From NCBI RefSeq assembly GCF_016623585.1, contig NZ_JAEHFY010000001.1:124001-188000 (forward strand): DNA of 64,000 bases. The letters are read 5' to 3'. Both the position numbers and the translations under genes were made by a program. Source of the DNA: Pedobacter segetis (GTDB lineage: Bacteria > Bacteroidota > Bacteroidia > Sphingobacteriales > Sphingobacteriaceae). Below are positions 1 to 64,000 of this stretch, one piece after another. The notes beneath the pieces were generated by a model. The model was not told the origin of the DNA and searched no databases. It was given only the letters and a program-made list of their open reading frames with translations. Each line of letters starts with the position of its first letter. Within the stretch, counting starts at the first letter, position 1.

Positions 1-543
1 GAAGCTGCGATGATGGCCACTAACAGAACGCCCGGTTTATTAAGGATGAATTATGGCTTTATGCACATATTAGGCTATAACGAAGAGATTTTCTTAGCAG
101 AACGCCAGTTAATAAAAGAAAAAGTTGTTAAAAATATAGATCTAAAAATAATAGCAACAGATATTTCTGAAAGTGCGATAGATATTTCTATCCGAAACGC
201 ACAAACGGCAGGTGTAGATACTTTGATAGATTTTAAAGTTTGTGATTTTGCACAAACGCCCATCCCAAACGGCAAAGGCATTGTGATGTTTAACCCAGAA
301 TATGGCGAACGCCTAGGACAAGTTAGCGATCTTGAAATCACCTATAAACGGATGGGAGATTTTATGAAACAAGAGTGCAAAGGCTACAAAGGCTATATTT
401 TTACCGGAAACCCAGAACTCGCCAAGAAAATAGGCCTAAAGGCAGCTAAGCGGATTGAGTTTTACAGTGCAAAACTAGATTGTAGATTATTAGAATATGA
501 ACTATACGATGGCAGCAGAAGAACGGTCGCTATTGAACAATAA
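1..543 (+). CDS. RlmL-type N6/N2 nucleic-acid methyltransferase, 3' part
   Basis: The reading frame is open from the first base of the window (codons for E-A-A precede the first Met at base 10), so the 5' part of the gene lies outside. What remains is the Rossmann methyltransferase half of a THUMP/RlmL-like class I SAM-dependent enzyme, which methylates a 23S rRNA guanine in known members. The remnant has the acidic motif IIATDIS (SAM ribose binding) and the catalytic-loop motif NPEYGERLG, the Bacteroidota form of NPPYGER. The C-terminal half is a typical end for this family. The family call is secure; the exact target base cannot be read from the sequence. Confidence 0.85.
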   Translation, partial: EAAMMATNRTPGLLRMNYGFMHILGYNEEIFLAERQLIKEKVVKNIDLKIIATDISESAIDISIRNAQTAGVDTLIDFKVCDFAQTPIPNGKGIVMFNPEYGERLGQVSDLEITYKRMGDFMKQECKGYKGYIFTGNPELAKKIGLKAAKRIEFYSAKLDCRLLEYELYDGSRRTVAIEQ

Positions 544-615
544 TCATTTATTATCAGGCTTAAATCAAAAAACAACTTAAAAAGAAGCCCTTTATTATTA
601 TAAGGAGATAAATTA

Positions 616-663
616 ATGATGGTAGCAACCGAACATTTTTATATAAACATCAGATATAAATAA
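616..663 (+). CDS. possible 15-residue leader-type ORF
   Basis: A very short frame (M-M-V-A-T-E-H-F and 7 more residues) begins 8 bases after AAGGAG, a Shine-Dalgarno match that is rare in this window. Its stop is followed at once by a small CCCA/TGGG hairpin and a T run. It may be a leader peptide or chance. No downstream target gene is close: the aldo/keto reductase starts 147 bases later. Low confidence. Confidence 0.15.
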   Translation: MMVATEHFYINIRYK

Positions 664-716
664 GCCCATTTTTGTGGGATGTTTTTTAAACAACTTAGCC
701 TTTAGGTTAGGCTTTT
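664..716 (+). terminator. weak hairpins with T runs
   Basis: Two short stems, CCCA/TGGG followed by TTTTTT and AGCCT/AGGCT (697-701 with 709-713) followed by TTTT, lie between the methyltransferase and the aldo/keto reductase. They could end transcription of the upstream gene; the stems are only 4-5 bp, so support is modest. Confidence 0.35.
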
Positions 717-809
717 CTGTCCATCATCACAGCTCTATAAATAAACAAATTTTTAAAACAATCATATTGTTAAGATTGTAACTTAAAGTATCTATTAAAA
801 AGCAAAACC

Positions 810-1829
810 ATGAAATATAATATTTTAGGAAATACAGGATTAAAGGTTTCTGAACTTTGCCTTGGCACCATGACATTTGGTGGCAGCGAAGGAATGTGGA
901 AAGCCATTGGAGAGTTAAAACAGAACGAAGTAAATGATCTTATAAAAATGGCAGTTAACGGCGGGATCAACTTTATTGATACCGCAAATGTTTACAGCGA
1001 AGGCGTAAGTGAACAAATGACGGGAAAAGCAATTAGAGATTTGGGCCTCAACAGAGACGAGCTGGTAATTGCAACCAAAGTTAGGGGCAAAATGGGCGAT
1101 GGCCCAAACCAAAGCGGCTTAACCCGTAAACACATTTTGCAACAAGCAGAAGAAAGCTTAAAACGCTTAAATGTTGATTATATAGATCTATACCAAATTC
1201 ATGGTTTTGATGCTTTAACGCCCTTAGAAGAAACCTTGTCTGCTTTAGATATTTTGGTACAACACGGTAAAGTGCGTTATATTGGTTGTAGTAACCTGGC
1301 CGCTTGGCATATCATGAAAGCCCTAAGTATTTCAGAAAGAGAAAAGTTTGCAAAATTTGTTTCTTTGCAGGCCTATTATACCCTTGCCGGGAGAGATTTA
1401 GAAAGAGAGTTAATACCACTTTTGTTAGATCAAAAATTAGGTTTAATGGTTTGGAGCCCTTTAGCAGGAGGATTACTGAGCGGAAAATACGATAGAGATG
1501 GAAAATCTGGCGAAGGAAGAAGAGCAAATTTTGATTTCCCGCCGGTAAATGAAAACAGGGCGTTTAATATTATAGATGTTTTAAAACCAATGGCAGAAGA
1601 AAAGAAAGCGTCTGTGGCGCAATTATCTTTAGCATGGTTATTACATCAAAAGGCGGTAAGTACGGTAATTATCGGAGCCAAAAAAACCAGTCAGTTAACA
1701 GATAATCTAAAATCTGTTGATGTAAAGTTTACCGAAGAGGAATTAAAAAAATTAGATGAGGTAAGCAAATTAAGTTCAGAATACCCCGGCTGGATGTTGG
1801 AGAGGCAGGGCAGCGATAGAAAAGCGTAA
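810..1829 (+). CDS. aldo/keto reductase
   Basis: A cytosolic NADPH-dependent carbonyl reductase of the AKR superfamily (339 residues, usual length). The catalytic tetrad is visible: Asp57 and Tyr62 in FIDTANVYSEG, Lys90 in VIATKVRGK, His131 in LYQIHGFD. The C-terminal cofactor segment contains VIIGAKKTSQL, a typical NADPH-phosphate binding stretch. The start is the first ATG after a long noncoding stretch. It stands alone, with a terminator-like hairpin after it. The physiological substrate cannot be inferred; it resembles the YajO/IolS-like group. Confidence 0.93.
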   Translation: MKYNILGNTGLKVSELCLGTMTFGGSEGMWKAIGELKQNEVNDLIKMAVNGGINFIDTANVYSEGVSEQMTGKAIRDLGLNRDELVIATKVRGKMGDGPNQSGLTRKHILQQAEESLKRLNVDYIDLYQIHGFDALTPLEETLSALDILVQHGKVRYIGCSNLAAWHIMKALSISEREKFAKFVSLQAYYTLAGRDLERELIPLLLDQKLGLMVWSPLAGGLLSGKYDRDGKSGEGRRANFDFPPVNENRAFNIIDVLKPMAEEKKASVAQLSLAWLLHQKAVSTVIIGAKKTSQLTDNLKSVDVKFTEEELKKLDEVSKLSSEYPGWMLERQGSDRKA

Positions 1830-1857
1830 TCTGAACATCTAAATTAAAGGCAACATT

Positions 1858-1892
1858 TACAAACCGGCTTTATACAAACCGGCAATCTTTTT
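1858..1892 (+). terminator. hairpin with direct repeat after the aldo/keto reductase
   Basis: CCGG-C-TTT pairs with AAACCGG (one bulged C) around the loop ATAC and is followed by CTTTTTT, which fits an intrinsic terminator. The same stretch reads as a direct repeat of TACAAACCGGC at 1858-1868 and 1873-1883. Confidence 0.5.
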
Positions 1893-1900
1893 TACCTTTG
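1893..1900 (+). promoter_or_regulatory. Bacteroidota -7 element for thiL
   Basis: TACCTTTG matches the Bacteroidota sigma-ABfr -7 consensus TAnnTTTG, 35 bases before the thiL start. I see no good TTTG at -33. Confidence 0.45.
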
Positions 1901-1934
1901 AGGGCAAATATCATCCCTATACAGTCCAAAATAT

Positions 1935-2984
1935 ATGTTCGAGCAAACGGATAAAACAGAAATAGCAAACCTTGGCGAATTTGGTTTAATAGACCACCTA
2001 ACCAAGCACATCACTATAAAAAACAAAAGCTCTATCAAAGGGGTTGGCGATGATGCCGCAGTTTTAGATTTTGAGGGTAAAAAAACCTTGGTTTCTACAG
2101 ATATGCTTTTAGAAGGGATCCATTTTGATCTAGCTTTTACCCCGCTTAAACATTTGGGTTATAAAGCCATACAAGTTAACCTCAGCGATATTTACGCCAT
2201 GAACGGCATCGCATCACAAGTAACCGTTTCTTTGGGCTTTTCTAGTAAATTTCCTTTAGAGGCCATTGAAGAACTATACGCCGGTATGTTGTTGGCCTGT
2301 GAAAAATTCAATGTCGATTTGATCGGCGGCGATACCACTTCCTCACGTCAAGGCCTGGTAATCTCTATTACAAGTATTGGCTACGCCGATGAAAAAGACA
2401 TCACCTATAGAAACGGGGCAGAAGAAGGGGATTTAATCTGTGTTTCTGGTGATTTGGGCGGGGCTTACGTTGGGCTACAGTTATTAGAAAGGGAAAAACA
2501 GGTTTATTTGGCCAACCCAAATATCCAGCCCGATCTAGAAGGTAAGGATTATATAGTAGAACGGCAGCTAAAGCCAGAAGCAAGGATTGATATTGTTGAC
2601 CTGTTGAAAAAGATGAAGATCAAACCAACATCAATGATAGATGTTTCTGATGGTTTGGCCTCAGAAATTTTGCACATAACCCGGCAATCTAACAAAGGCT
2701 GCAAAATTTACGAGGAGAAAATCCCCTTGGACCCAATGACGGCCGAGACCGCCCGAGAATTTGGTTTAGACCCAACCGTGTGCGCACTAAACGGGGGCGA
2801 GGATTATGAGCTGCTTTTTACCATTAAACAAGCAGATTACGACAATATGAAACACGATGTGGACATCAGCATTATTGGTTATATCACTGAAGAAAGCGCA
2901 GGAAATTACCTGATTACCAAGGCGGGCAACGTTCATGAATTAAAAGCCCAAGGTTGGAACGCTTTTAGATCTTCTGAGGGTTAA
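1935..2984 (+). CDS. thiL: thiamine-monophosphate kinase
   Basis: ThiL phosphorylates thiamine monophosphate to thiamine diphosphate, the last step of TPP synthesis, in the cytosol. The 349-residue protein has the AIR-synthase/PurM-like fold signatures: GVGDDAAVLD near residue 38 (Mg-ATP binding), STDMLLEGIHFD near residue 54, and MIDVSDGLASEI and NGGEDYELLFTI in the second half. It has its own -7 element and is followed by a spacer with a C-run/G-run inverted repeat (about 3046-3066). The functional partners in this window are the TPP riboswitch and receptor near 39 kb. Confidence 0.96.
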   Translation: MFEQTDKTEIANLGEFGLIDHLTKHITIKNKSSIKGVGDDAAVLDFEGKKTLVSTDMLLEGIHFDLAFTPLKHLGYKAIQVNLSDIYAMNGIASQVTVSLGFSSKFPLEAIEELYAGMLLACEKFNVDLIGGDTTSSRQGLVISITSIGYADEKDITYRNGAEEGDLICVSGDLGGAYVGLQLLEREKQVYLANPNIQPDLEGKDYIVERQLKPEARIDIVDLLKKMKIKPTSMIDVSDGLASEILHITRQSNKGCKIYEEKIPLDPMTAETAREFGLDPTVCALNGGEDYELLFTIKQADYDNMKHDVDISIIGYITEESAGNYLITKAGNVHELKAQGWNAFRSSEG

Positions 2985-3149
2985 AAAGCACCCTATTAAC
3001 ACATCCCTAACAATGATTATAGGTTTTAGAAAGGTCTTTGCTTTCCCCTCTCGAAAGGGGGGAATGGAGGTCTTTCGTTTTTGCAAAATTTCTATAAGGA
3101 GTGTGTTAAACAAATTATAATATAGCTATAAATTTAAACTCTAAAATCA

Positions 3150-4277
3150 ATGCAAAAAAAGCCAAACATCATCATTATTGGGGGCGGTTTGGCCGGCTTA
3201 ACAAGTGCCATTGTTTTGGCTAAGGCCGATTTTAACGTTACACTCATCGAGCGCAAAAAATTCCCCTTTCATCGGGTTTGCGGCGAGTACGTAAGTTTTG
3301 AGGTCTTGCCTTTTTTACAAAGCATCGGGTTTAACCCAAAAGATTTTAATGCAGCAACCATCTCTAAACTTGTAGTCACATCGCCAACGGGCAATGCCTT
3401 AAAAGCCGATCTAAGTTTAGGGGCCTTTGGCTTAAGCCGATACGAACTTGACAACGCTTTATACCAAATCGCATTAAAAGAAGGCGTTAATTTTTTACTA
3501 GAAACCAAAGTTTTGGATGTTGTATTCGATAATGAAAAATTTCGAATAGAAACAACAACACAAGTTTTACAGACCGATCTGGCTATTGGGGCCTTTGGAA
3601 AAAGATCTAACCTAGACCAAAAGCTAAAGCGCAAATTCTTTTATCAAAGAAGCCCCTATCTGGGTGTCAAATATCATATCAAATCAGATTTTCCAACAGA
3701 TACCATCCAATTAGATAACTTTAAGGGTGGTTATTGCGGCATCAGTAAAATAGAGAACGATTTGTATTGTCTCTGCTATTTGATCGAGAATAGCTATTTG
3801 AAAACATTTGGTTCTGTTGCCAAAATGGAGCAACAGATTTTATACAAAAACCCACACCTTGGGCATCATTTTAAGAACGCAACATTTGTTTGGGATCAGC
3901 CAGAAACCATCAATGAAATATCTTTCGAGAAAAAATCTTTAATAGAAAACCATATCCTAATGTGTGGCGATACTGCCGGGATGATCGCACCGCTTTGTGG
4001 GAACGGGATGGCAATGGCCATACATTCTGGAAAAATATTGGCCGATCATATCATTCAATTTTGTTCTGAAGGTATTGATCCAAGAAAGAGAAAATCTTTA
4101 GAAGAGAACTATCAAGCGCAATGGAACCAGGTATTCGCTTTGCGCTTAAAGATAGGGCGAGGCATACAAACCCTTTTTGGTAATGAAATACTGACCCAAA
4201 TAATAGTATCAGGATTAAAAAAATTCCCATCTTTAACAGAGGCAATGGTTAATAAAACCCACGGTAAGCCGTTTTAA
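3150..4277 (+). CDS. FAD-dependent oxidoreductase (geranylgeranyl-reductase-like)
   Basis: A flavoprotein of the PHBH/geranylgeranyl reductase superfamily, 375 residues. The FAD-binding Rossmann motif IIIGGGLAGLTSA is at residues 7-19, the conserved FHRVCGEYVS follows near residue 40, and the second FAD motif MCGDTAGMIAPLCGNGMAMA is near residue 270. In Bacteroidota such CGEYVS proteins often sit with type III polyketide synthases and methyltransferases, but none is here; instead the stop lies 11 bases before a histidine kinase, suggesting cotranscription. The substrate is unknown, perhaps a lipid or polyketide. Confidence 0.88.
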   Translation: MQKKPNIIIIGGGLAGLTSAIVLAKADFNVTLIERKKFPFHRVCGEYVSFEVLPFLQSIGFNPKDFNAATISKLVVTSPTGNALKADLSLGAFGLSRYELDNALYQIALKEGVNFLLETKVLDVVFDNEKFRIETTTQVLQTDLAIGAFGKRSNLDQKLKRKFFYQRSPYLGVKYHIKSDFPTDTIQLDNFKGGYCGISKIENDLYCLCYLIENSYLKTFGSVAKMEQQILYKNPHLGHHFKNATFVWDQPETINEISFEKKSLIENHILMCGDTAGMIAPLCGNGMAMAIHSGKILADHIIQFCSEGIDPRKRKSLEENYQAQWNQVFALRLKIGRGIQTLFGNEILTQIIVSGLKKFPSLTEAMVNKTHGKPF

Positions 4278-4288
4278 AACCCAAGATC

Positions 4289-5344
4289 ATGAAACTACGC
4301 ACCCTTGTATTCTTAAACGCATTTGCAGTAGGCGTTTCTATTGCTGCGGTTAATCTTTACTTCCAACATAAGTGGTTTTTCTTCTGGGTTTCATTGGTAA
4401 TAGCAACCATTGTTAGTTATTTGGTTTTCTATTATCTCATTAATAAATACGTTTATACCAAAATAAAGATCATCTATAAAATGATCCATAGCCTTAAATT
4501 AGGTAAAGACTTAAAAGATGCCTTGGGAGAATACATTAGCCCAGACCCCATAAACGATGTGGAGCAAGAAGTTAAAGAATGGGCAAGGGACAAAAAACAA
4601 GAAATAGACGATCTAAAAAAACAAGAAAAATTTAGGAAAGAGTTTTTATCAAACATTTCACACGAGTTTAAAACCCCTCTTTTTGCCATTGAAGGATATG
4701 TGGAGGCACTACAAGACGGGGGCTTAAAAGACCCAGAAACGTCAAAAGGTTTTTTAAACAAGGTTTCTAAAAATGTGGATCGTTTAAGTGTGCTAATAAA
4801 AGACCTAAATGAAATCTCAAAACTTGAAAGTGGCGAGATCCCGATAAATAGCGAAAAATTTGAACTCACGGCATTAATAAAGGAAGTAATGGAGTCTTTA
4901 GAACTTAAAGCCGATAAGTATAAAATAGAACTGGTTTTTAAAAATAAATATGATGTACCAACCTGGGTAGTGGCAGACCGAGAAAAAATCAGGCAAGTTT
5001 TAGTTAATCTGATAGACAACTCCTTTAAGTATGGAAAAGAAAACGGGCATACCTATATCACTATTTTTACTTTGCATGATCAAATCCTTACCGAAATTAC
5101 CGATGAAGGCATTGGCATTAATGAAGAACATTTACCCCGTTTATTTGAACGATTTTATAGAACAGATAGCAGTAGATCAAGGCAAATTGGTGGCTCTGGC
5201 TTAGGGTTGGCCATTGTTAAACATATTGTAGAAGCGCATAACCAAACCATCAACGTAAGAAGTACGCAAGGTTTGGGCTCTACTTTTGGCTTTACCCTAC
5301 AAAAAGCAAAAGAAAACTTTATCAGCATCCCGTTAATTAGTTAA
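4289..5344 (+). CDS. membrane sensor histidine kinase (PhoR-like)
   Basis: Two transmembrane helices (about residues 5-24 and 29-52) with almost no periplasmic loop are followed by a charged linker, a HisKA domain with phospho-acceptor His125 in SNISHEFKTP, and an HATPase_c domain with N box NLIDNSFKYG, G1 box DEGIGI and G2 box GGSGLGLAIV. Length is 351 residues. No response regulator is adjacent. It directly precedes the DUF47-Pit phosphate uptake pair, so a PhoR-like role in phosphate sensing is the natural inference. It probably shares a transcript with the FAD oxidoreductase 11 bases upstream. Confidence 0.92.
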   Translation: MKLRTLVFLNAFAVGVSIAAVNLYFQHKWFFFWVSLVIATIVSYLVFYYLINKYVYTKIKIIYKMIHSLKLGKDLKDALGEYISPDPINDVEQEVKEWARDKKQEIDDLKKQEKFRKEFLSNISHEFKTPLFAIEGYVEALQDGGLKDPETSKGFLNKVSKNVDRLSVLIKDLNEISKLESGEIPINSEKFELTALIKEVMESLELKADKYKIELVFKNKYDVPTWVVADREKIRQVLVNLIDNSFKYGKENGHTYITIFTLHDQILTEITDEGIGINEEHLPRLFERFYRTDSSRSRQIGGSGLGLAIVKHIVEAHNQTINVRSTQGLGSTFGFTLQKAKENFISIPLIS

Positions 5345-5358
5345 CAATCCGCAAAAAG

Positions 5359-5392
5359 TTAACATTATCTTAACATTGGGATTGTAGTTTTG
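5359..5392 (+). promoter_or_regulatory. candidate PhoP box plus -7 element for the phosphate genes
   Basis: TTAACA at 5359-5364 and TTAACA at 5370-5375 are separated by 5 bases, giving the 11-bp period of PhoB/PhoP half-sites, and match the Bacillus PhoP half-site. Nine bases further is TAGTTTTG (5385-5392), a perfect TAnnTTTG -7 element. The box covers where a -33 motif would lie, as expected for an activated promoter. A third TTAACA at 5341-5346 overlaps the kinase stop but is out of phase. Confidence 0.55.
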
Positions 5393-5415
5393 GGGCATAA
5401 AATAGAACACCAAAA

Positions 5416-6057
5416 ATGAATAATATATTCTCTTACTTTATTCCGAAGGACAGGAAATTTTTCCCCCTATTTGAAAGCGCAAGCTCTAACTTGGTAGAAA
5501 TGGGAATCCTCATTAAAAAACTGGTTAATACCGACGATCTAGCAATCAGAGAGCCTATTCATAAAGAAATTGAGCAGTTAGAGCATAAAGGAGATGAGAT
5601 AACGCATCAGATTTACCTAGAATTAAGTAAAACCTTCATTACCCCTTTTGATAGGGAAGACATTCACACGCTTGCCACAACCATAGACGATGTTGCCGAT
5701 TATATCCACGGCAGCTCTAATCGTATTTTGCTATACAACGTTAATGAATCAACCCCGGCCATAAAAAAGCTGGCAGATTTAGTGGCACAGGCTTGCGTAG
5801 ATGTAGATAAGGCAATAAAAGAAATTAAAAACCTTAAAAACATCAGGGTAATTACAGACTCTTGCGTAAGGATAAACAGCATAGAAAACCAAGCCGATGA
5901 AGTTTTTGACCAAGCCATAGGCGATCTTTTTGATTACGAGGATGATGCCAAAGTGATCATGAAATACAAAGAGGTTTTAAATGCGCTAGAAGCAGCCACA
6001 GATATGTGCGAAGATGTTGCTAACGTTTTAGAGACCATTTTGGTTAAAAACGCCTAA
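5416..6057 (+). CDS. DUF47 family phosphate transport accessory protein (PhoU-like)
   Basis: A 213-residue all-helical cytosolic protein of the DUF47/PhoU-like fold (COG1392), which partners Pit-type phosphate carriers. Visible signatures are the E-x-L-E-H-K-G-D-E motif near residue 56 and FDREDIHTLATTIDDVADYI near residue 77, both acidic metal-binding motifs of PhoU-like bundles. It starts 17-20 bases after the predicted transcription start and lies 24 bases before the transporter gene, so the two form an operon under the candidate PhoP box. Confidence 0.93.
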   Translation: MNNIFSYFIPKDRKFFPLFESASSNLVEMGILIKKLVNTDDLAIREPIHKEIEQLEHKGDEITHQIYLELSKTFITPFDREDIHTLATTIDDVADYIHGSSNRILLYNVNESTPAIKKLADLVAQACVDVDKAIKEIKNLKNIRVITDSCVRINSIENQADEVFDQAIGDLFDYEDDAKVIMKYKEVLNALEAATDMCEDVANVLETILVKNA

Positions 6058-6081
6058 TTTTTACCATAAATAATTGATTAA

Positions 6082-7092
6082 ATGGTTACTACACTATTAG
6101 TTGTTGTTATAATTCTTGCCATCGTTTTTGATTTTATCAACGGCTTTCATGATGCCGCAAACTCAATCGCAACAATCGTATCAACAAAAGTTCTTTCTCC
6201 TTTTCAGGCCGTATTGTGGGCGGCTTTGTTCAATTTTGCAGCTTACTTTTATTTTACCGATCATAAAGTTGCAGATACAGTTGCCAAAGTAGTTTATGCA
6301 CAATTTGTAACCCTAGAAGTTGTGCTGTCTGGTTTGATTGCCGCTATCGCCTGGAACCTTCTTACTTGGTATTACGGGATCCCATCAAGCTCTTCCCACA
6401 CCTTGGTTGGTGGTTTTGCAGGTGCCGGAATGGCAAAGGCAATGTCTTTAGGAACCGGTCCTCTTGTGGCTGTAAACTTTGTTCCCATCATTAAAGTAAT
6501 TGCTTTTATAGTCTTAGCGCCCATAATCGGGATGGTTATCGCCATAGTTATAAATTTGCTCATCATAAATATTTCTAAAAACGCAAAGCCCGCAACCGCA
6601 GAAAAGTGGTTCAAAAGATTACAATTGGTTTCTTCTGCCGCATTAAGTTTTACACATGGTGGTAATGATGCCCAAAAAGTGATGGGGATTATTTTTGCCG
6701 CGTTGGTGGCCAATAATGTACTTGTCCCGGGGGCCGATATGCCAGAATGGATCCCTTTGGTTTGTTATTCTGCGATAGCTTTAGGAACAATGAGCGGTGG
6801 CTGGAGAATTGTAAAAACGATGGGAACTAAAATCACAAAAGTTACCCCACTAGAAGGGGTTAGCGCAGAGACCGCGGGCGCCATAACCTTAGGGATCACA
6901 GAGCATTTTGGTATTCCTGTTTCTACAACGCACACCATTACAGGTTCTATTATTGGTGTGGGCTTAACAAAAAGAGTTTCTGCCGTAAAATGGGGGGTAA
7001 CTTACAGCTTAATCTGGGCTTTTATTTTAACCATTCCAATAACCGCAACTTTGGCCACAATTGTTTTTGCCCTTGTTCATTACATATTTTAG
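6082..7092 (+). CDS. pit: inorganic phosphate transporter, PiT family
   Basis: An inner-membrane phosphate:cation symporter of 336 residues. The two inverted PD001131-type signature repeats are visible: GFHDAANSIATIVSTK near residue 21 and THGGNDAQKVMGII near residue 192, with about ten hydrophobic helices. It is short compared with E. coli PitA (499), as usual for DUF47-linked Pit proteins, lacking the large central loop. It follows the DUF47 gene by 24 bases and is read from the same promoter. Confidence 0.95.
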   Translation: MVTTLLVVVIILAIVFDFINGFHDAANSIATIVSTKVLSPFQAVLWAALFNFAAYFYFTDHKVADTVAKVVYAQFVTLEVVLSGLIAAIAWNLLTWYYGIPSSSSHTLVGGFAGAGMAKAMSLGTGPLVAVNFVPIIKVIAFIVLAPIIGMVIAIVINLLIINISKNAKPATAEKWFKRLQLVSSAALSFTHGGNDAQKVMGIIFAALVANNVLVPGADMPEWIPLVCYSAIALGTMSGGWRIVKTMGTKITKVTPLEGVSAETAGAITLGITEHFGIPVSTTHTITGSIIGVGLTKRVSAVKWGVTYSLIWAFILTIPITATLATIVFALVHYIF

Positions 7093-7142
7093 CGGGGCAA
7101 AAAACAGATAGGTTGGTTTTAAGGGTTTAATTTCTGATAAAG

Positions 7143-7508
7143 CTAAAATTGGTTGGTAGATAACAAAACCAAGGTACAGGCCTCTAAAGTTTCTATACCA
7201 TTATCATTTGCAAGTTTTTGCAATTCTGGATTTTCTGCTCCCGGATTAAAAATAATTCTCTTTGGCTTTGTTTTGATCACATAATCGTATAGATCTTTTT
7301 GATTTTGTGGCCCAACATACATGGTAATGGTATCTATATCTGTATGGATGGTTACGGGCCTTTCAATGGTTTGTTCTGCAACTTCTCCTTTTTTTATCCC
7401 AACGTTAACAATTGGATGCCCGTGTAAAACCAAGCGGCAAGCCGCCATGTGTGCATAACGAGAAGGGTCGGTTGTAGCACCCAATATCAATGTTTTTTTA
7501 GTTCCCAT
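7143..7508 (-). CDS. CoA-binding domain protein (YccU-like)
   Basis: A 121-residue cytosolic Rossmann protein of the CoA_binding_2 family. I start it at the Met of MGTKKTLILGATTD (CAT at 7506-7508), because upstream codons in this frame overlap the preceding gene and are unrelated. GATTDPSRYAHMAACRL is the nucleotide-binding turn; RIIFNPGAENPEL is the conserved C-terminal signature. It starts 8 bases after the stop of the FAD protein and is likely cotranscribed with it. The function of the family is unknown beyond presumed CoA binding. Confidence 0.88.
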   Translation of the reverse strand: MGTKKTLILGATTDPSRYAHMAACRLVLHGHPIVNVGIKKGEVAEQTIERPVTIHTDIDTITMYVGPQNQKDLYDYVIKTKPKRIIFNPGAENPELQKLANDNGIETLEACTLVLLSTNQF

Positions 7509-7516
7509 TTTGTTTG

Positions 7517-9082
7517 TTAAATTGTTTTCAAGACGGCATCTGCACAAGCTTGTCCGTCTATGGCAGCAGAAATGATGCCACCCGCATAGCCCGCCCCTTC
7601 CGCACAAGGGAATAAGCCTTTAATCTGTGGATGTTGTAAACTGTCTTTGTCTCTAGGGATACGGACTGGCGAGGAAGTTCTTGATTCTACGCCAACCAAA
7701 ACAGCTTCATTGGTAAAATATCCCCCGTTACCATAAACCGAAGGAATCTTTTTGCCAAATTGAGGTAAAGCGTCTTTTATCCGTTCGCTGATAAACGAGG
7801 GTAAAACCTGATGTAGATCGGCAGATGTTAAGCCGGGTAAATAAGAATTTAGAGGCAAATCCGTTGAAACTTTATGGTTTACAAAATCTACCATTCTTTG
7901 CGCCGGAGCTTTTAGATTCCCTCCACCGGCATTAAACGCCAACCTTTCTATTTTTGATTGAAACTCTAATAGGGCAAACGGGTCTTCATCGGGGTTTTTG
8001 GACACATCATTTACACTTACCTGCACAACTGTACCAGAATTAGCAAAAGGATTGTTCCTTTTAGAAGGGCTCCACCCGTTTACAACAATTTCGTTTTCAT
8101 CGGTAGCGCATGGCGCTATAATGCCCCCGGGGCACATGCAAAAAGAAAAAACGCCCCTATCTTTAACCTGGGTAACCAAACTATAGTAAGAAGGCGGAAG
8201 GTTTTGATGCCGGGCACTACAATGATATTGAGCTTGATCAATAATATATTGTGGATGCTCTATCCTTACGCCCAAAGCAAAAGGTTTTGCCTCTAATAAA
8301 ACGCCTTTATCCCGCAACAAATAATAAATATCTTTTGCAGAATGCCCGGTTGCCAAAATTAAATGTTTGGTTTCAAAATTTCCCCTGTTGGTTATTGCGG
8401 CTTTTATCTGTTGATTTTTTATCTCCAGATCCATCAGTTTGGTGCCAAAATGAATTTCTCCACCAGCGTTTAAAATCGTTTCACGAATTTCTGTTATAAT
8501 CTGTGGGAGTTTATTGGTTCCAATATGGGGGCGGGCATCAATCAAAATATCCTCGGTTGCACCATGTTGCACCAAAATCTGCAGCATTTTATTTACATCT
8601 CCTCGTTTATCCGATCTTGTATAAAGCTTCCCATCAGAATAGGTGCCCGCCCCACCCTCGCCAAAACAGTAATTAGACTCTGGGTTTAATTTCCCTACTT
8701 TGTTGATGGCCGCTAAATCCCTTCTGCGTTCTTTAACGTCTTTTCCACGCTCTATAATTATCGGCTTTAAGCCTAACTCTATTAAACGCAATGCGGCAAA
8801 CAAGCCCGCTGGCCCGGCACCAACTATTAAAACAGACTTGGCATTTTTAACATCTGGATATTTTATCGAATTAATTTCTAAAACAGGTTGCTCATCTACA
8901 TACAAAACAACCTTTAATCTATAAACAGGGTGTTTGCTGCGGGCATCAATAGATCTTTTTCTTATCTTAAAATAACAAAGGCTATGGGGCTTTAGCTTTT
9001 CTTGAAATAAGATCTTAGTTTCGATTTTCTGTAAATCGTGGATATCATCAGGAGAGACAACCAATTCTATTTCTTTGATCAT
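7517..9082 (-). CDS. large NAD(P)/FAD-dependent oxidoreductase (COG2509)
   Basis: A 521-residue flavoprotein. I place the start at MIKEIELVVSPDDIH (CAT 9080-9082); the longer frame adds an unrelated N-terminus. After an N-terminal alpha/beta cap (about 1-80) comes the FAD motif VLIVGAGPAGLFAALRLIE, then ERGKDVKERRRDL, ATGHSAKDIYYLL, and the cysteine-bearing CMCPGGIIAPC. The C-terminal FAD segment PCAEGAGYAGGIISAA is intact. Members are often annotated as FAD-dependent dehydrogenases of unknown substrate. It is the first gene of an operon with the CoA-binding protein. Confidence 0.9.
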   Translation of the reverse strand: MIKEIELVVSPDDIHDLQKIETKILFQEKLKPHSLCYFKIRKRSIDARSKHPVYRLKVVLYVDEQPVLEINSIKYPDVKNAKSVLIVGAGPAGLFAALRLIELGLKPIIIERGKDVKERRRDLAAINKVGKLNPESNYCFGEGGAGTYSDGKLYTRSDKRGDVNKMLQILVQHGATEDILIDARPHIGTNKLPQIITEIRETILNAGGEIHFGTKLMDLEIKNQQIKAAITNRGNFETKHLILATGHSAKDIYYLLRDKGVLLEAKPFALGVRIEHPQYIIDQAQYHCSARHQNLPPSYYSLVTQVKDRGVFSFCMCPGGIIAPCATDENEIVVNGWSPSKRNNPFANSGTVVQVSVNDVSKNPDEDPFALLEFQSKIERLAFNAGGGNLKAPAQRMVDFVNHKVSTDLPLNSYLPGLTSADLHQVLPSFISERIKDALPQFGKKIPSVYGNGGYFTNEAVLVGVESRTSSPVRIPRDKDSLQHPQIKGLFPCAEGAGYAGGIISAAIDGQACADAVLKTI

Positions 9083-9171
9083 GATATTTTGTCGGGTTTT
9101 TATCCCGAAGTGTAACAAAGGTATGAAAATTGAGTCCAAAGTGTTAAATTGAAAAAAATTATAAAACGGAC

Positions 9172-9756
9172 ATGAAAAAATTACTATTTGGCTTTATTGC
9201 CTTAATTACGGCCGCATCGTTAAGTTCTTGTGGTTACAATAGCTCTGTTACCAAAGACGAGAAAGTAAAAGCCCAATGGGGCGAGGTAGAAAACCAGTAC
9301 CAAAGAAGGGCCGATCTAATCCCTAATTTGGTTAATACGGTTAAAGGTGCGGCAGATTTTGAGAAAAGCACCCTTACCCAAGTAATCGAGGCCAGGGCAA
9401 AAGCTACATCAGTACAAATTGACCCCAATAAATTGACCCCAGAAAACATTCAGAAGTTTCAAAGCGCACAAGGAGAGGTTGGCCAGGCTTTGGGCAGATT
9501 GATGGTGGTTTCTGAAAGATACCCAGAACTAAAGGCTAACGCGAATTTCCAAGAATTACAAGCTCAATTAGAGGGCACAGAAAACAGGATTACCGTTGCC
9601 AGAAGAGATTTTAACCTTGCCGTACAAGATTATAACACCAATATCAGGACTTTTCCTAACAATATTTTTGCTGGGATGTTCGGCTTTCAACAAAAGGGAA
9701 GTTTTGCTGCCGAAGCAGGTGCCGATAAAGCACCAAAAGTTGATTTTAAAAATTAA
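9172..9756 (+). CDS. lemA: LemA family lipoprotein
   Basis: A 194-residue LemA protein with a lipoprotein signal (lipobox LSSC, Cys20) followed by a long helical bundle. The family signature is visible: VKAQWGEVENQYQRRADLIP and LVNTVKGAADFE, then RDFNLAVQDYN and FPNNIFAGMFGFQ. It is anchored to the periplasmic side of a membrane. It is followed 66 bases later by two TPM-domain genes, the standard LemA-TPM arrangement of Bacteroidota; the molecular role of LemA is unknown. Confidence 0.95.
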   Translation: MKKLLFGFIALITAASLSSCGYNSSVTKDEKVKAQWGEVENQYQRRADLIPNLVNTVKGAADFEKSTLTQVIEARAKATSVQIDPNKLTPENIQKFQSAQGEVGQALGRLMVVSERYPELKANANFQELQAQLEGTENRITVARRDFNLAVQDYNTNIRTFPNNIFAGMFGFQQKGSFAAEAGADKAPKVDFKN

Positions 9757-9822
9757 GAACTTTCAAAAACTTATTTTGAGCCGTTTTAAGGTTTATGATC
9801 GGTTTTAGTAAATAATCAAACC

Positions 9823-10251
9823 ATGAGCGCATTAAGCGATAAAGAGCAAGAAAAAATAAAGCAATCTATAGAGTGGGCAGAGAAAGCAACCAGCGGGGAA
9901 GTGAGGGTTTGCATAGAAAGCAAGTGCGAAAAAGAAGCTTATGAAAGAGCCGTTGAGTGTTTTTATGATTTAAAAATGGATGCCACCGCTCTTAGGAACG
10001 GAGTATTGGTTTATGTGGCGATGGATTCTAAAAAGTTGGCCATTATTGGCGATGAAGGAATAAATAAGGCTGTTCCGCCAGATTTTTGGAAAAGCGCTAA
10101 AGATTTAATGATCGATAAATTTAAGAAGAACGAGATTGCAGAAGGCATTAGCTTGGGGGTTATTGAAGCAGGAAAGCAATTGAAAAAATATTTCCCATAC
10201 CAAAGCAATGATATTAATGAACTACCAGACGATATTGTTTTCTTAAATTGA
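9823..10251 (+). CDS. TPM-domain protein without signal peptide
   Basis: A 142-residue TPM (TLP18.3/Psb32/MOLO-1) domain protein with no signal peptide, so probably cytosolic or peripheral. The TPM core is seen in the SGEVRVCIESKC strand, LRNGVLVYVAMDSKKLAII and the GDEGINKAVP metal/phosphate-binding-like loop. Its TGA stop overlaps the next start by one base (TGATG), so translation of the two TPM genes is likely coupled. Confidence 0.88.
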   Translation: MSALSDKEQEKIKQSIEWAEKATSGEVRVCIESKCEKEAYERAVECFYDLKMDATALRNGVLVYVAMDSKKLAIIGDEGINKAVPPDFWKSAKDLMIDKFKKNEIAEGISLGVIEAGKQLKKYFPYQSNDINELPDDIVFLN

Positions 10252-11045
10252 TGCCCAAATACATGAAGAACTTTTTTTTAACCATTAGCCTTGGGTTTAT
10301 TTCGTTTCTTGGCTTCTCTCAAAATTTTCCCACAAAACCAGATCGTTTAGTTAACGATTATACCAACACTTTAAGCGCTTCTCAAATTGCCGATTTAGAA
10401 AGCAAATTGGTTGCTTTTGATGACTCTACCTCTATACAGGTTGCGGTGGTATTGATCAAAACATTAGATGGTTATGATATCCAAGATTATGGCTATCAAT
10501 TAGGCAGGGCTTGGGGAATTGGAGGAAAGGGTAAAAATACCGGGATTTTGGTATTGGCCTCTATTGGCGATAGAAAAATAACCATACAAACCGGTTATGG
10601 AATGGAAGGCGCTTTGCCCGATGCCATTGCAAAGCGGATCATTGAAAACGAAATAAAACCAAACTTTAGGGCGGGAGATTATTTTGCTGGACTTGATGCG
10701 GGCACAAATGCCATTATTAGCTATACAAAAGGAGAATATAAAAATACAGACCCTAAAAAATCTGGAAAAAGCAGTGGCTTTCCTGTTGGCTTGGTCGTTC
10801 TGATTGTCATCATCGTGATCAGTTTGATTAGTAGGGGCGGCCGGGGCGGTGGCGGACGAAATGTGATTGGCGGAAGAGGCGCAGCAAATATATTTTGGTG
10901 GTCCTTACTTTCTGGGATGGGAAACAGCGGAAGAGGTGGTGGATTTGGCGGCGGCGGCGGTTTTGGCGGCGGCTCTTCTGGCGGCGGTTTTGGTGGCTTT
11001 GGCGGAGGGAGTTTTGGTGGCGGCGGAGCCAGCGGAGGCTGGTAA
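10251..11045 (+). CDS. secreted/membrane TPM-domain protein with glycine-rich tail
   Basis: This 264-residue protein has a signal peptide ending in SQN, a TPM domain (about residues 30-155; IQVAVVLIK, GILVLASIGDRKITIQTGYG), one transmembrane helix near residue 180 (VGLVVLIVIIVISL) and a tail of Gly-Phe-Gly-Gly-Ser repeats. The ATG at 10251 overlaps the previous stop; an ATG at 10263 would give a shorter, cleaner signal peptide (MKNFFLTISLGF). It is the classic YgcG-like partner of LemA. Confidence 0.9.
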   Translation: MPKYMKNFFLTISLGFISFLGFSQNFPTKPDRLVNDYTNTLSASQIADLESKLVAFDDSTSIQVAVVLIKTLDGYDIQDYGYQLGRAWGIGGKGKNTGILVLASIGDRKITIQTGYGMEGALPDAIAKRIIENEIKPNFRAGDYFAGLDAGTNAIISYTKGEYKNTDPKKSGKSSGFPVGLVVLIVIIVISLISRGGRGGGGRNVIGGRGAANIFWWSLLSGMGNSGRGGGFGGGGGFGGGSSGGGFGGFGGGSFGGGGASGGW

Positions 11046-11106
11046 TTATAGCTTTATCGATAAAAGTTTAAGACCGGCCCAAATAATTCTAATTAACTAT
11101 AGAAAT

Positions 11107-11143
11107 AAAAAAGCCCACTTTGGATTTTCAAAGCGGGCTTTTT
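11107..11143. terminator. bidirectional terminator between the TPM operon and rpsP
   Basis: AAGCCC-A-CTTTG pairs with CAAAG-C-GGGCTT around GATTTT, with an A run before and T run after. It can end transcription of both converging genes. Confidence 0.85.
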
Positions 11144-11159
11144 ACTACTTAATTTTTTA

Positions 11160-11795
11160 CTAAGCTTCAGGGGTTTTTTCTTCCTTAACCTCGGCAGCAG
11201 GAGTTTCCTCGGCAGCAACCTCGGCCTCTTCTTTAACCTCCGCAACAGGAGCTTCTTCAACCACCTCAGTTGGTGTTTCTGCCTCAGTAGTTTCAGCAAC
11301 CGGTGCTTCCTCTACGGCAGGGGCTTCTTCAACAACAGGGGCGTTTTTAGCTGCAATTGCAGCTGCTTGTGCTTCTTTTTTCTTGGTTTCTGCAGCCAAG
11401 GCCGATTTCTTAACCTCTGCTTTAGAAGAAACTAAACCTTCTTTTTTAGCGCTGATTTCTTTGTTTTTTCCTTCTAACCAAACGTTAAATTTCTCGTTTG
11501 CTTGTTCTTCTGTTAAAGCGCCTTTTCTAACACCACCGTTTAAATGGTTTTTGTAAAGTACACCTTTGTAAGAAAGGATAGCTTTTGTGGTATCGGTGGG
11601 CGTTGCCCCAGTACCTACCCAAGCCACAGCTTTATCAAAATTTAATTCGATAGTTGCGGGGTTTGTGTTTGGATTGTAAGAACCTAATCTTTCGATGAAT
11701 TTACCATCCCTAGGTGATCTTGAATCTGCTACTACGATATAATAAAAAGGTTTTCCTTTTTTACCGTGTCTTTGTAATCTAATTTTAGTTGCCAT
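11160..11795 (-). CDS. rpsP: 30S ribosomal protein S16 with long acidic tail
   Basis: S16 binds 16S rRNA early in 30S assembly. Residues 1-80 are the S16 core ([40 protein letters not shown]). The total is 211 residues, far beyond the 80-90 of most bacteria: a Bacteroidota extension to about residue 135 is followed by some 75 residues of Ala/Glu/Val/Pro repeats ([13 protein letters not shown] and similar). The usual downstream neighbours rimM and trmD are absent; a terminator and a convergent gene follow. Confidence 0.96.
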
Positions 11796-11845
11796 TTTTT
11801 AATACATTAAATTTTTGCAATATCCCTCTTACACGAAAAGGGACG

Positions 11846-11853
11846 CAAATGTA
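11846..11853 (-). promoter_or_regulatory. -7 element for rpsP
   Basis: On the minus strand TACATTTG is a perfect TAnnTTTG, 50 bases before the rpsP start; TTTAG lies about 19 bases upstream as a weak -33. Confidence 0.5.
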
Positions 11854-11935
11854 AGTTTTTTAAACTTAAAAAGCTAAAGCACAACAAATTATTTTTTGTT
11901 TATCGAAACATAAAAAATCTATTTACATTTATTGC

Positions 11936-12472
11936 ATGAATTTTAAACCGCTGATCTTTGCTTTTATATTTTGTTTCTCTTCTGTGGTTACATTGGCGCA
12001 AGAAAACAAGATATTATTATCCTTTGCTAAAGGGAAAACCGACATTATAAAAAAAGGCGACAATGTTCGCTTGGCATACCCCGTAAGTAAATTGCAACTA
12101 AGGAATATAAGATCAAATCAACAGGTAATCGGTTTTAGGGGAAAGGTAGATTCTATCACAACAGATAAGGTTTATCTTCGTATTGATAAGAGAACGGCCA
12201 AACAAATCATCCTCAACTTCGATGATATTATGGCGATTAAAAAGGTTAATAAATCTTCAGAGCTTTTAACTTTTATCGGCACTTTTGCGGTAATTGGAAC
12301 AGGTGCTGCCCTAGCCGCAAACGTAGCGGATATAAGTCCCGCAATAACGGCATTTTCAGCCGCCTTTTCTGTCTTTCCTGCGGCAATTATAACCGCCAAC
12401 GTTTTTTACCCAACCAAACCAAGCCGTAAAATCGGTAAGGGCTACTCGGCAAAAATCATCACCATTAATTAA
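11936..12472 (+). CDS. conserved secreted/membrane protein of unknown function
   Basis: I do not recognise this 178-residue protein. It has a clear signal peptide (MNFKPLIFAFIFCFSSVVTLAQ), a beta-rich domain of about 75 residues reminiscent of small SH3-like or OB-like barrels (DNVRLAYP, GFRGKVDSI, DKVYLRI, FDDIMAIKKV), then two Ala-rich hydrophobic helices (about 108-130 and 133-155) and a short basic tail. The layout suggests an envelope protein that exposes the barrel to the periplasm. It stands alone. Confidence 0.75.
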   Translation: MNFKPLIFAFIFCFSSVVTLAQENKILLSFAKGKTDIIKKGDNVRLAYPVSKLQLRNIRSNQQVIGFRGKVDSITTDKVYLRIDKRTAKQIILNFDDIMAIKKVNKSSELLTFIGTFAVIGTGAALAANVADISPAITAFSAAFSVFPAAIITANVFYPTKPSRKIGKGYSAKIITIN

Positions 12473-12929
12473 TAAACCCAATTTTTTGGCTTTGAAGCAT
12501 CATGGGTTATTTTCTTCAATTCAGAGCTTTTATTGTTTCTTAATTATCACTCCCGCTTAGTGGTCTCTGCGTCCGCTACGGTTAAAATTAAAACATGAAG
12601 AATGGTTTAAACATATCCGGCTGATTTTCACAGAACTAAATCGACAATATCTCCCATGATGGATTGATAAAGCATGCTTTTTGCGGACAAGAAACTTTTG
12701 CGATTTTAAAACATAGTGTTAAACCTTGAATAATTGATGATTAAATTGATTGAAACATGATTTTATCGTTTTACAATATTGTTCATCAGCCCAATTTTGT
12801 GTTTACCGCATTCCCTGAGGTTACAATTAGAACACGTAGGAATGAAAAAAATGAAGGCTAAACGCAGGCACTTTGAAATCAATCTAAGATCAAAACATAT
12901 TATCAACCCTTTTTTTGTGCTTACAAACA
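12473..12929. other. intergenic region without a recognisable gene
   Basis: No frame here has coding character on either strand. It is AT-rich with a few GC-rich patches (for example TCCCGC near 12552); I see no repeat or RNA gene. The far end is the PDH terminator. Confidence 0.5.
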
Positions 12930-12961
12930 AAAAAACCTCGCCAGTTTGACGAGGTTTTTAA
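12930..12961 (-). terminator. terminator of the pyruvate dehydrogenase operon
   Basis: AACCTCG and CGAGGTT pair across CCAGTTTGA with flanking A and T runs; on the minus strand it follows the E2 gene stop at 12982. Confidence 0.85.
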
Positions 12962-12981
12962 AATCAAATATTCTATTAAGC

Positions 12982-14679
12982 TTATGCCAACAACCTAATT
13001 GGTTGTTCTAATAAAGCTTTTAAAGTTTGTAAAAACTGAGCCCCGGTTGCGCCATCAATTACCCGGTGATCACAACCCAAACTTAATTTCATGATATTAC
13101 CAGGTACAACAGCTCCGTTTTTCACAACTGGAACCTGTTGAATGGCACCAACTGATAAAATTGCCCCATCTGGCGTGTTAATGATAGACGTAAACTCATC
13201 TATACCAAACATCCCCAAGTTTGAAACCGTAAAAGTAGAGCCTTCCCAATCTTTAGGCTGTAATTTTTTGGCCTTTGCTTTTTGAGCGAAATCTTTAACC
13301 TCCATAGAAATGTGGGATAAGCTTTTTCCATCGGCAAAACGTACAACAGGCACTAAAAGCCCATCTTCAATTGCCATTGCAACACCAATATTTGTATGTT
13401 CGTTAAAACGGATTTTATCTCCCCTAAAAGAAGAGTTTACGGCCGGGTGTTGCTTTAAAGCAATGGCTACCGCTTTAATTACAATATCATTAAATGAAAC
13501 TTTTACCGGGGCAACCGTATTAATTTGGGTGCGGGCAGCCATTGCGCCATCCATATCCACAGTAATGTTCAAATAAAAATGTGGAGCGGTAAACAGGCTC
13601 TCTGTTAAACTTCGGCTAATTGCTTTACGCATCTGAGAAACGGGTTTCTCTGTAAACTTCTCTTCTCCAATATATTGAGGAATCACTGGTGCAGGGGCGG
13701 TTGGCTTGCTTGGTGCCGTTGGCGAAGTTTCATTTATTTGGTTAGCAGATTTTTCTGAAGGTTTAAAGTCTTCAATATCTTTTTTGACTATTCTGCCGCC
13801 TTCTGCGCTTCCTTTTACATCATTTAAGTTAATGCCCTTATCTTGCGCTAATTTTTTTGCCAAAGGCGATGCTTTTACACGGCCACCATCACCAGAAGTA
13901 GGATCTTCTGAAGTTGTTGGCTTCTCTTCTTCTTTTGTTTTCTCTTTAACGGGGGCAGCGTTAGTATTTGGGGTTGCAGAAGCAGCTGTTTCTTCTTTTT
14001 TCTCTTCTTTATTCTCTGTAGAAGCATCATTTAATAAAGGAGAAATATCGGTGCCTTCTTTACCCACAATAGCGATGATTCCGTTTACGGGAACGGCTTC
14101 TCCTTCTTTTACCGATAAATAAAGTAACGTACCTTCTTCGTAACCAACCACTTCCATCGTTGCTTTGTCGGTTTCAACGTCTGCTAGGCTATCATCAGCT
14201 TTAATCTTATCGCCAACTTTGAAATTCCATTTGTTAATAACACCTTCTGTCATGGTATCACTAAGTGCGGGCATTCTTATCACAGAGGCAGGGATGTTAG
14301 AAACATCAATTTTTTCTGCTTTTTTAGGCTCTTCTTTGGCAACCGCGGCTTTTTCTTCTTTTTCAGCAGCAGGGCTTTCTGCTTGCTTTTCTTCTTTTTC
14401 GGAGGTTTTCTCTCCCTCTAAAGCGGTTTTATAATCTTCTCCCTCTTTGCCAATTACCGCTATGAGCGTGTCAACAGGTACGGCCTTGCCCTCATCCACA
14501 CCAATATGGAGCAAAACCCCTTCTTGATAGGATTCAAAATCCATAGTAGCTTTATCTGTTTCTATTTCTGCTAGTACATCTCCCGCCTTTACCTTATCAC
14601 CAACTTTTTTGTGCCACTTTGCTAAAACACCTTCGGTCATGGTGTCGCTCATTTTGGGCATTTTTACTGCTTCAGCCAT
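12982..14679 (-). CDS. pdhC: pyruvate dehydrogenase E2, dihydrolipoamide acetyltransferase
   Basis: This subunit transfers the acetyl group from the lipoyl arm to CoA at the core of the PDH complex. The 565-residue protein has two lipoyl domains, with lipoyl lysines Lys43 and Lys172 in ETDKATM, separated by Glu/Lys/Ala-rich linkers; a peripheral-subunit-binding domain near residue 280 (VKASPLAKKLAQDKGI); and the catalytic trimer domain ending in the active-site DHRVIDGATGAQFL. It lies 30 bases after the E1-alpha stop. E1-beta and E3 are not in the window. Confidence 0.95.
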   Translation of the reverse strand: MAEAVKMPKMSDTMTEGVLAKWHKKVGDKVKAGDVLAEIETDKATMDFESYQEGVLLHIGVDEGKAVPVDTLIAVIGKEGEDYKTALEGEKTSEKEEKQAESPAAEKEEKAAVAKEEPKKAEKIDVSNIPASVIRMPALSDTMTEGVINKWNFKVGDKIKADDSLADVETDKATMEVVGYEEGTLLYLSVKEGEAVPVNGIIAIVGKEGTDISPLLNDASTENKEEKKEETAASATPNTNAAPVKEKTKEEEKPTTSEDPTSGDGGRVKASPLAKKLAQDKGINLNDVKGSAEGGRIVKKDIEDFKPSEKSANQINETSPTAPSKPTAPAPVIPQYIGEEKFTEKPVSQMRKAISRSLTESLFTAPHFYLNITVDMDGAMAARTQINTVAPVKVSFNDIVIKAVAIALKQHPAVNSSFRGDKIRFNEHTNIGVAMAIEDGLLVPVVRFADGKSLSHISMEVKDFAQKAKAKKLQPKDWEGSTFTVSNLGMFGIDEFTSIINTPDGAILSVGAIQQVPVVKNGAVVPGNIMKLSLGCDHRVIDGATGAQFLQTLKALLEQPIRLLA

Positions 14680-14709
14680 TTTTATATTAAATATAATATG
14701 TTTTTGAAA

Positions 14710-15705
14710 TTAATCTTTTATGAAAGGATAATCCTTTTGTGCGTAAACGTCTTTATAAAGTTCTTCTGGTTCTGGATAAGGAGATTCTTCAGCAAATTTA
14801 ACAGCTTCATCAACCTGTGATTTAACTTTATCGGCTATTTCTTCAAACCAAGCATCATCGGCCCATTTTTCATTAACTATATGGTTTTTTACCACTTCAA
14901 TAGGGTCTTTTGCTTTATACTCTTCTACCTCTTCTTTTGTGCGATATTTTTGAGGATCGGACATGGAATGGCCTTTGTACCTGTAAGTCCTTATTTCTAA
15001 GAAAGTTGGCCCTTCCCCTTTTCTAGCCCTTTGTACTGCTTCATCCATGGCATTGTGTACGGCAACCGGGTCCATACCGTCAACAGGCATACAAGGCATT
15101 TCATAACCTAAGCCCAATTTATAAATATCTGTGGTATTAGAAGTGCGGGCTACGGAAGTTCCCATGGCGTAACCGTTGTTCTCACAAACAAAAATTACCG
15201 GAAGTTTCCACAACATGGCCATGTTAAAGGTTTCGTTTAATGAACCTTGGCGCACCGCCCCGTCTCCCATGTAGCAAACGTTTACGTTGTCTGTACCTAA
15301 ATATTGTTCAGCGAAAGCGATACCTGCGCCTAAAGGGATTTGACCACCAACAATACCATGGCCACCAAAAAACTTGTTTTCTTTATCAAAAAAGTGCATA
15401 GAACCGCCTTTTCCTTTAGAACAACCAGTCGCTTTCCCGTAAAGTTCTGCCATGGCAGCATTAGGAGACATCCCTTTTGCAATTGGATGGGCATGATCAC
15501 GATAAGCTGTTATCAAGCTATCGTCGGCTTTTGTTGCCGACATGGTGCCCGCAATTACCGCCTCTTGGCCTATATATAGATGACAAAAACCTCTTATTTT
15601 TTGTTGTCCGTATAATTGTCCTGCTTTTTCTTCAAACCTTCTAAGTAGCAGCATCATTTCATACCAATAAAGGTATGTCTCTTTTGTTATCGCAATTGAA
15701 CTCAT
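14710..15705 (-). CDS. pdhA: pyruvate dehydrogenase E1 component, alpha subunit
   Basis: This TPP-dependent subunit decarboxylates pyruvate together with E1-beta. The 331-residue length is normal for alpha subunits. The TPP/Mg motif runs from GDGAVRQGSLNETFNMA to CENNGYAMGTS; the regulatory-loop region RYKGHSMSDPQKYRTKEE is conserved. It starts an operon with the E2 gene. The E1-beta gene is not adjacent, a split seen in other Bacteroidota. Confidence 0.95.
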   Translation of the reverse strand: MSSIAITKETYLYWYEMMLLLRRFEEKAGQLYGQQKIRGFCHLYIGQEAVIAGTMSATKADDSLITAYRDHAHPIAKGMSPNAAMAELYGKATGCSKGKGGSMHFFDKENKFFGGHGIVGGQIPLGAGIAFAEQYLGTDNVNVCYMGDGAVRQGSLNETFNMAMLWKLPVIFVCENNGYAMGTSVARTSNTTDIYKLGLGYEMPCMPVDGMDPVAVHNAMDEAVQRARKGEGPTFLEIRTYRYKGHSMSDPQKYRTKEEVEEYKAKDPIEVVKNHIVNEKWADDAWFEEIADKVKSQVDEAVKFAEESPYPEPEELYKDVYAQKDYPFIKD

Positions 15706-15933
15706 TTGTAAATTCTAATTATGGGAAAGCAAATCTATCAATATCTACGCAAATATAAAACCCGCAATTTCTTTCATTAACGATTAAAAGCGAATTAGGT
15801 GTTAAAAATAGTTAAAACTTTTATTTTAGACTTGCGTAAAACAAACTTTAAACCTAATTTCGCAACTTAACAAAATATAATTTTGTTAAGTTCGTTTTAA
15901 AAGGCAATGTTTAAAACATCAAAATCGCATTAA

Positions 15934-16497
15934 ATGAAGAAAATCTTAATTTTTACTCTTTTAGTTTGCTTTATTTCTACAACAAAAGCTCAAAATTCTA
16001 ATCAAACATCTTCCTCTCCTTCAAAAACCGAAACCTCTGACCCGGATAATCTTGCCAGCCAATTTTTTTCTCAGGTAATGGGCGTGGCAATTTCGGCAAC
16101 CAGCAATACAAAAATGTATCAGTTTATTTATGATTGGCTGGGCACCCCTTATCACCTTGGCGGCGACACCAAAAAAGGAATAGATTGCTCGGGCTTTGCT
16201 TATAAGCTTTATGATAAAACATTTAATACCATTATAGGTAGCAATGCCAGAAATATATTTAGCATGGTTAACCCCATCAATAAAAACGACTTAAAAGAAG
16301 GGGATTTGGTTTTCTTTAAGATACACAGTAAATCTATAAGCCATGTTGGCGTTTACATTGGTGATAACAAATTTGCTCATGCTTCTTCTAGCAGGGGTGT
16401 TATGATTTCTAATTTGAACGAAGCTTACTGGCAACGCTATTTTTATAAGGGCGGGAGGATTTTAGAATCGCTCAAAAGCCAAATGAACGATAATTAA
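15934..16497 (+). CDS. secreted NlpC/P60 (C40) peptidoglycan hydrolase
   Basis: A 187-residue protein with a signal peptide (cleavage after TKAQ, about residue 20) and an NlpC/P60 cysteine peptidase domain. The triad is visible: Cys85 in GIDCSGFAY, His137 in ISHVGVYIGD and His149 in KFAHASSSRG. Such enzymes cleave D-gamma-glutamyl-diaminopimelate links in peptide stems. It is alone on its transcript and is followed by a strong terminator. Confidence 0.93.
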   Translation: MKKILIFTLLVCFISTTKAQNSNQTSSSPSKTETSDPDNLASQFFSQVMGVAISATSNTKMYQFIYDWLGTPYHLGGDTKKGIDCSGFAYKLYDKTFNTIIGSNARNIFSMVNPINKNDLKEGDLVFFKIHSKSISHVGVYIGDNKFAHASSSRGVMISNLNEAYWQRYFYKGGRILESLKSQMNDN

Positions 16498-16509
16498 AGT
16501 ATTTATTTT

Positions 16510-16534
16510 ATCCCGCTTTAGCGGGATTTTTTTT
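16510..16534 (+). terminator. intrinsic terminator
   Basis: ATCCCGC-TTTA-GCGGGAT followed by T8, 12 bases after the NlpC/P60 stop. Confidence 0.9.
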
Positions 16535-16543
16535 GAAACCTTT

Positions 16544-16729
16544 TTAAGACTCATCTTTGGTGGTTCTTACTAAGCTTATCCCCGTAAAGAAAAAGAGGAC
16601 ACCTAAAACACCTAAAACAATAACCGTTCTGGTGTCTCCAGAATGATTTATAAAATTGATGGCTGTATAAATTAGCCCAATTATTCCAAGAATGGTTAAT
16701 ATAGTACCAAATGTTCTTTTTAAGTTCAT
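16544..16729 (-). CDS. small two-helix membrane protein
   Basis: A 61-residue protein with two predicted transmembrane helices (about 8-28 and 36-54) linked by a short polar loop (NHSGDTRT) and ending in a charged tail (RTTKDES). The function is unknown, and no domain is recognised. Codon use and helix pattern support a real gene. It sits alone between the NlpC/P60 terminator and the quinone reductase. Confidence 0.7.
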   Translation of the reverse strand: MNLKRTFGTILTILGIIGLIYTAINFINHSGDTRTVIVLGVLGVLFFFTGISLVRTTKDES

Positions 16730-16794
16730 AACGGTTTATTTGTTTTTGATGTGCTAAAACAAAGATGTTGCCAGTAAATTTTAAAAAACGATTT

Positions 16795-17790
16795 TTAAGG
16801 CTTAAGAATTATTTTCCCAAACTGGTTAGCGCTTGCCATTCTCTCTATGGCAGAATTAGCATCTTCAAAACCAAAAACTTGATCTATAATTGGTACAATT
16901 TTATGCGTATTTATAAATTGGAGCATATCTGCAAAATCTTTATCGGTACCCATGGTGGTCCCAAGAATTTGGATTTGTTTCCAGAAGATTGTTCTGGCAT
17001 TTAAAGCGGGTAAATCTCCTGCTGTTGCCCCGAAGAAAACAATCCTCCCACCAAAATTAATATAGGTTAAATGTTTTGAAAACCCGTCTCCAATTGCGCT
17101 ATCAATAATAATATCTATACCGCCAGAAATTTCTTTTAGATCATTATCCCAGTTTTTGTTGTTATAGTTTACGCCGCCCTTTGCGCCCATTTTAATGGCG
17201 GCATTAATTTTTTGATCAGAACTAGAGGTAACGTAAACATTTGCCCCAAGGCTTGTTGCCCATAGCAATGCAAAGGTTGCCGTACCGCCACCAATGCCCG
17301 TTATTAGAATATTATCACGCTTTGTTGCATGGGCTTTCGTAAACAAAGCCCTGTGTGCGGTAAGCCCTGCAAGCGGAAATGCCGCAGCTTCTTCAAAAGT
17401 TAAATGCTGTGGCTTGGGGAAAATACTAGAAGCGTTTACTTTTACGTATTCTGCAAAGGTGCCGTTTTCTGGCAGGCCTAATATTTTAAAATCTTTAGAC
17501 TGGAAATTTTCATTATCGCCCCAATTACTTCCGGGGTTTATGATTACTTGTTTACCAATCAAGTTTTTATGCTCATCATCAAAAACGCTATCTACAAGCC
17601 CGCTACCATCAGAGCCTAAAATTATCGGGAATTTTAAACCGGCATATTGTCCTTTGGTTATCCAATAATCTCTATGGTTTAAAGCGGCAGCTTTAATTTT
17701 AACTAGCACTTCGCCAGCATTTAACCTTGGTACAGGAACTTCATTAACAATAAACTTTTGATTTACGCCTTCTAATATTACGCCTTGCAT
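16795..17790 (-). CDS. zinc-type alcohol dehydrogenase/quinone oxidoreductase-like protein
   Basis: A 331-residue MDR-superfamily oxidoreductase. The N-terminal GroES-like domain includes LNHRDYWITKGQY and LGSDGSGLV; the Rossmann NADP motif is GIGGGTATFALLWA near residue 163, with VTSSSDQK for the adenosine phosphate. The structural four-Cys zinc cluster of classical ADHs is absent, which favours a zinc-free quinone-oxidoreductase-like enzyme. The substrate is unknown. Confidence 0.9.
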   Translation of the reverse strand: MQGVILEGVNQKFIVNEVPVPRLNAGEVLVKIKAAALNHRDYWITKGQYAGLKFPIILGSDGSGLVDSVFDDEHKNLIGKQVIINPGSNWGDNENFQSKDFKILGLPENGTFAEYVKVNASSIFPKPQHLTFEEAAAFPLAGLTAHRALFTKAHATKRDNILITGIGGGTATFALLWATSLGANVYVTSSSDQKINAAIKMGAKGGVNYNNKNWDNDLKEISGGIDIIIDSAIGDGFSKHLTYINFGGRIVFFGATAGDLPALNARTIFWKQIQILGTTMGTDKDFADMLQFINTHKIVPIIDQVFGFEDANSAIERMASANQFGKIILKP

Positions 17791-17803
17791 TTTGATGGTT
17801 AAA

Positions 17804-17968
17804 TTATTTTAAAAATTTATAAAGAATAAAGCCGATAACAAAAAGAACAAACAGAACGGCGAACACGCCTACATAAAAGCCGCCTTTAAATATACCTTCA
17901 ATGGCAGAACAGCTACTCAAAAGCAGAGTAAATAATGCAAAAAAGCTTAAAATGGTAAATTTTTTCAT
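17804..17968 (-). CDS. 54-residue lipoprotein with one transmembrane helix
   Basis: My own translation of the minus strand gives 54 residues beginning MKKFTILSFFALFTLLLSSC (a lipoprotein signal with lipobox LSSC, Cys20). A short GIFKGG linker follows, then one hydrophobic helix (about 32-50) and the tail YKFLK. Tiny proteins of this design occur widely in Bacteroidota and are sometimes mislabelled phosphatidate cytidylyltransferase; I infer no enzyme activity. It lies 13 bases upstream of the quinone reductase start, so the two may share a transcript. Confidence 0.75.
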   Translation of the reverse strand: MKKFTILSFFALFTLLLSSCSAIEGIFKGGFYVGVFAVLFVLFVIGFILYKFLK

Positions 17969-18037
17969 AATCGTAAAACAAAATAGCGGGAAGATTTATT
18001 TCTCCCCACCATTTATTCTTATAAAATAATGCCAAGA

Positions 18038-18643
18038 TTATTTTGCCGCTGCAAAACGTTTGGCAACCTCTGCCCAATTAACGGTATTAAAAAATGCCGC
18101 AATATAATCAGGGCGTTTGTTCTGATATTTTAAATAATAAGCATGTTCCCAAACATCCATCCCTAAAATTGGCGTTCCTTTAACTTCGGCGACATCCATC
18201 AATGGATTATCTTGGTTTGGGGTAGAGGTTACGGCTAACTTACCATCTGCACCAACTATTAACCAAGCCCAACCAGACCCAAAACGCGTAGCGCCCGCCT
18301 TAGAAAAATCTTCTTTAAATTTATCGAAAGAACCAAAAGCAGCATCTATTGCTTTGGCTAAATCGCCAGAAGGATGACCGCCTCCGTTTGGCCCCATTAC
18401 AGACCAAAATAAAGAGTGGTTGTAATGGCCGCCGCCATTGTTTCTAACCGCAACTGGGTGTTTAGAAATGTTTTTACATATATCTTCAATAGATCCAACA
18501 TCAACTTTGCCCTCTAAAGCCGCATTTAGGTTGTTTACGTAAGCCGCATGATGCTTATCATGATGGATTTCCATTGTTTGTTTATCAATGTTGGGTTCTA
18601 ATGCGTCTGATGCGTATGGTAACGCAGGTAATTCAAAAGCCAT
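18038..18643 (-). CDS. sodA: superoxide dismutase, Mn-type (Mn/Fe family)
   Basis: The enzyme converts superoxide to oxygen and peroxide; it is cytosolic (no signal peptide). The 201-residue protein has all four metal ligands: His27 in MEIHHDKHH, the His of [10 protein letters not shown], and Asp and His in [12 protein letters not shown]. The second-sphere glutamine is in [10 protein letters not shown] in the C-terminal domain, and GGH precedes the second ligand, both features of Mn-type or cambialistic enzymes rather than Fe-type. It is monocistronic. Confidence 0.96.
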
Positions 18644-18719
18644 AATATATTTTGTTTTAAGTTAAATAATAATTCTTTTAAAGATAAGCAGCCGAACTCG
18701 CTTTTTGTTCAGGCTAATG

Positions 18720-19196
18720 TTAAGATTTGTTTCTTTTTTCTAAAAAAAACCTTTTAACAATGCTACTACATTCAGCCTCAAGAATGTTGCCAATCAGTTC
18801 TGTTTTGGGATGTAATATGTTTTTAGAATGTATCGAAAAACCCCTAACAGGATCGGATGCGCCATAAACGATGCGGCCAACTTGTGCCCAAAAGGCAGCA
18901 CCGGCGCACATTACACAAGGTTCTAACGTTACATAAAGTGTGCAATCTGTTAAATATTTGGCCCCGATATAATTTGCGGCGGCCGTAAAAGCTTGCATTT
19001 CTGCATGGGCGGTTACATCATTTAGCCTTTGTGTGAGGTTATGCCCTTTACCGATAATTTTGGCTTTGGAAACCACAACCGCACCAACCGGGACTTCATC
19101 TGCTTCTAATGCTAGTTGCGCTTCTTTTAACGCTTCTTTCATAAAAAACTCATCGGGGCTAACCAACGGACTGTCTGTAAAACTGTAATATTTCAT
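18720..19196 (-). CDS. tadA: nucleoside deaminase, tRNA adenosine deaminase-like
   Basis: A 158-residue zinc deaminase of the CDA fold. The metal site and catalytic Glu are in VTAHAEMQAF and EPCVMCAGAAFWAQVGRIVY. KNILHPKTELIGNIL near the C-terminus and the FFLEKRNK end resemble TadA, which makes inosine-34 in tRNA-Arg. Guanine deaminase-like relatives are the alternative, but the PCVMCAGA and YGASDP context favours TadA. It starts at the first ATG after a long noncoding gap. Confidence 0.9.
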   Translation of the reverse strand: MKYYSFTDSPLVSPDEFFMKEALKEAQLALEADEVPVGAVVVSKAKIIGKGHNLTQRLNDVTAHAEMQAFTAAANYIGAKYLTDCTLYVTLEPCVMCAGAAFWAQVGRIVYGASDPVRGFSIHSKNILHPKTELIGNILEAECSSIVKRFFLEKRNKS

Positions 19197-19568
19197 TTGT
19201 TGATGTAAAGATAAATAAATTGCGTGAACGTGGGTTTGAATATAGTGGATCGAGAGGATATTAAATTTGCCCGAAGTAGGATTTGTAGGGTTTGGGGATG
19301 AGCAGTTCTGATCTATATCATTTAATCTTTTTCTGTTTGATAAACCCTTGTTTTACCTTGGTTAAAATGAAAAAGCAAATGTTAAATAAACGGGATGGAA
19401 GCGTTTGTTTGAGCTCTTTTTAATGATTTTTCTTCATTAAAAAAGCGAGTGCGTACAGCCCGACTAGCGGAGGTTTGAGGCGATAAATTTGCTTTTCAAA
19501 AAATATTGTCGCAATATTATTTTACAAAAGGAGTTTTTAGGTGAATATTTTAATTTAAAAGCACAGAG
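19197..19568. other. intergenic region with a GC-richer patch
   Basis: There is no gene here. The stretch at about 19443-19485 (AAGCGAGTGCGTACAGCCCG and onward) is markedly more GC-rich than its surroundings and may be a repeat remnant. The end near 19530 is the leader of the porin-like gene. Confidence 0.4.
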
Positions 19569-20162
19569 ATGAAAAAAATACTATTAGCAGCATTTGTGGT
19601 GTTGGTAACATCGGCAAGTGTATTTGCCCAGTTTAATTTGGGATTAAAAGCGGGTTTAAACTACAGTACGATAAAGGCACAAGACAAGGAGTTTGACGAA
19701 TCTGGGATTTTAGGTTACCAAGTTGGTGCCTGGGCAAGAATTGGCAATAAACTTTATTTACAGCCCGAAGCTTATATTGGCACTAAAGGCGCCGATTTAA
19801 CGATAAACATAAACTCTACAACGGGAGCATCTACAGAAGAAAAGAAGCAAAAATTTACCACTTTAGATGTGCCGCTTTTGTTGGGGACAAAATTTGGGGT
19901 AGATAAACTGAACTTTAGGATAATGGCCGGACCGGCTTTTCAGTTCAATTTAGACGACAATAGCAGTGCGTTTGCACAAGCAACAGACCCTAATTTTTAT
20001 AAGTACAGGGATTTTGTAACCAACGGGCAAATTGGTGCGGGCGTTGATGTTGGAAATTTTTCTGTTGATTTAAGGTATGAAACAAGTTTGCAGGACATTA
20101 ATAAAAGCAACGGCCAAAAGCAAAACTTGGTACATTTAAGTTTGGGCTTTAAGATTTTGTAG
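19569..20162 (+). CDS. outer-membrane beta-barrel (porin family) protein
   Basis: A 197-residue protein with a signal peptide (MKKILLAAFVVLVTSASVFA, then Q) and alternating hydrophobic strands of a PF13568-like outer-membrane beta-barrel: FNLGLKAGLNYS, LGYQVGAWARIG, VPLLLGTKFG and a final strand VHLSLGFKIL. The Gly-rich first strand and the C-terminal aromatic/hydrophobic end are typical. The specific cargo is unknown. It is followed by a strong symmetric terminator. Confidence 0.88.
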   Translation: MKKILLAAFVVLVTSASVFAQFNLGLKAGLNYSTIKAQDKEFDESGILGYQVGAWARIGNKLYLQPEAYIGTKGADLTININSTTGASTEEKKQKFTTLDVPLLLGTKFGVDKLNFRIMAGPAFQFNLDDNSSAFAQATDPNFYKYRDFVTNGQIGAGVDVGNFSVDLRYETSLQDINKSNGQKQNLVHLSLGFKIL

Positions 20163-20175
20163 GCTAGGTTTCTAC

Positions 20176-20216
20176 AAAAGAGGCTCGGTTTTTACAGAAA
20201 AACCGAGCCTCTTTGT
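20176..20216. terminator. strong symmetric terminator
   Basis: A 17-bp perfect stem (20177-20193 with 20198-20214), core GAGGCTCGG/CCGAGCCTC, with a 4-nt loop. It follows the porin-like gene. Confidence 0.9.
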
Positions 20217-20256
20217 TTCAATTTTTAAAAAGCGGTAGGTGTTTTGGGTTGAAAAA

Positions 20257-20610
20257 TTAAACGCTTTGCCCAAAAGTTAGCAGATTATTATCTGGATCTA
20301 ACAAAGAAAACTCTTTTTGCCCCCAAGGTTGGGTTTTTAAACCGCCGTTGGGATGAATTTTTACGTCATCACGGATGAAGGACTTATAGAGAACATCAAT
20401 ATCGGTTGTCCTGATATAAACCTGGCCATAATTTTCTTTTGTGTCTAGATCTTTAAACTCAAAAAAATGGATTTCGATCTGTTCTTTTTGTAGTATTAAA
20501 TATTGCGGAAAATCATGACTTCCAATATCTCTAAAACCCAGCTTAACATAAAAATATTTTGTAATGGCTTTGTTCCTCATGGGTAATTTGGGGCAGATTG
20601 ATATCATCAT
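20257..20610 (-). CDS. VOC (glyoxalase/bleomycin-resistance) family protein
   Basis: A 117-residue vicinal-oxygen-chelate fold protein: two beta-alpha-beta-beta-beta repeats with YFYVKLGFRDI at the start, IEIHFFEF in the first half and the ending FSLLDPDNNLLTFGQ typical of the family. Metal-binding His/Glu positions are partly present (IHFFEF, KEFSLLDPD). It begins 10 bases after the anmK stop, so it is cotranscribed. The activity is unknown. Confidence 0.85.
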   Translation of the reverse strand: MMISICPKLPMRNKAITKYFYVKLGFRDIGSHDFPQYLILQKEQIEIHFFEFKDLDTKENYGQVYIRTTDIDVLYKSFIRDDVKIHPNGGLKTQPWGQKEFSLLDPDNNLLTFGQSV

Positions 20611-20620
20611 TTTTTTAGTT

Positions 20621-21808
20621 TTAACTTGGTAAACTTATTTTTCCCATGCTTAAGGTTTGCCCACCAAAAACCCGATAGTTACCAGTAAGCGTTTCATTGG
20701 CTAATATAGCAAACAATAGTGCTTCTTTAGCATCTGGGTTTATGCCTAGATCAGCAATGTTTTTGAACTGGACTTCTGGGATCAGCAGTTTTAAATTACT
20801 CTTTAATAAAGGGTTATGAACGCCGCCACCGCTTAAATAAACAGGGGTATTATCCAAACTAGGCACTAATTTCTTAATCGCTTTTTCTATACAAACCGCA
20901 GAAAAACGATTTAGGGTTGCCATAATGCCTTCATTAGAAATTTCTTTAACGGCTGTTTTTTTTAAAGCCGCGGTTAAATAATCAAGGTTAAACAATTCGG
21001 GGCCCGTGGTTTTTGGGTAATCCAAATCAAAGAAGGGATGGTTTAATAAGGCATTTAAAAGGGTATGGTTTATCTTCCCCAAAGCGGCAATTTTAGCGTT
21101 TTCATCATAAAAAAGCGAGGGGTTTATACTGTTTATAAATTGATCCATTAGGGTGTTACCGGGGCCAACATCTGTACTTATAATATCCTCAAACTTTCCG
21201 TTTACCGGTAAATAAGTGAAATTGGCAATGCCTCCAATATTTAATAAAACCCTGTTTTCCTTGCTATTTTTAAACAATAAAAAATCGCCATAAATGGCTA
21301 GTGGGGCACCTTCTAAACCTTGGGCAATATTTTTTTGGCGGAAATCGCTAAAAGCAATTATCCCTGCGTTTACTGCCAATTGATCGGCATCGCCAATTTG
21401 AAGCGTGGCATTCCCCGTTTCGTCTTTTGATCTTGATCTTACTGGAGCGTGATAAATGGTTTGCCCATGGCTGGCAATGAGGTCAACATCGGCGGAAGCC
21501 AAATTTATTTTATTTAGAAACGCTTTTACCATTTGCCCATGTAAAGCACCTATTTTTTTATGGAGCAAGCAAAGGTGTTTTAGATCAACAGTTTTTTTAA
21601 AGGCGATTTTTTGGATTTGGTTTTTGAACGCTTTATCATAAGGAATGGTTTCAAACGCTTTAACCGTGGCTTTTGTGGTTAACCCCGAACCAGAGATTTC
21701 GCAGAGCGCAATATCTAAACCGTCTAAAGAAGTACCAGACATTAAACCAATAATTAGCCGGGGTTCTTTTTTAGCAATTAGGTTCAATTTTAAAAGCCAA
21801 TTGTTCAT
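20621..21808 (-). CDS. anmK: anhydro-N-acetylmuramic acid kinase
   Basis: AnmK converts 1,6-anhydro-MurNAc to MurNAc-6-phosphate during peptidoglycan recycling. Of the candidate starts I use ATG at 21808 (MNNWLLKLNLIAKK); the longer frame starts at a TTG inside the upstream spacer. The 395-residue protein has the family opening GLMSGTSLDGLDIALCE, the proton-acceptor region DLIASHGQTIYHAP, and NIGGIANFTYLP and DVGPGNTLMDQF. The GH3 enzyme at 60.5 kb could supply its substrate pathway. Confidence 0.95.
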   Translation of the reverse strand: MNNWLLKLNLIAKKEPRLIIGLMSGTSLDGLDIALCEISGSGLTTKATVKAFETIPYDKAFKNQIQKIAFKKTVDLKHLCLLHKKIGALHGQMVKAFLNKINLASADVDLIASHGQTIYHAPVRSRSKDETGNATLQIGDADQLAVNAGIIAFSDFRQKNIAQGLEGAPLAIYGDFLLFKNSKENRVLLNIGGIANFTYLPVNGKFEDIISTDVGPGNTLMDQFINSINPSLFYDENAKIAALGKINHTLLNALLNHPFFDLDYPKTTGPELFNLDYLTAALKKTAVKEISNEGIMATLNRFSAVCIEKAIKKLVPSLDNTPVYLSGGGVHNPLLKSNLKLLIPEVQFKNIADLGINPDAKEALLFAILANETLTGNYRVFGGQTLSMGKISLPS

Positions 21809-21909
21809 TCGTTCAAAATTTATCACAAGATACAATTAGCGATCGGTTTTTGCTTGAAAAGATAGACGGGAATGATTAGATTGCTTTGTCTTTTTAAGCC
21901 AAACCAACC

Positions 21910-23040
21910 ATGCAAAATACCATAAAGCCCAATAAAAGGCTACTTTCTTTAGATGTTTTTAGAGGGGCAACCGTTGCCGCCATGATCTTGGTAAATAACC
22001 CGGGAGATTGGGGGCATATTTATGCGCCATTAGAACATTCTGAATGGAACGGTTGCACACCAACCGACCTGATTTTCCCTTTCTTTTTATTTATTGTTGG
22101 CGTTTCTATTGTTTTTGCCTTGGATGCAAAAAAGAAGATATTGGAAAACCATCTTTCTTTAACAAGGATCATTTTAAAGAGGACGGTAATTTTATTTTGT
22201 TTGGGCTTGCTGATGTCTTTGCAGCCATATTTCGACTTTGCAACCGTTAGAATACCGGGTGTTTTACAAAGGATCGCATTGGTTTATTTGGCCAGCGCAT
22301 TAATTTTTCTGTACGCTATACCTCAAAATATCTTTAAAATCTTTATTGTGCTACTAAGCAGTTATTGGCTAATGATGATCTTGATTCCGGTTCCGGGGTT
22401 TGGGGCGGCAAATTTAGAAATGGAAAGCAATTTGGGCGCTTGGCTAGACAGAACGCTTTTAACCGAAAACCATTTATGGATTTTGAGCAAAACCTGGGAT
22501 CCCGAAGGGATTTTGGGTACCCTGCCTTCTATTGCTTCGGGATTATTTGGCGTGATGATGGGTAGCATATTAAGAACAGAAAGCAGAACGGCAGATAATA
22601 AAGTGGCTTGGTTGTTTGCTTTTGGCTTTATTGCTTTTTTGTTGGGTTTAACTTGGGGCTTGTTTTTCCCTATCAACAAATCTTTATGGACAAGCTCTTT
22701 TGTTTTATATTCTGGAGGCCTGGCAAGCATGGGCTTGGCATTATGTTATTGGTTAATTGATGTAAAAGGATTTACAAAGTTTACCAAGCCATTTGTAATT
22801 TATGGCGTTAACGCCATTACGGTATATTTTGTATCGGGAATAGTAGCAAGATCAATGAACCTACTAAAAACCACCTTAAACGGACAAGAGGTTAGCTGGA
22901 AAAACTTTCTTTACGAACAGTTTTTTACGCCTTATTTTTCTCCTAACAACGCATCCGTTGCTTGGGCAATTAGCTTCGTTCTTATTTGGTATATCATACT
23001 TTGGGCAATGTTTAAGAGAAATATTGTTATCAAAGTTTAA
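21910..23040 (+). CDS. COG4299/DUF5009 membrane acetyltransferase (heparan-alpha-glucosaminide N-acetyltransferase-like)
   Basis: A 376-residue integral membrane protein with about ten helices. The family signature is the opening RLLSLDVFRGATVAAMILVN and WNGCTPTDLIFPFFLFIVG; PGVLQRIALVY also matches. Relatives include human HGSNAT and bacterial NagX, which acetylate amino sugars across the membrane from acetyl-CoA. It is divergent from anmK across 101 bases, and an amino-sugar role would suit that neighbour; this is inference. Confidence 0.88.
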   Translation: MQNTIKPNKRLLSLDVFRGATVAAMILVNNPGDWGHIYAPLEHSEWNGCTPTDLIFPFFLFIVGVSIVFALDAKKKILENHLSLTRIILKRTVILFCLGLLMSLQPYFDFATVRIPGVLQRIALVYLASALIFLYAIPQNIFKIFIVLLSSYWLMMILIPVPGFGAANLEMESNLGAWLDRTLLTENHLWILSKTWDPEGILGTLPSIASGLFGVMMGSILRTESRTADNKVAWLFAFGFIAFLLGLTWGLFFPINKSLWTSSFVLYSGGLASMGLALCYWLIDVKGFTKFTKPFVIYGVNAITVYFVSGIVARSMNLLKTTLNGQEVSWKNFLYEQFFTPYFSPNNASVAWAISFVLIWYIILWAMFKRNIVIKV

Positions 23041-23102
23041 AAAGGCGGCAGGCAAAAAGCGATAAGCGGCTTTAAACCTTTCTTGGCTTGTGATCAAAAG
23101 TC

Positions 23103-25529
23103 TTACTGAATGGCCCTGGCTTTTTCTTCATCTGCTCCCGATTCCCTTTTTTGAAACGCCTTAACGGTTTTTTTGCCAAATTTATAACTAAAACTTAGCC
23201 TTACGCTTTGTGTTTCAGATTTATCTTCTGCAGCAACACTAAGCCCAACTAAATTGCTTGCATACCTGTTGCTGTTGGTGTTAAATAAATCGGTAATTAC
23301 CAGCCTTAAACTCCCGCTTTTATTTAAAACAGGTTTGCTAAAGCCCATATTAATGAAATAAAGGGGTTTAAATCTATAAACAGCATAAGCCGTGGGGGTT
23401 TCATAAACCATGTTTATAGAGGCTTTAACAGCCCGTGGTAATTGTAAGGTATGGTTTAGGGTAATAGCACCATTAAAGCCGCTATTGTAGATTTCTTTTT
23501 TAAAGCCATCGGTATATTTAAAATATTCTTTGTTGGCTTCCGCCGATAGGTCAACATCGTACCACTTGGCGATGGAAATAGGAAAGCCAACCGATAGGCC
23601 GATGGCCTGCCGATAATCAAAATTTTGATTGCTTGTGGTGGCTATATTGCTATTTGGGTTTTGTTGATAAACGATAAAAGTGAAATTATTTGTATAGTTA
23701 TAAAACAAAGACACCAAATACTTTGAATTATGCTCCCACTCTATTTTAGCACTATTAACGTAGCAGGGCCTCAATTGGGGGTTTCCTTGGTTATAGGTAT
23801 ATTGATCTAGGTAATAAGAGAAAGGGTTTAGCTGGTCATATCTTGGCCTTACAATTCCCTTATCATAAGAAATAGATAGTTTGTTTTTCTTATCAAGCTC
23901 TCTGGCATAACTTAAATTGGGGAATAGGCTAAAATAATTTCTATTTATTAAATCGTTTTTAGAGCTGGTATCGCCTTGGGCAAAGGTTTCTTCTAAGCGT
24001 AAACCAACAGAGAGGCTGTTCTTTTCTTTTTTATAATCATAATTGTAATATCCTGCCAAGATAGATTCTTGATAATCAAAAAGAATGCTTGGGTTAAGGG
24101 CATAACCAGAGCCCGATATAATATTGATCAACCTGTTGTTAGATGTTTTTACATGGCTAATTTTTGCGCCTAAAGCCGAAGATGCCGATTTGCCAAATGG
24201 CGCAGAATAATCTATTTTACCGCTTAAGATATTGATTTTAGAAGGGGTAAGGTTATTAAAAACCAAAGGAGGTTTATATTCGCTCCCGGTTTGGTTTAGA
24301 TAAGAACTACGAAGGTTTTCATCCGATTTTCTAGAGAAGGTTAAAAAATCGACCTCGGCATTTAAGGCCTTACCTTTTTCGTTCAATTCTTTTTTAAAAG
24401 CAAAACTTCCGGATAGGTTTTTGATCGATCTGTTTTCTAAAGAGATAGAATTTACGGTAGAATCTAACTGATCGTTACTGCTGATCAAGCTTTTGTTAAA
24501 CTCATCAGAAAAAAAAACGTTGCTAAAAGCATTTAATAAAACCGATACCGATTGGTTTTTATCCAGCTGATGATCATAACCCAGAACAATATTTTGGTTA
24601 TTTTTGGTCTTTGTATCATTATTGGTAATATTAAAAAGCACATTGCTGCCCGCTTTGCTCATAAACGGATAGATTCTGGCCCTGTTTAAAAAGGTTTGGT
24701 CTAAGGCTTTTATTTTGGCATAATCATAATTGATATAAAAATTACTGTTTTTTGTTCTTTTATTAATGTTGATGCCGGTATTATATCTATAATTGATGCC
24801 TAGGCCTGCGCCAAAAGAAAAGGCTCCGTTGGTACCAACGTTTTTACCTTTTTTAAATTTGATATTGATAATGCCACCACGATAGGCCGCATCGTATTTT
24901 GAAGAATTACCGTCTATAATTTCTATTTTTTCTATGTTGTTGGTCTGCAGGTTCTTTAAATAATCAACCAAGTTTGGGCCAGATAAGTTGCTGGGTTTAT
25001 CATCTATAAAAACGGCCACATTACTTTGCCCCTTCAGGCTAATTTCATCGTTTCTGATGCTCATCCCCGGTAGGGTTTCAAAAATTTCAAACCCCGTACT
25101 TCCCAAGCCAAAAACGCTGTTTTCTAAATTGATCACGGTTTTGCCGATCTTGCGCTCTATGTAGGGTTTATTGGCCACCACCCTTATTTCTTTTAAGCTT
25201 TTATCGGTTTTGATGATCGTAATGGTACCTATATTTACTTCTTTTGAAGAAGAGGTAATGGTTACCGGGCCAACATATTTAGTTAAAAAGCCGATATTTT
25301 GAAACAAAACCAGATATTTTAAAGGCGTTAGATCATCGAAATAAAAAGAGCCGGAAACATCGGTAATGGTACTTTTGAGCAGGGTAGAATCTTTAACGCT
25401 TAGCAAAAAAACATTAATGCCTTCAATTGGCTGATCGGCGTAAGAAACCTTACCGGCCAACTTTTCTTGGGCGTAAGAATTATTAAAAACAATTAGAAAG
25501 ATAAAAACAGCAAGTAAACTTTTGATCAT
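23103..25529 (-). CDS. large outer-membrane beta-barrel protein (TonB-receptor-like)
   Basis: An 808-residue protein with a signal peptide (ending NNSYAQ), an N-terminal carboxypeptidase-like regulatory domain (about 22-105; LAGKVSYADQPIEGINVFLL), a plug-like domain (PGMSIRNDEISLKGQSNVAV, FIDDKPSNLSG), and about 600 residues of beta strands ending in LSFSYKFGKK, i.e. the OMP_b-brl_3 family. It resembles a TonB-dependent receptor but lacks a clear TonB box. The C-terminus carries a charged tail (RESGADEEKARAIQ) beyond the last strand. The ligand is unknown. Confidence 0.88.
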   Translation of the reverse strand: MIKSLLAVFIFLIVFNNSYAQEKLAGKVSYADQPIEGINVFLLSVKDSTLLKSTITDVSGSFYFDDLTPLKYLVLFQNIGFLTKYVGPVTITSSSKEVNIGTITIIKTDKSLKEIRVVANKPYIERKIGKTVINLENSVFGLGSTGFEIFETLPGMSIRNDEISLKGQSNVAVFIDDKPSNLSGPNLVDYLKNLQTNNIEKIEIIDGNSSKYDAAYRGGIINIKFKKGKNVGTNGAFSFGAGLGINYRYNTGININKRTKNSNFYINYDYAKIKALDQTFLNRARIYPFMSKAGSNVLFNITNNDTKTKNNQNIVLGYDHQLDKNQSVSVLLNAFSNVFFSDEFNKSLISSNDQLDSTVNSISLENRSIKNLSGSFAFKKELNEKGKALNAEVDFLTFSRKSDENLRSSYLNQTGSEYKPPLVFNNLTPSKINILSGKIDYSAPFGKSASSALGAKISHVKTSNNRLINIISGSGYALNPSILFDYQESILAGYYNYDYKKEKNSLSVGLRLEETFAQGDTSSKNDLINRNYFSLFPNLSYARELDKKNKLSISYDKGIVRPRYDQLNPFSYYLDQYTYNQGNPQLRPCYVNSAKIEWEHNSKYLVSLFYNYTNNFTFIVYQQNPNSNIATTSNQNFDYRQAIGLSVGFPISIAKWYDVDLSAEANKEYFKYTDGFKKEIYNSGFNGAITLNHTLQLPRAVKASINMVYETPTAYAVYRFKPLYFINMGFSKPVLNKSGSLRLVITDLFNTNSNRYASNLVGLSVAAEDKSETQSVRLSFSYKFGKKTVKAFQKRESGADEEKARAIQ

Positions 25530-25594
25530 AGGCGAAAAACAACGGTAAAATAGTTGTTGTAAAAGATAAAACTAAAAAAATTTTTTAATAAAAA

Positions 25595-25627
25595 AACAAA
25601 AGCCATCTTTTTAGGGATGGCTTTTTG
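25595..25627 (-). terminator. terminator downstream of dnaA
   Basis: AAAAGCCATC pairs with GATGGCTTTT around a short T-rich loop, 25 bases past the dnaA stop; A runs on the plus strand give a U run on the dnaA transcript. Confidence 0.85.
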
Positions 25628-25649
25628 ATCAAACTTTAACAAAGTATAG

Positions 25650-27077
25650 CTAGCTCATTTTAAGCTTTTTCTGAATATCGTGAACGTAAGCTTTAAATTT
25701 TTTATCGGTATCAATCAAATCTTCTACGGTTTGGCAGGCGTAAATTACGGTAGAGTGGTCTCTGCCGCCAAAGAAAGCCCCAATAGACTTTAAAGAAGTT
25801 TTTGTGTGGCTTTTAGAAAGGTACATAGAAATTTGGCGGGCCTGTACAATTTCTCTTTTTCTGGTTTTGGATTTTACCATTTCAATAGGAACTTCAAAAT
25901 ACTCGCACACCAACTTTTGGATGTATTCCATAGAGATTTCTTTGCTTGTATTTTTGATAAAGTTCTTTAACATCTGTTTAGCTAACGCTAAATCAATCTC
26001 TTTCTTATTTAAAGTAGATTGTGCCAGCAGGGAAACCATCGCTCCTTCTAGCTCCCTTACGTTGTTATCAATGTTGTTGGCAACATATTCTATCACATCG
26101 TTTGGTAATTCTATACCGTCTTGGTACATCTTCTTTTTTAGGATGGCCATACGTGTTTCTATATCTGGTACAGAAAGATCTGCAGACAAGCCCCATTTAA
26201 ACCTAGATAATAACCTTTCTTCTAAACCTGCAAGGTCTTTCGGCGGTTTATCTGATGTTAAGATCAATTGTTTACCACTTTGGTGGAGATGGTTAAAAAT
26301 ATGGAAGAAAATATCCTGTGTTTTATCCTTACCCGCAAAGTTGTGCACATCATCCATAATAATGATGTCCATTGCTTGGTAAAAATTCACAAAATCGTTA
26401 ATGGTGTTGTTCTTTAAAGAATCTACAAATTGTTGGCAAAATTTCTCGCAAGAGACATAGATTACCAACTTGTCGGGCATCGTTTTCTTTACCTCGTTGC
26501 CAATAGCTTGTGCCAAATGGGTTTTACCTAAGCCAACGCCGCCATAAATCATTAAGGGATTAAAAGAAGTGCCCCCGGGTTTTGCACCAACCGCATAACC
26601 TGCAGATCTTGCTAACCTATTGCAATCCCCCTCGATAAAATTCTCGAAAGTATAATTTGGGTTTAACTGCGGATCTACCTGTAATTTTTTTAATCCGGGT
26701 ATAACAAACGGGTTTTTAATATCCTTATTTAATGCAATAGGCATTGGTATAGATTGGTTCTTACCCTCCGCACCGTTTCCGCTTGAAGGTAAGTTTGTGG
26801 TATATGGTTTTTGTGAAGACGATTTTTCTACAACGATATTGTATTCTAATCTGCCCTTATCCCCCAGGTGTTTTTTAACCGTTTTCCTTAACAGGCCTAC
26901 ATAATGTTCTTCTAGCCACTCGTAAAAGAACAAGCTTGGCACCTGAATGGTTAAAACACTTTCCTCCAACCTTAAAGGAATGATAGGCTCAAACCAAGTC
27001 TTAAAACTTTGGGTCGGAATATTATCCTTAATTATTTGGAGACAGTTTTCCCATACAAGGGTACAAGTTTTTTCCAT
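25650..27077 (-). CDS. dnaA: chromosomal replication initiator DnaA
   Basis: DnaA binds origin boxes and opens the chromosome for replication. The 475-residue protein has domain I (1-85, CLQIIKDNIPTQSFKTWFEP), a linker (about 95-140), an AAA+ domain with Walker A GGVGLGKTHLAQAIG and Walker B DIIIMDDVHNF, and a C-terminal helix-turn-helix with the DnaA signature SIGAFFGGRDHSTVIYA. It is followed by a terminator and preceded by a 598-base spacer in which I see no DnaA boxes. Confidence 0.98.
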   Translation of the reverse strand: MEKTCTLVWENCLQIIKDNIPTQSFKTWFEPIIPLRLEESVLTIQVPSLFFYEWLEEHYVGLLRKTVKKHLGDKGRLEYNIVVEKSSSQKPYTTNLPSSGNGAEGKNQSIPMPIALNKDIKNPFVIPGLKKLQVDPQLNPNYTFENFIEGDCNRLARSAGYAVGAKPGGTSFNPLMIYGGVGLGKTHLAQAIGNEVKKTMPDKLVIYVSCEKFCQQFVDSLKNNTINDFVNFYQAMDIIIMDDVHNFAGKDKTQDIFFHIFNHLHQSGKQLILTSDKPPKDLAGLEERLLSRFKWGLSADLSVPDIETRMAILKKKMYQDGIELPNDVIEYVANNIDNNVRELEGAMVSLLAQSTLNKKEIDLALAKQMLKNFIKNTSKEISMEYIQKLVCEYFEVPIEMVKSKTRKREIVQARQISMYLSKSHTKTSLKSIGAFFGGRDHSTVIYACQTVEDLIDTDKKFKAYVHDIQKKLKMS

Positions 27078-27675
27078 GTTAATTTTCTAAAATGCTGATT
27101 TAAAATGCGATGGAAACGTGGCGGGGATGCCTGTTTCCTAGCATCGAAGATTGAAAAAAAAATCGGTTAAAAAAACTAAATTTTAAAATTATTATCAAGT
27201 GTCTCTAAAGCAGAAGCATAAGTGGTTTTTTCTTGTTTTTGAAACCAGATTTATGATCAAATAGCCGGAAATAATTTCGAAAGGTTTAGATTTTTTATTA
27301 CCCATAAAAAAATCAGATGTGGGCAAAAAAGGAGCGGTAATTTTATTGAAGATTAAATTTTTATAACGGATGGTTGTATCGTAGGCTTAATTTAAGCCTT
27401 CTGGGTTGTATTTTTAAGTTTAAGGAAAAAAGAGCACCGTTAAGTTGTGGCAATATTTTAGTTTTCTACGGCTAAGAAACGGTTGTAAAATGGTTTTTTA
27501 AAAGGTTTTCATCAATAGAGCTTGTAACCCTTAGCACATAGAAACCCGCACAACCTGCTGTTGGAAATCGCCATAATAAATATTAAAATAGAATATGGTT
27601 ATGGTTTTCCTGAACAGCCTTTTTGAGATTAAAAGGTTATGAGCTTAGCCTTAGATCCCGCTCCCTGCCGATAAA
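27078..27675. other. 598-base spacer upstream of dnaA
   Basis: This region is AT-rich with long A runs. It contains an odd palindrome AGGCTTAA-T-TTAAGCCT at 27383-27399. I searched by eye for TTATCCACA-like boxes on both strands and found none, so an origin here is not supported. It must hold the dnaA promoter, but I could not place a convincing -7/-33 pair. Confidence 0.45.
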
Positions 27676-29223
27676 TTAATACTCACCAAAAACCTCTCTC
27701 AGTACATCCGCAATTTCGCCCAAAGTTGCATATACCTCTACAGAGGCTAAAATAAAGGGCATTAAGTTATCCTTACCTTTTGCCGCTGTTTTTAATGCCG
27801 TTAATCTTAACGCAACTTCTTTATTATTTCTTTCGGCCTTAAGCTTGGTTATTTTTTCGGTTTGCTCAATCCTGATATTATCGTCAACCCTAAAAACCTC
27901 TGGGTTAACCTTCTCATCTGCGGTAAATTTATTCACCCCAACAATGATCATTTCGCCAGATTCAATAGCTTTTTGATAATCATAGGCAGCCGCCGCAATC
28001 TCGTTTTGTATATATCCTTGCTCAATGGCGTTTACAGAACCGCCTAAGGCATCAATCTTATCAAGGTATTTCTGTGCGGCAATCTCTATTTCATCGGTTA
28101 AAGATTCTACAAAGAAAGAGCCAGCCAAAGGATCAACGGTTTGGGTAACACCACTTTCGTGGGCAATTAATTGTTGGGTTCGCAAGGCGATAGACGCAGC
28201 TTCTTCTGTTGGCAAAGAAAGGGCCTCGTCGTAACCATTGGTATGTAAAGATTGCGTTCCGCCTAAAACGGCAGCCATTGCTTGGTTGGTAACTCGTACG
28301 ATATTATTGATAGGTTGTTGTGCCGTTAAGGTAGATCCCCCTGTTTGGGTATGGAACCTTAACTGTTGTGCCCTTGTATCGGTTGCGCCCAACTCTTTGG
28401 TTATTTTTGCCCACATACGCCTTGCGGCCCTAAATTTGGCAATTTCCTCAAAAAAATTATTATGACAATTAAAAAAAAACGACAATCGCTTTGCAAAAAC
28501 ATTAATATCTAAGCCCTTATCTAAAGCGGCCTTCAAATAAGCTTTTCCGTTTGCTAAGGTAAAGGCCAATTCTTGCACAGCGGTAGAGCCCGCTTCCCTA
28601 ATATGGTAACCAGAAATAGAAATGGTATTCCATTTTGGCACCTCTTTGGCGCAAAACTCAAAGATATCAGTAATTAAACGCATGGATGCCTTTGGTGGGT
28701 AAATGTAGGTTCCGCGGGCAGCGTATTCTTTTAAGATGTCGTTTTGGATGGTTCCAGAGATTTTAGCTAAATCTGCCCCTTGTTTTTTTGCTAGGGCAAT
28801 GTACATGGCCAACAGCGTTGCCGCCGTTGCGTTAATGGTCATAGAGGTGGTAATTTTTTCCAACGCTATCCCATCAAATAATTCTTCAATATCTTTTAAT
28901 GAATCTATCGCAACGCCAACTTTTCCAACTTCGCCATCTGCCATATCATGATCACTATCATACCCAATTTGTGTGGGTAGATCAAAAGCAACGGAAAGGC
29001 CCGTTGTGCCTTGCTGCAATAAATAATGATAACGTTTATTAGATTCGGCAGCGGTAGAAAACCCGGCATATTGCCGCATGGTCCATAAACGGCCACGGTA
29101 CATATCTTTTTGGATACCTCTTGTAAAAGGAAATTCTGCTGGTAATTCTTGCATAGGGTTACAAGAAGTATAAACTTCCTTTATTTCAATTCCAGAAGAG
29201 GTCTCGTTTTTTTTATCAGACAT
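27676..29223 (-). CDS. methylmalonyl-CoA mutase large subunit, lacking the B12 domain
   Basis: A 515-residue TIM-barrel substrate domain of an acyl-CoA mutase. It has RQYAGF with Tyr52, [52 protein letters not shown] and [16 protein letters not shown]. The Tyr and the Ala of SVAFDLP favour methylmalonyl-CoA over 2-hydroxyisobutyryl-CoA (Ile and Asp in HcmA). The B12-binding domain of full-length (about 700) mutases is absent, so a separate small subunit must be encoded elsewhere. The gene lies 4 bases after a conserved membrane protein gene. Confidence 0.92.
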
Positions 29224-29227
29224 TTTT

Positions 29228-29755
29228 TTATACTTCTTGGATATCGTTCTTCATTACCAACAAAGCCAGATCATAAGGGTTTTCTTCCAGTTCATCTAGC
29301 TTGGTAAAAACCGCTTTACTTAATTCTACGGCAGAAGATTCTGGGGGCAAACTTTTGGCCGTGTGGTTTACTAAACCAATGGTATCATCTTTTACCCGTT
29401 TTAAAATATTCCAAGCGTTATTGCTAATGTACAATTGTTGTGAAATATTATGCTGAAACTCTGCTTTTACCTCGTTGATAACGATATTTTGCATCATTTG
29501 GGTACTCATGCCTGGTTGATGCAACCTTACCATCAAATTGATCGGATTAATTCTTTCTGTGAAAACAATCATCCTTTCATAGGCTTGCAACTTTAAGGGC
29601 AGAATATCTTTAACCACCATTTTTTTATATTCCAATTCTTTTAAATTATAATAGGTATCAAAATGATTTTTGAGCAGAAAGTAGGCGGTAAAAAAAACAA
29701 ACAATCCCGAAAGGGTATATTTTAGAACATCTACAAAGAAAGCGGTAATATCCAT
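29228..29755 (-). CDS. membrane-anchored helical protein linked to methylmalonyl-CoA mutase
   Basis: A 175-residue protein of unknown function. One N-terminal transmembrane helix (about 12-28, [14 protein letters not shown]) is followed by a soluble helical region with charged heptad-like stretches ([30 protein letters not shown]) and an acidic end. The 4-base gap to the mutase implies cotranscription and probably coupled translation; it may tether or regulate the enzyme, but nothing in the sequence proves that. Confidence 0.75.
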
Positions 29756-29818
29756 TGGTTTTTAATGTAAGTTAAGGGTAATAAATTTGGGTAAAAAACA
29801 AAAATCTACATTTTACCG

Positions 29819-29826
29819 TATATTTG
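29819..29826 (+). promoter_or_regulatory. -7 element for the Fe-S carrier gene
   Basis: TATATTTG is a perfect TAnnTTTG, 20 bases before the start at 29847. No clear TTTG at -33. Confidence 0.45.
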
Positions 29827-29846
29827 TATAATTAATTTATCGATTT

Positions 29847-30197
29847 ATGAGCACAGCAGTAGAAACAGTAGCACCAGTAAGCTTAACCGAAGGTGCAAAA
29901 AAAGAAATAAAGAAGTTGATGTCGCAACAAGAGTTGGGAGCAGAGTTTGGTTTACGGTTAGGTGTAGAGGGCGGAGGTTGTTCTGGGATGACTTATGTTT
30001 TAGGTTTTGATCAAACAAAAGAGGGCGATAGCGAATATGATATTGATGGGATTAGGGTTTTTATGCATAAAGCACATGGTTTATATTTAGCCGGTATGCA
30101 AGTAGATTTTCAACAAGGCTTAAATGCTAGGGGATTTGTTTTTAATAACCCTAACGCAGCAAGTACTTGCGGTTGTGGAACAAGTTTTTCTGTATAA
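29847..30197 (+). CDS. A-type iron-sulfur cluster carrier (IscA/SufA/ErpA family)
   Basis: It delivers Fe-S clusters to apo-proteins. The three ligand cysteines are present: Cys45 in GGGCSGMTY, and Cys108 and Cys110 in STCGCGTSF at the very C-terminus. Length is 116 residues, typical of the family. It is alone on its transcript and is followed by a terminator; no suf or isc genes are adjacent, so I leave the exact paralogue open. Confidence 0.93.
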   Translation: MSTAVETVAPVSLTEGAKKEIKKLMSQQELGAEFGLRLGVEGGGCSGMTYVLGFDQTKEGDSEYDIDGIRVFMHKAHGLYLAGMQVDFQQGLNARGFVFNNPNAASTCGCGTSFSV

Positions 30198-30242
30198 TAT
30201 TTAGAGGCTTAAGGCAGAAAGCAAAAAGCCAAAAGGAAGCAA

Positions 30243-30277
30243 AAAACGCCAACGCTATTAAAGTTGGCGTTTTTTGT
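30243..30277 (+). terminator. intrinsic terminator after the Fe-S carrier
   Basis: AAACGCCAAC pairs with GTTGGCGTTT around GCTATTAAA, followed by T6. Confidence 0.85.
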
Positions 30278-30409
30278 TTAGCTAATGTTTATCATTCCGT
30301 TAGCCAGCCGGCTAATCGGGACCTTATCAAGATGGATTCTCATATGGTTTACCAATTTGCAAATGAGATGCTGAATGCACCGGTTGGCAGACAGCAGGAA
30401 CAAAAAAGC

Positions 30410-31717
30410 TTAAATATACCTGTTGATCAAGTTTTCTAAAAACTCTTGCTTTCCGCTAATGGTTTCTGGCTCACCTTTTTCTATGGCATAAGCCCTTAAA
30501 TCTTCTAAAGAAAGTTTTCCTTCTTCAAATTCTTTCCCTTTTCCGGTATCAAAAGAGCTGTATCTATCCGTTCTAATTTTCTTGTAATCAGATTTTTGCA
30601 AGATATTATCAGCTGTGATTAAAGCCCTTGCAAATAAATCCATACCACCAACATGGGCATAAAATAAATCAGCAGCATCTGTAGAGTTTCTTCTGATTTT
30701 AGCATCAAAGTTAATACCGCCACCTTTAACGCCACCAGCATCTAAGATGATCAACATTGCCTCTGTTAATTCATTAATATCATTAGGGAATTGATCGGTA
30801 TCCCAACCGTTTTGGTAATCACCACGGTTTGCATCAATGGAACCTAACATCCCAGCATCTGCAGCAACCTGCAGTTCATGTTGAAAGGTATGGCCGGCCA
30901 ATGTTGCGTGGTTAACCTCCAAGTTCAATTTAAAATCCTCTGCTAAATCAAACTTGTTTAAGAAACCCAAAACGGTTGCTGCATCATAATCATACTGATG
31001 TTTAGATGGTTCACAAGGCTTTGGCTCTATAAAGAAAGGTCCATTGAAACCATTTTTGCGGGCGTAATCTTTAGAAGCGTGTAAAAACCGGGCAAAATGT
31101 TCTTGCTCGCGTTTCATATCTGTGTTAAGCAAAGTCATGTAACCTTCACGGCCGCCCCAAAAAACATAATTCTCGCCGCCCAGCTCAATAGTTGCATCAA
31201 TTGCGGCCTTTACTTGCGCAGCACCATGCGCCAAAACATGAAAATCTGGGTTTGTGGCAGCACCATTCATGTATCTTGAGTGAGAAAATAAATTGGCTGT
31301 CCCCCAAAGTAATTTGATGCCCGTATCCGTTTGTTTCTGTTTTGCATAATCTACTAAAGCTTGCAAACGTTTTTCGTTTTCTGCAATGTTGTTTCCGTAA
31401 TCAACCACATCAACATCGTGAAAACAATAATATGGCAAGCTCATTTTAGATAAAAACTCAAATGCGGCATCCATTTTATCTTTAGCCCTTTCTATAACAT
31501 CTGCTTTTTTATCCCAAGGGAAAATATGCGTAGGCCCACCAAAAGGATCTGCGCCCGTTCCGTTAAAAGAATGCCAATATGCGCCGGCAAAGCGTAAATG
31601 TTCTTTTAATGTTTTACCCGCAATTACACGGGTTTCATCATACCATCTAAAAGCCAAAGGATTATCGCTCTCTAATCCCTCAAATTTTACCTTTCCAATT
31701 TCTTTAAAAAATTCCAT
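30410..31717 (-). CDS. xylA: xylose isomerase
   Basis: XylA interconverts D-xylose and D-xylulose in the cytosol using two divalent metals. The 435-residue length is that of the class II enzymes. Recognisable segments are [66 protein letters not shown] and [19 protein letters not shown]. It lies 12 bases after the xylB stop, forming a xylB-xylA operon. Confidence 0.97.
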
Positions 31718-31729
31718 GTTGTATATTGA

Positions 31730-33211
31730 TTATTTGCTGTTCAGCTTATTCATTAAAATCGATTTCCATTCTTGATAAAAACCATCTAAGTTTTCTCCGT
31801 TTGGTTCTACCAATTTTAAAGCTTTTTTATTTTTAAAGGCCTCCGCCGAGGATTTGTAAACGCCTAAGCCTATCCCTGCGCCAATTGCAGCGCCATAACT
31901 TCCGTCATTTTCATAAAGTTGGATGGGTACGCCCGTAACGTTTACAAATGTTTGCGTAAAAACATCGCTTAAAAAAAGATTGGCTTTACCCGCTTTTATG
32001 ATGGAGGGCTTTAATCCGTTTTCTCTTAAAATATCTAATCCATACCTAAAAGAAAATGCGATCCCTTCTTGTACAGAACGTAAAATATCAGCTTTGCCAT
32101 GTCTGTTTAGGTCTATATTCTCTATGCTTGCGCCGATATTTTTATTGCTCAACATCCTTTCTGCGCCGTTGCCAAAAGGTAATGTTTGTAAACCTTTGCT
32201 CCCGGGTTTTGCGGTTGCGGCTAAATCGTTTATTTGGTTATAAGAGAGGTTTTCTGCAAAGGTGTTCTTGGCCCAACGGTTCATGCTTCCTGTCCCGTTG
32301 ATACATAAAAGTACGCCCAGGCGTTTGTTTTCTTCTGTATGGTTAACATGGGCAAAAGTATTTACCCTCGATTTTTTATCGTACAATAAGGTGTCTGTTA
32401 CCGCATAAATAACACCAGAAGTGCCCGCTGTTGCCGCAACTTCCCCAGGTTCTGATACATTTAAAGAAAGTGCATTATTGGGCTGATCGCCAGATTTATA
32501 AGTTATCGGGATATTTGGCTTTAAGCCCAACTCATTCGCAATACCGGCATTCAGCTCGCCATGGTTGGCGTAAACTAATTTTATTTCTGGAATCAATTTT
32601 TCATCGAAACCGTAATTTTTCATTACGTCTCTAGAAAGTTTATTCTCTTTAAAATCCCACAAAATCCCTTCAGATAAAGCAGACGGACTTGTGGTAACGC
32701 TACCTGTCATCTTAAGAGCAATAAAATCTCCCGGGAGCATCATTTTATCTACTTGATCATAAACCGAAGGTTCGTTTTGTTTTACCCAAGCTAATTTAGA
32801 AGCTGTAAAATTCCCTGGCGAGTTTAAAATTTTAGGCAGTATTTTTTCTCCGCCTAAATCGGCGAAAGCCTTATTGCCAATTTCTACCGCCCTACTATCG
32901 CACCAAATAATGCTGTTTCTTAAAACTTTTTGGTTCTTATCGGTAATAACCAAGCCATGCATTTGATACGCAATACCAATTGCTGCAATGTTTTTTGGGT
33001 CATATTGCTTCTTAGAATTACATAGTTTAATGGCGTGTTGTACATTTAACCACCATGTTTCCGGAGATTGCTCTGCCCAGCCAGCTTTTTGGGATAATAT
33101 TTCCATTTCTTTTTCGGGATAGCTCACGCTAGCCAACAAACTGCCCGATTGTGCATCTACTACGGAAACTTTAATGGAAGAAGTCCCTAAATCTATTCCT
33201 AATAACAACAT
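31730..33211 (-). CDS. xylB: xylulokinase
   Basis: XylB phosphorylates D-xylulose to xylulose 5-phosphate, which enters the pentose phosphate pathway. The 493-residue FGGY-family kinase has the phosphate-1 loop LLGIDLGTSSIKVSVVD, the substrate-binding WCDSRAVEIG, the phosphate-2 segment AATAGTSGVIYAVT, and KAGKANLFLSDVFTQTFVNV near the end. It is the first gene of the xylose operon; upstream are a -7-like element (33240-33247, minus strand) and a LacI-type palindrome. Confidence 0.95.
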   Translation of the reverse strand: MLLLGIDLGTSSIKVSVVDAQSGSLLASVSYPEKEMEILSQKAGWAEQSPETWWLNVQHAIKLCNSKKQYDPKNIAAIGIAYQMHGLVITDKNQKVLRNSIIWCDSRAVEIGNKAFADLGGEKILPKILNSPGNFTASKLAWVKQNEPSVYDQVDKMMLPGDFIALKMTGSVTTSPSALSEGILWDFKENKLSRDVMKNYGFDEKLIPEIKLVYANHGELNAGIANELGLKPNIPITYKSGDQPNNALSLNVSEPGEVAATAGTSGVIYAVTDTLLYDKKSRVNTFAHVNHTEENKRLGVLLCINGTGSMNRWAKNTFAENLSYNQINDLAATAKPGSKGLQTLPFGNGAERMLSNKNIGASIENIDLNRHGKADILRSVQEGIAFSFRYGLDILRENGLKPSIIKAGKANLFLSDVFTQTFVNVTGVPIQLYENDGSYGAAIGAGIGLGVYKSSAEAFKNKKALKLVEPNGENLDGFYQEWKSILMNKLNSK

Positions 33212-33239
33212 TGATCCAGATTATAAAGGTTTTGAGACG

Positions 33240-33278
33240 CTAAGATAAAAACTATTTTGATGTTTCGCAATCGATTGC
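33240..33278 (-). promoter_or_regulatory. xyl promoter with LacI-family-like operator
   Basis: GCAATCGATTGC (33267-33278) is a perfect 12-bp palindrome with a central CG, the classical layout of LacI/GalR operators. On the minus strand its TTGC half sits exactly 19 bases before TATCTTAG (33240-33247), one mismatch from TAnnTTTG. A repressor bound there would cover the -33 region. Confidence 0.5.
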
Positions 33279-33503
33279 ATATTATGTTGATTAAAAATTT
33301 AATATTCTTTCTTGATAAAGATTTTATAATCTATCGAGAGGTTCTTGTTTTCTATTGCAATGTTATCACTTCTTAAACAAGCGATTCTAATGTAGATGCC
33401 TTTTTTGATGCTTTCGAGTATAAATATTTTAACCACACCTCTCCTTATTGTATGTAATAGAATTTTGGGTTATTAATTTTATATTTGTTTATAAAAATTA
33501 TTA

Positions 33504-34058
33504 ATGAGCACTTTTTTACAAATTTTTATAAATATTTTATGTAGCGTTTGTGCTTCTTTCATTTTTCTATTTCTGGTTTTATATTTATTAAGACCTAAAA
33601 TTTTAATAAGTGATTACATTAGCAAACAAGCTAATACTTTTGATGATTCTTGTTCAACCACTTACGTGTTTAAAATTATAAATAAATCTTTCTTCAGCGC
33701 ATTTGATGTACAATTAGAGTTATTTAAATTAGAGCAATACAGGGTTACGGCTAAAGGAATAAACAATCGGATAAAAGTTATTCCTATGAAAACCAACGAA
33801 ATAAAACATATACCAAGTTATATAACTACAAATACATGTAATAGAACAAGTTTCGCTCCTCATGCTGTAATGTTTAGAACAAATGAAATTCTTGAAAACA
33901 TCTTGAAAGATGAAAAACAAACGTTACAACTACAAATAACGTTAAGGCATGGGCTAACTGGACTATCTAGGGTTTATCATAAAGATTATATAACAATCAA
34001 TCATATTAAAGAAGGCCAATTTAAATTTGGCAATAGTATTGATATAGATGATAAATAA
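33504..34058 (+). CDS. unknown AT-rich membrane-anchored protein
   Basis: A 184-residue protein that I do not recognise. An N-terminal transmembrane helix (about 6-30, ILCSVCASFIFLFLVLYLL) precedes a beta-rich soluble part (YVFKIINKSFFSAFDVQLEL, QLQITLRHGLTGLSRVYHKD) that looks like an immunoglobulin-like or channel C-terminal fold. Base composition is clearly more AT-rich than the neighbours, which suggests lateral acquisition or weak selection. It stands between the xylose operon and a terminator, facing the Mla operon. Confidence 0.7.
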   Translation: MSTFLQIFINILCSVCASFIFLFLVLYLLRPKILISDYISKQANTFDDSCSTTYVFKIINKSFFSAFDVQLELFKLEQYRVTAKGINNRIKVIPMKTNEIKHIPSYITTNTCNRTSFAPHAVMFRTNEILENILKDEKQTLQLQITLRHGLTGLSRVYHKDYITINHIKEGQFKFGNSIDIDDK

Positions 34059-34184
34059 TATTATGACAAAAAAAATGTTGATATTATAAATGAATTCATT
34101 ATTTTTAGGAAAGATTATAAAAGAAAAGATTATGAAAGATACAATGGTAGGCTAAACGCCTTTAAGCTAATAAAAAGTATATTT

Positions 34185-34219
34185 AGACCCTCTACAAAGC
34201 AAACTAGGGGGTCTTTTTA
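34185..34219. terminator. bidirectional terminator
   Basis: AGACCCTCTA pairs with TAGGGGGTCT (one G-T pair) around a 10-base loop, followed by T5. It separates the unknown gene from the mlaD-like gene, which converge. Confidence 0.8.
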
Positions 34220-34228
34220 TTTGATATT

Positions 34229-35209
34229 TTAATTCTGTTTCTCTGCTTCTTTCGCTTTTTTCTTAAAAAAGCCCCGCAGTAAAAAATTGTGCTGCAATGC
34301 CTCTAAATCTTGATCTAATTTTTCGCTACTTGTTTGTAGGTTTTTAATAGTAGAACGAATTTGATCTGCAGCCGCAGGGTCGTTTAGCATTACGCCGGCA
34401 ACATTGTCTTTATCGTTCAATTTTGCAGATGCTTTGTTTAAATTTTCTGTAAGTGCGGCAGCCGATGTTGCGGTTTTTTGAAATTCTGCTACCGAGTTTT
34501 GAAATTTTGCAAAAACCAGGGTATCGGTAAGCATTTTATCTGCCAAACCACCCTTGGTGTTTAATTTATTGCTAAAGGCGTTTAACTGAAGCGCCATTTT
34601 ATTTGCCGCAAGTGTAGTGTTTTGCAAATTAGCAACTATTGCCTTAAAGTTATCTGCAATTTTCTGGTCGGTAAGCAATGCCCCAACGGTGCCCTTGCCA
34701 TCAACCATGTCTTTTGCTAAGATCTTAAAGTTTGAAGTAATATCCAGCAGATTTTTGTTGTTAACCTGAAGGGTTTTCATAATATCATCTGTAGAAAGCG
34801 TAGTATTAACGGCTATTACATCCCCATCTTCTATAAAAGGAAATTTTGGGGAACCACCATCAATTACCACAATCTTGTTTCCGATCAAACCATCGGACCC
34901 AATGCTTGCTTTAGCGTTTTTATGGATATACCTGTGGGCCTCTTCTTCTACGCTTAAAGTTACTTTAACCTGTGAGGTGCCGTAAAACTGGATTTTTTTG
35001 ATGGTACCTACCTTAACACCAGAAAACCAAACGTTATTACCTATTTTTAAACCTTGTATATCGTTAAAAATAACGCTCAACTGAAAACTCTTAACAAATG
35101 TTTTCCTTTGCCCCCCTAGGGTAAAAACACCTAATAAAAATATCGCAATGCCTATAAATAGAAATATGCCTACGGTTATGGCCTTTTTATTGTCTTTTGT
35201 TTGGCTCAT
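34229..35209 (-). CDS. MlaD/MCE-family substrate-binding protein
   Basis: The lipid-binding subunit of an MCE transporter, anchored by one N-terminal helix and facing the periplasm. I start at MSQTKDNKKAITVGIFLF (CAT 35207-35209), 4 bases after the ATPase stop; the longer frame overlaps that gene. The MCE domain follows (SVIFNDIQGLKIGNNVWFSG, ASIGSDGLIGNKIVVI). About 150 residues of helical, Asn/Lys-rich sequence make up the C-terminal half, as in MCE proteins that build needle or ring assemblies. 326 residues. Confidence 0.9.
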   Translation of the reverse strand: MSQTKDNKKAITVGIFLFIGIAIFLLGVFTLGGQRKTFVKSFQLSVIFNDIQGLKIGNNVWFSGVKVGTIKKIQFYGTSQVKVTLSVEEEAHRYIHKNAKASIGSDGLIGNKIVVIDGGSPKFPFIEDGDVIAVNTTLSTDDIMKTLQVNNKNLLDITSNFKILAKDMVDGKGTVGALLTDQKIADNFKAIVANLQNTTLAANKMALQLNAFSNKLNTKGGLADKMLTDTLVFAKFQNSVAEFQKTATSAAALTENLNKASAKLNDKDNVAGVMLNDPAAADQIRSTIKNLQTSSEKLDQDLEALQHNFLLRGFFKKKAKEAEKQN

Positions 35210-35213
35210 ATAT

Positions 35214-35984
35214 TTATTGTATAAAATTATATTCAAAAAATGGTGTTACTCTTGCGTCATCAGTATCAAAAACCTCGTTAAAAGTGCCTTTTCTTTGAAA
35301 CTGGCCATCCAAGAGCATTGCAATTCTGTTACCAACTTCTTTGGCGCATGTTAGATCATGGGTAATGATGATAGAGCTTGTTTTGTAGCGTTCTTGAACC
35401 TCATTGATCAAACTGTTTATTTCTAAACAAGTAATTGGATCTAGCCCGGCAGTTGGTTCGTCATAAAGCATAATTTCTGGTTGCAGAATAAGGGTACGGG
35501 CTATCCCAATCCTTTTTCTTTGACCGCCAGAAAGTTCTGAGGGCATTTGGTTAATGGTCTGCATTAGCCCTACGGCATCTAAAACTGTTTCTACGGCATT
35601 ATTTATTTCTGCTTTGGTGAGTTTTTTCTTGTTTCTGATCAATGGAAACTCTAGGTTTTGCCTAATCGTCATGCTATCGTACAAGGCACTATTTTGAAAA
35701 GAAAAACCGATCCTTAGCCTTAATTCTAAAAGTTCTTTTGCTTTTAATTGATTTACATCTTTCCCCAATACGTTTACGGTTCCACTATCTTGGGTAAGCA
35801 AACCAGAAATGATTTTGATCAAAACCGATTTGCCGGTACCAGAACGGCCTAAAACCACCAGGTTTTCTCCCTTATAGAGGTTAAGATCGGCCCCTTTAAG
35901 CACCTGATAATCGCCAAAAGATTTTGTAACCCCCTTAATGGCAATTACTTTTTCTTTGCTGGTTGTTTCGCTCTTTGCTTTCAT
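35214..35984 (-). CDS. ABC transporter ATP-binding protein, MlaF-like
   Basis: The 256-residue ATPase powers the MCE lipid transporter from the cytosolic side. Walker A is VLGRSGTGKSVLIKII, the ABC signature ELSGGQRKRIGIARTL, Walker B IMLYDEPTAGLDP and the switch His is in IIITHDLTCA. The start ATG overlaps the permease stop by one base (TAATG), indicating coupled translation. Confidence 0.94.
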   Translation of the reverse strand: MKAKSETTSKEKVIAIKGVTKSFGDYQVLKGADLNLYKGENLVVLGRSGTGKSVLIKIISGLLTQDSGTVNVLGKDVNQLKAKELLELRLRIGFSFQNSALYDSMTIRQNLEFPLIRNKKKLTKAEINNAVETVLDAVGLMQTINQMPSELSGGQRKRIGIARTLILQPEIMLYDEPTAGLDPITCLEINSLINEVQERYKTSSIIITHDLTCAKEVGNRIAMLLDGQFQRKGTFNEVFDTDDARVTPFFEYNFIQ

Positions 35985-36766
35985 TAGGTCCTAAACATAA
36001 AAGTAATCTGGGTGGCGATTACCTCTTCCATAAATACTAGAAACATCCCGATCACAACGGCAGAATTGGCGGCTTTGCCCACGCCCTCTGTACCTTTTGT
36101 AGAATTGAAACCCTGGTAACAACCTACCATCCCAATGGTAAAGCCAAAAATAATTGCTTTTACGGTAGATGCAATCACATCTAAAAATGTAATTGATTCT
36201 AAAAAAGATTGTACAAAAGCACTAAAACTTGCGCTTTCTGATAATGTTACATTTAAGAAGCCGCCCAATAACCCCACAAATGCGGTATAAAAAGTTAAAA
36301 TGGGAATGGTAATGGTTGTTGCCAAAACCCTTGTAACCACCAAATAACTAAAGGGGTTAGTGGCAGAAACCTCCATAGCGTCTATCTGCTCGGTTACTTT
36401 CATAGAGCCAAGCTCTGCACCGATACTAGAACCCACCTTGCCGGCAGATATTAAGGCTGTTAATAAAGGGGCCAGGGTTCTTAACAGGGCTATGCCAACT
36501 AAAGATGGCAACCAAGATGTTGCGCCAAACTCTGCCAATGAAGGCCTAGATTGCTTGGTAAAAACAATCCCTGTTATGAAACCCGTTAATGATATTAGCG
36601 CTAAAGATTTGTAACCAACCTGATAGCATTGTTTTAAGATTTCTTTACCTTCAAAAGGCGGGCTAAAAGCCTCTTTAAAAAACTTGATGATGAATGTATG
36701 AACCCGGTAAATTTCCAAGAACATATTATTAAACTTTTGCGAAAAACGGGAATTTTTTACCTCCAA
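35984..36766 (-). CDS. MlaE-family ABC transporter permease
   Basis: The 260-residue inner-membrane permease of the MCE lipid transport system has five to six hydrophobic helices. Recognisable parts are LALISLTGFITGIVFTKQSR, the family core ISAGKVGSSIGAELGSMKVT and QIDAMEVSATNPFSYLVVTR. The first codon I use is a TTG at 36764-36766; an ATG at 36722-36724 (MFLEIYRVHTF) is possible, but alignment by eye with relatives favours the longer N-terminus. It is the first gene of the mlaE-mlaF-mlaD operon. Confidence 0.9.
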   Translation of the reverse strand: MEVKNSRFSQKFNNMFLEIYRVHTFIIKFFKEAFSPPFEGKEILKQCYQVGYKSLALISLTGFITGIVFTKQSRPSLAEFGATSWLPSLVGIALLRTLAPLLTALISAGKVGSSIGAELGSMKVTEQIDAMEVSATNPFSYLVVTRVLATTITIPILTFYTAFVGLLGGFLNVTLSESASFSAFVQSFLESITFLDVIASTVKAIIFGFTIGMVGCYQGFNSTKGTEGVGKAANSAVVIGMFLVFMEEVIATQITFMFRT

Positions 36767-36900
36767 AATATTTTATTAAAACAATTGTTTAACAACAACT
36801 ATTCCATTGATTTAACATTGCAAAAGTATCAATTAAATTTTTTTTAAACCATTAGTTAAGTAAGGATATTGTAAGATTAATCAAACGATTAAACCCGTTG

Positions 36901-38175
36901 CTACCTTTGTAAATAGCCATTAAAATCTACGTTTGTGTTAAATGGAGACAAATAAATATCCGAAAGGATTGCAAACGCTCTTTTATTGATCAGGGTCGTA
37001 TCTTTAAAATCTGGCGAGAAACCAAACTTTTCAATGGCCCCTTTCATTATTTCTTCTTGCATGGTTATTGGATCTTTACCGCTAATAAAGCTGAACAGCG
37101 AGATCACGTTTTTAAGCGTTAAGGTATCGGGTTTGTTTTCTATGAACCAAATTTTAGCCCTTGGGTAAATCTCTGTCATGATGGGTTTTATATCAGAATT
37201 TTTAACCAATTCATTTGGGTTAAAACGCCCAGTTTTAAAATCGAACTTTAATAGTCCGGTAGAAATTGTTTTTTGTATGGCGTTATAAAAAGCATCGTTT
37301 GTTTTAATATCTAAAACAGGATATAAAAAACTCTGATAGGTAAACATTTCTGATTGCGTTAACCGGATGTTGGCTTTTGCTGGCGTAGTATCGAAGAATG
37401 GCCCATAAGCGGCCAAAGCACCAACAGCCTGCCCCATGTTTGTCCATAGCGCAATGTTTTTGAAATCATCGGTATCAAAATCTTTAAAAGCCGACATAGA
37501 AACAACCAGTAAATTTTCTTTTTCTATGGGGATAAACACGCCCAAAGGAATAAAATTAAGAACGCTATCTTTACCAAAACCCGCGGCACCGCTTGTTCTA
37601 TATAATTTTTGGGTTTGATCGTAAGGCTTGTTCCTTTTTTCTTTGGTGTAAGAAACCAGGTTATCAAATTTACCTTCTTTATCTAAACTTAAAACGTTAA
37701 ATTGGGTTAATAGGGAATTTGCGCTATTGGTGGTAGCATCTACCAAAACCTTGCATTTAATATCTTCTGGCTTACCGTTAATATTTACCTTTACCTCCCA
37801 GCCGTTTTTCTTTTGCGCTATACCCAATATTGGCGTAGCTTTTAAGAATGATAAATCTTTGGTGTTTTTCACGATAGATTCTAATACCAATTGAGGGGTG
37901 GTGTTAACCGTATCAGCGGTTTTGATAAACTTGTCTTTCCATTCTTTCCATAAGCCTAGATCAAAAGCGGGGATGTTCATTGAAGGCGGAACATCTCCAA
38001 TCAAATTATCGCTTGGCGCAATCAATAATGTTTTGACACCGCTTCTTGCGCCTTGTATTGCAGCTGCGGTACCTGCGGCAGAACCGCCGATAACGATTAT
38101 GTCTGGCTTATATTGGGCTTGGGTTTTTACCGTTAAGAAAACAAGGGCAATCCAAATAATTCTTTTTATGATCAT
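36901..38175 (-). CDS. secreted FAD-dependent oxidoreductase
   Basis: A 424-residue protein with a signal peptide (cleavage after VKTQA) followed by the Rossmann FAD motif IIVIGGSAAGTAAAIQGARS and LIAPSDNLIG; it belongs to the FAD_oxidored (PF12831) group that includes proteins annotated as xanthan lyase-like. The LWTNMGQAVGALAA region is the second FAD contact. The C-terminal 130 residues are helical and unassigned. The substrate is unknown; the signal peptide places it in the periplasm or outside the cell. Confidence 0.85.
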   Translation of the reverse strand: MIIKRIIWIALVFLTVKTQAQYKPDIIVIGGSAAGTAAAIQGARSGVKTLLIAPSDNLIGDVPPSMNIPAFDLGLWKEWKDKFIKTADTVNTTPQLVLESIVKNTKDLSFLKATPILGIAQKKNGWEVKVNINGKPEDIKCKVLVDATTNSANSLLTQFNVLSLDKEGKFDNLVSYTKEKRNKPYDQTQKLYRTSGAAGFGKDSVLNFIPLGVFIPIEKENLLVVSMSAFKDFDTDDFKNIALWTNMGQAVGALAAYGPFFDTTPAKANIRLTQSEMFTYQSFLYPVLDIKTNDAFYNAIQKTISTGLLKFDFKTGRFNPNELVKNSDIKPIMTEIYPRAKIWFIENKPDTLTLKNVISLFSFISGKDPITMQEEIMKGAIEKFGFSPDFKDTTLINKRAFAILSDIYLSPFNTNVDFNGYLQR

Positions 38176-38333
38176 AAACTGATTAACGATTTTCGTTGGG
38201 ATTAAATTTTATAACCGTTTTGATTTTAACAAATTTTAACCGCTTAATGACAAAAATAAATCAATTAACAGCGAAACATTAAAGCGATATTTAACAAATA
38301 TGTAAATTTAATTTATAGGTTTAATCTTTGGCG

Positions 38334-38969
38334 ATGGAAATAAAGGCTTTGTTAAAAAAATTAGATAAAGAATTACTCCTGCTTTTAAAAACATTGAATG
38401 ATAAGGAGTGGAGCAGAAAGTTATCTTTTAAAAATATAACCGTAAAAGATGCGGTAATAAACCTTTTACAAGAGAAAATTTACGCACCGCCAGAAAATAA
38501 CAAGCTCACGGGCAGTGAGGTTATTAAGAGATTTGATAAACAGATCGATCTTGATCAAAAGGGGTTAAACAGTTTAGATAAGGAGCAATTGCAAATTGAA
38601 TATCTAAAAAGATGGGAAAAGCATCAACATATATTTTATGCTTTAAACAGCCAAAAGCTTTTAGGGGCAAAATATTACAGACCTTATTTGAATATCCTTT
38701 TAAAGGGATTGCCCGCTAAATACAAATATGTTGAGGCTGGGGAGGGAGATGTTTTAAAAGTTGAAATTGTTGGAGAAGCTGGCAATGTTTGGAACATTAA
38801 AAAAGAGAATAACAGATGGATGTTTTGTGAAGATGGGGCGTATAAAGCTTTGATCTACATTGATCAACAAATCGCTTGGCTCTTGTTTGCTGGCTTAATC
38901 GATTCTTTAGAGGCCAGCCAATATTATCAAATACATGGCGATCGGGCATTAGCGAGCATGATTTTTTAA
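38334..38969 (+). CDS. DinB/maleylpyruvate-isomerase-like protein
   Basis: A 211-residue protein. I start at the ATG at 38334 rather than the TTG two codons earlier. The N-terminal helices (about 1-130) fit a DinB-like four-helix bundle. The end (KVEIVGEAGNVWNIKKENNR, then LLFAGLIDSLEASQYYQIHG and DRALASMIF) closely resembles the C-terminal domain of mycothiol-dependent maleylpyruvate isomerases. Bacteroidota are not known to make mycothiol, so the thiol partner, if any, is unknown. The metal-binding His triad is not obvious. Confidence 0.7.
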   Translation: MEIKALLKKLDKELLLLLKTLNDKEWSRKLSFKNITVKDAVINLLQEKIYAPPENNKLTGSEVIKRFDKQIDLDQKGLNSLDKEQLQIEYLKRWEKHQHIFYALNSQKLLGAKYYRPYLNILLKGLPAKYKYVEAGEGDVLKVEIVGEAGNVWNIKKENNRWMFCEDGAYKALIYIDQQIAWLLFAGLIDSLEASQYYQIHGDRALASMIF

Positions 38970-39102
38970 AACCACCAACAGGTTTGGAAAGAGTTTTTGC
39001 TTGATCTGGGCCTCTTTACTCATTATTACTTTTAGCTAATAAATATTTTCTGTTTCCCTACATTTATCAAAATCTATTTATCAAAAACACCGATTATAAT
39101 TC

Positions 39103-39110
39103 TATATTTG
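39103..39110 (+). promoter_or_regulatory. -7 element placing the transcript start at the riboswitch
   Basis: TATATTTG, a perfect TAnnTTTG, sits 13 bases before the conserved GGGGTGCC of the TPP aptamer, so the RNA would begin almost exactly at the aptamer. Confidence 0.5.
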
Positions 39111-39120
39111 CGCCATCAAT

Positions 39121-39323
39121 AAGGGGTGCCTTGTTTGTGTTATACGGAAATTTGATGCTAGCTCATTTATCCCCACAAATACAAAAACAGGCTGAGAACA
39201 TACCCTACGTTGAGGTAAACGGTTAAAGGTGCATGGTAAAAGGTTAAAACCTTAAACCTTCGGCCTCAAACCCTAAGCCTTTTCGTACACCTGATCCGGA
39301 TAATGCCGGCGTAGGGAACAAGG
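39121..39323 (+). ncRNA. TPP (thi-box) riboswitch with long internal insertion
   Basis: All conserved blocks of the thiamine diphosphate aptamer are present in order: GGGGTGCC (39123-39130), CTGAGA (39192-39197), ACCC (39202-39205), ACCTGATCCGGATAATG and CCGGCGTAGGGAA (39289-39317). Between ACCC and ACCTGATC there are 83 bases where the E. coli thiM aptamer has about 5. Inside, TACG-TTGAGG (39206-39215) can pair with CCTCAA (39264-39269) and CGTA (39284-39287). Downstream, AAGTTAAA (39327-39334) can pair with TTTAACTT (39370-39377) just before the start codon, a candidate expression platform. Confidence 0.93.
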
Positions 39324-39390
39324 TATAAGTTAAAATTTTACGAAGGCGGTAACCCCTATCGCTGGGCTGTTTAACTTAAAAAAAATCAAA

Positions 39391-41754
39391 TTGAAAAAAT
39401 TTATCCTTTCGGCAATTATTGCCATGGCCTGTCCGGTTTTATTGTTGGCGCAGTATAAACTGAGCGGAAAAGTAACAAGTTCTGAAAACAACGAACCTTT
39501 GATGGGTGCCGCCCTAAACCTAAGAACAATAGGTTCTACACAGTCTGATAATGAAGGCAATTACCAAATAAAAAAGATCAAAGGCGGTAATTATACCTTG
39601 GTTATTAGTTTTGTTGGCTATAAAACCCAAGAAATAAGCTTATCTATTAATAATGACCAGGCACTTAACATCAAGCTACAAAAAAGCGATTTAATAACCG
39701 ATGAGGTGATTGTGAACGCCACTAGGGCTTCAGAAAACTCGGCAACCACTTTTAAAAACCTAAAAAAGGCGGATATTGAAAAAAATAATTTCGGGCAAGA
39801 CTTGCCTTATCTATTAGATCAAACGCCAAACGTAGTCACTTTTTCTGATGCTGGTGCAGGTGTAGGTTATACAGGTTTAAGAATTAGAGGTTCTGATGCA
39901 ACAAGGATTAACGTTACCATCAACGGTATTCCTTATAACGATACAGAAAGCCAAGGGTCTTATTTTGTGGATTTGCCAGATTTTGCCTCATCAGTGGAAA
40001 ATATCCAGATACAACGTGGCGTAGGAACTTCTACCAACGGTGCCGGGGCTTTTGGTGGAAGTTTAAATATCCTAACCAATACTTTAAATGATCAGGCTTA
40101 CGCCGAAGTAAACTCTTCTGCCGGTTCTTATAACACCTTCAAGAATACGGTAAGCCTAGGCACAGGTTTAATAAACGGCAAATTTAGTTTTGATGGAAGG
40201 CTGTCAAGGATAGTCTCTGATGGTTATATTGATAGGGCATCATCAAGATTGAAATCCTATTTTTTATCCGGAGCTTATTATGGTAAATCTAGTCTTTTGC
40301 GCCTTAATGTTTTCTCTGGCAAAGAAAAAACCTACCAAGCATGGAATGGGGTTCCAGAAGATAAATTAGCAACCGACCGCAGGTTTAATGAATTTACTTA
40401 TGATGATCAAACCGATAATTATCAGCAAGACAATTATCAGCTTTTATATTCTAAAAGCTTTAGTGCCAAACTATCTTTTAACGGTGCTTTGCATTATACT
40501 CGCGGCAGCGGCTACTATGAAGAATACAAGAAAAACCAAACGTTATATGATTATAAGATCAACAATGTAATTATAGGAAACCAAACCATTACAAATTCTG
40601 ATTTGATAAGGAGGCGTTGGCTGGCGAACGATTTTTATGGGCTTACTTACGCTTTTCGTTATCAACCGTCTTCTAAATTAGATTTTACCTTGGGCGGGGC
40701 TTATAATGAATACAATGGCGATCATTATGGCGAAGTGATTTGGGCACAGTTTGCTTCTGACAGTAAAATTAGACAGCGTTATTATTTTGATAACGGGTTT
40801 AAAACCGATTTTAACGCATTTGGAAAAGCAAGCGTTCAGCTTAATCAGTTTTCTCTTTTTGGAGATTTGCAACTCCGTAACATTAGCTATGATTTTTTAG
40901 GTTTCGATAGAAATAAAAACAATGTTGGACAAAGTGTTTCCCTCAATTTCTTTAACCCAAAAGTTGGCTTAACCTACCAAATTAACCCTCAAAGTAATTT
41001 ATATGCTTCTTTTGCCGTGGCCAACAAAGAACCAAATAGAGATGACTACACGGAATCTACGCCAGATAGCAGGCCAAAGCCAGAGCGTTTAAACGATGTT
41101 GAAGTTGGTTATAGAATTAAAAAAGCGAGGTTTAATATTGGCGCAAACATTTATTCTATGATTTATAAAGACCAATTAGTTTTAACCGGGCAGATCAACG
41201 ATGTAGGTGCTTACATCCGTTCTAATGTGGCAAACAGTTACAGAAACGGAATTGAGCTAGATGCAACCTTTGCGGTTTTGCCAAAACTGAGCTGGGGCAT
41301 CACATCGGCTTTTAGCCAAAATAAAGTAAAAAACTTTGAAGAGTTTATTGATGATTACGATAACGGCGGACAAGTTAAAAACACATATAGTAAAACAGAT
41401 TTGGCATTTTCGCCCAGCTTTGTTGGCGGAAGCACTATTTCTTTTAAGCCAACCAAAGCATCGGAAATTGCATTTTTGAGCAAATATGTGGGCAAGCAGT
41501 TTTTGGATAATACGGCCAACAATAGTAGAAAGTTAGATGCCTTCTTTGTAAACAATTTACGCTTGAGTTACGATTTTAAGTTAAAGAACATCAAAAAATT
41601 GGGCGTTGGTTTATTGGTAAACAATATTTTTAATACGCTTTATGAAAGTAACGGTTATACGTTTAGCTATATAGATGGTGGCCTAACCACAGAAAACTAT
41701 TATTTTCCACAAGCCGAAGCCAACTTTTTGCTTTCTCTGAGCTTAAAGTTTTAA
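39391..41754 (+). CDS. TonB-dependent receptor, probable thiamine-compound importer
   Basis: A 787-residue outer-membrane receptor. The start is a TTG: it alone gives an intact signal peptide (MKKFILSAIIAMACPVLLLA) and no in-frame ATG precedes it. Then come a carboxypeptidase-like regulatory domain (about 24-105), a plug domain (LKKADIEKNNFGQDLPYLLD, RIRGSDATRINVTINGIPYN, GVGTSTNGAGAFGG) and the barrel. TPP riboswitch control predicts that it takes up thiamine or a precursor; the ligand is not provable from the protein. Confidence 0.94.
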   Translation: MKKFILSAIIAMACPVLLLAQYKLSGKVTSSENNEPLMGAALNLRTIGSTQSDNEGNYQIKKIKGGNYTLVISFVGYKTQEISLSINNDQALNIKLQKSDLITDEVIVNATRASENSATTFKNLKKADIEKNNFGQDLPYLLDQTPNVVTFSDAGAGVGYTGLRIRGSDATRINVTINGIPYNDTESQGSYFVDLPDFASSVENIQIQRGVGTSTNGAGAFGGSLNILTNTLNDQAYAEVNSSAGSYNTFKNTVSLGTGLINGKFSFDGRLSRIVSDGYIDRASSRLKSYFLSGAYYGKSSLLRLNVFSGKEKTYQAWNGVPEDKLATDRRFNEFTYDDQTDNYQQDNYQLLYSKSFSAKLSFNGALHYTRGSGYYEEYKKNQTLYDYKINNVIIGNQTITNSDLIRRRWLANDFYGLTYAFRYQPSSKLDFTLGGAYNEYNGDHYGEVIWAQFASDSKIRQRYYFDNGFKTDFNAFGKASVQLNQFSLFGDLQLRNISYDFLGFDRNKNNVGQSVSLNFFNPKVGLTYQINPQSNLYASFAVANKEPNRDDYTESTPDSRPKPERLNDVEVGYRIKKARFNIGANIYSMIYKDQLVLTGQINDVGAYIRSNVANSYRNGIELDATFAVLPKLSWGITSAFSQNKVKNFEEFIDDYDNGGQVKNTYSKTDLAFSPSFVGGSTISFKPTKASEIAFLSKYVGKQFLDNTANNSRKLDAFFVNNLRLSYDFKLKNIKKLGVGLLVNNIFNTLYESNGYTFSYIDGGLTTENYYFPQAEANFLLSLSLKF

Positions 41755-41779
41755 ATAATTAGGCTTTAAAATACCTTTC

Positions 41780-41822
41780 AAAAATGTGGGCTAAAAAACA
41801 ATCTTTTAGCCCACATTTTTTT
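41780..41822 (+). terminator. terminator of the receptor gene
   Basis: AAAATGTGGGCTAAAA pairs with TTTTAGCCCACATTTT around AACAATC, followed by more T. Confidence 0.9.
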
Positions 41823-41859
41823 GCTTAAAAAGCATTTCGGCATAATTTTTAATCTTTGC

Positions 41860-41907
41860 TTATAAAAGAATTAAAGCCAAAATGTTAACCATTATAAAAG
41901 AATTAAA
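41860..41907. repeat. 16-base direct repeat
   Basis: TTATAAAAGAATTAAA occurs at 41860-41875 and again at 41892-41907, 32 bases (three helical turns) apart, upstream of the VOC gene. Confidence 0.6.
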
Positions 41908-42003
41908 ACCGTTATTACACCCTGCGGTTGCCAAGTGTTTTATTTGGGCTCGGCATATTTATTTTTTTGTGAGCTCTGTTTATAATATCTAAAATAAATC
42001 ATC

Positions 42004-42384
42004 ATGTTAAAAAACAGCTATGCTTTTAGTGGTTTTTCTGTAAAGGATTTACAGAAAGCCAAAGAATTTTATTCAGACACCTTAGGTTTGGAAGTAAAGG
42101 AAAATAAAATGGGTTTGTTAGAGCTTCATTTAGAGGGCAATCATCCTATTATCATCTATCCAAAACCAAATCATCTTTCGGCTACTTTTACGGTCTTAAA
42201 TTTTAAGGTTGATGACATTGAAAAAACCGTTGATGAGCTAATTAAAAAAGGAGTAAAATTCGAGATTTATGGTGGCGATATAAAAACAGATGAAAAAGGT
42301 ATTTCCAGATCAGATAAAGGCCCAAACATTGCTTGGTTTAGAGACCCAGACGGAAACGTGATTTCTGTTTTAGCAGATAAATGA
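42004..42384 (+). CDS. VOC family protein (glyoxalase-like)
   Basis: A 126-residue vicinal-oxygen-chelate protein: [20 protein letters not shown] at the start, [20 protein letters not shown], and the typical ending [15 protein letters not shown]. The two halves form the paired beta-alpha-beta-beta-beta repeats of the fold. Single gene; the reaction is unknown. Confidence 0.9.
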
Positions 42385-42426
42385 TATTGTTTATTTGGCA
42401 AAATAAAGGGAGCATCTCACAAGCAA

Positions 42427-42456
42427 AGTCGCTATGCTATATAGTATAAAGCGACT
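42427..42456. other. imperfect 30-base palindrome
   Basis: AGTCGCT (42427-42433) and AGCGACT (42450-42456) pair, and the enclosed ATGCTATATAGTAT is itself nearly symmetric. No T run follows, so it looks more like a protein site or RNA hairpin than a terminator. Confidence 0.5.
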
Positions 42457-42538
42457 ATCCAATCGATCAAATCATTCCCCGCTCTAAAACCAACTTTAAT
42501 CCCCCAAAAACTAATCATCCTTTTCTTACATTTACAGC

Positions 42539-43723
42539 ATGATTTCGGTTCTATTAAACAAAGGCAAAGAAAAAGCGGTTTTACACCAACATCCATGGGT
42601 TTTTTCTGGGGCTTTGCAAGCTTTAAAAACTAAGCCGCAAAATGGCGAGTTAGTTAAGGTGCTTTCCCAAAAAGAAGAGTTTTTAGCTTACGGCTATTTT
42701 AACGATGCTTCTAGGGTTGCCATACGGTTGCTGAGTTTTAAGGAAGAAGAAATACCCGATGAAAATTGGTGGCGAGAAAGGATTAAAAAAGCAGTTAATG
42801 CAAGAACCCCCATTTTAAACGACCATAACAATACTTGTCGTTTAATTTTTAGTGAATCAGATTTTTTACCCGGTTTAATTGTTGATAAATACGGAGATTA
42901 TTTAGCCGTACAAATTTTAACAACTGGCGTAGAGCAGATGAAATCCGTTATTTTGGATGAACTGCAAAAACTAACGGGTACAAAAGGGATTTTTGATAAA
43001 GGCGATGATAAGGCAAGAGCCCACGATGGCTTGGCTGCTTCTGAAGGATTGCTTTGGGGAGAATTACCACCAGATTTTGTGCAGGTGATAGAAAACGGGA
43101 TCAAATACCACATCAACATTGTTGAAGGACAAAAGTCGGGTTTTTATTGCGACCAAAGAGAAAACCGTAAAATATTGGCTGGTTTTGTAAAAGGCAAATC
43201 GGTTTTAGATTGCTTTTCTTACAGTGGTGGTTTTGGCTTAAATGCTTTGGCAAACGACGCAAAAGAATTGGTAGCCGTTGATAGCTCTGCTTTGGCGATG
43301 GAGACTTTAAGAAAAAACGTGGCATTAAACGGATTTGACCCTTTTAAAATTGCGCCCATACAAAACGATGTAAATAAACAGCTAAGGCTATTTAAAGAAG
43401 AAAACCAAAAATTCGATATCGTTATTTTAGACCCACCAAAATATGCACCTTCGCGATCTGCATTAGATAGAGCGGCAAGGGCTTACAAAGATTTAAACCG
43501 TTTGGGAATGCAGGTTTTAGAAAGTGGCGGTTTGTTGGCCACTTTTAGTTGTTCTGGTGCGGTGGATATGGAAACTTTTAAACAAATCATTGCCTGGGCG
43601 GCTTTAGATGCGGGTAAAGAAGTTCAAATCATTCATCAATTTAACCAACCGGCAGACCATCCCATAAGATCATCTTTCCCCGAGGGCGAATATCTGAAAG
43701 GTCTTTTATGTAGGGTTTATTAA
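42539..43723 (+). CDS. rlmI: class I SAM-dependent rRNA methyltransferase, RlmI-like
   Basis: The family methylates a cytosine C5 in 23S rRNA. The 394-residue protein has an N-terminal PUA domain (about 1-75; LHQHPWVFSGALQALK), an EEHD-like middle segment and the methyltransferase core with motif I LDCFSYSGGFGLNALA, an acidic VAVDSS and the catalytic VILDPPKYAPSR. QKSGFYCDQRENRKIL is the family signature. Monocistronic. Confidence 0.92.
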   Translation: MISVLLNKGKEKAVLHQHPWVFSGALQALKTKPQNGELVKVLSQKEEFLAYGYFNDASRVAIRLLSFKEEEIPDENWWRERIKKAVNARTPILNDHNNTCRLIFSESDFLPGLIVDKYGDYLAVQILTTGVEQMKSVILDELQKLTGTKGIFDKGDDKARAHDGLAASEGLLWGELPPDFVQVIENGIKYHINIVEGQKSGFYCDQRENRKILAGFVKGKSVLDCFSYSGGFGLNALANDAKELVAVDSSALAMETLRKNVALNGFDPFKIAPIQNDVNKQLRLFKEENQKFDIVILDPPKYAPSRSALDRAARAYKDLNRLGMQVLESGGLLATFSCSGAVDMETFKQIIAWAALDAGKEVQIIHQFNQPADHPIRSSFPEGEYLKGLLCRVY

Positions 43724-43872
43724 ATCTTTTTGGCTTTCGCCAGATTTATGACCCTAAACGTGTTCAAAAGATAGGGCTAAAGGAAATAGCAGGCATCCGT
43801 AAGGTTTTAAAACCAATGTATTTGAGGCAAAAAGGCATTCATATTTTATAACACCTTTAAACCCCAACCCGG

Positions 43873-44844
43873 TTATCTTATTCCCTTGATGAGGGAGGTC
43901 TTTAAAATTTCATTTGCCACCAAATTAGAATAAAACCTTGCGCCATCTTGGTTTAGGTGAGGAGTATCATGATATAAATAGGGTTTGATCAAAGGTAAAT
44001 AGTTAGAATAATCAAAAAAAGGGACATTCTCTTTTTTTGCGATTGCTTTGGCGATACTTATTGAACGATCTTTAAAACGATTTTTTGAAAGATACGGAGA
44101 ACAGGCTATATACAGATTAACATTTGCTTTCTTACAATCGTTGATAAAAACCTTATAAGCCTGTAACCTATTGCTATCAACATCATAATCTTGAGGAAAG
44201 GCATAATCTGGAATTGGATCAATCCATTTATTTCTCAACGGGATATAGCCATCAAATGTATCGCGTCTTTTTTTATTCATTTCGGTATTGCCTATGGCGA
44301 TCGTAAGCATTTCTGAGTTAAACGGATAAATGCCCGAAAGCAATTTCAGCTTTTCGTATTTGCCTCTCATCTCTATGATAGAGCGCATTTCGGGATGTGT
44401 TTTGTAATAAGGGAGCAAAGAAGAAAGCACATCGTAACTTCCCTCTATTTTTTCAAACTCTTGAAGGTTAACATCTAAAATTATCATTTTTGGATGATAC
44501 CTTTTTAAAACGCTTTTTAAAACCGCCAAATGGTATAAAATTGGGCTGCCATACCTGCCTGCATTATAACAAGTTAATCCTAATTTTTCTTCTAAAACGC
44601 TTGGGATATAATGGTTGCAGGCCCTAGAAGATCCAAATATCAAAACATTGGCTTTGGTTTTTTCTATGGCAAAAGTAGCTTCGTATTGTAAACCGCTTTG
44701 TTGCTTAAAATAAAAGTAACGTAAAGTATGCCCAATAATAAAATCCAAAGAAAAAACCAAGAACAGAAACAGGCTAAGTTTTATTACAAAGTAAGAGAAA
44801 TCGCTCTTATTGATTTTATAGATAATGGTTTCCAACATCATCAT
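43873..44844 (-). CDS. SGNH-hydrolase-like membrane protein (DltD/AlgX-like)
   Basis: A 323-residue protein with an N-terminal membrane helix (about 18-38) and an extracytoplasmic SGNH-like fold: the block I serine motif VLIFGSSRACNHY, an Asn in GLTCYNAGRYG, and the C-terminal Asp-His pair in DTPHLNQDGARFYS. Such proteins work with MBOAT acyltransferases to move acetyl groups onto exported polysaccharides. The start overlaps the MBOAT stop by one base, so the pair is translationally coupled. Confidence 0.85.
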   Translation of the reverse strand: MMMLETIIYKINKSDFSYFVIKLSLFLFLVFSLDFIIGHTLRYFYFKQQSGLQYEATFAIEKTKANVLIFGSSRACNHYIPSVLEEKLGLTCYNAGRYGSPILYHLAVLKSVLKRYHPKMIILDVNLQEFEKIEGSYDVLSSLLPYYKTHPEMRSIIEMRGKYEKLKLLSGIYPFNSEMLTIAIGNTEMNKKRRDTFDGYIPLRNKWIDPIPDYAFPQDYDVDSNRLQAYKVFINDCKKANVNLYIACSPYLSKNRFKDRSISIAKAIAKKENVPFFDYSNYLPLIKPYLYHDTPHLNQDGARFYSNLVANEILKTSLIKGIR

Positions 44845-46274
44845 TAAAACTGAAAGTAGATAAATTGTCCGCCATCAAAAACCCCAAAAAGTAAAATGAT
44901 AATGATCAAGGAAGCATAAGAAAAGTTTCTTACCAACCAGTTTTTATTGTCGAAAAACTTAACCCTGCCCTTGTAATATTCTCTCTTATATTCTATCAAC
45001 ATCAAAAAACCGATAGCTGCTAAAGAGTAAATCATTTTTGATGGATTTTCTATAAATAAAGGCCCTCTTAATGTGCTGATTTTTTTGATGATCGTAAAAG
45101 CATCGGTAACCTGGTTGGCCCTAAAAAATATCCAAGCAAAACAAATAAGTGTAAACGTAATTGTAGTTTGCACAAAAACAGATATTTTAGGTACCTGGTT
45201 TAACCCAACAGATTGGTTAAACTTATCACGAAATTTTTGGGAAATATTGGCAAAAATAAGGTAGAAACCGTTTAATGCGCCCCAAATTATATATGTCCAA
45301 TTTGCGCCATGCCACAATCCGCTTACCAAAAAAACCAAGAATAAATTAAAATACCAACGAGGTACAGGAACCCTGTTTCCCCCTAAGGGAATGTACAGAT
45401 AGTCTTTAAACCAGGTAGATAAAGAGATGTGCCATCTTTTCCAAAATTCTGCTATGTTACGGGCAAAATACGGGCGGTTAAAATTGGTCATTAAATGAAA
45501 ACCCATCACTTTTGCCAAACCGATGGCTATATCAGAATAAGCAGAAAAATCGCAATAGATTTGGAAAGCAAAGAAAATTGTAGCTACAAAAAGGCTAAAT
45601 CCCGAGTGATGCGGCACATTGTTGTAAACGGCATTTACGTAAATTGCCAACCGATCTGCAATAACCAGTTTTTTAAAAAACCCCCAAACAATCAGCTTTA
45701 AACCTTCAGAAACCCTAAAATATTCAAACCGGTGTTTTTCTCTAAACTGATGCAACAGGTTCTGAGGTCGTTCAATTGGCCCGGCCACCAGTTGCGGGTA
45801 AAACATCACATACAGCGAATAAATGCCAAAATGCCTTTCTGCTTTTTGGTTACCCCGATACACCTCTATGGTATAGCTCATGGCTTGGAAAGTATGGAAA
45901 GACAAACCGATGGGCAATAATATAGACAAGTACGGGATGGGGTTTTTAAGCCCAAAACCATGCATCAAAAAAGAAAAATTATGATTTAAAAAGTTAAAAT
46001 ATTTAAAAATGCAAAGTACAGAAATGTTGGCTATTAAACTGATGGTCAAGAAAGCTTTTCGGTTTTTTGCTTTTGCAGATTCTATGCTGATCCCGGCAAA
46101 GTAATCTATCACAATGGTTATCCCCAAGATTAAAATATAGATGGGAACAAAGGCCATATAGAAATAACAACTGCTTACTAACAGCAAAAGCCACCTCCAT
46201 TTGTGTGGAACGGTAAAATATAGAGAGGTTACTACTAAAAAGAAAAATAAAAAATGAAAGGAATTAAAGAGCAT
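44844..46274 (-). CDS. MBOAT family O-acyltransferase (AlgI/DltB-like)
   Basis: A 476-residue integral membrane protein with about eleven helices. The MBOAT core is visible: YYPQLVAGPIERP-like FYPQLVAGPIERPQNLL, the YCDFSAYSDIAIGLAKVMGF region, NIAEFWKRWHISLSTWF and the catalytic His in LVSGLWHGANWTYIIWG. It transfers acyl groups across the inner membrane, in relatives to alginate or teichoic acid. It forms an operon with the SGNH protein; no polysaccharide synthase is adjacent. Confidence 0.93.
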   Translation of the reverse strand: MLFNSFHFLFFFLVVTSLYFTVPHKWRWLLLLVSSCYFYMAFVPIYILILGITIVIDYFAGISIESAKAKNRKAFLTISLIANISVLCIFKYFNFLNHNFSFLMHGFGLKNPIPYLSILLPIGLSFHTFQAMSYTIEVYRGNQKAERHFGIYSLYVMFYPQLVAGPIERPQNLLHQFREKHRFEYFRVSEGLKLIVWGFFKKLVIADRLAIYVNAVYNNVPHHSGFSLFVATIFFAFQIYCDFSAYSDIAIGLAKVMGFHLMTNFNRPYFARNIAEFWKRWHISLSTWFKDYLYIPLGGNRVPVPRWYFNLFLVFLVSGLWHGANWTYIIWGALNGFYLIFANISQKFRDKFNQSVGLNQVPKISVFVQTTITFTLICFAWIFFRANQVTDAFTIIKKISTLRGPLFIENPSKMIYSLAAIGFLMLIEYKREYYKGRVKFFDNKNWLVRNFSYASLIIIILLFGVFDGGQFIYFQF

Positions 46275-46341
46275 TTACCAAAACATTTTTTAAATATAAT
46301 AATTTGGCAAATAAAATGCTTAGTAGTTATTTTTTGTGCGG

Positions 46342-47025
46342 TTATTTTTTGGCAAAAGAGAATAAAATACCTAAATCTAGGAAATCTTTACCCTCCTGAT
46401 GGTCTGTTTTATAATCAAATTGACGCAGATAACCGGTTTGTAATGTGATATGTTCTGATGTTTTGTAATTAAAAGCAAGCAATAGCCTGTTTCTCTCAAA
46501 ATAAGGGCCTTTATCAGTCAGAAAAATCTCGTCGTTTGCGCTAATTTTAAAGGGTTTATAATCTTTAATTTCTTTACCGAAAGGATAAGCTAAGCCCAAA
46601 CGATACCTAAACCTGTTTTTATAGCCTGTATTGATAAACCTGAATTCTGCCCTATAACGGCTTTCGATTTCAAACCTCCCTAAATTTTGTTCGGTGGTTA
46701 TCATCGGCGAAAGCCTAAATTCAGAATTTTTCTTAGGCAATGTAAAATTCCCATCAGGCTCAAAAGTTTGATAACTCCCAGCCGCTAAAGAGAAAAATGC
46801 GTTTTTTGTGAATTTATAACTAAAACCAGCCAGATATTGATAATAAAAAAAATTGTTGTAGATGTTTTGGGAGCGAAATTGTGCTTCGCCAAATAGGCCC
46901 CAATTATTACTGAGTTTATATTTAATATTGAGGGAGTTCCAACTCCCAAGGTTACTGTTTTGGGCTAAAAGGGTGGTTGAGCTTGATAAAATTATTAGGA
47001 GCAAGCTGTATTTTAAATATTTCAA
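46342..47025 (-). CDS. DUF2490 outer-membrane beta-barrel protein
   Basis: A 227-residue protein with a signal peptide (ending LLAQ) and an all-beta barrel typical of DUF2490: GSWNSLNIKYKLSNNWGLFG, FEIESRYRAEFRF, RFRYRLGLAYPFG, NRLLLAFNYKTS, ending DLGILFSFAKK. It lies 67 bases upstream of the MBOAT gene on the same strand and may be the first gene of that cluster. The function of the family is unknown. Confidence 0.82.
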   Translation of the reverse strand: MKYLKYSLLLIILSSSTTLLAQNSNLGSWNSLNIKYKLSNNWGLFGEAQFRSQNIYNNFFYYQYLAGFSYKFTKNAFFSLAAGSYQTFEPDGNFTLPKKNSEFRLSPMITTEQNLGRFEIESRYRAEFRFINTGYKNRFRYRLGLAYPFGKEIKDYKPFKISANDEIFLTDKGPYFERNRLLLAFNYKTSEHITLQTGYLRQFDYKTDHQEGKDFLDLGILFSFAKK

Positions 47026-47109
47026 TCTTAAAATGTTTAATGAAAACCTTAGTTTTTTATTAAAACGAGGTTAATTAATTGTTAAGGCAAAGATAATTTT
47101 ATCTTTATA

Positions 47110-47126
47110 ATAACATAAAGTTAACA
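47110..47126. promoter_or_regulatory. second TTAACA-type repeat
   Basis: ATAACA-TAAAG-TTAACA repeats the 11-base-period pattern of the candidate PhoP box. On the minus strand TATCTTTG (47085-47092) lies between it and the DUF2490 start, a good -7 element. Confidence 0.35.
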
Positions 47127-47346
47127 TTGAAATTATTAAGGCTAGTAAAAAAAAAGAGACTGTAAAAATGGCAGGCAAAGAAAAAATCCAACATCAGTGC
47201 GTTTTATAATCGTAAAACATAGAATTTAAGGGTTTTAAAAGCACTTTGATTGCTTTTTTTAAAAGAATTTTAAAGCTAAAGTAAATTGTTTGTTGTAAAT
47301 TTTTGAAAGGAATGCTTTTTGACTATCATTATAAAAAAAACATAAA
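47127..47346. other. rest of the spacer before the zinc peptidase
   Basis: AT-rich with long A runs. I see no RNA gene or repeat; it must hold the zinc peptidase promoter but no convincing element stands out. Confidence 0.35.
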
Positions 47347-48033
47347 ATGGGATTAATCTTATTTGGAGCCGTTGCATTAATTGGATTTTTAGTGCAGTGG
47401 CGTTTTAAAAGCAAATTCAAAAAATATTCTGAAATCGCATTATCCTCTGGATTGAGCGGTGCCGAAGTAGCGAAGAAAATGTTGACAGATAATGCTATCT
47501 ATGATGTAGAGATCATTTCTGTTGATGGGCAGCTAACAGATCATTACAACCCAGAGAACAGAACGGTAAATTTATCGCCAGATGTTTACCACGGCAGAAG
47601 TATTGCCGCCGCTGCGGTTGCCGCCCATGAGTGTGGCCATGCGGTACAACACGCCAAAGCTTATGCTTGGTTACAGTTTAGGTCTGCTATGGTTCCAATG
47701 GTGGGCGTGGCAAGCAACATTATCCAATGGACATTAATGATCGGTTTTTTCTTGTTGTTATTTAGCGGGATCCCTTGGGTGTTAGCGGTTGGGGTTGGTG
47801 CCCTGGCAATTTTAACCATCTTTAGTTTTATAACCTTACCCGTAGAGTTTGATGCCAGTAGGAGGGCTTTAGCCTGGTTACAAACAGATAAAGGAATTAT
47901 GCAAACAAGTTTAGAAAACCAACAGGCAAAAGATGCTTTATGGTGGGCAGCCATGACTTACGTAGTTGCCGCTTTATCTTCTTTGGCTACTTTGGTTTAT
48001 TATGCTTCTATGCTTATTGGCAGGCGTAATTAA
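47347..48033 (+). CDS. membrane zinc metallopeptidase (YugP-like)
   Basis: A 228-residue inner-membrane protein of the COG2738/neutral zinc peptidase_2 family. Helices at about 1-18, 118-138 and 140-160 and near the C-terminus surround the zinc motif AAHECGHAVQHA (HEXXH form HECGH). SGLSGAEVAKKML and LTDHYNPENRTVNLSPDVY are conserved in relatives, as is PVEFDASRRALAWL. The substrate is unknown. It is followed by a strong terminator. Confidence 0.93.
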   Translation: MGLILFGAVALIGFLVQWRFKSKFKKYSEIALSSGLSGAEVAKKMLTDNAIYDVEIISVDGQLTDHYNPENRTVNLSPDVYHGRSIAAAAVAAHECGHAVQHAKAYAWLQFRSAMVPMVGVASNIIQWTLMIGFFLLLFSGIPWVLAVGVGALAILTIFSFITLPVEFDASRRALAWLQTDKGIMQTSLENQQAKDALWWAAMTYVVAALSSLATLVYYASMLIGRRN

Positions 48034-48050
48034 AAGGCATTAAGCCATAT

Positions 48051-48092
48051 AAAAAAGGCCCAACCCGAAATTTCCGGGGTGGGCCTTTTTAG
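48051..48092. terminator. bidirectional terminator
   Basis: AAAAAGGCCCAACCC pairs with GGGGTGGGCCTTTTT around AAATTTCC. It lies between the converging zinc peptidase and M16 peptidase genes. Confidence 0.9.
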
Positions 48093-48106
48093 GTTAAAAC
48101 CAGATT

Positions 48107-50950
48107 TTATTTTTTTTCTGGCAGTAAAATCAATTTGATGTAATCATTAGGTTTTAAATATTGGTTTGCTGCTTGCTTTGTGCTGGCAACGGTTACTTGT
48201 TCTAATGTTTTTAAGTAGGTTAAAACATCACTTGGGTTTTTACCATTACTGTAAGCATCTTGTAAATAACCTAACCAAAAGCCATTATCTCTTTGTTGCA
48301 ACTCATACTGGCGGTTTTCTTCTGCTTTAAACTTTTGTATGTCGTCTTGGGTTGCTCCGTTTGCCCTTAATTTTGCAACTTCTTCATTTGCGGCATTGAT
48401 CAGCTTATCTACGTTTGCAGATGCACAGCTAAAGTCTATGCTAATGGTGTATTCGGGTTTTGGCTCGTTATCATAATTTACGCTTACCCTCGGACTGTAA
48501 ACGCCGCTTTCCTTCTCTCTTAAGCGCTCTAAAATTTTAATGTTTAAAGCTTCTTTTAAAGCATCTAGTTGAAGGTTGTTTTTCTCGTTGTAATCATAAC
48601 CGCCATGGTAAACCAAAGAAACCGTTGCTTTATCTTCCAAGCCTTTGTAAACTTTTTTAGTGATATCACCAGATAATGGCTCTAAACCTAAGTCTTTAAA
48701 GTTTTCGGCCGTTCCTGTGCTTGGCAAGCTGGCCAAATATGTGGTTAATAAAGGTTTGATCTCATCAACTTTAAAGTTGCCCACAAAAGTAAAAACAAAA
48801 CCGCCGGCATTTGCAAATCTTGATTTATAGAAACCGATCGCTTTATCCAAATTGATTTGGTTTAACTCATCAACCTTAATGGTTTGCGCCCGTTTTTTGT
48901 AGCTGTTTAAAACGGCACTGGCGGTATCTTGATAAACAGCAATTGGTTGATCAGAACGATTGCTCAATACCGTTTTCATAGATTCTAATTGAGTTTTTAA
49001 AACGCTTTCGTCTTTACGTGGGGCTGTAAAATATAGGTTTACCAACTGTAAAGCCGTTTCTAGATCTTTCGGAGAGGAAGAACCGCTAATGCCTTGGCGG
49101 TAAGTACCTATGTAAGGGTTTACGTTTACCACTTTTCCGGTAAGTAATTTGCCCAATTGGTTCTCATCAAAACCTGCAATACCAGACGATCCCACCAGTT
49201 GATCGGCTATTTCTGCCGAACGGAAATCCGCATCAGAAGCCAATGAAGTTCCGCCCTTGCTTGTTGCAGAAAACAAAATCTGATCGTTTTTAAAATCAGT
49301 TGGTTTTAAAACAACTTTAATCCCATTAGATAAAGTCAGTTCTGTAACACCAATGGCATCAACCTTATTTTCTGAAGTGATGGTTCCTGCTTTAGGTTTA
49401 GTAGCCATTAAAGGCTTATTAACCGCATTATCTACATAAGGCGTAACATCGGCACCTGCAGTTTTGATCCACGATAAATAAGTTGCCTCTGAAGGTAAAT
49501 TGGCTTTTTCTTTTTCTGGAGCCTGTATAATTGCAATCATGTTATCGTCTGTAACAAAACCGGCCGCCAGTTTATTAATGTTTTCTAAAGAGAGGGAGTT
49601 TAGGTTTTCAGTATAAAAATTGTGCATATAATCTATACTTGGGATAGCATCTCCCTTTAAGAAATTATTCACATATTTTTGTACAAAAACCGCCGATTTT
49701 GTTTTGTCTTTTTCTTTAAACTGCTTATCAATTTCGGTTTGTATGTTAATTTTTGCCCTATCCAACTCTGGCTGGGTAAAGCCAAATTTTTTCATCCTCA
49801 CGTTTTCTGCAACAACTGCTTTAACTGCGGCTTCTAAACCTGCGGCATCTTTAGAAACGGCAACGCTATTAAATGCATCTAAATTTACCAAACCGCCCTG
49901 GAAAGCACCGTAATTGCTTTGTGCAAAAATAAATGGCGCATTCCCTTTTTGTACGATCTCTGTTAAACGATTAGAGAGCATGATGTTTATTAACGACACC
50001 ATGGTTTTCTTCTTCAGATCAGCTTCTGTAGAAAGCTTTTCTGCCTTATGTTTATAAGTAACCATCCCAATATTGTACGGAAACTCTGGGTCGGTTACGA
50101 TTTTAACTAAAGGGGCCGTATTATCGGGTATGCCGTATTGTTCTCTTTTTCTTTCGTCTTTCGGGTTTTTAAGCTCAGAGAAATTATCCTTGATCAATTG
50201 CTCTACCCTGTTCACGTCAAAATCGCCAACCGCAATAACGGCCTGTAAATCTGGGCGGTACCAATCATGATAAAAATCTCTGATCGTTTGATGCTGGAAG
50301 TTATTTATAATGTCCAACTTGCCGATAGGGATCCTTTCTGCATATCTAGAATTTGCCAATAGCACCGGCAATAATTGTTTGCTCATACGTTCTTGAGCGT
50401 TTTTGCCCCTTTGTCTGTCTTCCTCTACAATAACACCACGTTCTTGATCAATTTCTTTATCGTCAAACGTTAAATAGCCGGCCCAATTAGAAAGAATATC
50501 AAACCCTTTTTCAAAAACAGCGGTACTATCCGTTGGTAAAGGCAATTGATAAACCGTTTGGTTAAAGCCAGTATAAGCGTTCAAATCCGCACCAAACCTT
50601 ACCCCCGCTTTCTGTAAATAATTTACCAATTCGTTTTTCGGGAAATCGCGGGTCCCGTTAAAAGCCATGTGCTCTGTAAAGTGGGCCAAACCTTGCTGGT
50701 CGTCGTTCTCTACAATAGAACCTATCTTATTTACCAAATAAAGCTCGGCCCTGTTTTTAGGTTCCACGTTTTTTCTGATGTAATAAGTTAAACCGTTTGG
50801 CAACGTCCCAATCTTAACATTACTGTCTGTTGGTAGTGTTTTTGCCATCTCTGTGGCCATTGCGTCCTTTTTAACCGTAGTAGCTTTGGGACTACAAGCG
50901 GCAATAAATAGAGCAACCGCTAATGATGAGGTGATGTACTTAAATTTCAT
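48107..50950 (-). CDS. M16 family zinc metallopeptidase (pitrilysin-like), lipoprotein
   Basis: A 947-residue protein with a lipoprotein signal (lipobox FIAAC, Cys19) and two tandem M16 halves. The first holds the inverted zinc motif HFTEH in GLAHFTEHMAFNGT and the distal glutamate region (DQERGVIVEEDRQR); the second half is the inactive partner. Such enzymes clamp and degrade peptides in the periplasm. The C-terminus (YLKPNDYIKLILLPEKK) is intact. Confidence 0.94.
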   Translation of the reverse strand: MKFKYITSSLAVALFIAACSPKATTVKKDAMATEMAKTLPTDSNVKIGTLPNGLTYYIRKNVEPKNRAELYLVNKIGSIVENDDQQGLAHFTEHMAFNGTRDFPKNELVNYLQKAGVRFGADLNAYTGFNQTVYQLPLPTDSTAVFEKGFDILSNWAGYLTFDDKEIDQERGVIVEEDRQRGKNAQERMSKQLLPVLLANSRYAERIPIGKLDIINNFQHQTIRDFYHDWYRPDLQAVIAVGDFDVNRVEQLIKDNFSELKNPKDERKREQYGIPDNTAPLVKIVTDPEFPYNIGMVTYKHKAEKLSTEADLKKKTMVSLINIMLSNRLTEIVQKGNAPFIFAQSNYGAFQGGLVNLDAFNSVAVSKDAAGLEAAVKAVVAENVRMKKFGFTQPELDRAKINIQTEIDKQFKEKDKTKSAVFVQKYVNNFLKGDAIPSIDYMHNFYTENLNSLSLENINKLAAGFVTDDNMIAIIQAPEKEKANLPSEATYLSWIKTAGADVTPYVDNAVNKPLMATKPKAGTITSENKVDAIGVTELTLSNGIKVVLKPTDFKNDQILFSATSKGGTSLASDADFRSAEIADQLVGSSGIAGFDENQLGKLLTGKVVNVNPYIGTYRQGISGSSSPKDLETALQLVNLYFTAPRKDESVLKTQLESMKTVLSNRSDQPIAVYQDTASAVLNSYKKRAQTIKVDELNQINLDKAIGFYKSRFANAGGFVFTFVGNFKVDEIKPLLTTYLASLPSTGTAENFKDLGLEPLSGDITKKVYKGLEDKATVSLVYHGGYDYNEKNNLQLDALKEALNIKILERLREKESGVYSPRVSVNYDNEPKPEYTISIDFSCASANVDKLINAANEEVAKLRANGATQDDIQKFKAEENRQYELQQRDNGFWLGYLQDAYSNGKNPSDVLTYLKTLEQVTVASTKQAANQYLKPNDYIKLILLPEKK

Positions 50951-51021
50951 AAAATTGATTTTGAGTAATTATAGTTTTGTTTAGGATAAAATAAATATTT
51001 ACCATATAAATTAAGTTATTT

Positions 51022-51123
51022 GGGCGTTCGGGCGGGCTTTCCACTCATACGCCATAAGGCATTATCCACAAGCTGTCCCACTCACCCATCTCTAGGCCGG
51101 TATACGTTTCAATCCCTAACGCA
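51022..51123. repeat. GC-rich REP-like element with imperfect terminal inverted repeats
   Basis: About 100 bases, clearly GC-richer than the flanks, running from GGGCGTTCGGGCGGGC to AATCCCTAACGC. The ends GCGTTCGGG (51024-51032) and CCCTAACGC (51114-51122) are inverted with one mismatch. It contains one TTATCCACA (51062-51070). From memory, elements with these two ends recur between genes in Sphingobacteriaceae and other Bacteroidota; I cannot verify copy number here. Confidence 0.55.
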
Positions 51124-51195
51124 AACAGATTAATCTAATCTTCAGTTTTTATTAATGGATTTTCAATAAAAAAAGAAGCTCTAATTAAGCATTAA

Positions 51196-51732
51196 CTACA
51201 AGTTTAAAGAAAATAAATAATTATCAATTGCTTTAACTGCATTTTTTAATCTATCCGTTTGCCCGCCAACCTCTTGATAGTTAGCGTTGATTGCCTTCAA
51301 TTCTTTATGCCAAACCCCTAAAAAGTAATCTCCCATCCCTTTAAAGTCCCTCAAGGGATCTTCTTCCCAAGGTAAATCGTTTTTTAGCAGAATATAAAAA
51401 TCGTATTTATGTACCTTTAATCCATCTAAAACAGGTTTTGGAGTTTCTCCCAATTGATGATCGCTCCAAATTTTAACCGTTAAAAAAGTAGTATCGCAAA
51501 TCATTAAATGGCTGGGCAAAACGGTTTCCATCGCTTTTTCTAAAGCAACCTGTCCGTAATACATATTAAGTTCATCTTGTAAAGTGCAGGCACCTGTTAA
51601 ACCTTCGCAATAATAACGGGCATATTCTGGCACCCAAAGTGTGTTATAATGTTTTGCCAAAGCCGCAGAAACTGTAGATTTCCCAGAAGACTCTGGCCCA
51701 ACAACGGCAATTTTGATTATTTTTTTCTCCAT
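51196..51732 (-). CDS. NadR-like ATP-binding kinase
   Basis: A 178-residue P-loop protein with Walker A GPESSGKST (12-20), PEYARYYCE and a Walker-B-like MICDTTFLT; the C-terminal half matches the ribosylnicotinamide kinase domain of NadR without its DNA-binding and adenylyltransferase parts. It lies 38 bases after the PnuC-type transporter stop. The pair could import and trap nicotinamide riboside; since related pairs in Bacteroidota are often linked to thiamine genes, a thiamine kinase role is an alternative. Confidence 0.88.
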   Translation of the reverse strand: MEKKIIKIAVVGPESSGKSTVSAALAKHYNTLWVPEYARYYCEGLTGACTLQDELNMYYGQVALEKAMETVLPSHLMICDTTFLTVKIWSDHQLGETPKPVLDGLKVHKYDFYILLKNDLPWEEDPLRDFKGMGDYFLGVWHKELKAINANYQEVGGQTDRLKNAVKAIDNYLFSLNL

Positions 51733-51770
51733 TAACTTGCTAGTATAATCATATAGACTACTTGTCTCTG

Positions 51771-52409
51771 CTATATGATTTTTGCCTTTTGCTTTAAGCC
51801 TTCGGCTTTAGAATAGCTTTTCTTCCAATCTATATAACCTTTAAGCGCAATAAAGAGGAATATAAAATAAAGCACAGAAGTAGCCAAAAGGTTTTTATGA
51901 ATGTATAAAGGGATATAAATAATATCCACAAAAACCCAGATCAGCCAGTTTTCTAATTTCTTTCTCGTGAGTAAATATTGAGCTATAAAACTGGTTACGG
52001 TGCAAAAAGCATCAATATATGGCACATCGGTATCTGTATATTTTTTTAAAAGAAAACCAATCAACAAACTGAAACCGATCAATATCAAAGCAATAATCAT
52101 CCAATCTTTTGGTTTCAAGATACCGATGGGTCTCTCAGATTTTAGGTTGGCGGCTTGGCCATAAGTCCAATAATACCAGCCATAAATAGAAGTTGCCAAA
52201 AAGTAGAACTGAAGGATAGTATCGCCATAAAGTTTGGCATTGTAGAAAATATAGATGTAGGTAGTTACGCTTAAAATAGCAATGGGCCAGTTAAGGACGT
52301 TTTCTTTGGCCGCCAAATAAACACAAAGCGCCCCGGTAACTGTACCAAACCATTCTATCCAAGTGATAGCCCTAATTTGATCGATGATATGTTGTAAAAA
52401 CAGTTCCAA
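51771..52409 (-). CDS. pnuC: PnuC-family vitamin-precursor transporter
   Basis: A 212-residue inner-membrane facilitator with about seven helices. Family marks are AAKENVLNWPIAILSV near residue 34, FYFLATSIYGWYYWTYG and the C-terminal VFVDIIYIPLYIHKNLL. The only available start is a TTG (52407-52409), with an in-frame TAA upstream, and it directly follows the U tract of a strong terminator. Together with the downstream NadR-like kinase it should import nicotinamide riboside or thiamine by phosphorylation trapping; the sequence alone does not decide. Confidence 0.9.
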   Translation of the reverse strand: MELFLQHIIDQIRAITWIEWFGTVTGALCVYLAAKENVLNWPIAILSVTTYIYIFYNAKLYGDTILQFYFLATSIYGWYYWTYGQAANLKSERPIGILKPKDWMIIALILIGFSLLIGFLLKKYTDTDVPYIDAFCTVTSFIAQYLLTRKKLENWLIWVFVDIIYIPLYIHKNLLATSVLYFIFLFIALKGYIDWKKSYSKAEGLKQKAKII

Positions 52410-52449
52410 AACAAAAAAATCTTATCCCGAAAGATGGGGATAAGATTTT
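52410..52449 (-). terminator. 13-bp terminator between the lipoprotein gene and pnuC
   Basis: AAAATCTTATCCC (52416-52428) pairs perfectly with GGGATAAGATTTT (52437-52449). On the minus strand a U run follows and ends 3-4 bases before the pnuC start codon. Confidence 0.85.
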
Positions 52450-52471
52450 AGGGTTCAAAATAAATGTTATT

Positions 52472-52996
52472 CTAATTGGTAGATGCAGGGCTTGCATTGA
52501 AACCTAAACTTGCCTTAACGCTTAAATCAACGTTTAAACCATTTTGCAAAACATATTCTACTCTTACCTTAACATTGCCAGATTTTAAATAATCATCCAA
52601 AAATTTACTGTTATCTACATCTAAAACCAGGCTATTGCCAACAGTTGTAGAAACATCTTTTCTAGAAGCTACCAAGGTTTGGTTAGCGCCATTTAACAAA
52701 TAGACTTGTACCGATTTAAAAACACCCAAGTTTTGGTTTGAAGGGTTCTCTGCCTCTATTTTGGCCGAATTGATTCTTACCTGCGAAATCTGACTGGTAT
52801 TTGAGCCGTTTCCTGTAAAAATCTCATCAAAACTACTTGCGCTACTTGTTGCCGTTAAGGTTTTGCCCGTTTCTGAAGAAGCCGGTATAATTAAAGTAGA
52901 AGTATAAGGAAAGGTAGATTTTACTATTGATTGTACCGTTGCGCAACTTGTGATAACCGCCGTAAGTACAAATAATCCTGTTATTACTTTTTTCAT
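52472..52996 (-). CDS. unknown lipoprotein (LEA14-like)
   Basis: I start at MKKVITGLFVLTAVITSC (CAT 52994-52996), which gives a lipoprotein signal with Cys18; the longer frame adds unrelated residues. The remaining 155 residues are beta-rich and Ser/Thr/Asn-rich (VRINSAKIEAENPSNQN, VKVRVEYVLQNGLNVDLSVK), suggesting an immunoglobulin-like or LEA14-like sandwich. The function is unknown. It is divergent from the TonB-C protein across 76 bases and followed by a terminator. 174 residues. Confidence 0.75.
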   Translation of the reverse strand: MKKVITGLFVLTAVITSCATVQSIVKSTFPYTSTLIIPASSETGKTLTATSSASSFDEIFTGNGSNTSQISQVRINSAKIEAENPSNQNLGVFKSVQVYLLNGANQTLVASRKDVSTTVGNSLVLDVDNSKFLDDYLKSGNVKVRVEYVLQNGLNVDLSVKASLGFNASPASTN

Positions 52997-53072
52997 GATC
53001 TCTTTTTTTACAAACAACAAGGCAAAGATTATTCCATTAAAATTATTATTATTGAGTTTTAAACCTAAATAC

Positions 53073-54092
53073 ATGAAATTATTTATAACCTTTCTACTGC
53101 TCATTAGCATAACATTGTGCTATTCACAAGAAAATAAAAATGTGAAAACATATTTTGTTAAAATGCGAGATACCCCTTTTGGTAACCGCGAAACAAGAGT
53201 AAGTGTGATTGATAGTGCAGATTTTACCAGAACAATTTCTATAACAAAAAACAACGAAAACCTGTACGATGTAAATGAATATTATTTAGATAAAACCGTT
53301 AAAAAAATTGGTAACTCTACAACCGATCATTTTTTACCCAGCTACAATGGTAACGTAATTAGTTATTACCACAACGGCAAAAAAAAATCAGAAGAAATCT
53401 TTGTTAAAGGGGTTTTAAAAGGGGAATCAAAATATTATTATCATAACGGTGCTTTAAAAAAGGATGTAATTTTTGATATTGATGATAAACAAAACAGGAT
53501 TGAACAAATAAAAGAGTTTAAAGATTCCTTAGGTAATAATTTTTTAGATGCAGAGGCAACGGGGGCTTTCAAATTAATAGAAAGCAACGGAAACATCATA
53601 GAGGGAAATTATTTAAAGGGATATAAAGATAAAGAATGGAAAACCGTTAATAAGAAATTAAATGTTACGTATTTAGATGAATATAATAGTGGGAAATTTG
53701 TTTCAGGAAAAACAATTGATCCTGAAGGAAAAACCACTAAATATAATGAATTAGAAACTTTTCCTACGTTTAATGGTGGTTTGTCGGCATTTGGGTCTTT
53801 TTTATCTCATAATTTACGTTATCCCTCAAACGCAATAGACAATAATCTGCAAGGAAGAGTTTACTTACAATTTGTTATAGAAAAAGATGGCGCTTTAACA
53901 GATGCTAAAGTAATAAAGGGAATAGGCGGTGGCTGTGATGAAGAAGCGTTAAGGGTAATCAATCTCTCTCCCAAATGGAACCCCGGTACGCAACGAGGAA
54001 AACCGGTAAGGGTAAACTACACGGTTCCTATATTTTTTCAACTTCAAACCAGCTCGCCCTCCAGAACCAAACACTTTGGCTCTTACCGATAG
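53073..54092 (+). CDS. secreted protein with MORN-like repeats and TonB C-terminal domain
   Basis: I start at MKLFITFLLLISITLCYSQ (ATG 53073), a signal peptide; the longer frame runs back into the divergent lipoprotein gene. The middle carries MORN-like/toxin-antitoxin-style repeats (VISYYHNGKKKSEEIF, SKYYYHNGALKKDVIF, IEGNYLKGYKDKEWK). The C-terminal 90 residues are a TonB_C domain (LQGRVYLQFVIEKDGALTDA, CDEEALRVI, PVRVNYTVPIFF). Unlike classical TonB it has no membrane anchor or Pro-rich spacer. 339 residues. Confidence 0.85.
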   Translation: MKLFITFLLLISITLCYSQENKNVKTYFVKMRDTPFGNRETRVSVIDSADFTRTISITKNNENLYDVNEYYLDKTVKKIGNSTTDHFLPSYNGNVISYYHNGKKKSEEIFVKGVLKGESKYYYHNGALKKDVIFDIDDKQNRIEQIKEFKDSLGNNFLDAEATGAFKLIESNGNIIEGNYLKGYKDKEWKTVNKKLNVTYLDEYNSGKFVSGKTIDPEGKTTKYNELETFPTFNGGLSAFGSFLSHNLRYPSNAIDNNLQGRVYLQFVIEKDGALTDAKVIKGIGGGCDEEALRVINLSPKWNPGTQRGKPVRVNYTVPIFFQLQTSSPSRTKHFGSYR

Positions 54093-54139
54093 ACCCAATA
54101 AAAATCTCAAATTTATCCGCTAAAAAACTTTAGTTTTTC

Positions 54140-54175
54140 TATCTTTGCATCCCGACAAACAAGTCGGGATTTTTG
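54140..54175 (+). promoter_or_regulatory. -7 element followed at once by a terminator-like hairpin before carB
   Basis: TATCTTTG (54140-54147) matches TAnnTTTG; ATCCCGAC (54149-54156) and GTCGGGAT (54163-54170) then form a perfect 8-bp stem with a TTTTTG tail. The hairpin may end the upstream gene or act as an attenuator for carB 36 bases downstream. Confidence 0.5.
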
Positions 54176-54210
54176 TTTAAAAGCGTATAAAATCCCCTTA
54201 AACTTACGCC

Positions 54211-57048
54211 ATGCCAAAAGACAACTCCATCAAATCAGTTTTAATTATCGGTTCGGGCCCTATTATTATTGGGCAAGCTTGCGAATTTGATTATGCCGGT
54301 TCCCAAGCATCACTTTCGTTGAAAGAAGAAGGGATTATCGTTTCCATCATCAATTCTAATCCGGCAACCATCATGACGGATAAGGTAATTGCAGACCATG
54401 TTTACTTAAAATCTTTGGATGTTACTTCGTTAGAAGAGATTTTAAAACTGCACCAAGAGAGCGCAGAACTACCTCAAATTGATGCGGTTTTACCTACCAT
54501 GGGCGGCCAAACGGCCTTAAACTTAGCTATTGAGGCAGAAGAACGCGGGGTTTGGGAAAAATACGGGGTAAGGATAATTGGTGTAGATACCGCCGCAATA
54601 GAGAAAACCGAAAACAGGGAAGAGTTTAGGAAACTAATGGTAGAAATTGGTATCGGCGTAGCCAAATCTAAAATAGCCAATTCATTTTTAGAAGGTAAAG
54701 AAGCAGCGCAACAAATAGGTTTTCCTTTGGTAATTCGCCCTTCATATACCTTAGGCGGTTACGGAGGCGGTTTTGTTCATAAAAAGGAAGATTTTGATGC
54801 CGCACTTTCCCACGGTTTGCAAGCTTCGCCAACGCATGAGGTTTTGGTAGAACAAGCCGTTTTGGGATGGAAAGAATACGAGTTGGAATTATTAAGGGAT
54901 AATAAGGATAATGTGATCATCATCTGTTCAATAGAGAACTTTGATCCTATGGGCATCCATACAGGAGACTCAATCACGGTTGCCCCGGCAATGACATTGT
55001 CTGATCGTTGTTACCAAGATATGCGCAACCAGGCCATCAAAATGATGCGGGCCATCGGGAATTTTGCGGGTGGGTGTAACGTTCAGTTTTCGGTAAACCC
55101 TGAAGATGAAAAGATCATCGCCATAGAAATTAACCCACGTGTTTCAAGATCATCGGCCTTGGCCTCAAAGGCAACGGGTTACCCAATTGCAAAAATAGCT
55201 GCTAAATTGGCTATCGGGTATAATCTGGATGAATTAGAAAACCAGATCACCAAAACCACATCCGCATATTTTGAACCAACCTTAGACTATGTGATCGTAA
55301 AGATCCCTCGTTGGAATTTCGATAAATTTAAAGGGGCAAATATGGAATTAGGCCTTCAGATGAAATCCGTTGGCGAGGTAATGGGAATTGGCCGTTCTTT
55401 TATCGAAGCCTTACAAAAAGCTTGTCAATCTTTAGAGATTGGTAGGGCGGGCTTAGGTTCCGACGGTAAGCAAAACCGAAACATTGAAGATATTATGCAC
55501 AAGCTAGAACACCCAAGTTGGGATCGTTTGTTTGCCATAAAAGATGCCATGAGGATGGGAGTTCCGGTAGAATCTATCAGAAAGGCCACTAAAATTGATC
55601 GTTGGTTTTTAAACCAGATACAAGAATTAGCCACGCTAGAGCAAGAGCTAAAGCGCTATTCCTTGAACAATATCCCAAAAGATGTTTTTCTAACATTAAA
55701 ACAAAAAGGCTTTTCTGATGTGCAAATCGCTTGGATTTTGGGCAACGTTACAGAAGACGATGTTTATGATAGAAGAAAAGAGCTAGGCCTACGCCGAGTT
55801 TATAAAATGGTGGATACCTGTGCGGCAGAGTTCCAGGCAAAAACGCCTTATTTTTACTCTACCTACGATGGAGAGAATGAATCTGTCCCATCAGACAAAA
55901 AGAAAGTGATTGTTTTAGGTTCGGGGCCTAATAGGATTGGGCAAGGCATAGAGTTCGATTATTCTTGCGTACATGGGTTAATCGCAGCACACGAGGAAGG
56001 ATATGAATCTATCATGGTAAACTGTAACCCAGAAACGGTTTCTACAGATTTTAACATGGCAGATAAATTATATTTTGAACCGGTTTTTTGGGAACACGTC
56101 CGTGAAATTATAGATTTAGAGCAGCCAGAAGGCGTAATTGTTCAGCTTGGTGGGCAAACGGCTTTAAAAATGGCAGAGAAACTTTATGAAAAGGGGATAA
56201 AAATCATCGGCACCTCTTATCCAAATATGGATATTGCCGAAGATCGTGGACGTTTTTCTGATCTGTTGAAAGACCTCGGGATCCCTTATCCAAAATATGG
56301 CGTGGCAGAAGATGCCGAAGAAGCCATCAAAGTGGCAAATGAAGTTGGTTACCCTGTTTTGGTTCGTCCTTCTTACGTTTTAGGCGGACAAGGAATGAGC
56401 ATTGTGATAAACGACGAGGATCTTGAAAAAGCAGTAGTTAAATTACTGGGCGATTTGCCGGGAAACCGTGTTTTGATCGATCACTTTTTAGACAGGGCCG
56501 AAGAAGCAGAATCAGATTCTATTTTTGATGGCGATGATGTTCATATCATAGGTTTAATGGAACATATAGAACCAGCGGGAATCCACTCTGGAGACTCAAG
56601 TGCGGTGTTGCCACCATTTAACCTTTCTAAGGATGTGATAACCAAAATGGAAGAATATACCCATAAAATTGCCAGGGCATTAAAAATAAGAGGTTTGATG
56701 AATATGCAATTTGCGATAAAGAATGGAGACGTTTATGTGATAGAGGCCAACCCAAGAGCTTCTAGAACTGTTCCTTTTATTGCGAAAGCTTATGATGTTC
56801 CTTATATCAACATTGCTACAAAAATAATGTTGGGCACAAAAAAACTGAAGGATTTTACCATAGAGCGAAAGCTAAAAGGTTATGCGATTAAAGAACCCGT
56901 TTTCTCTCACCATAAATTCCCAGAGGTACAAAAAGAATTAGGCCCAGAAATGAAATCTACAGGCGAAGCCATCCGTTTTATCAAAGATTTAGAAGACCCG
57001 CATTTTATTCAGTTATACAGAGAAAAATCTATGTATTTGAGCAAGTAG
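54211..57048 (+). CDS. carB: carbamoyl-phosphate synthase large subunit
   Basis: CarB makes carbamoyl phosphate from bicarbonate, ATP and ammonia for pyrimidines and arginine. The two homologous ATP-grasp halves are visible: SVLIIGSGPIIIGQACEFDY near residue 9 and KVIVLGSGPNRIGQGIEFDY near residue 566, with VIRPSYTLGGYGGG and VLVRPSYVLGGQGMS. The 945-residue length lacks the roughly 120-residue C-terminal allosteric domain of E. coli CarB (1073); the end EKSMYLSK is that of other Bacteroidota enzymes. carA is not adjacent. Confidence 0.97.
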   Translation: MPKDNSIKSVLIIGSGPIIIGQACEFDYAGSQASLSLKEEGIIVSIINSNPATIMTDKVIADHVYLKSLDVTSLEEILKLHQESAELPQIDAVLPTMGGQTALNLAIEAEERGVWEKYGVRIIGVDTAAIEKTENREEFRKLMVEIGIGVAKSKIANSFLEGKEAAQQIGFPLVIRPSYTLGGYGGGFVHKKEDFDAALSHGLQASPTHEVLVEQAVLGWKEYELELLRDNKDNVIIICSIENFDPMGIHTGDSITVAPAMTLSDRCYQDMRNQAIKMMRAIGNFAGGCNVQFSVNPEDEKIIAIEINPRVSRSSALASKATGYPIAKIAAKLAIGYNLDELENQITKTTSAYFEPTLDYVIVKIPRWNFDKFKGANMELGLQMKSVGEVMGIGRSFIEALQKACQSLEIGRAGLGSDGKQNRNIEDIMHKLEHPSWDRLFAIKDAMRMGVPVESIRKATKIDRWFLNQIQELATLEQELKRYSLNNIPKDVFLTLKQKGFSDVQIAWILGNVTEDDVYDRRKELGLRRVYKMVDTCAAEFQAKTPYFYSTYDGENESVPSDKKKVIVLGSGPNRIGQGIEFDYSCVHGLIAAHEEGYESIMVNCNPETVSTDFNMADKLYFEPVFWEHVREIIDLEQPEGVIVQLGGQTALKMAEKLYEKGIKIIGTSYPNMDIAEDRGRFSDLLKDLGIPYPKYGVAEDAEEAIKVANEVGYPVLVRPSYVLGGQGMSIVINDEDLEKAVVKLLGDLPGNRVLIDHFLDRAEEAESDSIFDGDDVHIIGLMEHIEPAGIHSGDSSAVLPPFNLSKDVITKMEEYTHKIARALKIRGLMNMQFAIKNGDVYVIEANPRASRTVPFIAKAYDVPYINIATKIMLGTKKLKDFTIERKLKGYAIKEPVFSHHKFPEVQKELGPEMKSTGEAIRFIKDLEDPHFIQLYREKSMYLSK

Positions 57049-57096
57049 CGATAACCCTCGGGTTATCATATGTGTAACGATAACCCTCGGGTTATC
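57049..57096. repeat. two identical tandem hairpins after carB
   Basis: CGATAACCCTCGGGTTATC occurs at 57049-57067 and 57078-57096. Each copy is an 8-bp inverted repeat (GATAACCC/GGGTTATC) with a 2-base centre. No T run follows. Confidence 0.8.
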
Positions 57097-57247
57097 CCGA
57101 ATAAACATCATATTATTTATATTCTAGCCATCTCATTAATTTGGGATGGTTTTTCTTTTTAGCCCAATTAGCGGCGGATACCATAAACCAGCTCACGTAT
57201 GCAAAAGCTTCTAAAACATTTTTACCGATCTAAGCTTATATTTGTAG
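57097..57247 (+). promoter_or_regulatory. spacer with -7 element for the DCC protein gene
   Basis: TATATTTG at 57237-57244 fits TAnnTTTG and lies only 3 bases before the first possible ATG, implying a nearly leaderless mRNA. The rest shows no feature. Confidence 0.4.
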
Positions 57248-57649
57248 ATGGTTATGAAAGATAAGGGCATTATTTTGTTTGATGGCGTATGCAATTTGTG
57301 CAATGGTTTTGTGCAAAAGGTAATCGCGGCAGATAAGAAAGATTATTTTAGGTTAGCTTCCTTACAATCGGCCCAAGCCAAGGAATTGTTAAAAGAACAT
57401 CCAGAATATGAGGATCTAAAAACCATTATTTTTTTAGAAAACGGCCATGTTTATACGCATTCTACTGCAGCTTTAAAAATAAGCAAGCATTTAAAGGGAT
57501 TTTGGCCCCTGCTACAAATAGGATATGTTTTTCCTGCTTTTTTAAGAGACGGAGTTTATAATTTCATTGCAAAAAACAGGTACAGATGGTTCGGTAAAAA
57601 AGATCAATGTATGATCCCCTCCCCAAACCTAAAACGCAAATTTTTATAA
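57248..57649 (+). CDS. DCC-family (DUF393) thiol-disulfide oxidoreductase-like protein
   Basis: A 133-residue thioredoxin-fold protein of the DCC1 family. The defining motif is FDGVCNLCNGFV (DxxCxxC) near residue 12; the HSTAALKISKHL helix and WFGKKDQCMIPSP tail are conserved in the family. A second ATG at 57254 (MKDKGIILFDG) is the likelier start if the mRNA begins just after the -7 element. Its redox partner is unknown. Confidence 0.9.
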   Translation: MVMKDKGIILFDGVCNLCNGFVQKVIAADKKDYFRLASLQSAQAKELLKEHPEYEDLKTIIFLENGHVYTHSTAALKISKHLKGFWPLLQIGYVFPAFLRDGVYNFIAKNRYRWFGKKDQCMIPSPNLKRKFL

Positions 57650-57682
57650 ACACCATTTAGCAATTAAAAACGTTAATCAGTT

Positions 57683-58348
57683 ATGGTACTTTCAATTATA
57701 AAACTGTTTTTTATTGGCTTTCTTGGCTTTTTTCAAACAGACCAACCAACATTCAAGGGCGGAAAAGAGGCGCTAGATAGCTTTATTGCCTCTAAAACCA
57801 TTTATCCAAGCTTTTCTAAAAACAATTGCATACAAGGGACCATTTACGTGTCATTCCAGCTTAACCAAAACGGGGAAGTTTTTGGCGCAAAGGTAGATAA
57901 GGGTTTAGGGGTTGATTTAGACCAAGAAGCACTTCGTTTAGTTAGATTGACCAATAATAAATGGGATGTGCCTACAAACCACAACATAAAATCTAGGATA
58001 ATTATACCCGTAAACTTTTCTTTAAAAAATTATGATTGCGATTTGCGATCACAAGACGAGGTAAACAAAGCCATTGAACTTTATAAAACACGGGCGGCTT
58101 TAGAAAAAGTAGTAACCAATTATTACAAGAACAAAGAAGAGGGTAAAGCCATTGATAAGAACGAAGCCGAGATAATACAAATAAAGGCAGAATTAGGTTT
58201 TGACGATACCTTTATCAGCAATAAAATAAAAGAGGCAAAAAAAATGATGCGCCAAGGCGATAAGGTAGGTGCTTGCCAAGCACTAAATTTTATAAAGAAC
58301 ATTGGCTCTAACGCTGCAGAATCTTTAATTGCAGAAAACTGTAAATAG
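57683..58348 (+). CDS. protein with N-terminal TonB-C-like domain and helical tail
   Basis: A 221-residue protein. A short hydrophobic N-terminus (IIKLFFIGFLGFF) acts as a signal or anchor. Residues about 25-120 resemble a TonB_C domain (TFKGGKEALDSFIA, QGTIYVSFQLNQNGEVFGAK, IIIPVNFSL). The remaining 100 residues are helical and Lys/Glu-rich. The order is reversed compared with ordinary TonB, where the domain is C-terminal. It is probably cotranscribed with the membrane gene 15 bases downstream. Confidence 0.78.
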   Translation: MVLSIIKLFFIGFLGFFQTDQPTFKGGKEALDSFIASKTIYPSFSKNNCIQGTIYVSFQLNQNGEVFGAKVDKGLGVDLDQEALRLVRLTNNKWDVPTNHNIKSRIIIPVNFSLKNYDCDLRSQDEVNKAIELYKTRAALEKVVTNYYKNKEEGKAIDKNEAEIIQIKAELGFDDTFISNKIKEAKKMMRQGDKVGACQALNFIKNIGSNAAESLIAENCK

Positions 58349-58362
58349 TTTATCTTCGCAAC

Positions 58363-58752
58363 ATGAAATGGGCACTTCGTGTTTTTGCTTTTTTAGATTT
58401 TTTTTCTTTTGTATTGATGTTTGAACAAGGGTTTGATCAGCTGCAATCTTTTTTTCAAAACCAAACTTTTACCATCAATGAAATATTTGCCAGGTTCTTG
58501 TTTTTGCTTTTGTGGCTCAGCTTGTTGTTCTCTGCCATCTTTTTAGCCATCCCCAAAAAAGCGGGCATTATCATCTATTTTTTTCAGGTATTGCCAAGAA
58601 TAATATTTTTGGTTTTTTCGGTAGGCTTTATTTCATACATCAGCCATTATGTGGCCATTAATAACCTAGATCAAATTTTAATCCCCATCTTCATCTTCAT
58701 AGAAATGCTTCGTCTTTATTTTAGCTACAATATTAAGAAAGAGCTGTTTTAA
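58363..58752 (+). CDS. four-helix membrane protein of unknown function
   Basis: A 129-residue protein with four predicted transmembrane helices (about 5-24, 40-64, 68-92 and 102-122) and a basic C-terminal tail (SYNIKKELF). I recognise no family. It lies 15 bases after the TonB-C-like gene. Confidence 0.65.
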   Translation: MKWALRVFAFLDFFSFVLMFEQGFDQLQSFFQNQTFTINEIFARFLFLLLWLSLLFSAIFLAIPKKAGIIIYFFQVLPRIIFLVFSVGFISYISHYVAINNLDQILIPIFIFIEMLRLYFSYNIKKELF

Positions 58753-58781
58753 AAAACTCAATATCATTTTGTTATAAAAAA

Positions 58782-58853
58782 AACCTTGCAACAAACGCAA
58801 GGTTAAAATGATTCAAATTCCTTTTTGTTTTTAAAAGATTATCGATATAATTG
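58782..58853 (+). promoter_or_regulatory. hairpin and promoter upstream of the acetate transporter
   Basis: AACCTTGC/GCAAGGTT (58782-58804) forms an 8-bp stem preceded by A8 on the plus strand, so it would terminate only minus-strand RNA. TTTG (58824-58827), 18 bases, then TATAATTG (58846-58853) form a near-consensus -33/-7 pair for the gene at 58882. Confidence 0.5.
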
Positions 58854-58881
58854 TTTTTCTTAAACCTAAATAATTTACAGA

Positions 58882-59469
58882 ATGACAGTACAAGAGTATG
58901 CGCTGCAAGACAGAAGTGCCAACCCTGCGCCATTGGGCCTATTGGGTTTTGGCATGACCACCGTTTTATTGAACATTCATAACGCTGGTGTTTTTGAAAT
59001 GAATTCCATGGTTTTTGCAATGGGAATTTTTTATGGCGGCATTGCCCAGATCATCGCGGGTTTAATGGAGTCTAAAAAGAACAACTCTTTCGGTTTTACC
59101 GCATTTATCTCTTATGGCTTTTTTTGGTTAACCTTAGTAGGCCTGCTGGTAATGCCTAAATTGGGCTGGGTGGCAGCGGCTAGCGAAACCGCAATGGCAT
59201 ATTATTTAATGATGTGGGGCATTTTTACCTTTTTCCTGTTTTTGGGCACATTTAGAATTAGTGTAGCATTACAGGTTGTGTTTGGCACTTTGGTTGTTTT
59301 GTTTTTTCTTTTGGCCTATGGCGATGCGAGTGGAAACGCTACCATTAAAACCTTAGCGGGTTATGAAGGTATTATTTGCGGAGCTTCTGCAATTTATACT
59401 GGGATGGCCTCTTTATTAAATGAGGTTTATGGCAAAACGGTTATGCCCCTTGGTATTGTAAAGGCGTAA
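58882..59469 (+). CDS. satP: acetate uptake transporter (GPR1/FUN34/YaaH family)
   Basis: A 195-residue inner-membrane carrier of acetate/succinate with six helices. The family motif [14 protein letters not shown] is at residues 13-26, and [20 protein letters not shown] and [14 protein letters not shown] follow; the last helix region is [15 protein letters not shown]. It is monocistronic with its own promoter and terminator. It could feed acetate into the same acetyl-CoA pool as the PDH complex. Confidence 0.94.
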
Positions 59470-59478
59470 TCTATGACA

Positions 59479-59520
59479 TAAAAAAACCGGGTTCAAATTA
59501 TTTTGACCCGGTTTTTTTGT
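59479..59520. terminator. bidirectional terminator
   Basis: AAAAAACCGGGTCAA-like stem: AACCGGGTT pairs with GACCCGGTT around CAAATTATTTT, with A and T runs on either side, between the converging transporter and porin genes. Confidence 0.85.
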
Positions 59521-59524
59521 TATG

Positions 59525-60145
59525 TTAAAATTTAACCGCTAAACCAGCCTGCCAAACCTGATTTTTATATACCGGTGTTTCTGTAGTCCCGTTCTCGTTG
59601 TTTTTTTGGAAATCTAAGGCATACCTTCCGTTTATGCCTAATCGAGACGTTAAATCGAAACCTATACCAACTACACCTCCCAAAATACTTTTCTTAAACT
59701 TGTCTGCATCATTCTCGTATTTGGTTTGCTCTGATGTAGTAAAAGAGCCCTCAAATTTATTGTTGGTTTTGGTTAAGAAAGACACTTGTGGCCCAATTAC
59801 AATATTAAAACCATTGCCCGGAGAAATCTTAGCCAAAATAGGGACTTCTATCCAATTAGTGGTTTGCGTAACCGTACCCAATGTTTGGGTGCTTTTAAAT
59901 CCTTTTTGAGAAAACATCAGCTCGGGCTGAAAAGACAATGGACTAATTATGGGGATATTAACAAACACACCAGCATTAAAACCTGTATTATAGTCTGTTT
60001 TATAGTCGGGGTTGTCTGTTTTTATGATATTGGCAAAATTTACCCCTCCTTTAATCCCAAAACTAGGTAAACCAGATTTTGTGCTTTGAGCGTTAACTAA
60101 TCCCGCAAATAACAATGCAAAAGATGTTATAAATAGCTTTTTCAT
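59525..60145 (-). CDS. porin-family outer-membrane beta-barrel protein
   Basis: I start at MKKLFITSFALLFAGLVNAQ (CAT 60143-60145), a signal peptide; the longer frame is noncoding upstream. The 206-residue protein has the PF13568-like barrel: SFGIKGGVNFANI, NTGFNAGVFVNIP, FQPELMFSQKGFK, VPILAKISPGNG, and ends WQAGLAVKF. It is a relative of the protein at 19.6 kb. The cargo is unknown. Confidence 0.87.
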   Translation of the reverse strand: MKKLFITSFALLFAGLVNAQSTKSGLPSFGIKGGVNFANIIKTDNPDYKTDYNTGFNAGVFVNIPIISPLSFQPELMFSQKGFKSTQTLGTVTQTTNWIEVPILAKISPGNGFNIVIGPQVSFLTKTNNKFEGSFTTSEQTKYENDADKFKKSILGGVVGIGFDLTSRLGINGRYALDFQKNNENGTTETPVYKNQVWQAGLAVKF

Positions 60146-60294
60146 AATTTTAAATTTGTTTATAAAATTCATATATAAAATAATTGTGCCAAAAATTGGT
60201 AAGGGGTTATGCCGCATCTAAAGGGCGTTCTTTTTTTTGATTAGATAAATACTGAGCCAAAGAATATTACTTTTGTAATCATAAAAAAAACGGT

Positions 60295-60492
60295 TTGGTT
60301 ATCTTATTGATTTTAGGTTATTTGATATTAAATATTGTACTTACTGTTATTTTGAAAGCCATAATCATAAAAAAGATTCACAACAAATTATTGGCATGGT
60401 CTTATGGCGCATCTATAAGCCTTGGTGTTACATTTATCATTTCAACACTAATATTGTCGTATTTTTTAAAAGATTTAACAGGTTGTTTATAA
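60295..60492 (+). CDS. possible small two-helix membrane protein
   Basis: A 65-residue frame with a TTG start, two hydrophobic helices (about 2-24 and 34-58) joined by a basic loop (KKIHNKLLAW). It ends 7 bases before the GH3 gene, which suggests cotranscription. The positive-inside pattern favours a real gene, but there is no family match that I recognise and the start is weak. Confidence 0.45.
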   Translation: MVILLILGYLILNIVLTVILKAIIIKKIHNKLLAWSYGASISLGVTFIISTLILSYFLKDLTGCL

Positions 60493-60499
60493 ATTAAAG

Positions 60500-62212
60500 A
60501 TGAAATCAATTTTTATCAGTATTTTTTTTGCTTTTACGCTTTCCTCTTTAAAAGCGCAAACGCCTGTTCCTTTTGTTAAAACCATAAATAACCCAAACCG
60601 ATGGGTCGATTCTGTTTTTAAAAAGATGACCCGTAAAGAGAAAATAGCCCAACTATTTATGGTAAGGGCGCATAGTAACCTAGGGCAGAAATTTAGCGAT
60701 TCTGTGGGCTTGGTGATAAAAAAGGAACATTTGGGCGGTGTTGTCTTTTTTCAAGGTGGGCCGGGTCGGCAAGCACCCATCGTTAATCAATATCAGAAAA
60801 ATTCTAAAATACCTTTAATGATAGCCATGGATGGCGAATGGGGCTTAGGGATGAGATTGGATAGCACCGTTTCTTATCCTTATCAAATGACTTTAGGCGC
60901 CATACAAGATAATTCTTTGATCTATAAAATGGGCCAAGAAGTTGCCAAAGACTTTAAAAGATTAGGGATGCAAATCAATTTTGCACCCGTGATGGATATA
61001 AATAATAACCCCAGAAACCCGGTGATCAACTATCGTTCTTTTGGGGAAAATAAATATAACGTAGCCCAAAAGGGAATTGCCTACATGAAAGGCATGGAAG
61101 ACAGCGGTTTATTTACTACCGCAAAGCATTTTCCCGGCCATGGCGATACAGATGTAGATTCCCATTATGATTTGCCACAGCTTAATTTTACGGCAGAAAG
61201 ATTAGATTCTTTAGAGATGTATCCCTTTAAGCAGGCTTTCGCCGAGGATTTGAGCGGGGTAATGGTAGCGCACATGAATATTCCTGCTTTAGACCCAACC
61301 CCTAATTTGCCGTCCACTTTATCTAAGCCGATAGTTACTGGCATTTTAAAGGAAAAATTAGGTTTTAAAGGATTGGTTTTTTCTGATGCTATGGAAATGA
61401 AAGGCGTAGTAAAATATTTCCCTAATGGCGAAGCCGATGTAAGAGGTGTAATTGCCGGTATGGATGTGATCGAGCTATCACAAAATACCGGTCGAGCCAT
61501 TAAATTGATAAGAAAGTCTATTCGACAAAAACGCTTGACCTGGGCCGACATAGATGGAAAGGTAAAAAGAATTTTAGCCGCAAAATATTGGATGGGTTTA
61601 AACAAAACCGATTCGGTTAAAAAACAAAACCTGATACAAGATTTAAACCGGCCGGAGGCATACCAGTTGGTACAACAACTATCAGATGCAGCCATTACCG
61701 TTGTAAAAGGTGCAGAAAACCTGCCTTTAAGAAACGATTTTGTTAGAAAAACAGCCATATTAAGCATTGGAGAAACTACGCCCACTGTTTTTTCTGATCA
61801 AATTAAAAAAGCGGATAGCAATACCCAGCTTTTTATCATCCCCAAAGACATTACCATTAAAGAAATGGTAAACGTAAAAGCCGAGCTAAAGAACTACGAT
61901 CAAATAATCATGGCAATTTATGATACCAGATCTAGGCCCGTTAGCACTTTGGATTACCCAATAGATTTAAAACTTTTTATTGCAGATATGGCAAGTAACA
62001 ATACCATTAGCGTAGTTTTTGCCAATCCTTATACGGTAGCAGGGTTGCCAGGCATAGAAAAAAGCAAGTCTGTTTTGATAGGGTACCAAAACCTTAAAGA
62101 GATGCAAAAAGCAGCAGCGAAGGTAATTTTAGGAAGTTTAAAAGCCACCGGAAAACTTCCCGTTACCATCAATTCATTTTTTAAATATGGCGATGGTGCG
62201 CAGATGAAATAG
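60500..62212 (+). CDS. secreted GH3 beta-N-acetylglucosaminidase (NagZ-like)
   Basis: A 570-residue glycoside hydrolase family 3 enzyme with a signal peptide (cleavage after LKAQ). The NagZ signature KHFPGHGDTDVDSHYDLP carries the catalytic Asp-His dyad, and FKGLVFSDAMEMKG the nucleophile Asp. A GH3_C-like domain (about 370-565) follows. NagZ removes GlcNAc from peptidoglycan fragments; here export to the periplasm or surface is predicted. Bacteroidota often fuse this module to a beta-lactamase domain, which is absent here. Confidence 0.92.
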   Translation: MKSIFISIFFAFTLSSLKAQTPVPFVKTINNPNRWVDSVFKKMTRKEKIAQLFMVRAHSNLGQKFSDSVGLVIKKEHLGGVVFFQGGPGRQAPIVNQYQKNSKIPLMIAMDGEWGLGMRLDSTVSYPYQMTLGAIQDNSLIYKMGQEVAKDFKRLGMQINFAPVMDINNNPRNPVINYRSFGENKYNVAQKGIAYMKGMEDSGLFTTAKHFPGHGDTDVDSHYDLPQLNFTAERLDSLEMYPFKQAFAEDLSGVMVAHMNIPALDPTPNLPSTLSKPIVTGILKEKLGFKGLVFSDAMEMKGVVKYFPNGEADVRGVIAGMDVIELSQNTGRAIKLIRKSIRQKRLTWADIDGKVKRILAAKYWMGLNKTDSVKKQNLIQDLNRPEAYQLVQQLSDAAITVVKGAENLPLRNDFVRKTAILSIGETTPTVFSDQIKKADSNTQLFIIPKDITIKEMVNVKAELKNYDQIIMAIYDTRSRPVSTLDYPIDLKLFIADMASNNTISVVFANPYTVAGLPGIEKSKSVLIGYQNLKEMQKAAAKVILGSLKATGKLPVTINSFFKYGDGAQMK

Positions 62213-62445
62213 CGGTTCTTTTTTCATTACCCGTTAGAGCTTTTTTCATATTTTTTATTGGCCATAACGGTAACATCTCTTGGTTTTTTAAAATCAAAAA
62301 AGTGTTTTTTTTAACCGGTTTTTTAGAGTATTATTGGTAATAAAGCGCATATTTATTGGTTTTAGCTTTCTTGTATGGGTAAATAAAAAACGATGGCAAA
62401 ACAACAACAATGTCAATAGTTCTTATCGGTTGTAAATCCTTTGTT

Positions 62446-62453
62446 TATATTTG
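62446..62453 (+). promoter_or_regulatory. -7 element of the pterin operon
   Basis: TATATTTG, a perfect TAnnTTTG, 17 bases before the start at 62471. Confidence 0.5.
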
Positions 62454-62470
62454 CACTTTAACAAAAAAGA

Positions 62471-62884
62471 ATGATTTACATCACAAGGAAAGAGCACTTT
62501 AACGCAGCTCATAAATTATATAGGGAAGATTGGAGCAAAGAGAAAAACGAAGAGGTTTTTGGTAGGTGCGCCAATGCAAATTGGCATGGCCATAATTATG
62601 ATCTTTTTGTTACCATAAAAGGAGAAATTAACCCAGAAACCGGCTTTGTTGTAGATTTAAAAGATTTAAAAGATATTATTTTAAAACAAGTTGTTGATAA
62701 ATTGGATCATAGAAACTTAAATTTAGATGTGGATTTTATGATAGGCAAAATGGCATCAACAGAGGTTTTGGCCATAGAAGTTTGGAAACAATTAGCCCCA
62801 CATATAGAATTGAGAGGGGCAAAACTACATTGTATTAAGTTGTACGAAACCGCAAGCAATTATGTGGAATATTTTGGAGATTAA
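62471..62884 (+). CDS. 6-pyruvoyl-tetrahydropterin synthase-like enzyme (PTPS/QueD family)
   Basis: A 137-residue T-fold enzyme acting on dihydroneopterin triphosphate. Zinc ligands are His14 in HFNAAHKLY and His39/His41 in CANANWHGHNYD; the catalytic Cys is Cys33. The spacing Cys-x5-His-Gly-His is that of eukaryotic-type PTPS, not the Cys-x3-His-Gly-His of E. coli QueD. LDHRNLNLDV and YETASNYVEYFGD are further PTPS marks. It is in an operon with folE, 4 bases apart. A 7-deazaguanine (QueD) role remains possible. Confidence 0.9.
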   Translation: MIYITRKEHFNAAHKLYREDWSKEKNEEVFGRCANANWHGHNYDLFVTIKGEINPETGFVVDLKDLKDIILKQVVDKLDHRNLNLDVDFMIGKMASTEVLAIEVWKQLAPHIELRGAKLHCIKLYETASNYVEYFGD

Positions 62885-62888
62885 TTAA

Positions 62889-63503
62889 ATGGGCGATAAA
62901 AGTGGCGACGGTTACCAAAAAATAGACCGGTACAACGAGACGGTAATAGAAAATATTGCTGGCAATTATAAGCATATTTTAACGGCAATTGGCGAAGACG
63001 CCAACCGAGAAGGCTTACTAAAAACGCCCGAAAGAGTAGCCAAAGCTTTGCAGTTTTTAACACACGGGTATGATTTAGACGCTGCCGAAATATTAAGATC
63101 GGCGATGTTTAAAGAGGATTATAGCCAAATGGTTATTGTAAAAGATATTGAGGTTTACTCTATGTGCGAACACCACATGCTGCCTTTTTTTGGGAAAGCC
63201 CATATTGCTTATATCCCAAACGGGCATATTGTTGGTTTAAGTAAATTACCTAGGGTTGTTGATGTTTTTGCTAGACGCTTGCAGGTGCAAGAAAGGCTCA
63301 CAAATGAGATCAGGGATTGCATCCAAAATACGTTAAACCCTGCCGGTGTGGCTATTGTGATGGAATGCAGGCACATGTGTATGAGCATGAGGGGCATACA
63401 AAAACAAAACTCGGTAACAACCACATCTGCTTTTACGGGTGAGTTTGAAAATGATAAAACAAGATCAGAATTTTTGAGATTGATCACGGCAGATTTGACT
63501 TGA
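62889..63503 (+). CDS. folE: GTP cyclohydrolase I
   Basis: FolE converts GTP to dihydroneopterin triphosphate, the first step of folate and pterin synthesis. The 204-residue protein has the zinc ligands in [20 protein letters not shown] and in [13 protein letters not shown], and the family segments [15 protein letters not shown] and [20 protein letters not shown]. It follows the PTPS-like gene by 4 bases, so its product goes directly to that enzyme. Confidence 0.97.
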
Positions 63504-63573
63504 TAGGGTTTTAAGCGTTAACGATCGGAACGGGATACCCGGCTATAATTCATGCGGGCTTTTTTCTGTAATC

Positions 63574-63632
63574 CCGAGCATTGTCGCTCTGAGCATTGTC
63601 ACTCTGAGCTGAGTCGAAGAGGGGGTCGAAGA
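63574..63632. repeat. tandem GAGCATTGTC / GTCGAAGAGGGG repeats
   Basis: GAGCATTGTC-G/A-CTCT occurs twice in tandem (63576-63605), and GTCGAAGAGGGG twice (63613-63636). Together with TTTCGTCGAAATGACG near 63846 these look like pieces of an intergenic repeat family built on a TCTGAGC...GTCGAAG core. Confidence 0.6.
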
Positions 63633-63666
63633 GGGGACTGAAGGTCAGAAAAAAAGATATAGTGGA

Positions 63667-63684
63667 ATCCGCCAGCTGGCGGAT
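63667..63684. repeat. perfect 18-base palindrome
   Basis: ATCCGCCAGCTGGCGGAT reads identically on both strands; it is GC-rich in an AT-rich spacer and probably part of the neighbouring repeat element. Confidence 0.75.
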
Positions 63685-63926
63685 AAAACGCCCAAATAAA
63701 TTTTTAAAACACACAGCTCAAAACCGTTATGTTGAATGATAATGAAACCTGCCCCAGAATACAGGTGGGTATCACATAAACAGGTATTATATGGCATAGC
63801 AACCTTGCAAGCGAGATGCCCGCTTGAACTTTCGGGCAGGTCTCCTTTCGTCGAAATGACGATTAAAGGAAAGAATACCTTAAATACCATCGTAAAAAAT
63901 AATTTTATAATCCTAAAAAAATAAAA
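63685..63926. other. rest of the folE-fabD spacer
   Basis: Short open frames on both strands read through repeat-like sequence and lack coding character. The last 30 bases are the AT-rich leader of fabD. Confidence 0.4.
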
Positions 63927-64000
63927 ATGAAAGCATACTTATTTCCAGGACAGGGCGCACAATTTGTAGGCATGGGCAAAAACCTTTATGATAATTCTGC
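63927..64000 (+). CDS. fabD: malonyl-CoA:ACP transacylase, 5' end
   Basis: The first 24 codons (MKAYLFPGQGAQFVGMGKNL and on) are the FabD opening; FPGQGAQFVGMG is the oxyanion-hole/N-terminal signature. FabD loads malonyl onto acyl carrier protein for fatty acid synthesis. The gene runs off the end of the window. Confidence 0.92.
   Translation, partial: MKAYLFPGQGAQFVGMGKNLYDNS

Follow-up and report, generated by a model that had tools for sequence, protein, structure and literature searches.

The leader of a TonB-dependent receptor gene in Pedobacter segetis holds a TPP riboswitch of variant structure: a hairpin arm is inserted in the joint between P2 and P4 (J2/4). The leader possesses the core blocks of the TPP aptamer but scores below the Rfam cut-off and bears no canonical P1. 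The covarying J2/4 arm, a structural novelty within this riboswitch class, is kept in many Bacteroidota, mostly before uptake genes. TPP is the putative ligand. The stretch of DNA analyzed here (64,000 nucleotides; termed the window) contains the following features.

39103..39110, + strand: promoter element (-7) of the Bacteroidota type, TATATTTG, ending 12 nt upstream of GGGG
39115-39390, + strand: TPP (THI-box) riboswitch leader, before the TonB-dependent receptor gene
39115..39128, + strand: leader 5' end AUCAAUAAGGGGUG; GGG 39124-39126 is the P2 5' strand
39129..39191, + strand: extended P3 arm, 63 nt between GGGGTG and CTGAGA
39192..39205, + strand: CTGAGA-ACAT-ACCC; CCC 39203-39205 is the P2 3' strand
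39206..39288, + strand: extra arm between P2 and P4, an 83-nt hairpin with 7-nt periodic repeats (fold z -3.6; covariation in relatives)
39289..39317, + strand: P4/P5, ACCTGATCCGG..TAATGCCGGCGTAGGGA (block reading, RF00059 alignment and alignment of relatives)
39326..39378, + strand: expression-platform hairpin, outer stem 39326-39334/39370-39378 and inner stem 39345-39351/39357-39363 (unconstrained folds)
39353..39356, + strand: apical-loop CCCC, which may pair with GGGG 39123-39126
39391..41754, + strand: TonB-dependent receptor, 787 aa, TTG start (Pfam TonB_dep_Rec_b-barrel, Plug, CarbopepD_reg_2)

The original prediction held that all conserved aptamer blocks are present, and each of them was located, in order, in the window: GGGGTG (39123-39128), CTGAGA (39192-39197), ACCC (39202-39205), ACCTGATCC (from 39289) and CGTAGGGA (to 39317). 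The leader shares GGGGTG, CTGAGA, ACCC, ACCTGAT, TAATGCC and CGTAGGGA, as well as P2, P3, P4 and P5, with Rfam RF00059 (THI element). Unlike RF00059, it has a covarying arm in J2/4, where the displayed consensus has no helix, it belongs to a class with no recognizable P1, and its score is below gathering. At the gathering score, Rfam gave no match anywhere in the 64-kb window, and a permissive scan of positions 39050-39420 found RF00059 with 39.6 bits (cut-off 54.3), in which only the 3' half (39251-39336) was aligned. The Rfam TPP model, which had been suggested as a check on the insertion, thus recovered the element below gathering but misplaced the insert. A model built with the arm gave the window 67.9 bits and put the insert at the expected place, the window row being part of the training set. 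The long P3 and the absence of a canonical P1 are features that the original prediction did not include. As a separate observation on P3, its apical region has TGCTAGCT in common between the window (~39155-39163) and L046, L049, L052, L057, L060 and L063; this sequence could be a loop contact or a dimer site.

The distance from ACCC to ACCTGATC is exactly 83 nt (39206-39288), as had been counted, while the corresponding joint is 3-5 nt long in unarmed relatives. The outer part of the helix proposed for this insert, TACG 39206-39209 with CGTA 39284-39287, was recovered, but the inner pairing of TTGAGG with CCTCAA was replaced by GAGGT/GCCTT in the fold. None of 100 shuffled sequences was as stable as the arm of the window (z -3.6). 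The AAGGTT/AACCTT repeats pointed out previously were found as well, within a 7-nt periodic repeat. The arm is made up of heptads of the form GGTNNAN, the sole such run in the window among the three patterns tried. Several arms fold as 5-bp helices separated by 2-nt internal loops. Inspection by eye showed no sequence conservation past the closing junction, and we therefore judged it unlikely that the arm forms another aptamer.

Runs of four heptads (RGTNNAN) were observed at 39214-39248 of the window and across the P. segetis genome, in which 26 partly overlapping four-heptad matches were counted against 3 for the reversed control. Among the four repeat copies inspected, two (L239 and L244) had no open frame longer than 26 aa, L243 had one of 82 aa, and L246 lay in a 357-aa frame. 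The arm of the window may have been seeded by this genome-wide 7-nt repeat.

To place the arm among relatives, 60 genomes including that of P. segetis were searched with RF00059, yielding matches in 58 (E <= 0.01), of which those in 31 were above the cut-off. We fetched 86 distinct loci (L001-L092 minus six repeats), and 75 of them fitted a block parser requiring ACCC 3-6 nt after CTGAGA. A relaxed pattern placed three of the 11 dropped loci, namely L079 (armed, 19 nt) and L009 and L021 (unarmed). In the 75 parsed riboswitches, the P2-P4 joint was 3-5 nt in 29 and 19-98 nt in 46, with none between. The closing register of the arm was identical in all 46 armed riboswitches, and the arm was a single hairpin in 45 of them, that of L058 being branched; the mean z of the 46 arm folds was -3.5, and 38 were below -2. 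None of the 46 armed loci came from RF00059 rows above the cut-off, so annotation relying on that cut-off would miss them.

Pairing in the arm was counted in 39 armed loci left after removal of near-duplicates. Pair 3 was standard in 39/39 with three Watson-Crick types, and pair 4 in 38/39, while position 1, which adjoins the junction, was mostly an A-G or A-A apposition (33/39). Over eight arm positions, 73% of the pairs were standard versus 45% after permutation, and 0 of 2000 permutations reached 73%. We then aligned 34 of 44 sequences, near-duplicates excluded, and built a model on this alignment (A1/R1). Compensatory, two-sided changes were found in all seven modelled arm pairs, and 81.9% of the arm cells were paired; none of 500 shuffles matched the observed value in any of five whole-structure measures. 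The paired cells amounted to 95.1% in P3, 98.9% in P4-P5 and 100% in P2, the last figure being uninformative because P2 never varies, and the aptamer blocks were invariant or nearly so across the 34 armed sequences. The original prediction had named relatives without a covarying extra stem as grounds for its refutation, and the opposite was found in this alignment and in the second set described below. The reading of the insert as an extra arm in a TPP leader is thus supported.

The second set was obtained by a pattern scan on the block letters around the arm in a genome collection of 84,980 species by its description. The scan gave 87 stretches, of which 80 were listed and analyzed; the pattern was written from Bacteroidota sequences and therefore says little on other phyla. 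Among the listed stretches, 70 of the 80 had inserts outside the 75 parsed riboswitches, 35 of them non-redundant. By their titles, the stretches of the scan came from Pedobacter, Mucilaginibacter, Daejeonella, Solitalea, Hufsiella, Olivibacter, Pseudopedobacter, Niabella, Ferruginibacter, Paraflavitalea, Chitinophaga and Foetidibacter, and the remainder from MAGs labelled only as Bacteroidetes/Bacteroidota, Bacteroidia, Sphingobacteriales or Sphingobacteriaceae. Arm pairs 2-8 were standard in 82% versus 46% after permutation (maximum 56% in 2000); pair 3 was standard in 35/35 and pair 2 in just 13/35. A class-wide search with the arm model, which matches unarmed forms too, found matches in 146 of 159 genomes. 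It brought 29 new loci, 26 of them parsed, including one from P. segetis; the other 25 comprised 17 armed loci, all before a TonB receptor (three repeat earlier loci), and eight unarmed ones. The examination of loci from this search covered L100-L151 (49 of 52 parsed), which are best-scoring loci and thus biased towards armed forms; L093-L099 were left out.

The arm is tied to the kind of gene that follows. In the window's family, 41 of the 42 riboswitches assigned to uptake genes were armed (34 TonB, 7 PnuC-family; the single unarmed one is L016), as opposed to 0 of the 12 assigned to other genes (ThiC, ThiS, methyltransferase and CDP-alcohol phosphatidyltransferase), with a Fisher p of 4e-11 that is uncorrected for relatedness. 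For the 12, the gene was assigned as the largest open frame nearby, and the family split was entered by hand; these counts exclude L046 (armed, gene off the stretch) and the unarmed L084, L087 and L088 (without a clear gene). Unarmed riboswitches before TonB receptors occur too, outside the window's family. Downstream of the second set, a relative of the window receptor was found in 62 of 70, and the other eight had a PnuC-like open frame by eye in six and none in two. Separately, unarmed riboswitches of the same family were observed before genes that are not known to be thiamine genes: in three genomes a SAM-dependent methyltransferase gene, and in one a gene for a CDP-alcohol phosphatidyltransferase (L012:1661-2383, L014:710-1432, L028:728-1477 and L085:749-1333).

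The receptor gene at 39391..41754 has the appearance of a vitamin B1 uptake gene, and thiamine is its putative substrate. The P. segetis genome carries a second copy of the riboswitch (L001) with a 63-nt arm, upstream of a PnuC-family gene. ThiC found no match in this genome, and P. segetis therefore probably depends on the uptake of thiamine or its precursors. TIGR01378 thiamine pyrophosphokinase found no match there either, and another kinase family may stand in its place. A match to Flavo-1 RNA (L001:724-816; 41.8 bits, cut-off 42) was noted near the second riboswitch copy.

The armed leaders of the window's class differ from other TPP riboswitches also at their 5' end. The closing helix P1 was at or near chance in this class: in 38 armed leaders (37 with an assigned TonB gene plus L046), the P1 register held 2.21 of 5 pairs versus 2.08 with swapped partners, and at least 5 bp were formed in 2/38, while 22 unarmed non-TonB leaders had 4.41 versus 2.54. 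In the second set, a P1 of at least 5 bp was found in 0/69, with a register mean of 2.59, slightly above the swapped 2.37. A P1 of at least 5 bp was found in 5/17 armed leaders of other families, which rules out that the arm always replaces P1; replacement thus holds at most for the window's family and its near relatives. In the P1 comparison that included the 38 armed leaders, the group 'TBDT short (other families)' contains one locus of the window's family (L016). In the same 38 leaders, the promoter motif TAnnTTYG, which we take to be the consensus behind the -7 element TATATTTG, lay 9-15 nt before GGGG in 37 and 11-13 nt before it in 33, and was absent in one; in the second set, the spacing was 11-13 nt in 47/69 and 11-15 nt in 62/69. 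From the position of the promoter, transcription of the window's leader probably starts at the leader 5' end.

The body of the arm diverges fast, if not invariably. When the window was compared with L046 and with L060, the identity was 96-99% in P2-P3, 100% in P4-P5 and 90-91% in the platform but 64-65% in the arm, for which shuffled arms gave 53-54%. L057 and L065 are identical in P2-P3 and the platform, with 73% identity between their arms. On the other hand, the arms of L046 and L060 are 96% identical. Wholesale replacement of the arm was rejected, as arms were above the shuffled average in all six near-relative pairs examined, one of them being the 96% identical pair; another was merely level with the best of 200 shuffles.

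This divergence bears on the strongest of the alternatives, namely that J2/4 is a tolerated insertion site, the arm having no role beyond folding away and the loss of P1 and the platform being separate features. We regard this explanation as a serious contender, albeit one that is probably wrong. It would account for an arm that changes faster than its surroundings, for the presence elsewhere in the genome of the 7-nt repeat of the window arm, and for the arm and P1 standing together in other families; furthermore, stem-loop-forming insertions are described as usual in riboswitches in the available part of PMC2258182. It fits poorly, however, with the single closing register of the 46 arms, the covariation adjacent to the junction (pair 3), the occurrence of the arm almost solely before uptake genes within the window's family, and the near-identical arms of L046 and L060.

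The preferred reading, a switch built around the arm, draws on the expression platform. Besides the arm and P2, P3, P4 and P5, the unconstrained fold of 39115-39405 (-70.7 kcal/mol) showed a two-part hairpin before the start. The stem 39327-39334/39370-39377 that had been proposed earlier was recovered in this fold, 13 nt before the TTG at 39391, and this platform hairpin is a reasonable candidate for the switch. For the 84 of 95 leaders matched by the start pattern, the start codons were TTG in 55, ATG in 19 and GTG in 10.

The loop of the hairpin may pair with the 5' end of the leader. Of 39 armed leaders (including L046), 32 have CCCC at a distance of 10-75 nt downstream of the aptamer, versus 1.04 expected by shuffling, and 7 lack it; the counts were 3/7 in the PnuC-type armed leaders, 48 with and 14 without among 62 in the second set, and 7/17 in the armed leaders of other families. 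A run of CCC or CCCC was present in 63 of 64 non-redundant leaders and lay in the apical loop of a conserved two-part hairpin in 61 of the 63. Of the 63, 59 did better than 95 or more of their 100 shuffles and the window is among the four that failed; its inner stem alone did not exceed shuffles (z -0.8). GGGGUG ranked first as partner for the C-run in 91 of 94 leaders, a result that is nearly trivial once a C-run exists. The proposed GGGG:CCCC pairing involves an invariant GGGG and is thus not open to a covariation test. A nested fold with this pairing reached -64.9 kcal/mol, 5.8 kcal/mol worse than the aptamer fold at -70.7. On these energies, the RNA would adopt the aptamer fold even without ligand, unless pseudoknot formation or the order of folding intervenes.

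Other pairings were considered. The pairing of the 5' end AUCAAU with AUUGA at the start codon, taken from the best fold of the window, was rejected, since own partners (-1.82) did no better than swapped ones (-1.84) and 2905 of 5000 permutations over 77 distinct leaders were as good. In the unarmed thiS/thiC leaders L003, L007, L011, L013 and L018, reading by eye suggested two pairings downstream of the aptamer, one between a CCTAAAGT-like sequence and the 5' strand of P1 and one between CATTCC and GGAATG at the start codon; these pairings are a possible translational switch of their own.

We lean, with limited confidence, towards a TPP-off and probably translational switch, in which the J2/4 arm sits in a fixed register, P1 is lost, and GGGG:CCCC acts as the opener; both the off sense and the translational level are what the arrangement of the leader suggests. 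The J2/4 hairpin arm varies freely in length and largely so in sequence but keeps one closing register, and in the window's family the transcript would begin directly at P2 after the loss of P1. With TPP bound, P2 (GGG:CCC) would be closed, P2/P3 and P4/P5 would clamp the ligand, and the two-part hairpin kept 13 nt before the start codon would impede ribosome entry, turning uptake off. With no TPP, the GGGGU at the 5' end of the mRNA would pair with the CCCC loop, opening P2 and the hairpin, and uptake would be on. According to the available part of PMC6847099, Bacteroidetes mRNAs lack a Shine-Dalgarno sequence, and structure in the start region tunes initiation in Flavobacterium johnsoniae. 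Together with the absence of any terminator-like site in 39000-39500, this makes the hairpin 13 nt upstream of the start a plausible translational gate.

The same armed riboswitch could instead act on transcription, in a Rho-dependent or pausing-based manner served by the C-loop hairpin. In its favour, the leader is structured, and both levels of control are described for TPP riboswitches elsewhere (PMC12121620, available part), but we consider this unlikely, as no terminator-like site was found in that interval and the sequence after the hairpin is A-rich, not U-rich. Moreover, PMC5613172, in its available part, reports no significant change in the expression of the transport operons with predicted TPP riboswitches in Bacteroides thetaiotaomicron upon thiamine addition; the leaders of these operons may differ from those described here.

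In published TPP riboswitches, the closest counterpart of the arm is the facultative P3a stem, which is likewise an optional stem-loop tolerated by the fold of the same aptamer. The insert is most improbably this stem misplaced by eye: RF00059 did place the insert of the second P. segetis copy (L001) in P3a, but P3a sits between UGAGA and ACCC in the available part of PMC2258182 and the arm of the window between ACCC and ACCUGAUC, and CTGAGA-N4-ACCC precedes the arm in 46/46 armed riboswitches (partly by selection, because the parser allowed N3-N6), with the same spacer in 23/29 unarmed ones. The available parts of PMC4260697, PMC12632268 and PMC5882874 describe TPP riboswitches with the long P3 seen in the window; the variation they report concerns P3 and P3a, and the window differs from them by its P2-P4 arm. 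The TPP riboswitches of B. thetaiotaomicron likewise precede genes of outer-membrane transporters and PnuT (PMC5613172, available part), the comparison covering the genes that follow. An arm between P2 and P4 was not found in a literature search covering titles and the beginnings of abstracts, mainly of freely accessible papers, to which the first survey of the THI element does not belong.

Altogether, the arm shows that a covarying helix can be accommodated between P2 and P4 even in a riboswitch that has been studied as heavily as this one. As a tentative and rather doubtful extension, the TPP aptamer may have been rewired in the uptake leaders of Sphingobacteriaceae: the third helix of the junction would have moved from P1 to the P2-P4 arm, freeing the 5' GGGGU as a switching strand against the CCCC loop, and the body of the arm would be free to diverge, and could even be made up of a 7-nt repeat found genome-wide, provided that the closing pairs are kept. 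The function of TPP riboswitches in Bacteroidetes was called uncertain in 2017 (PMC5613172, available part), and the arrangement described here offers a concrete, testable architecture for them.
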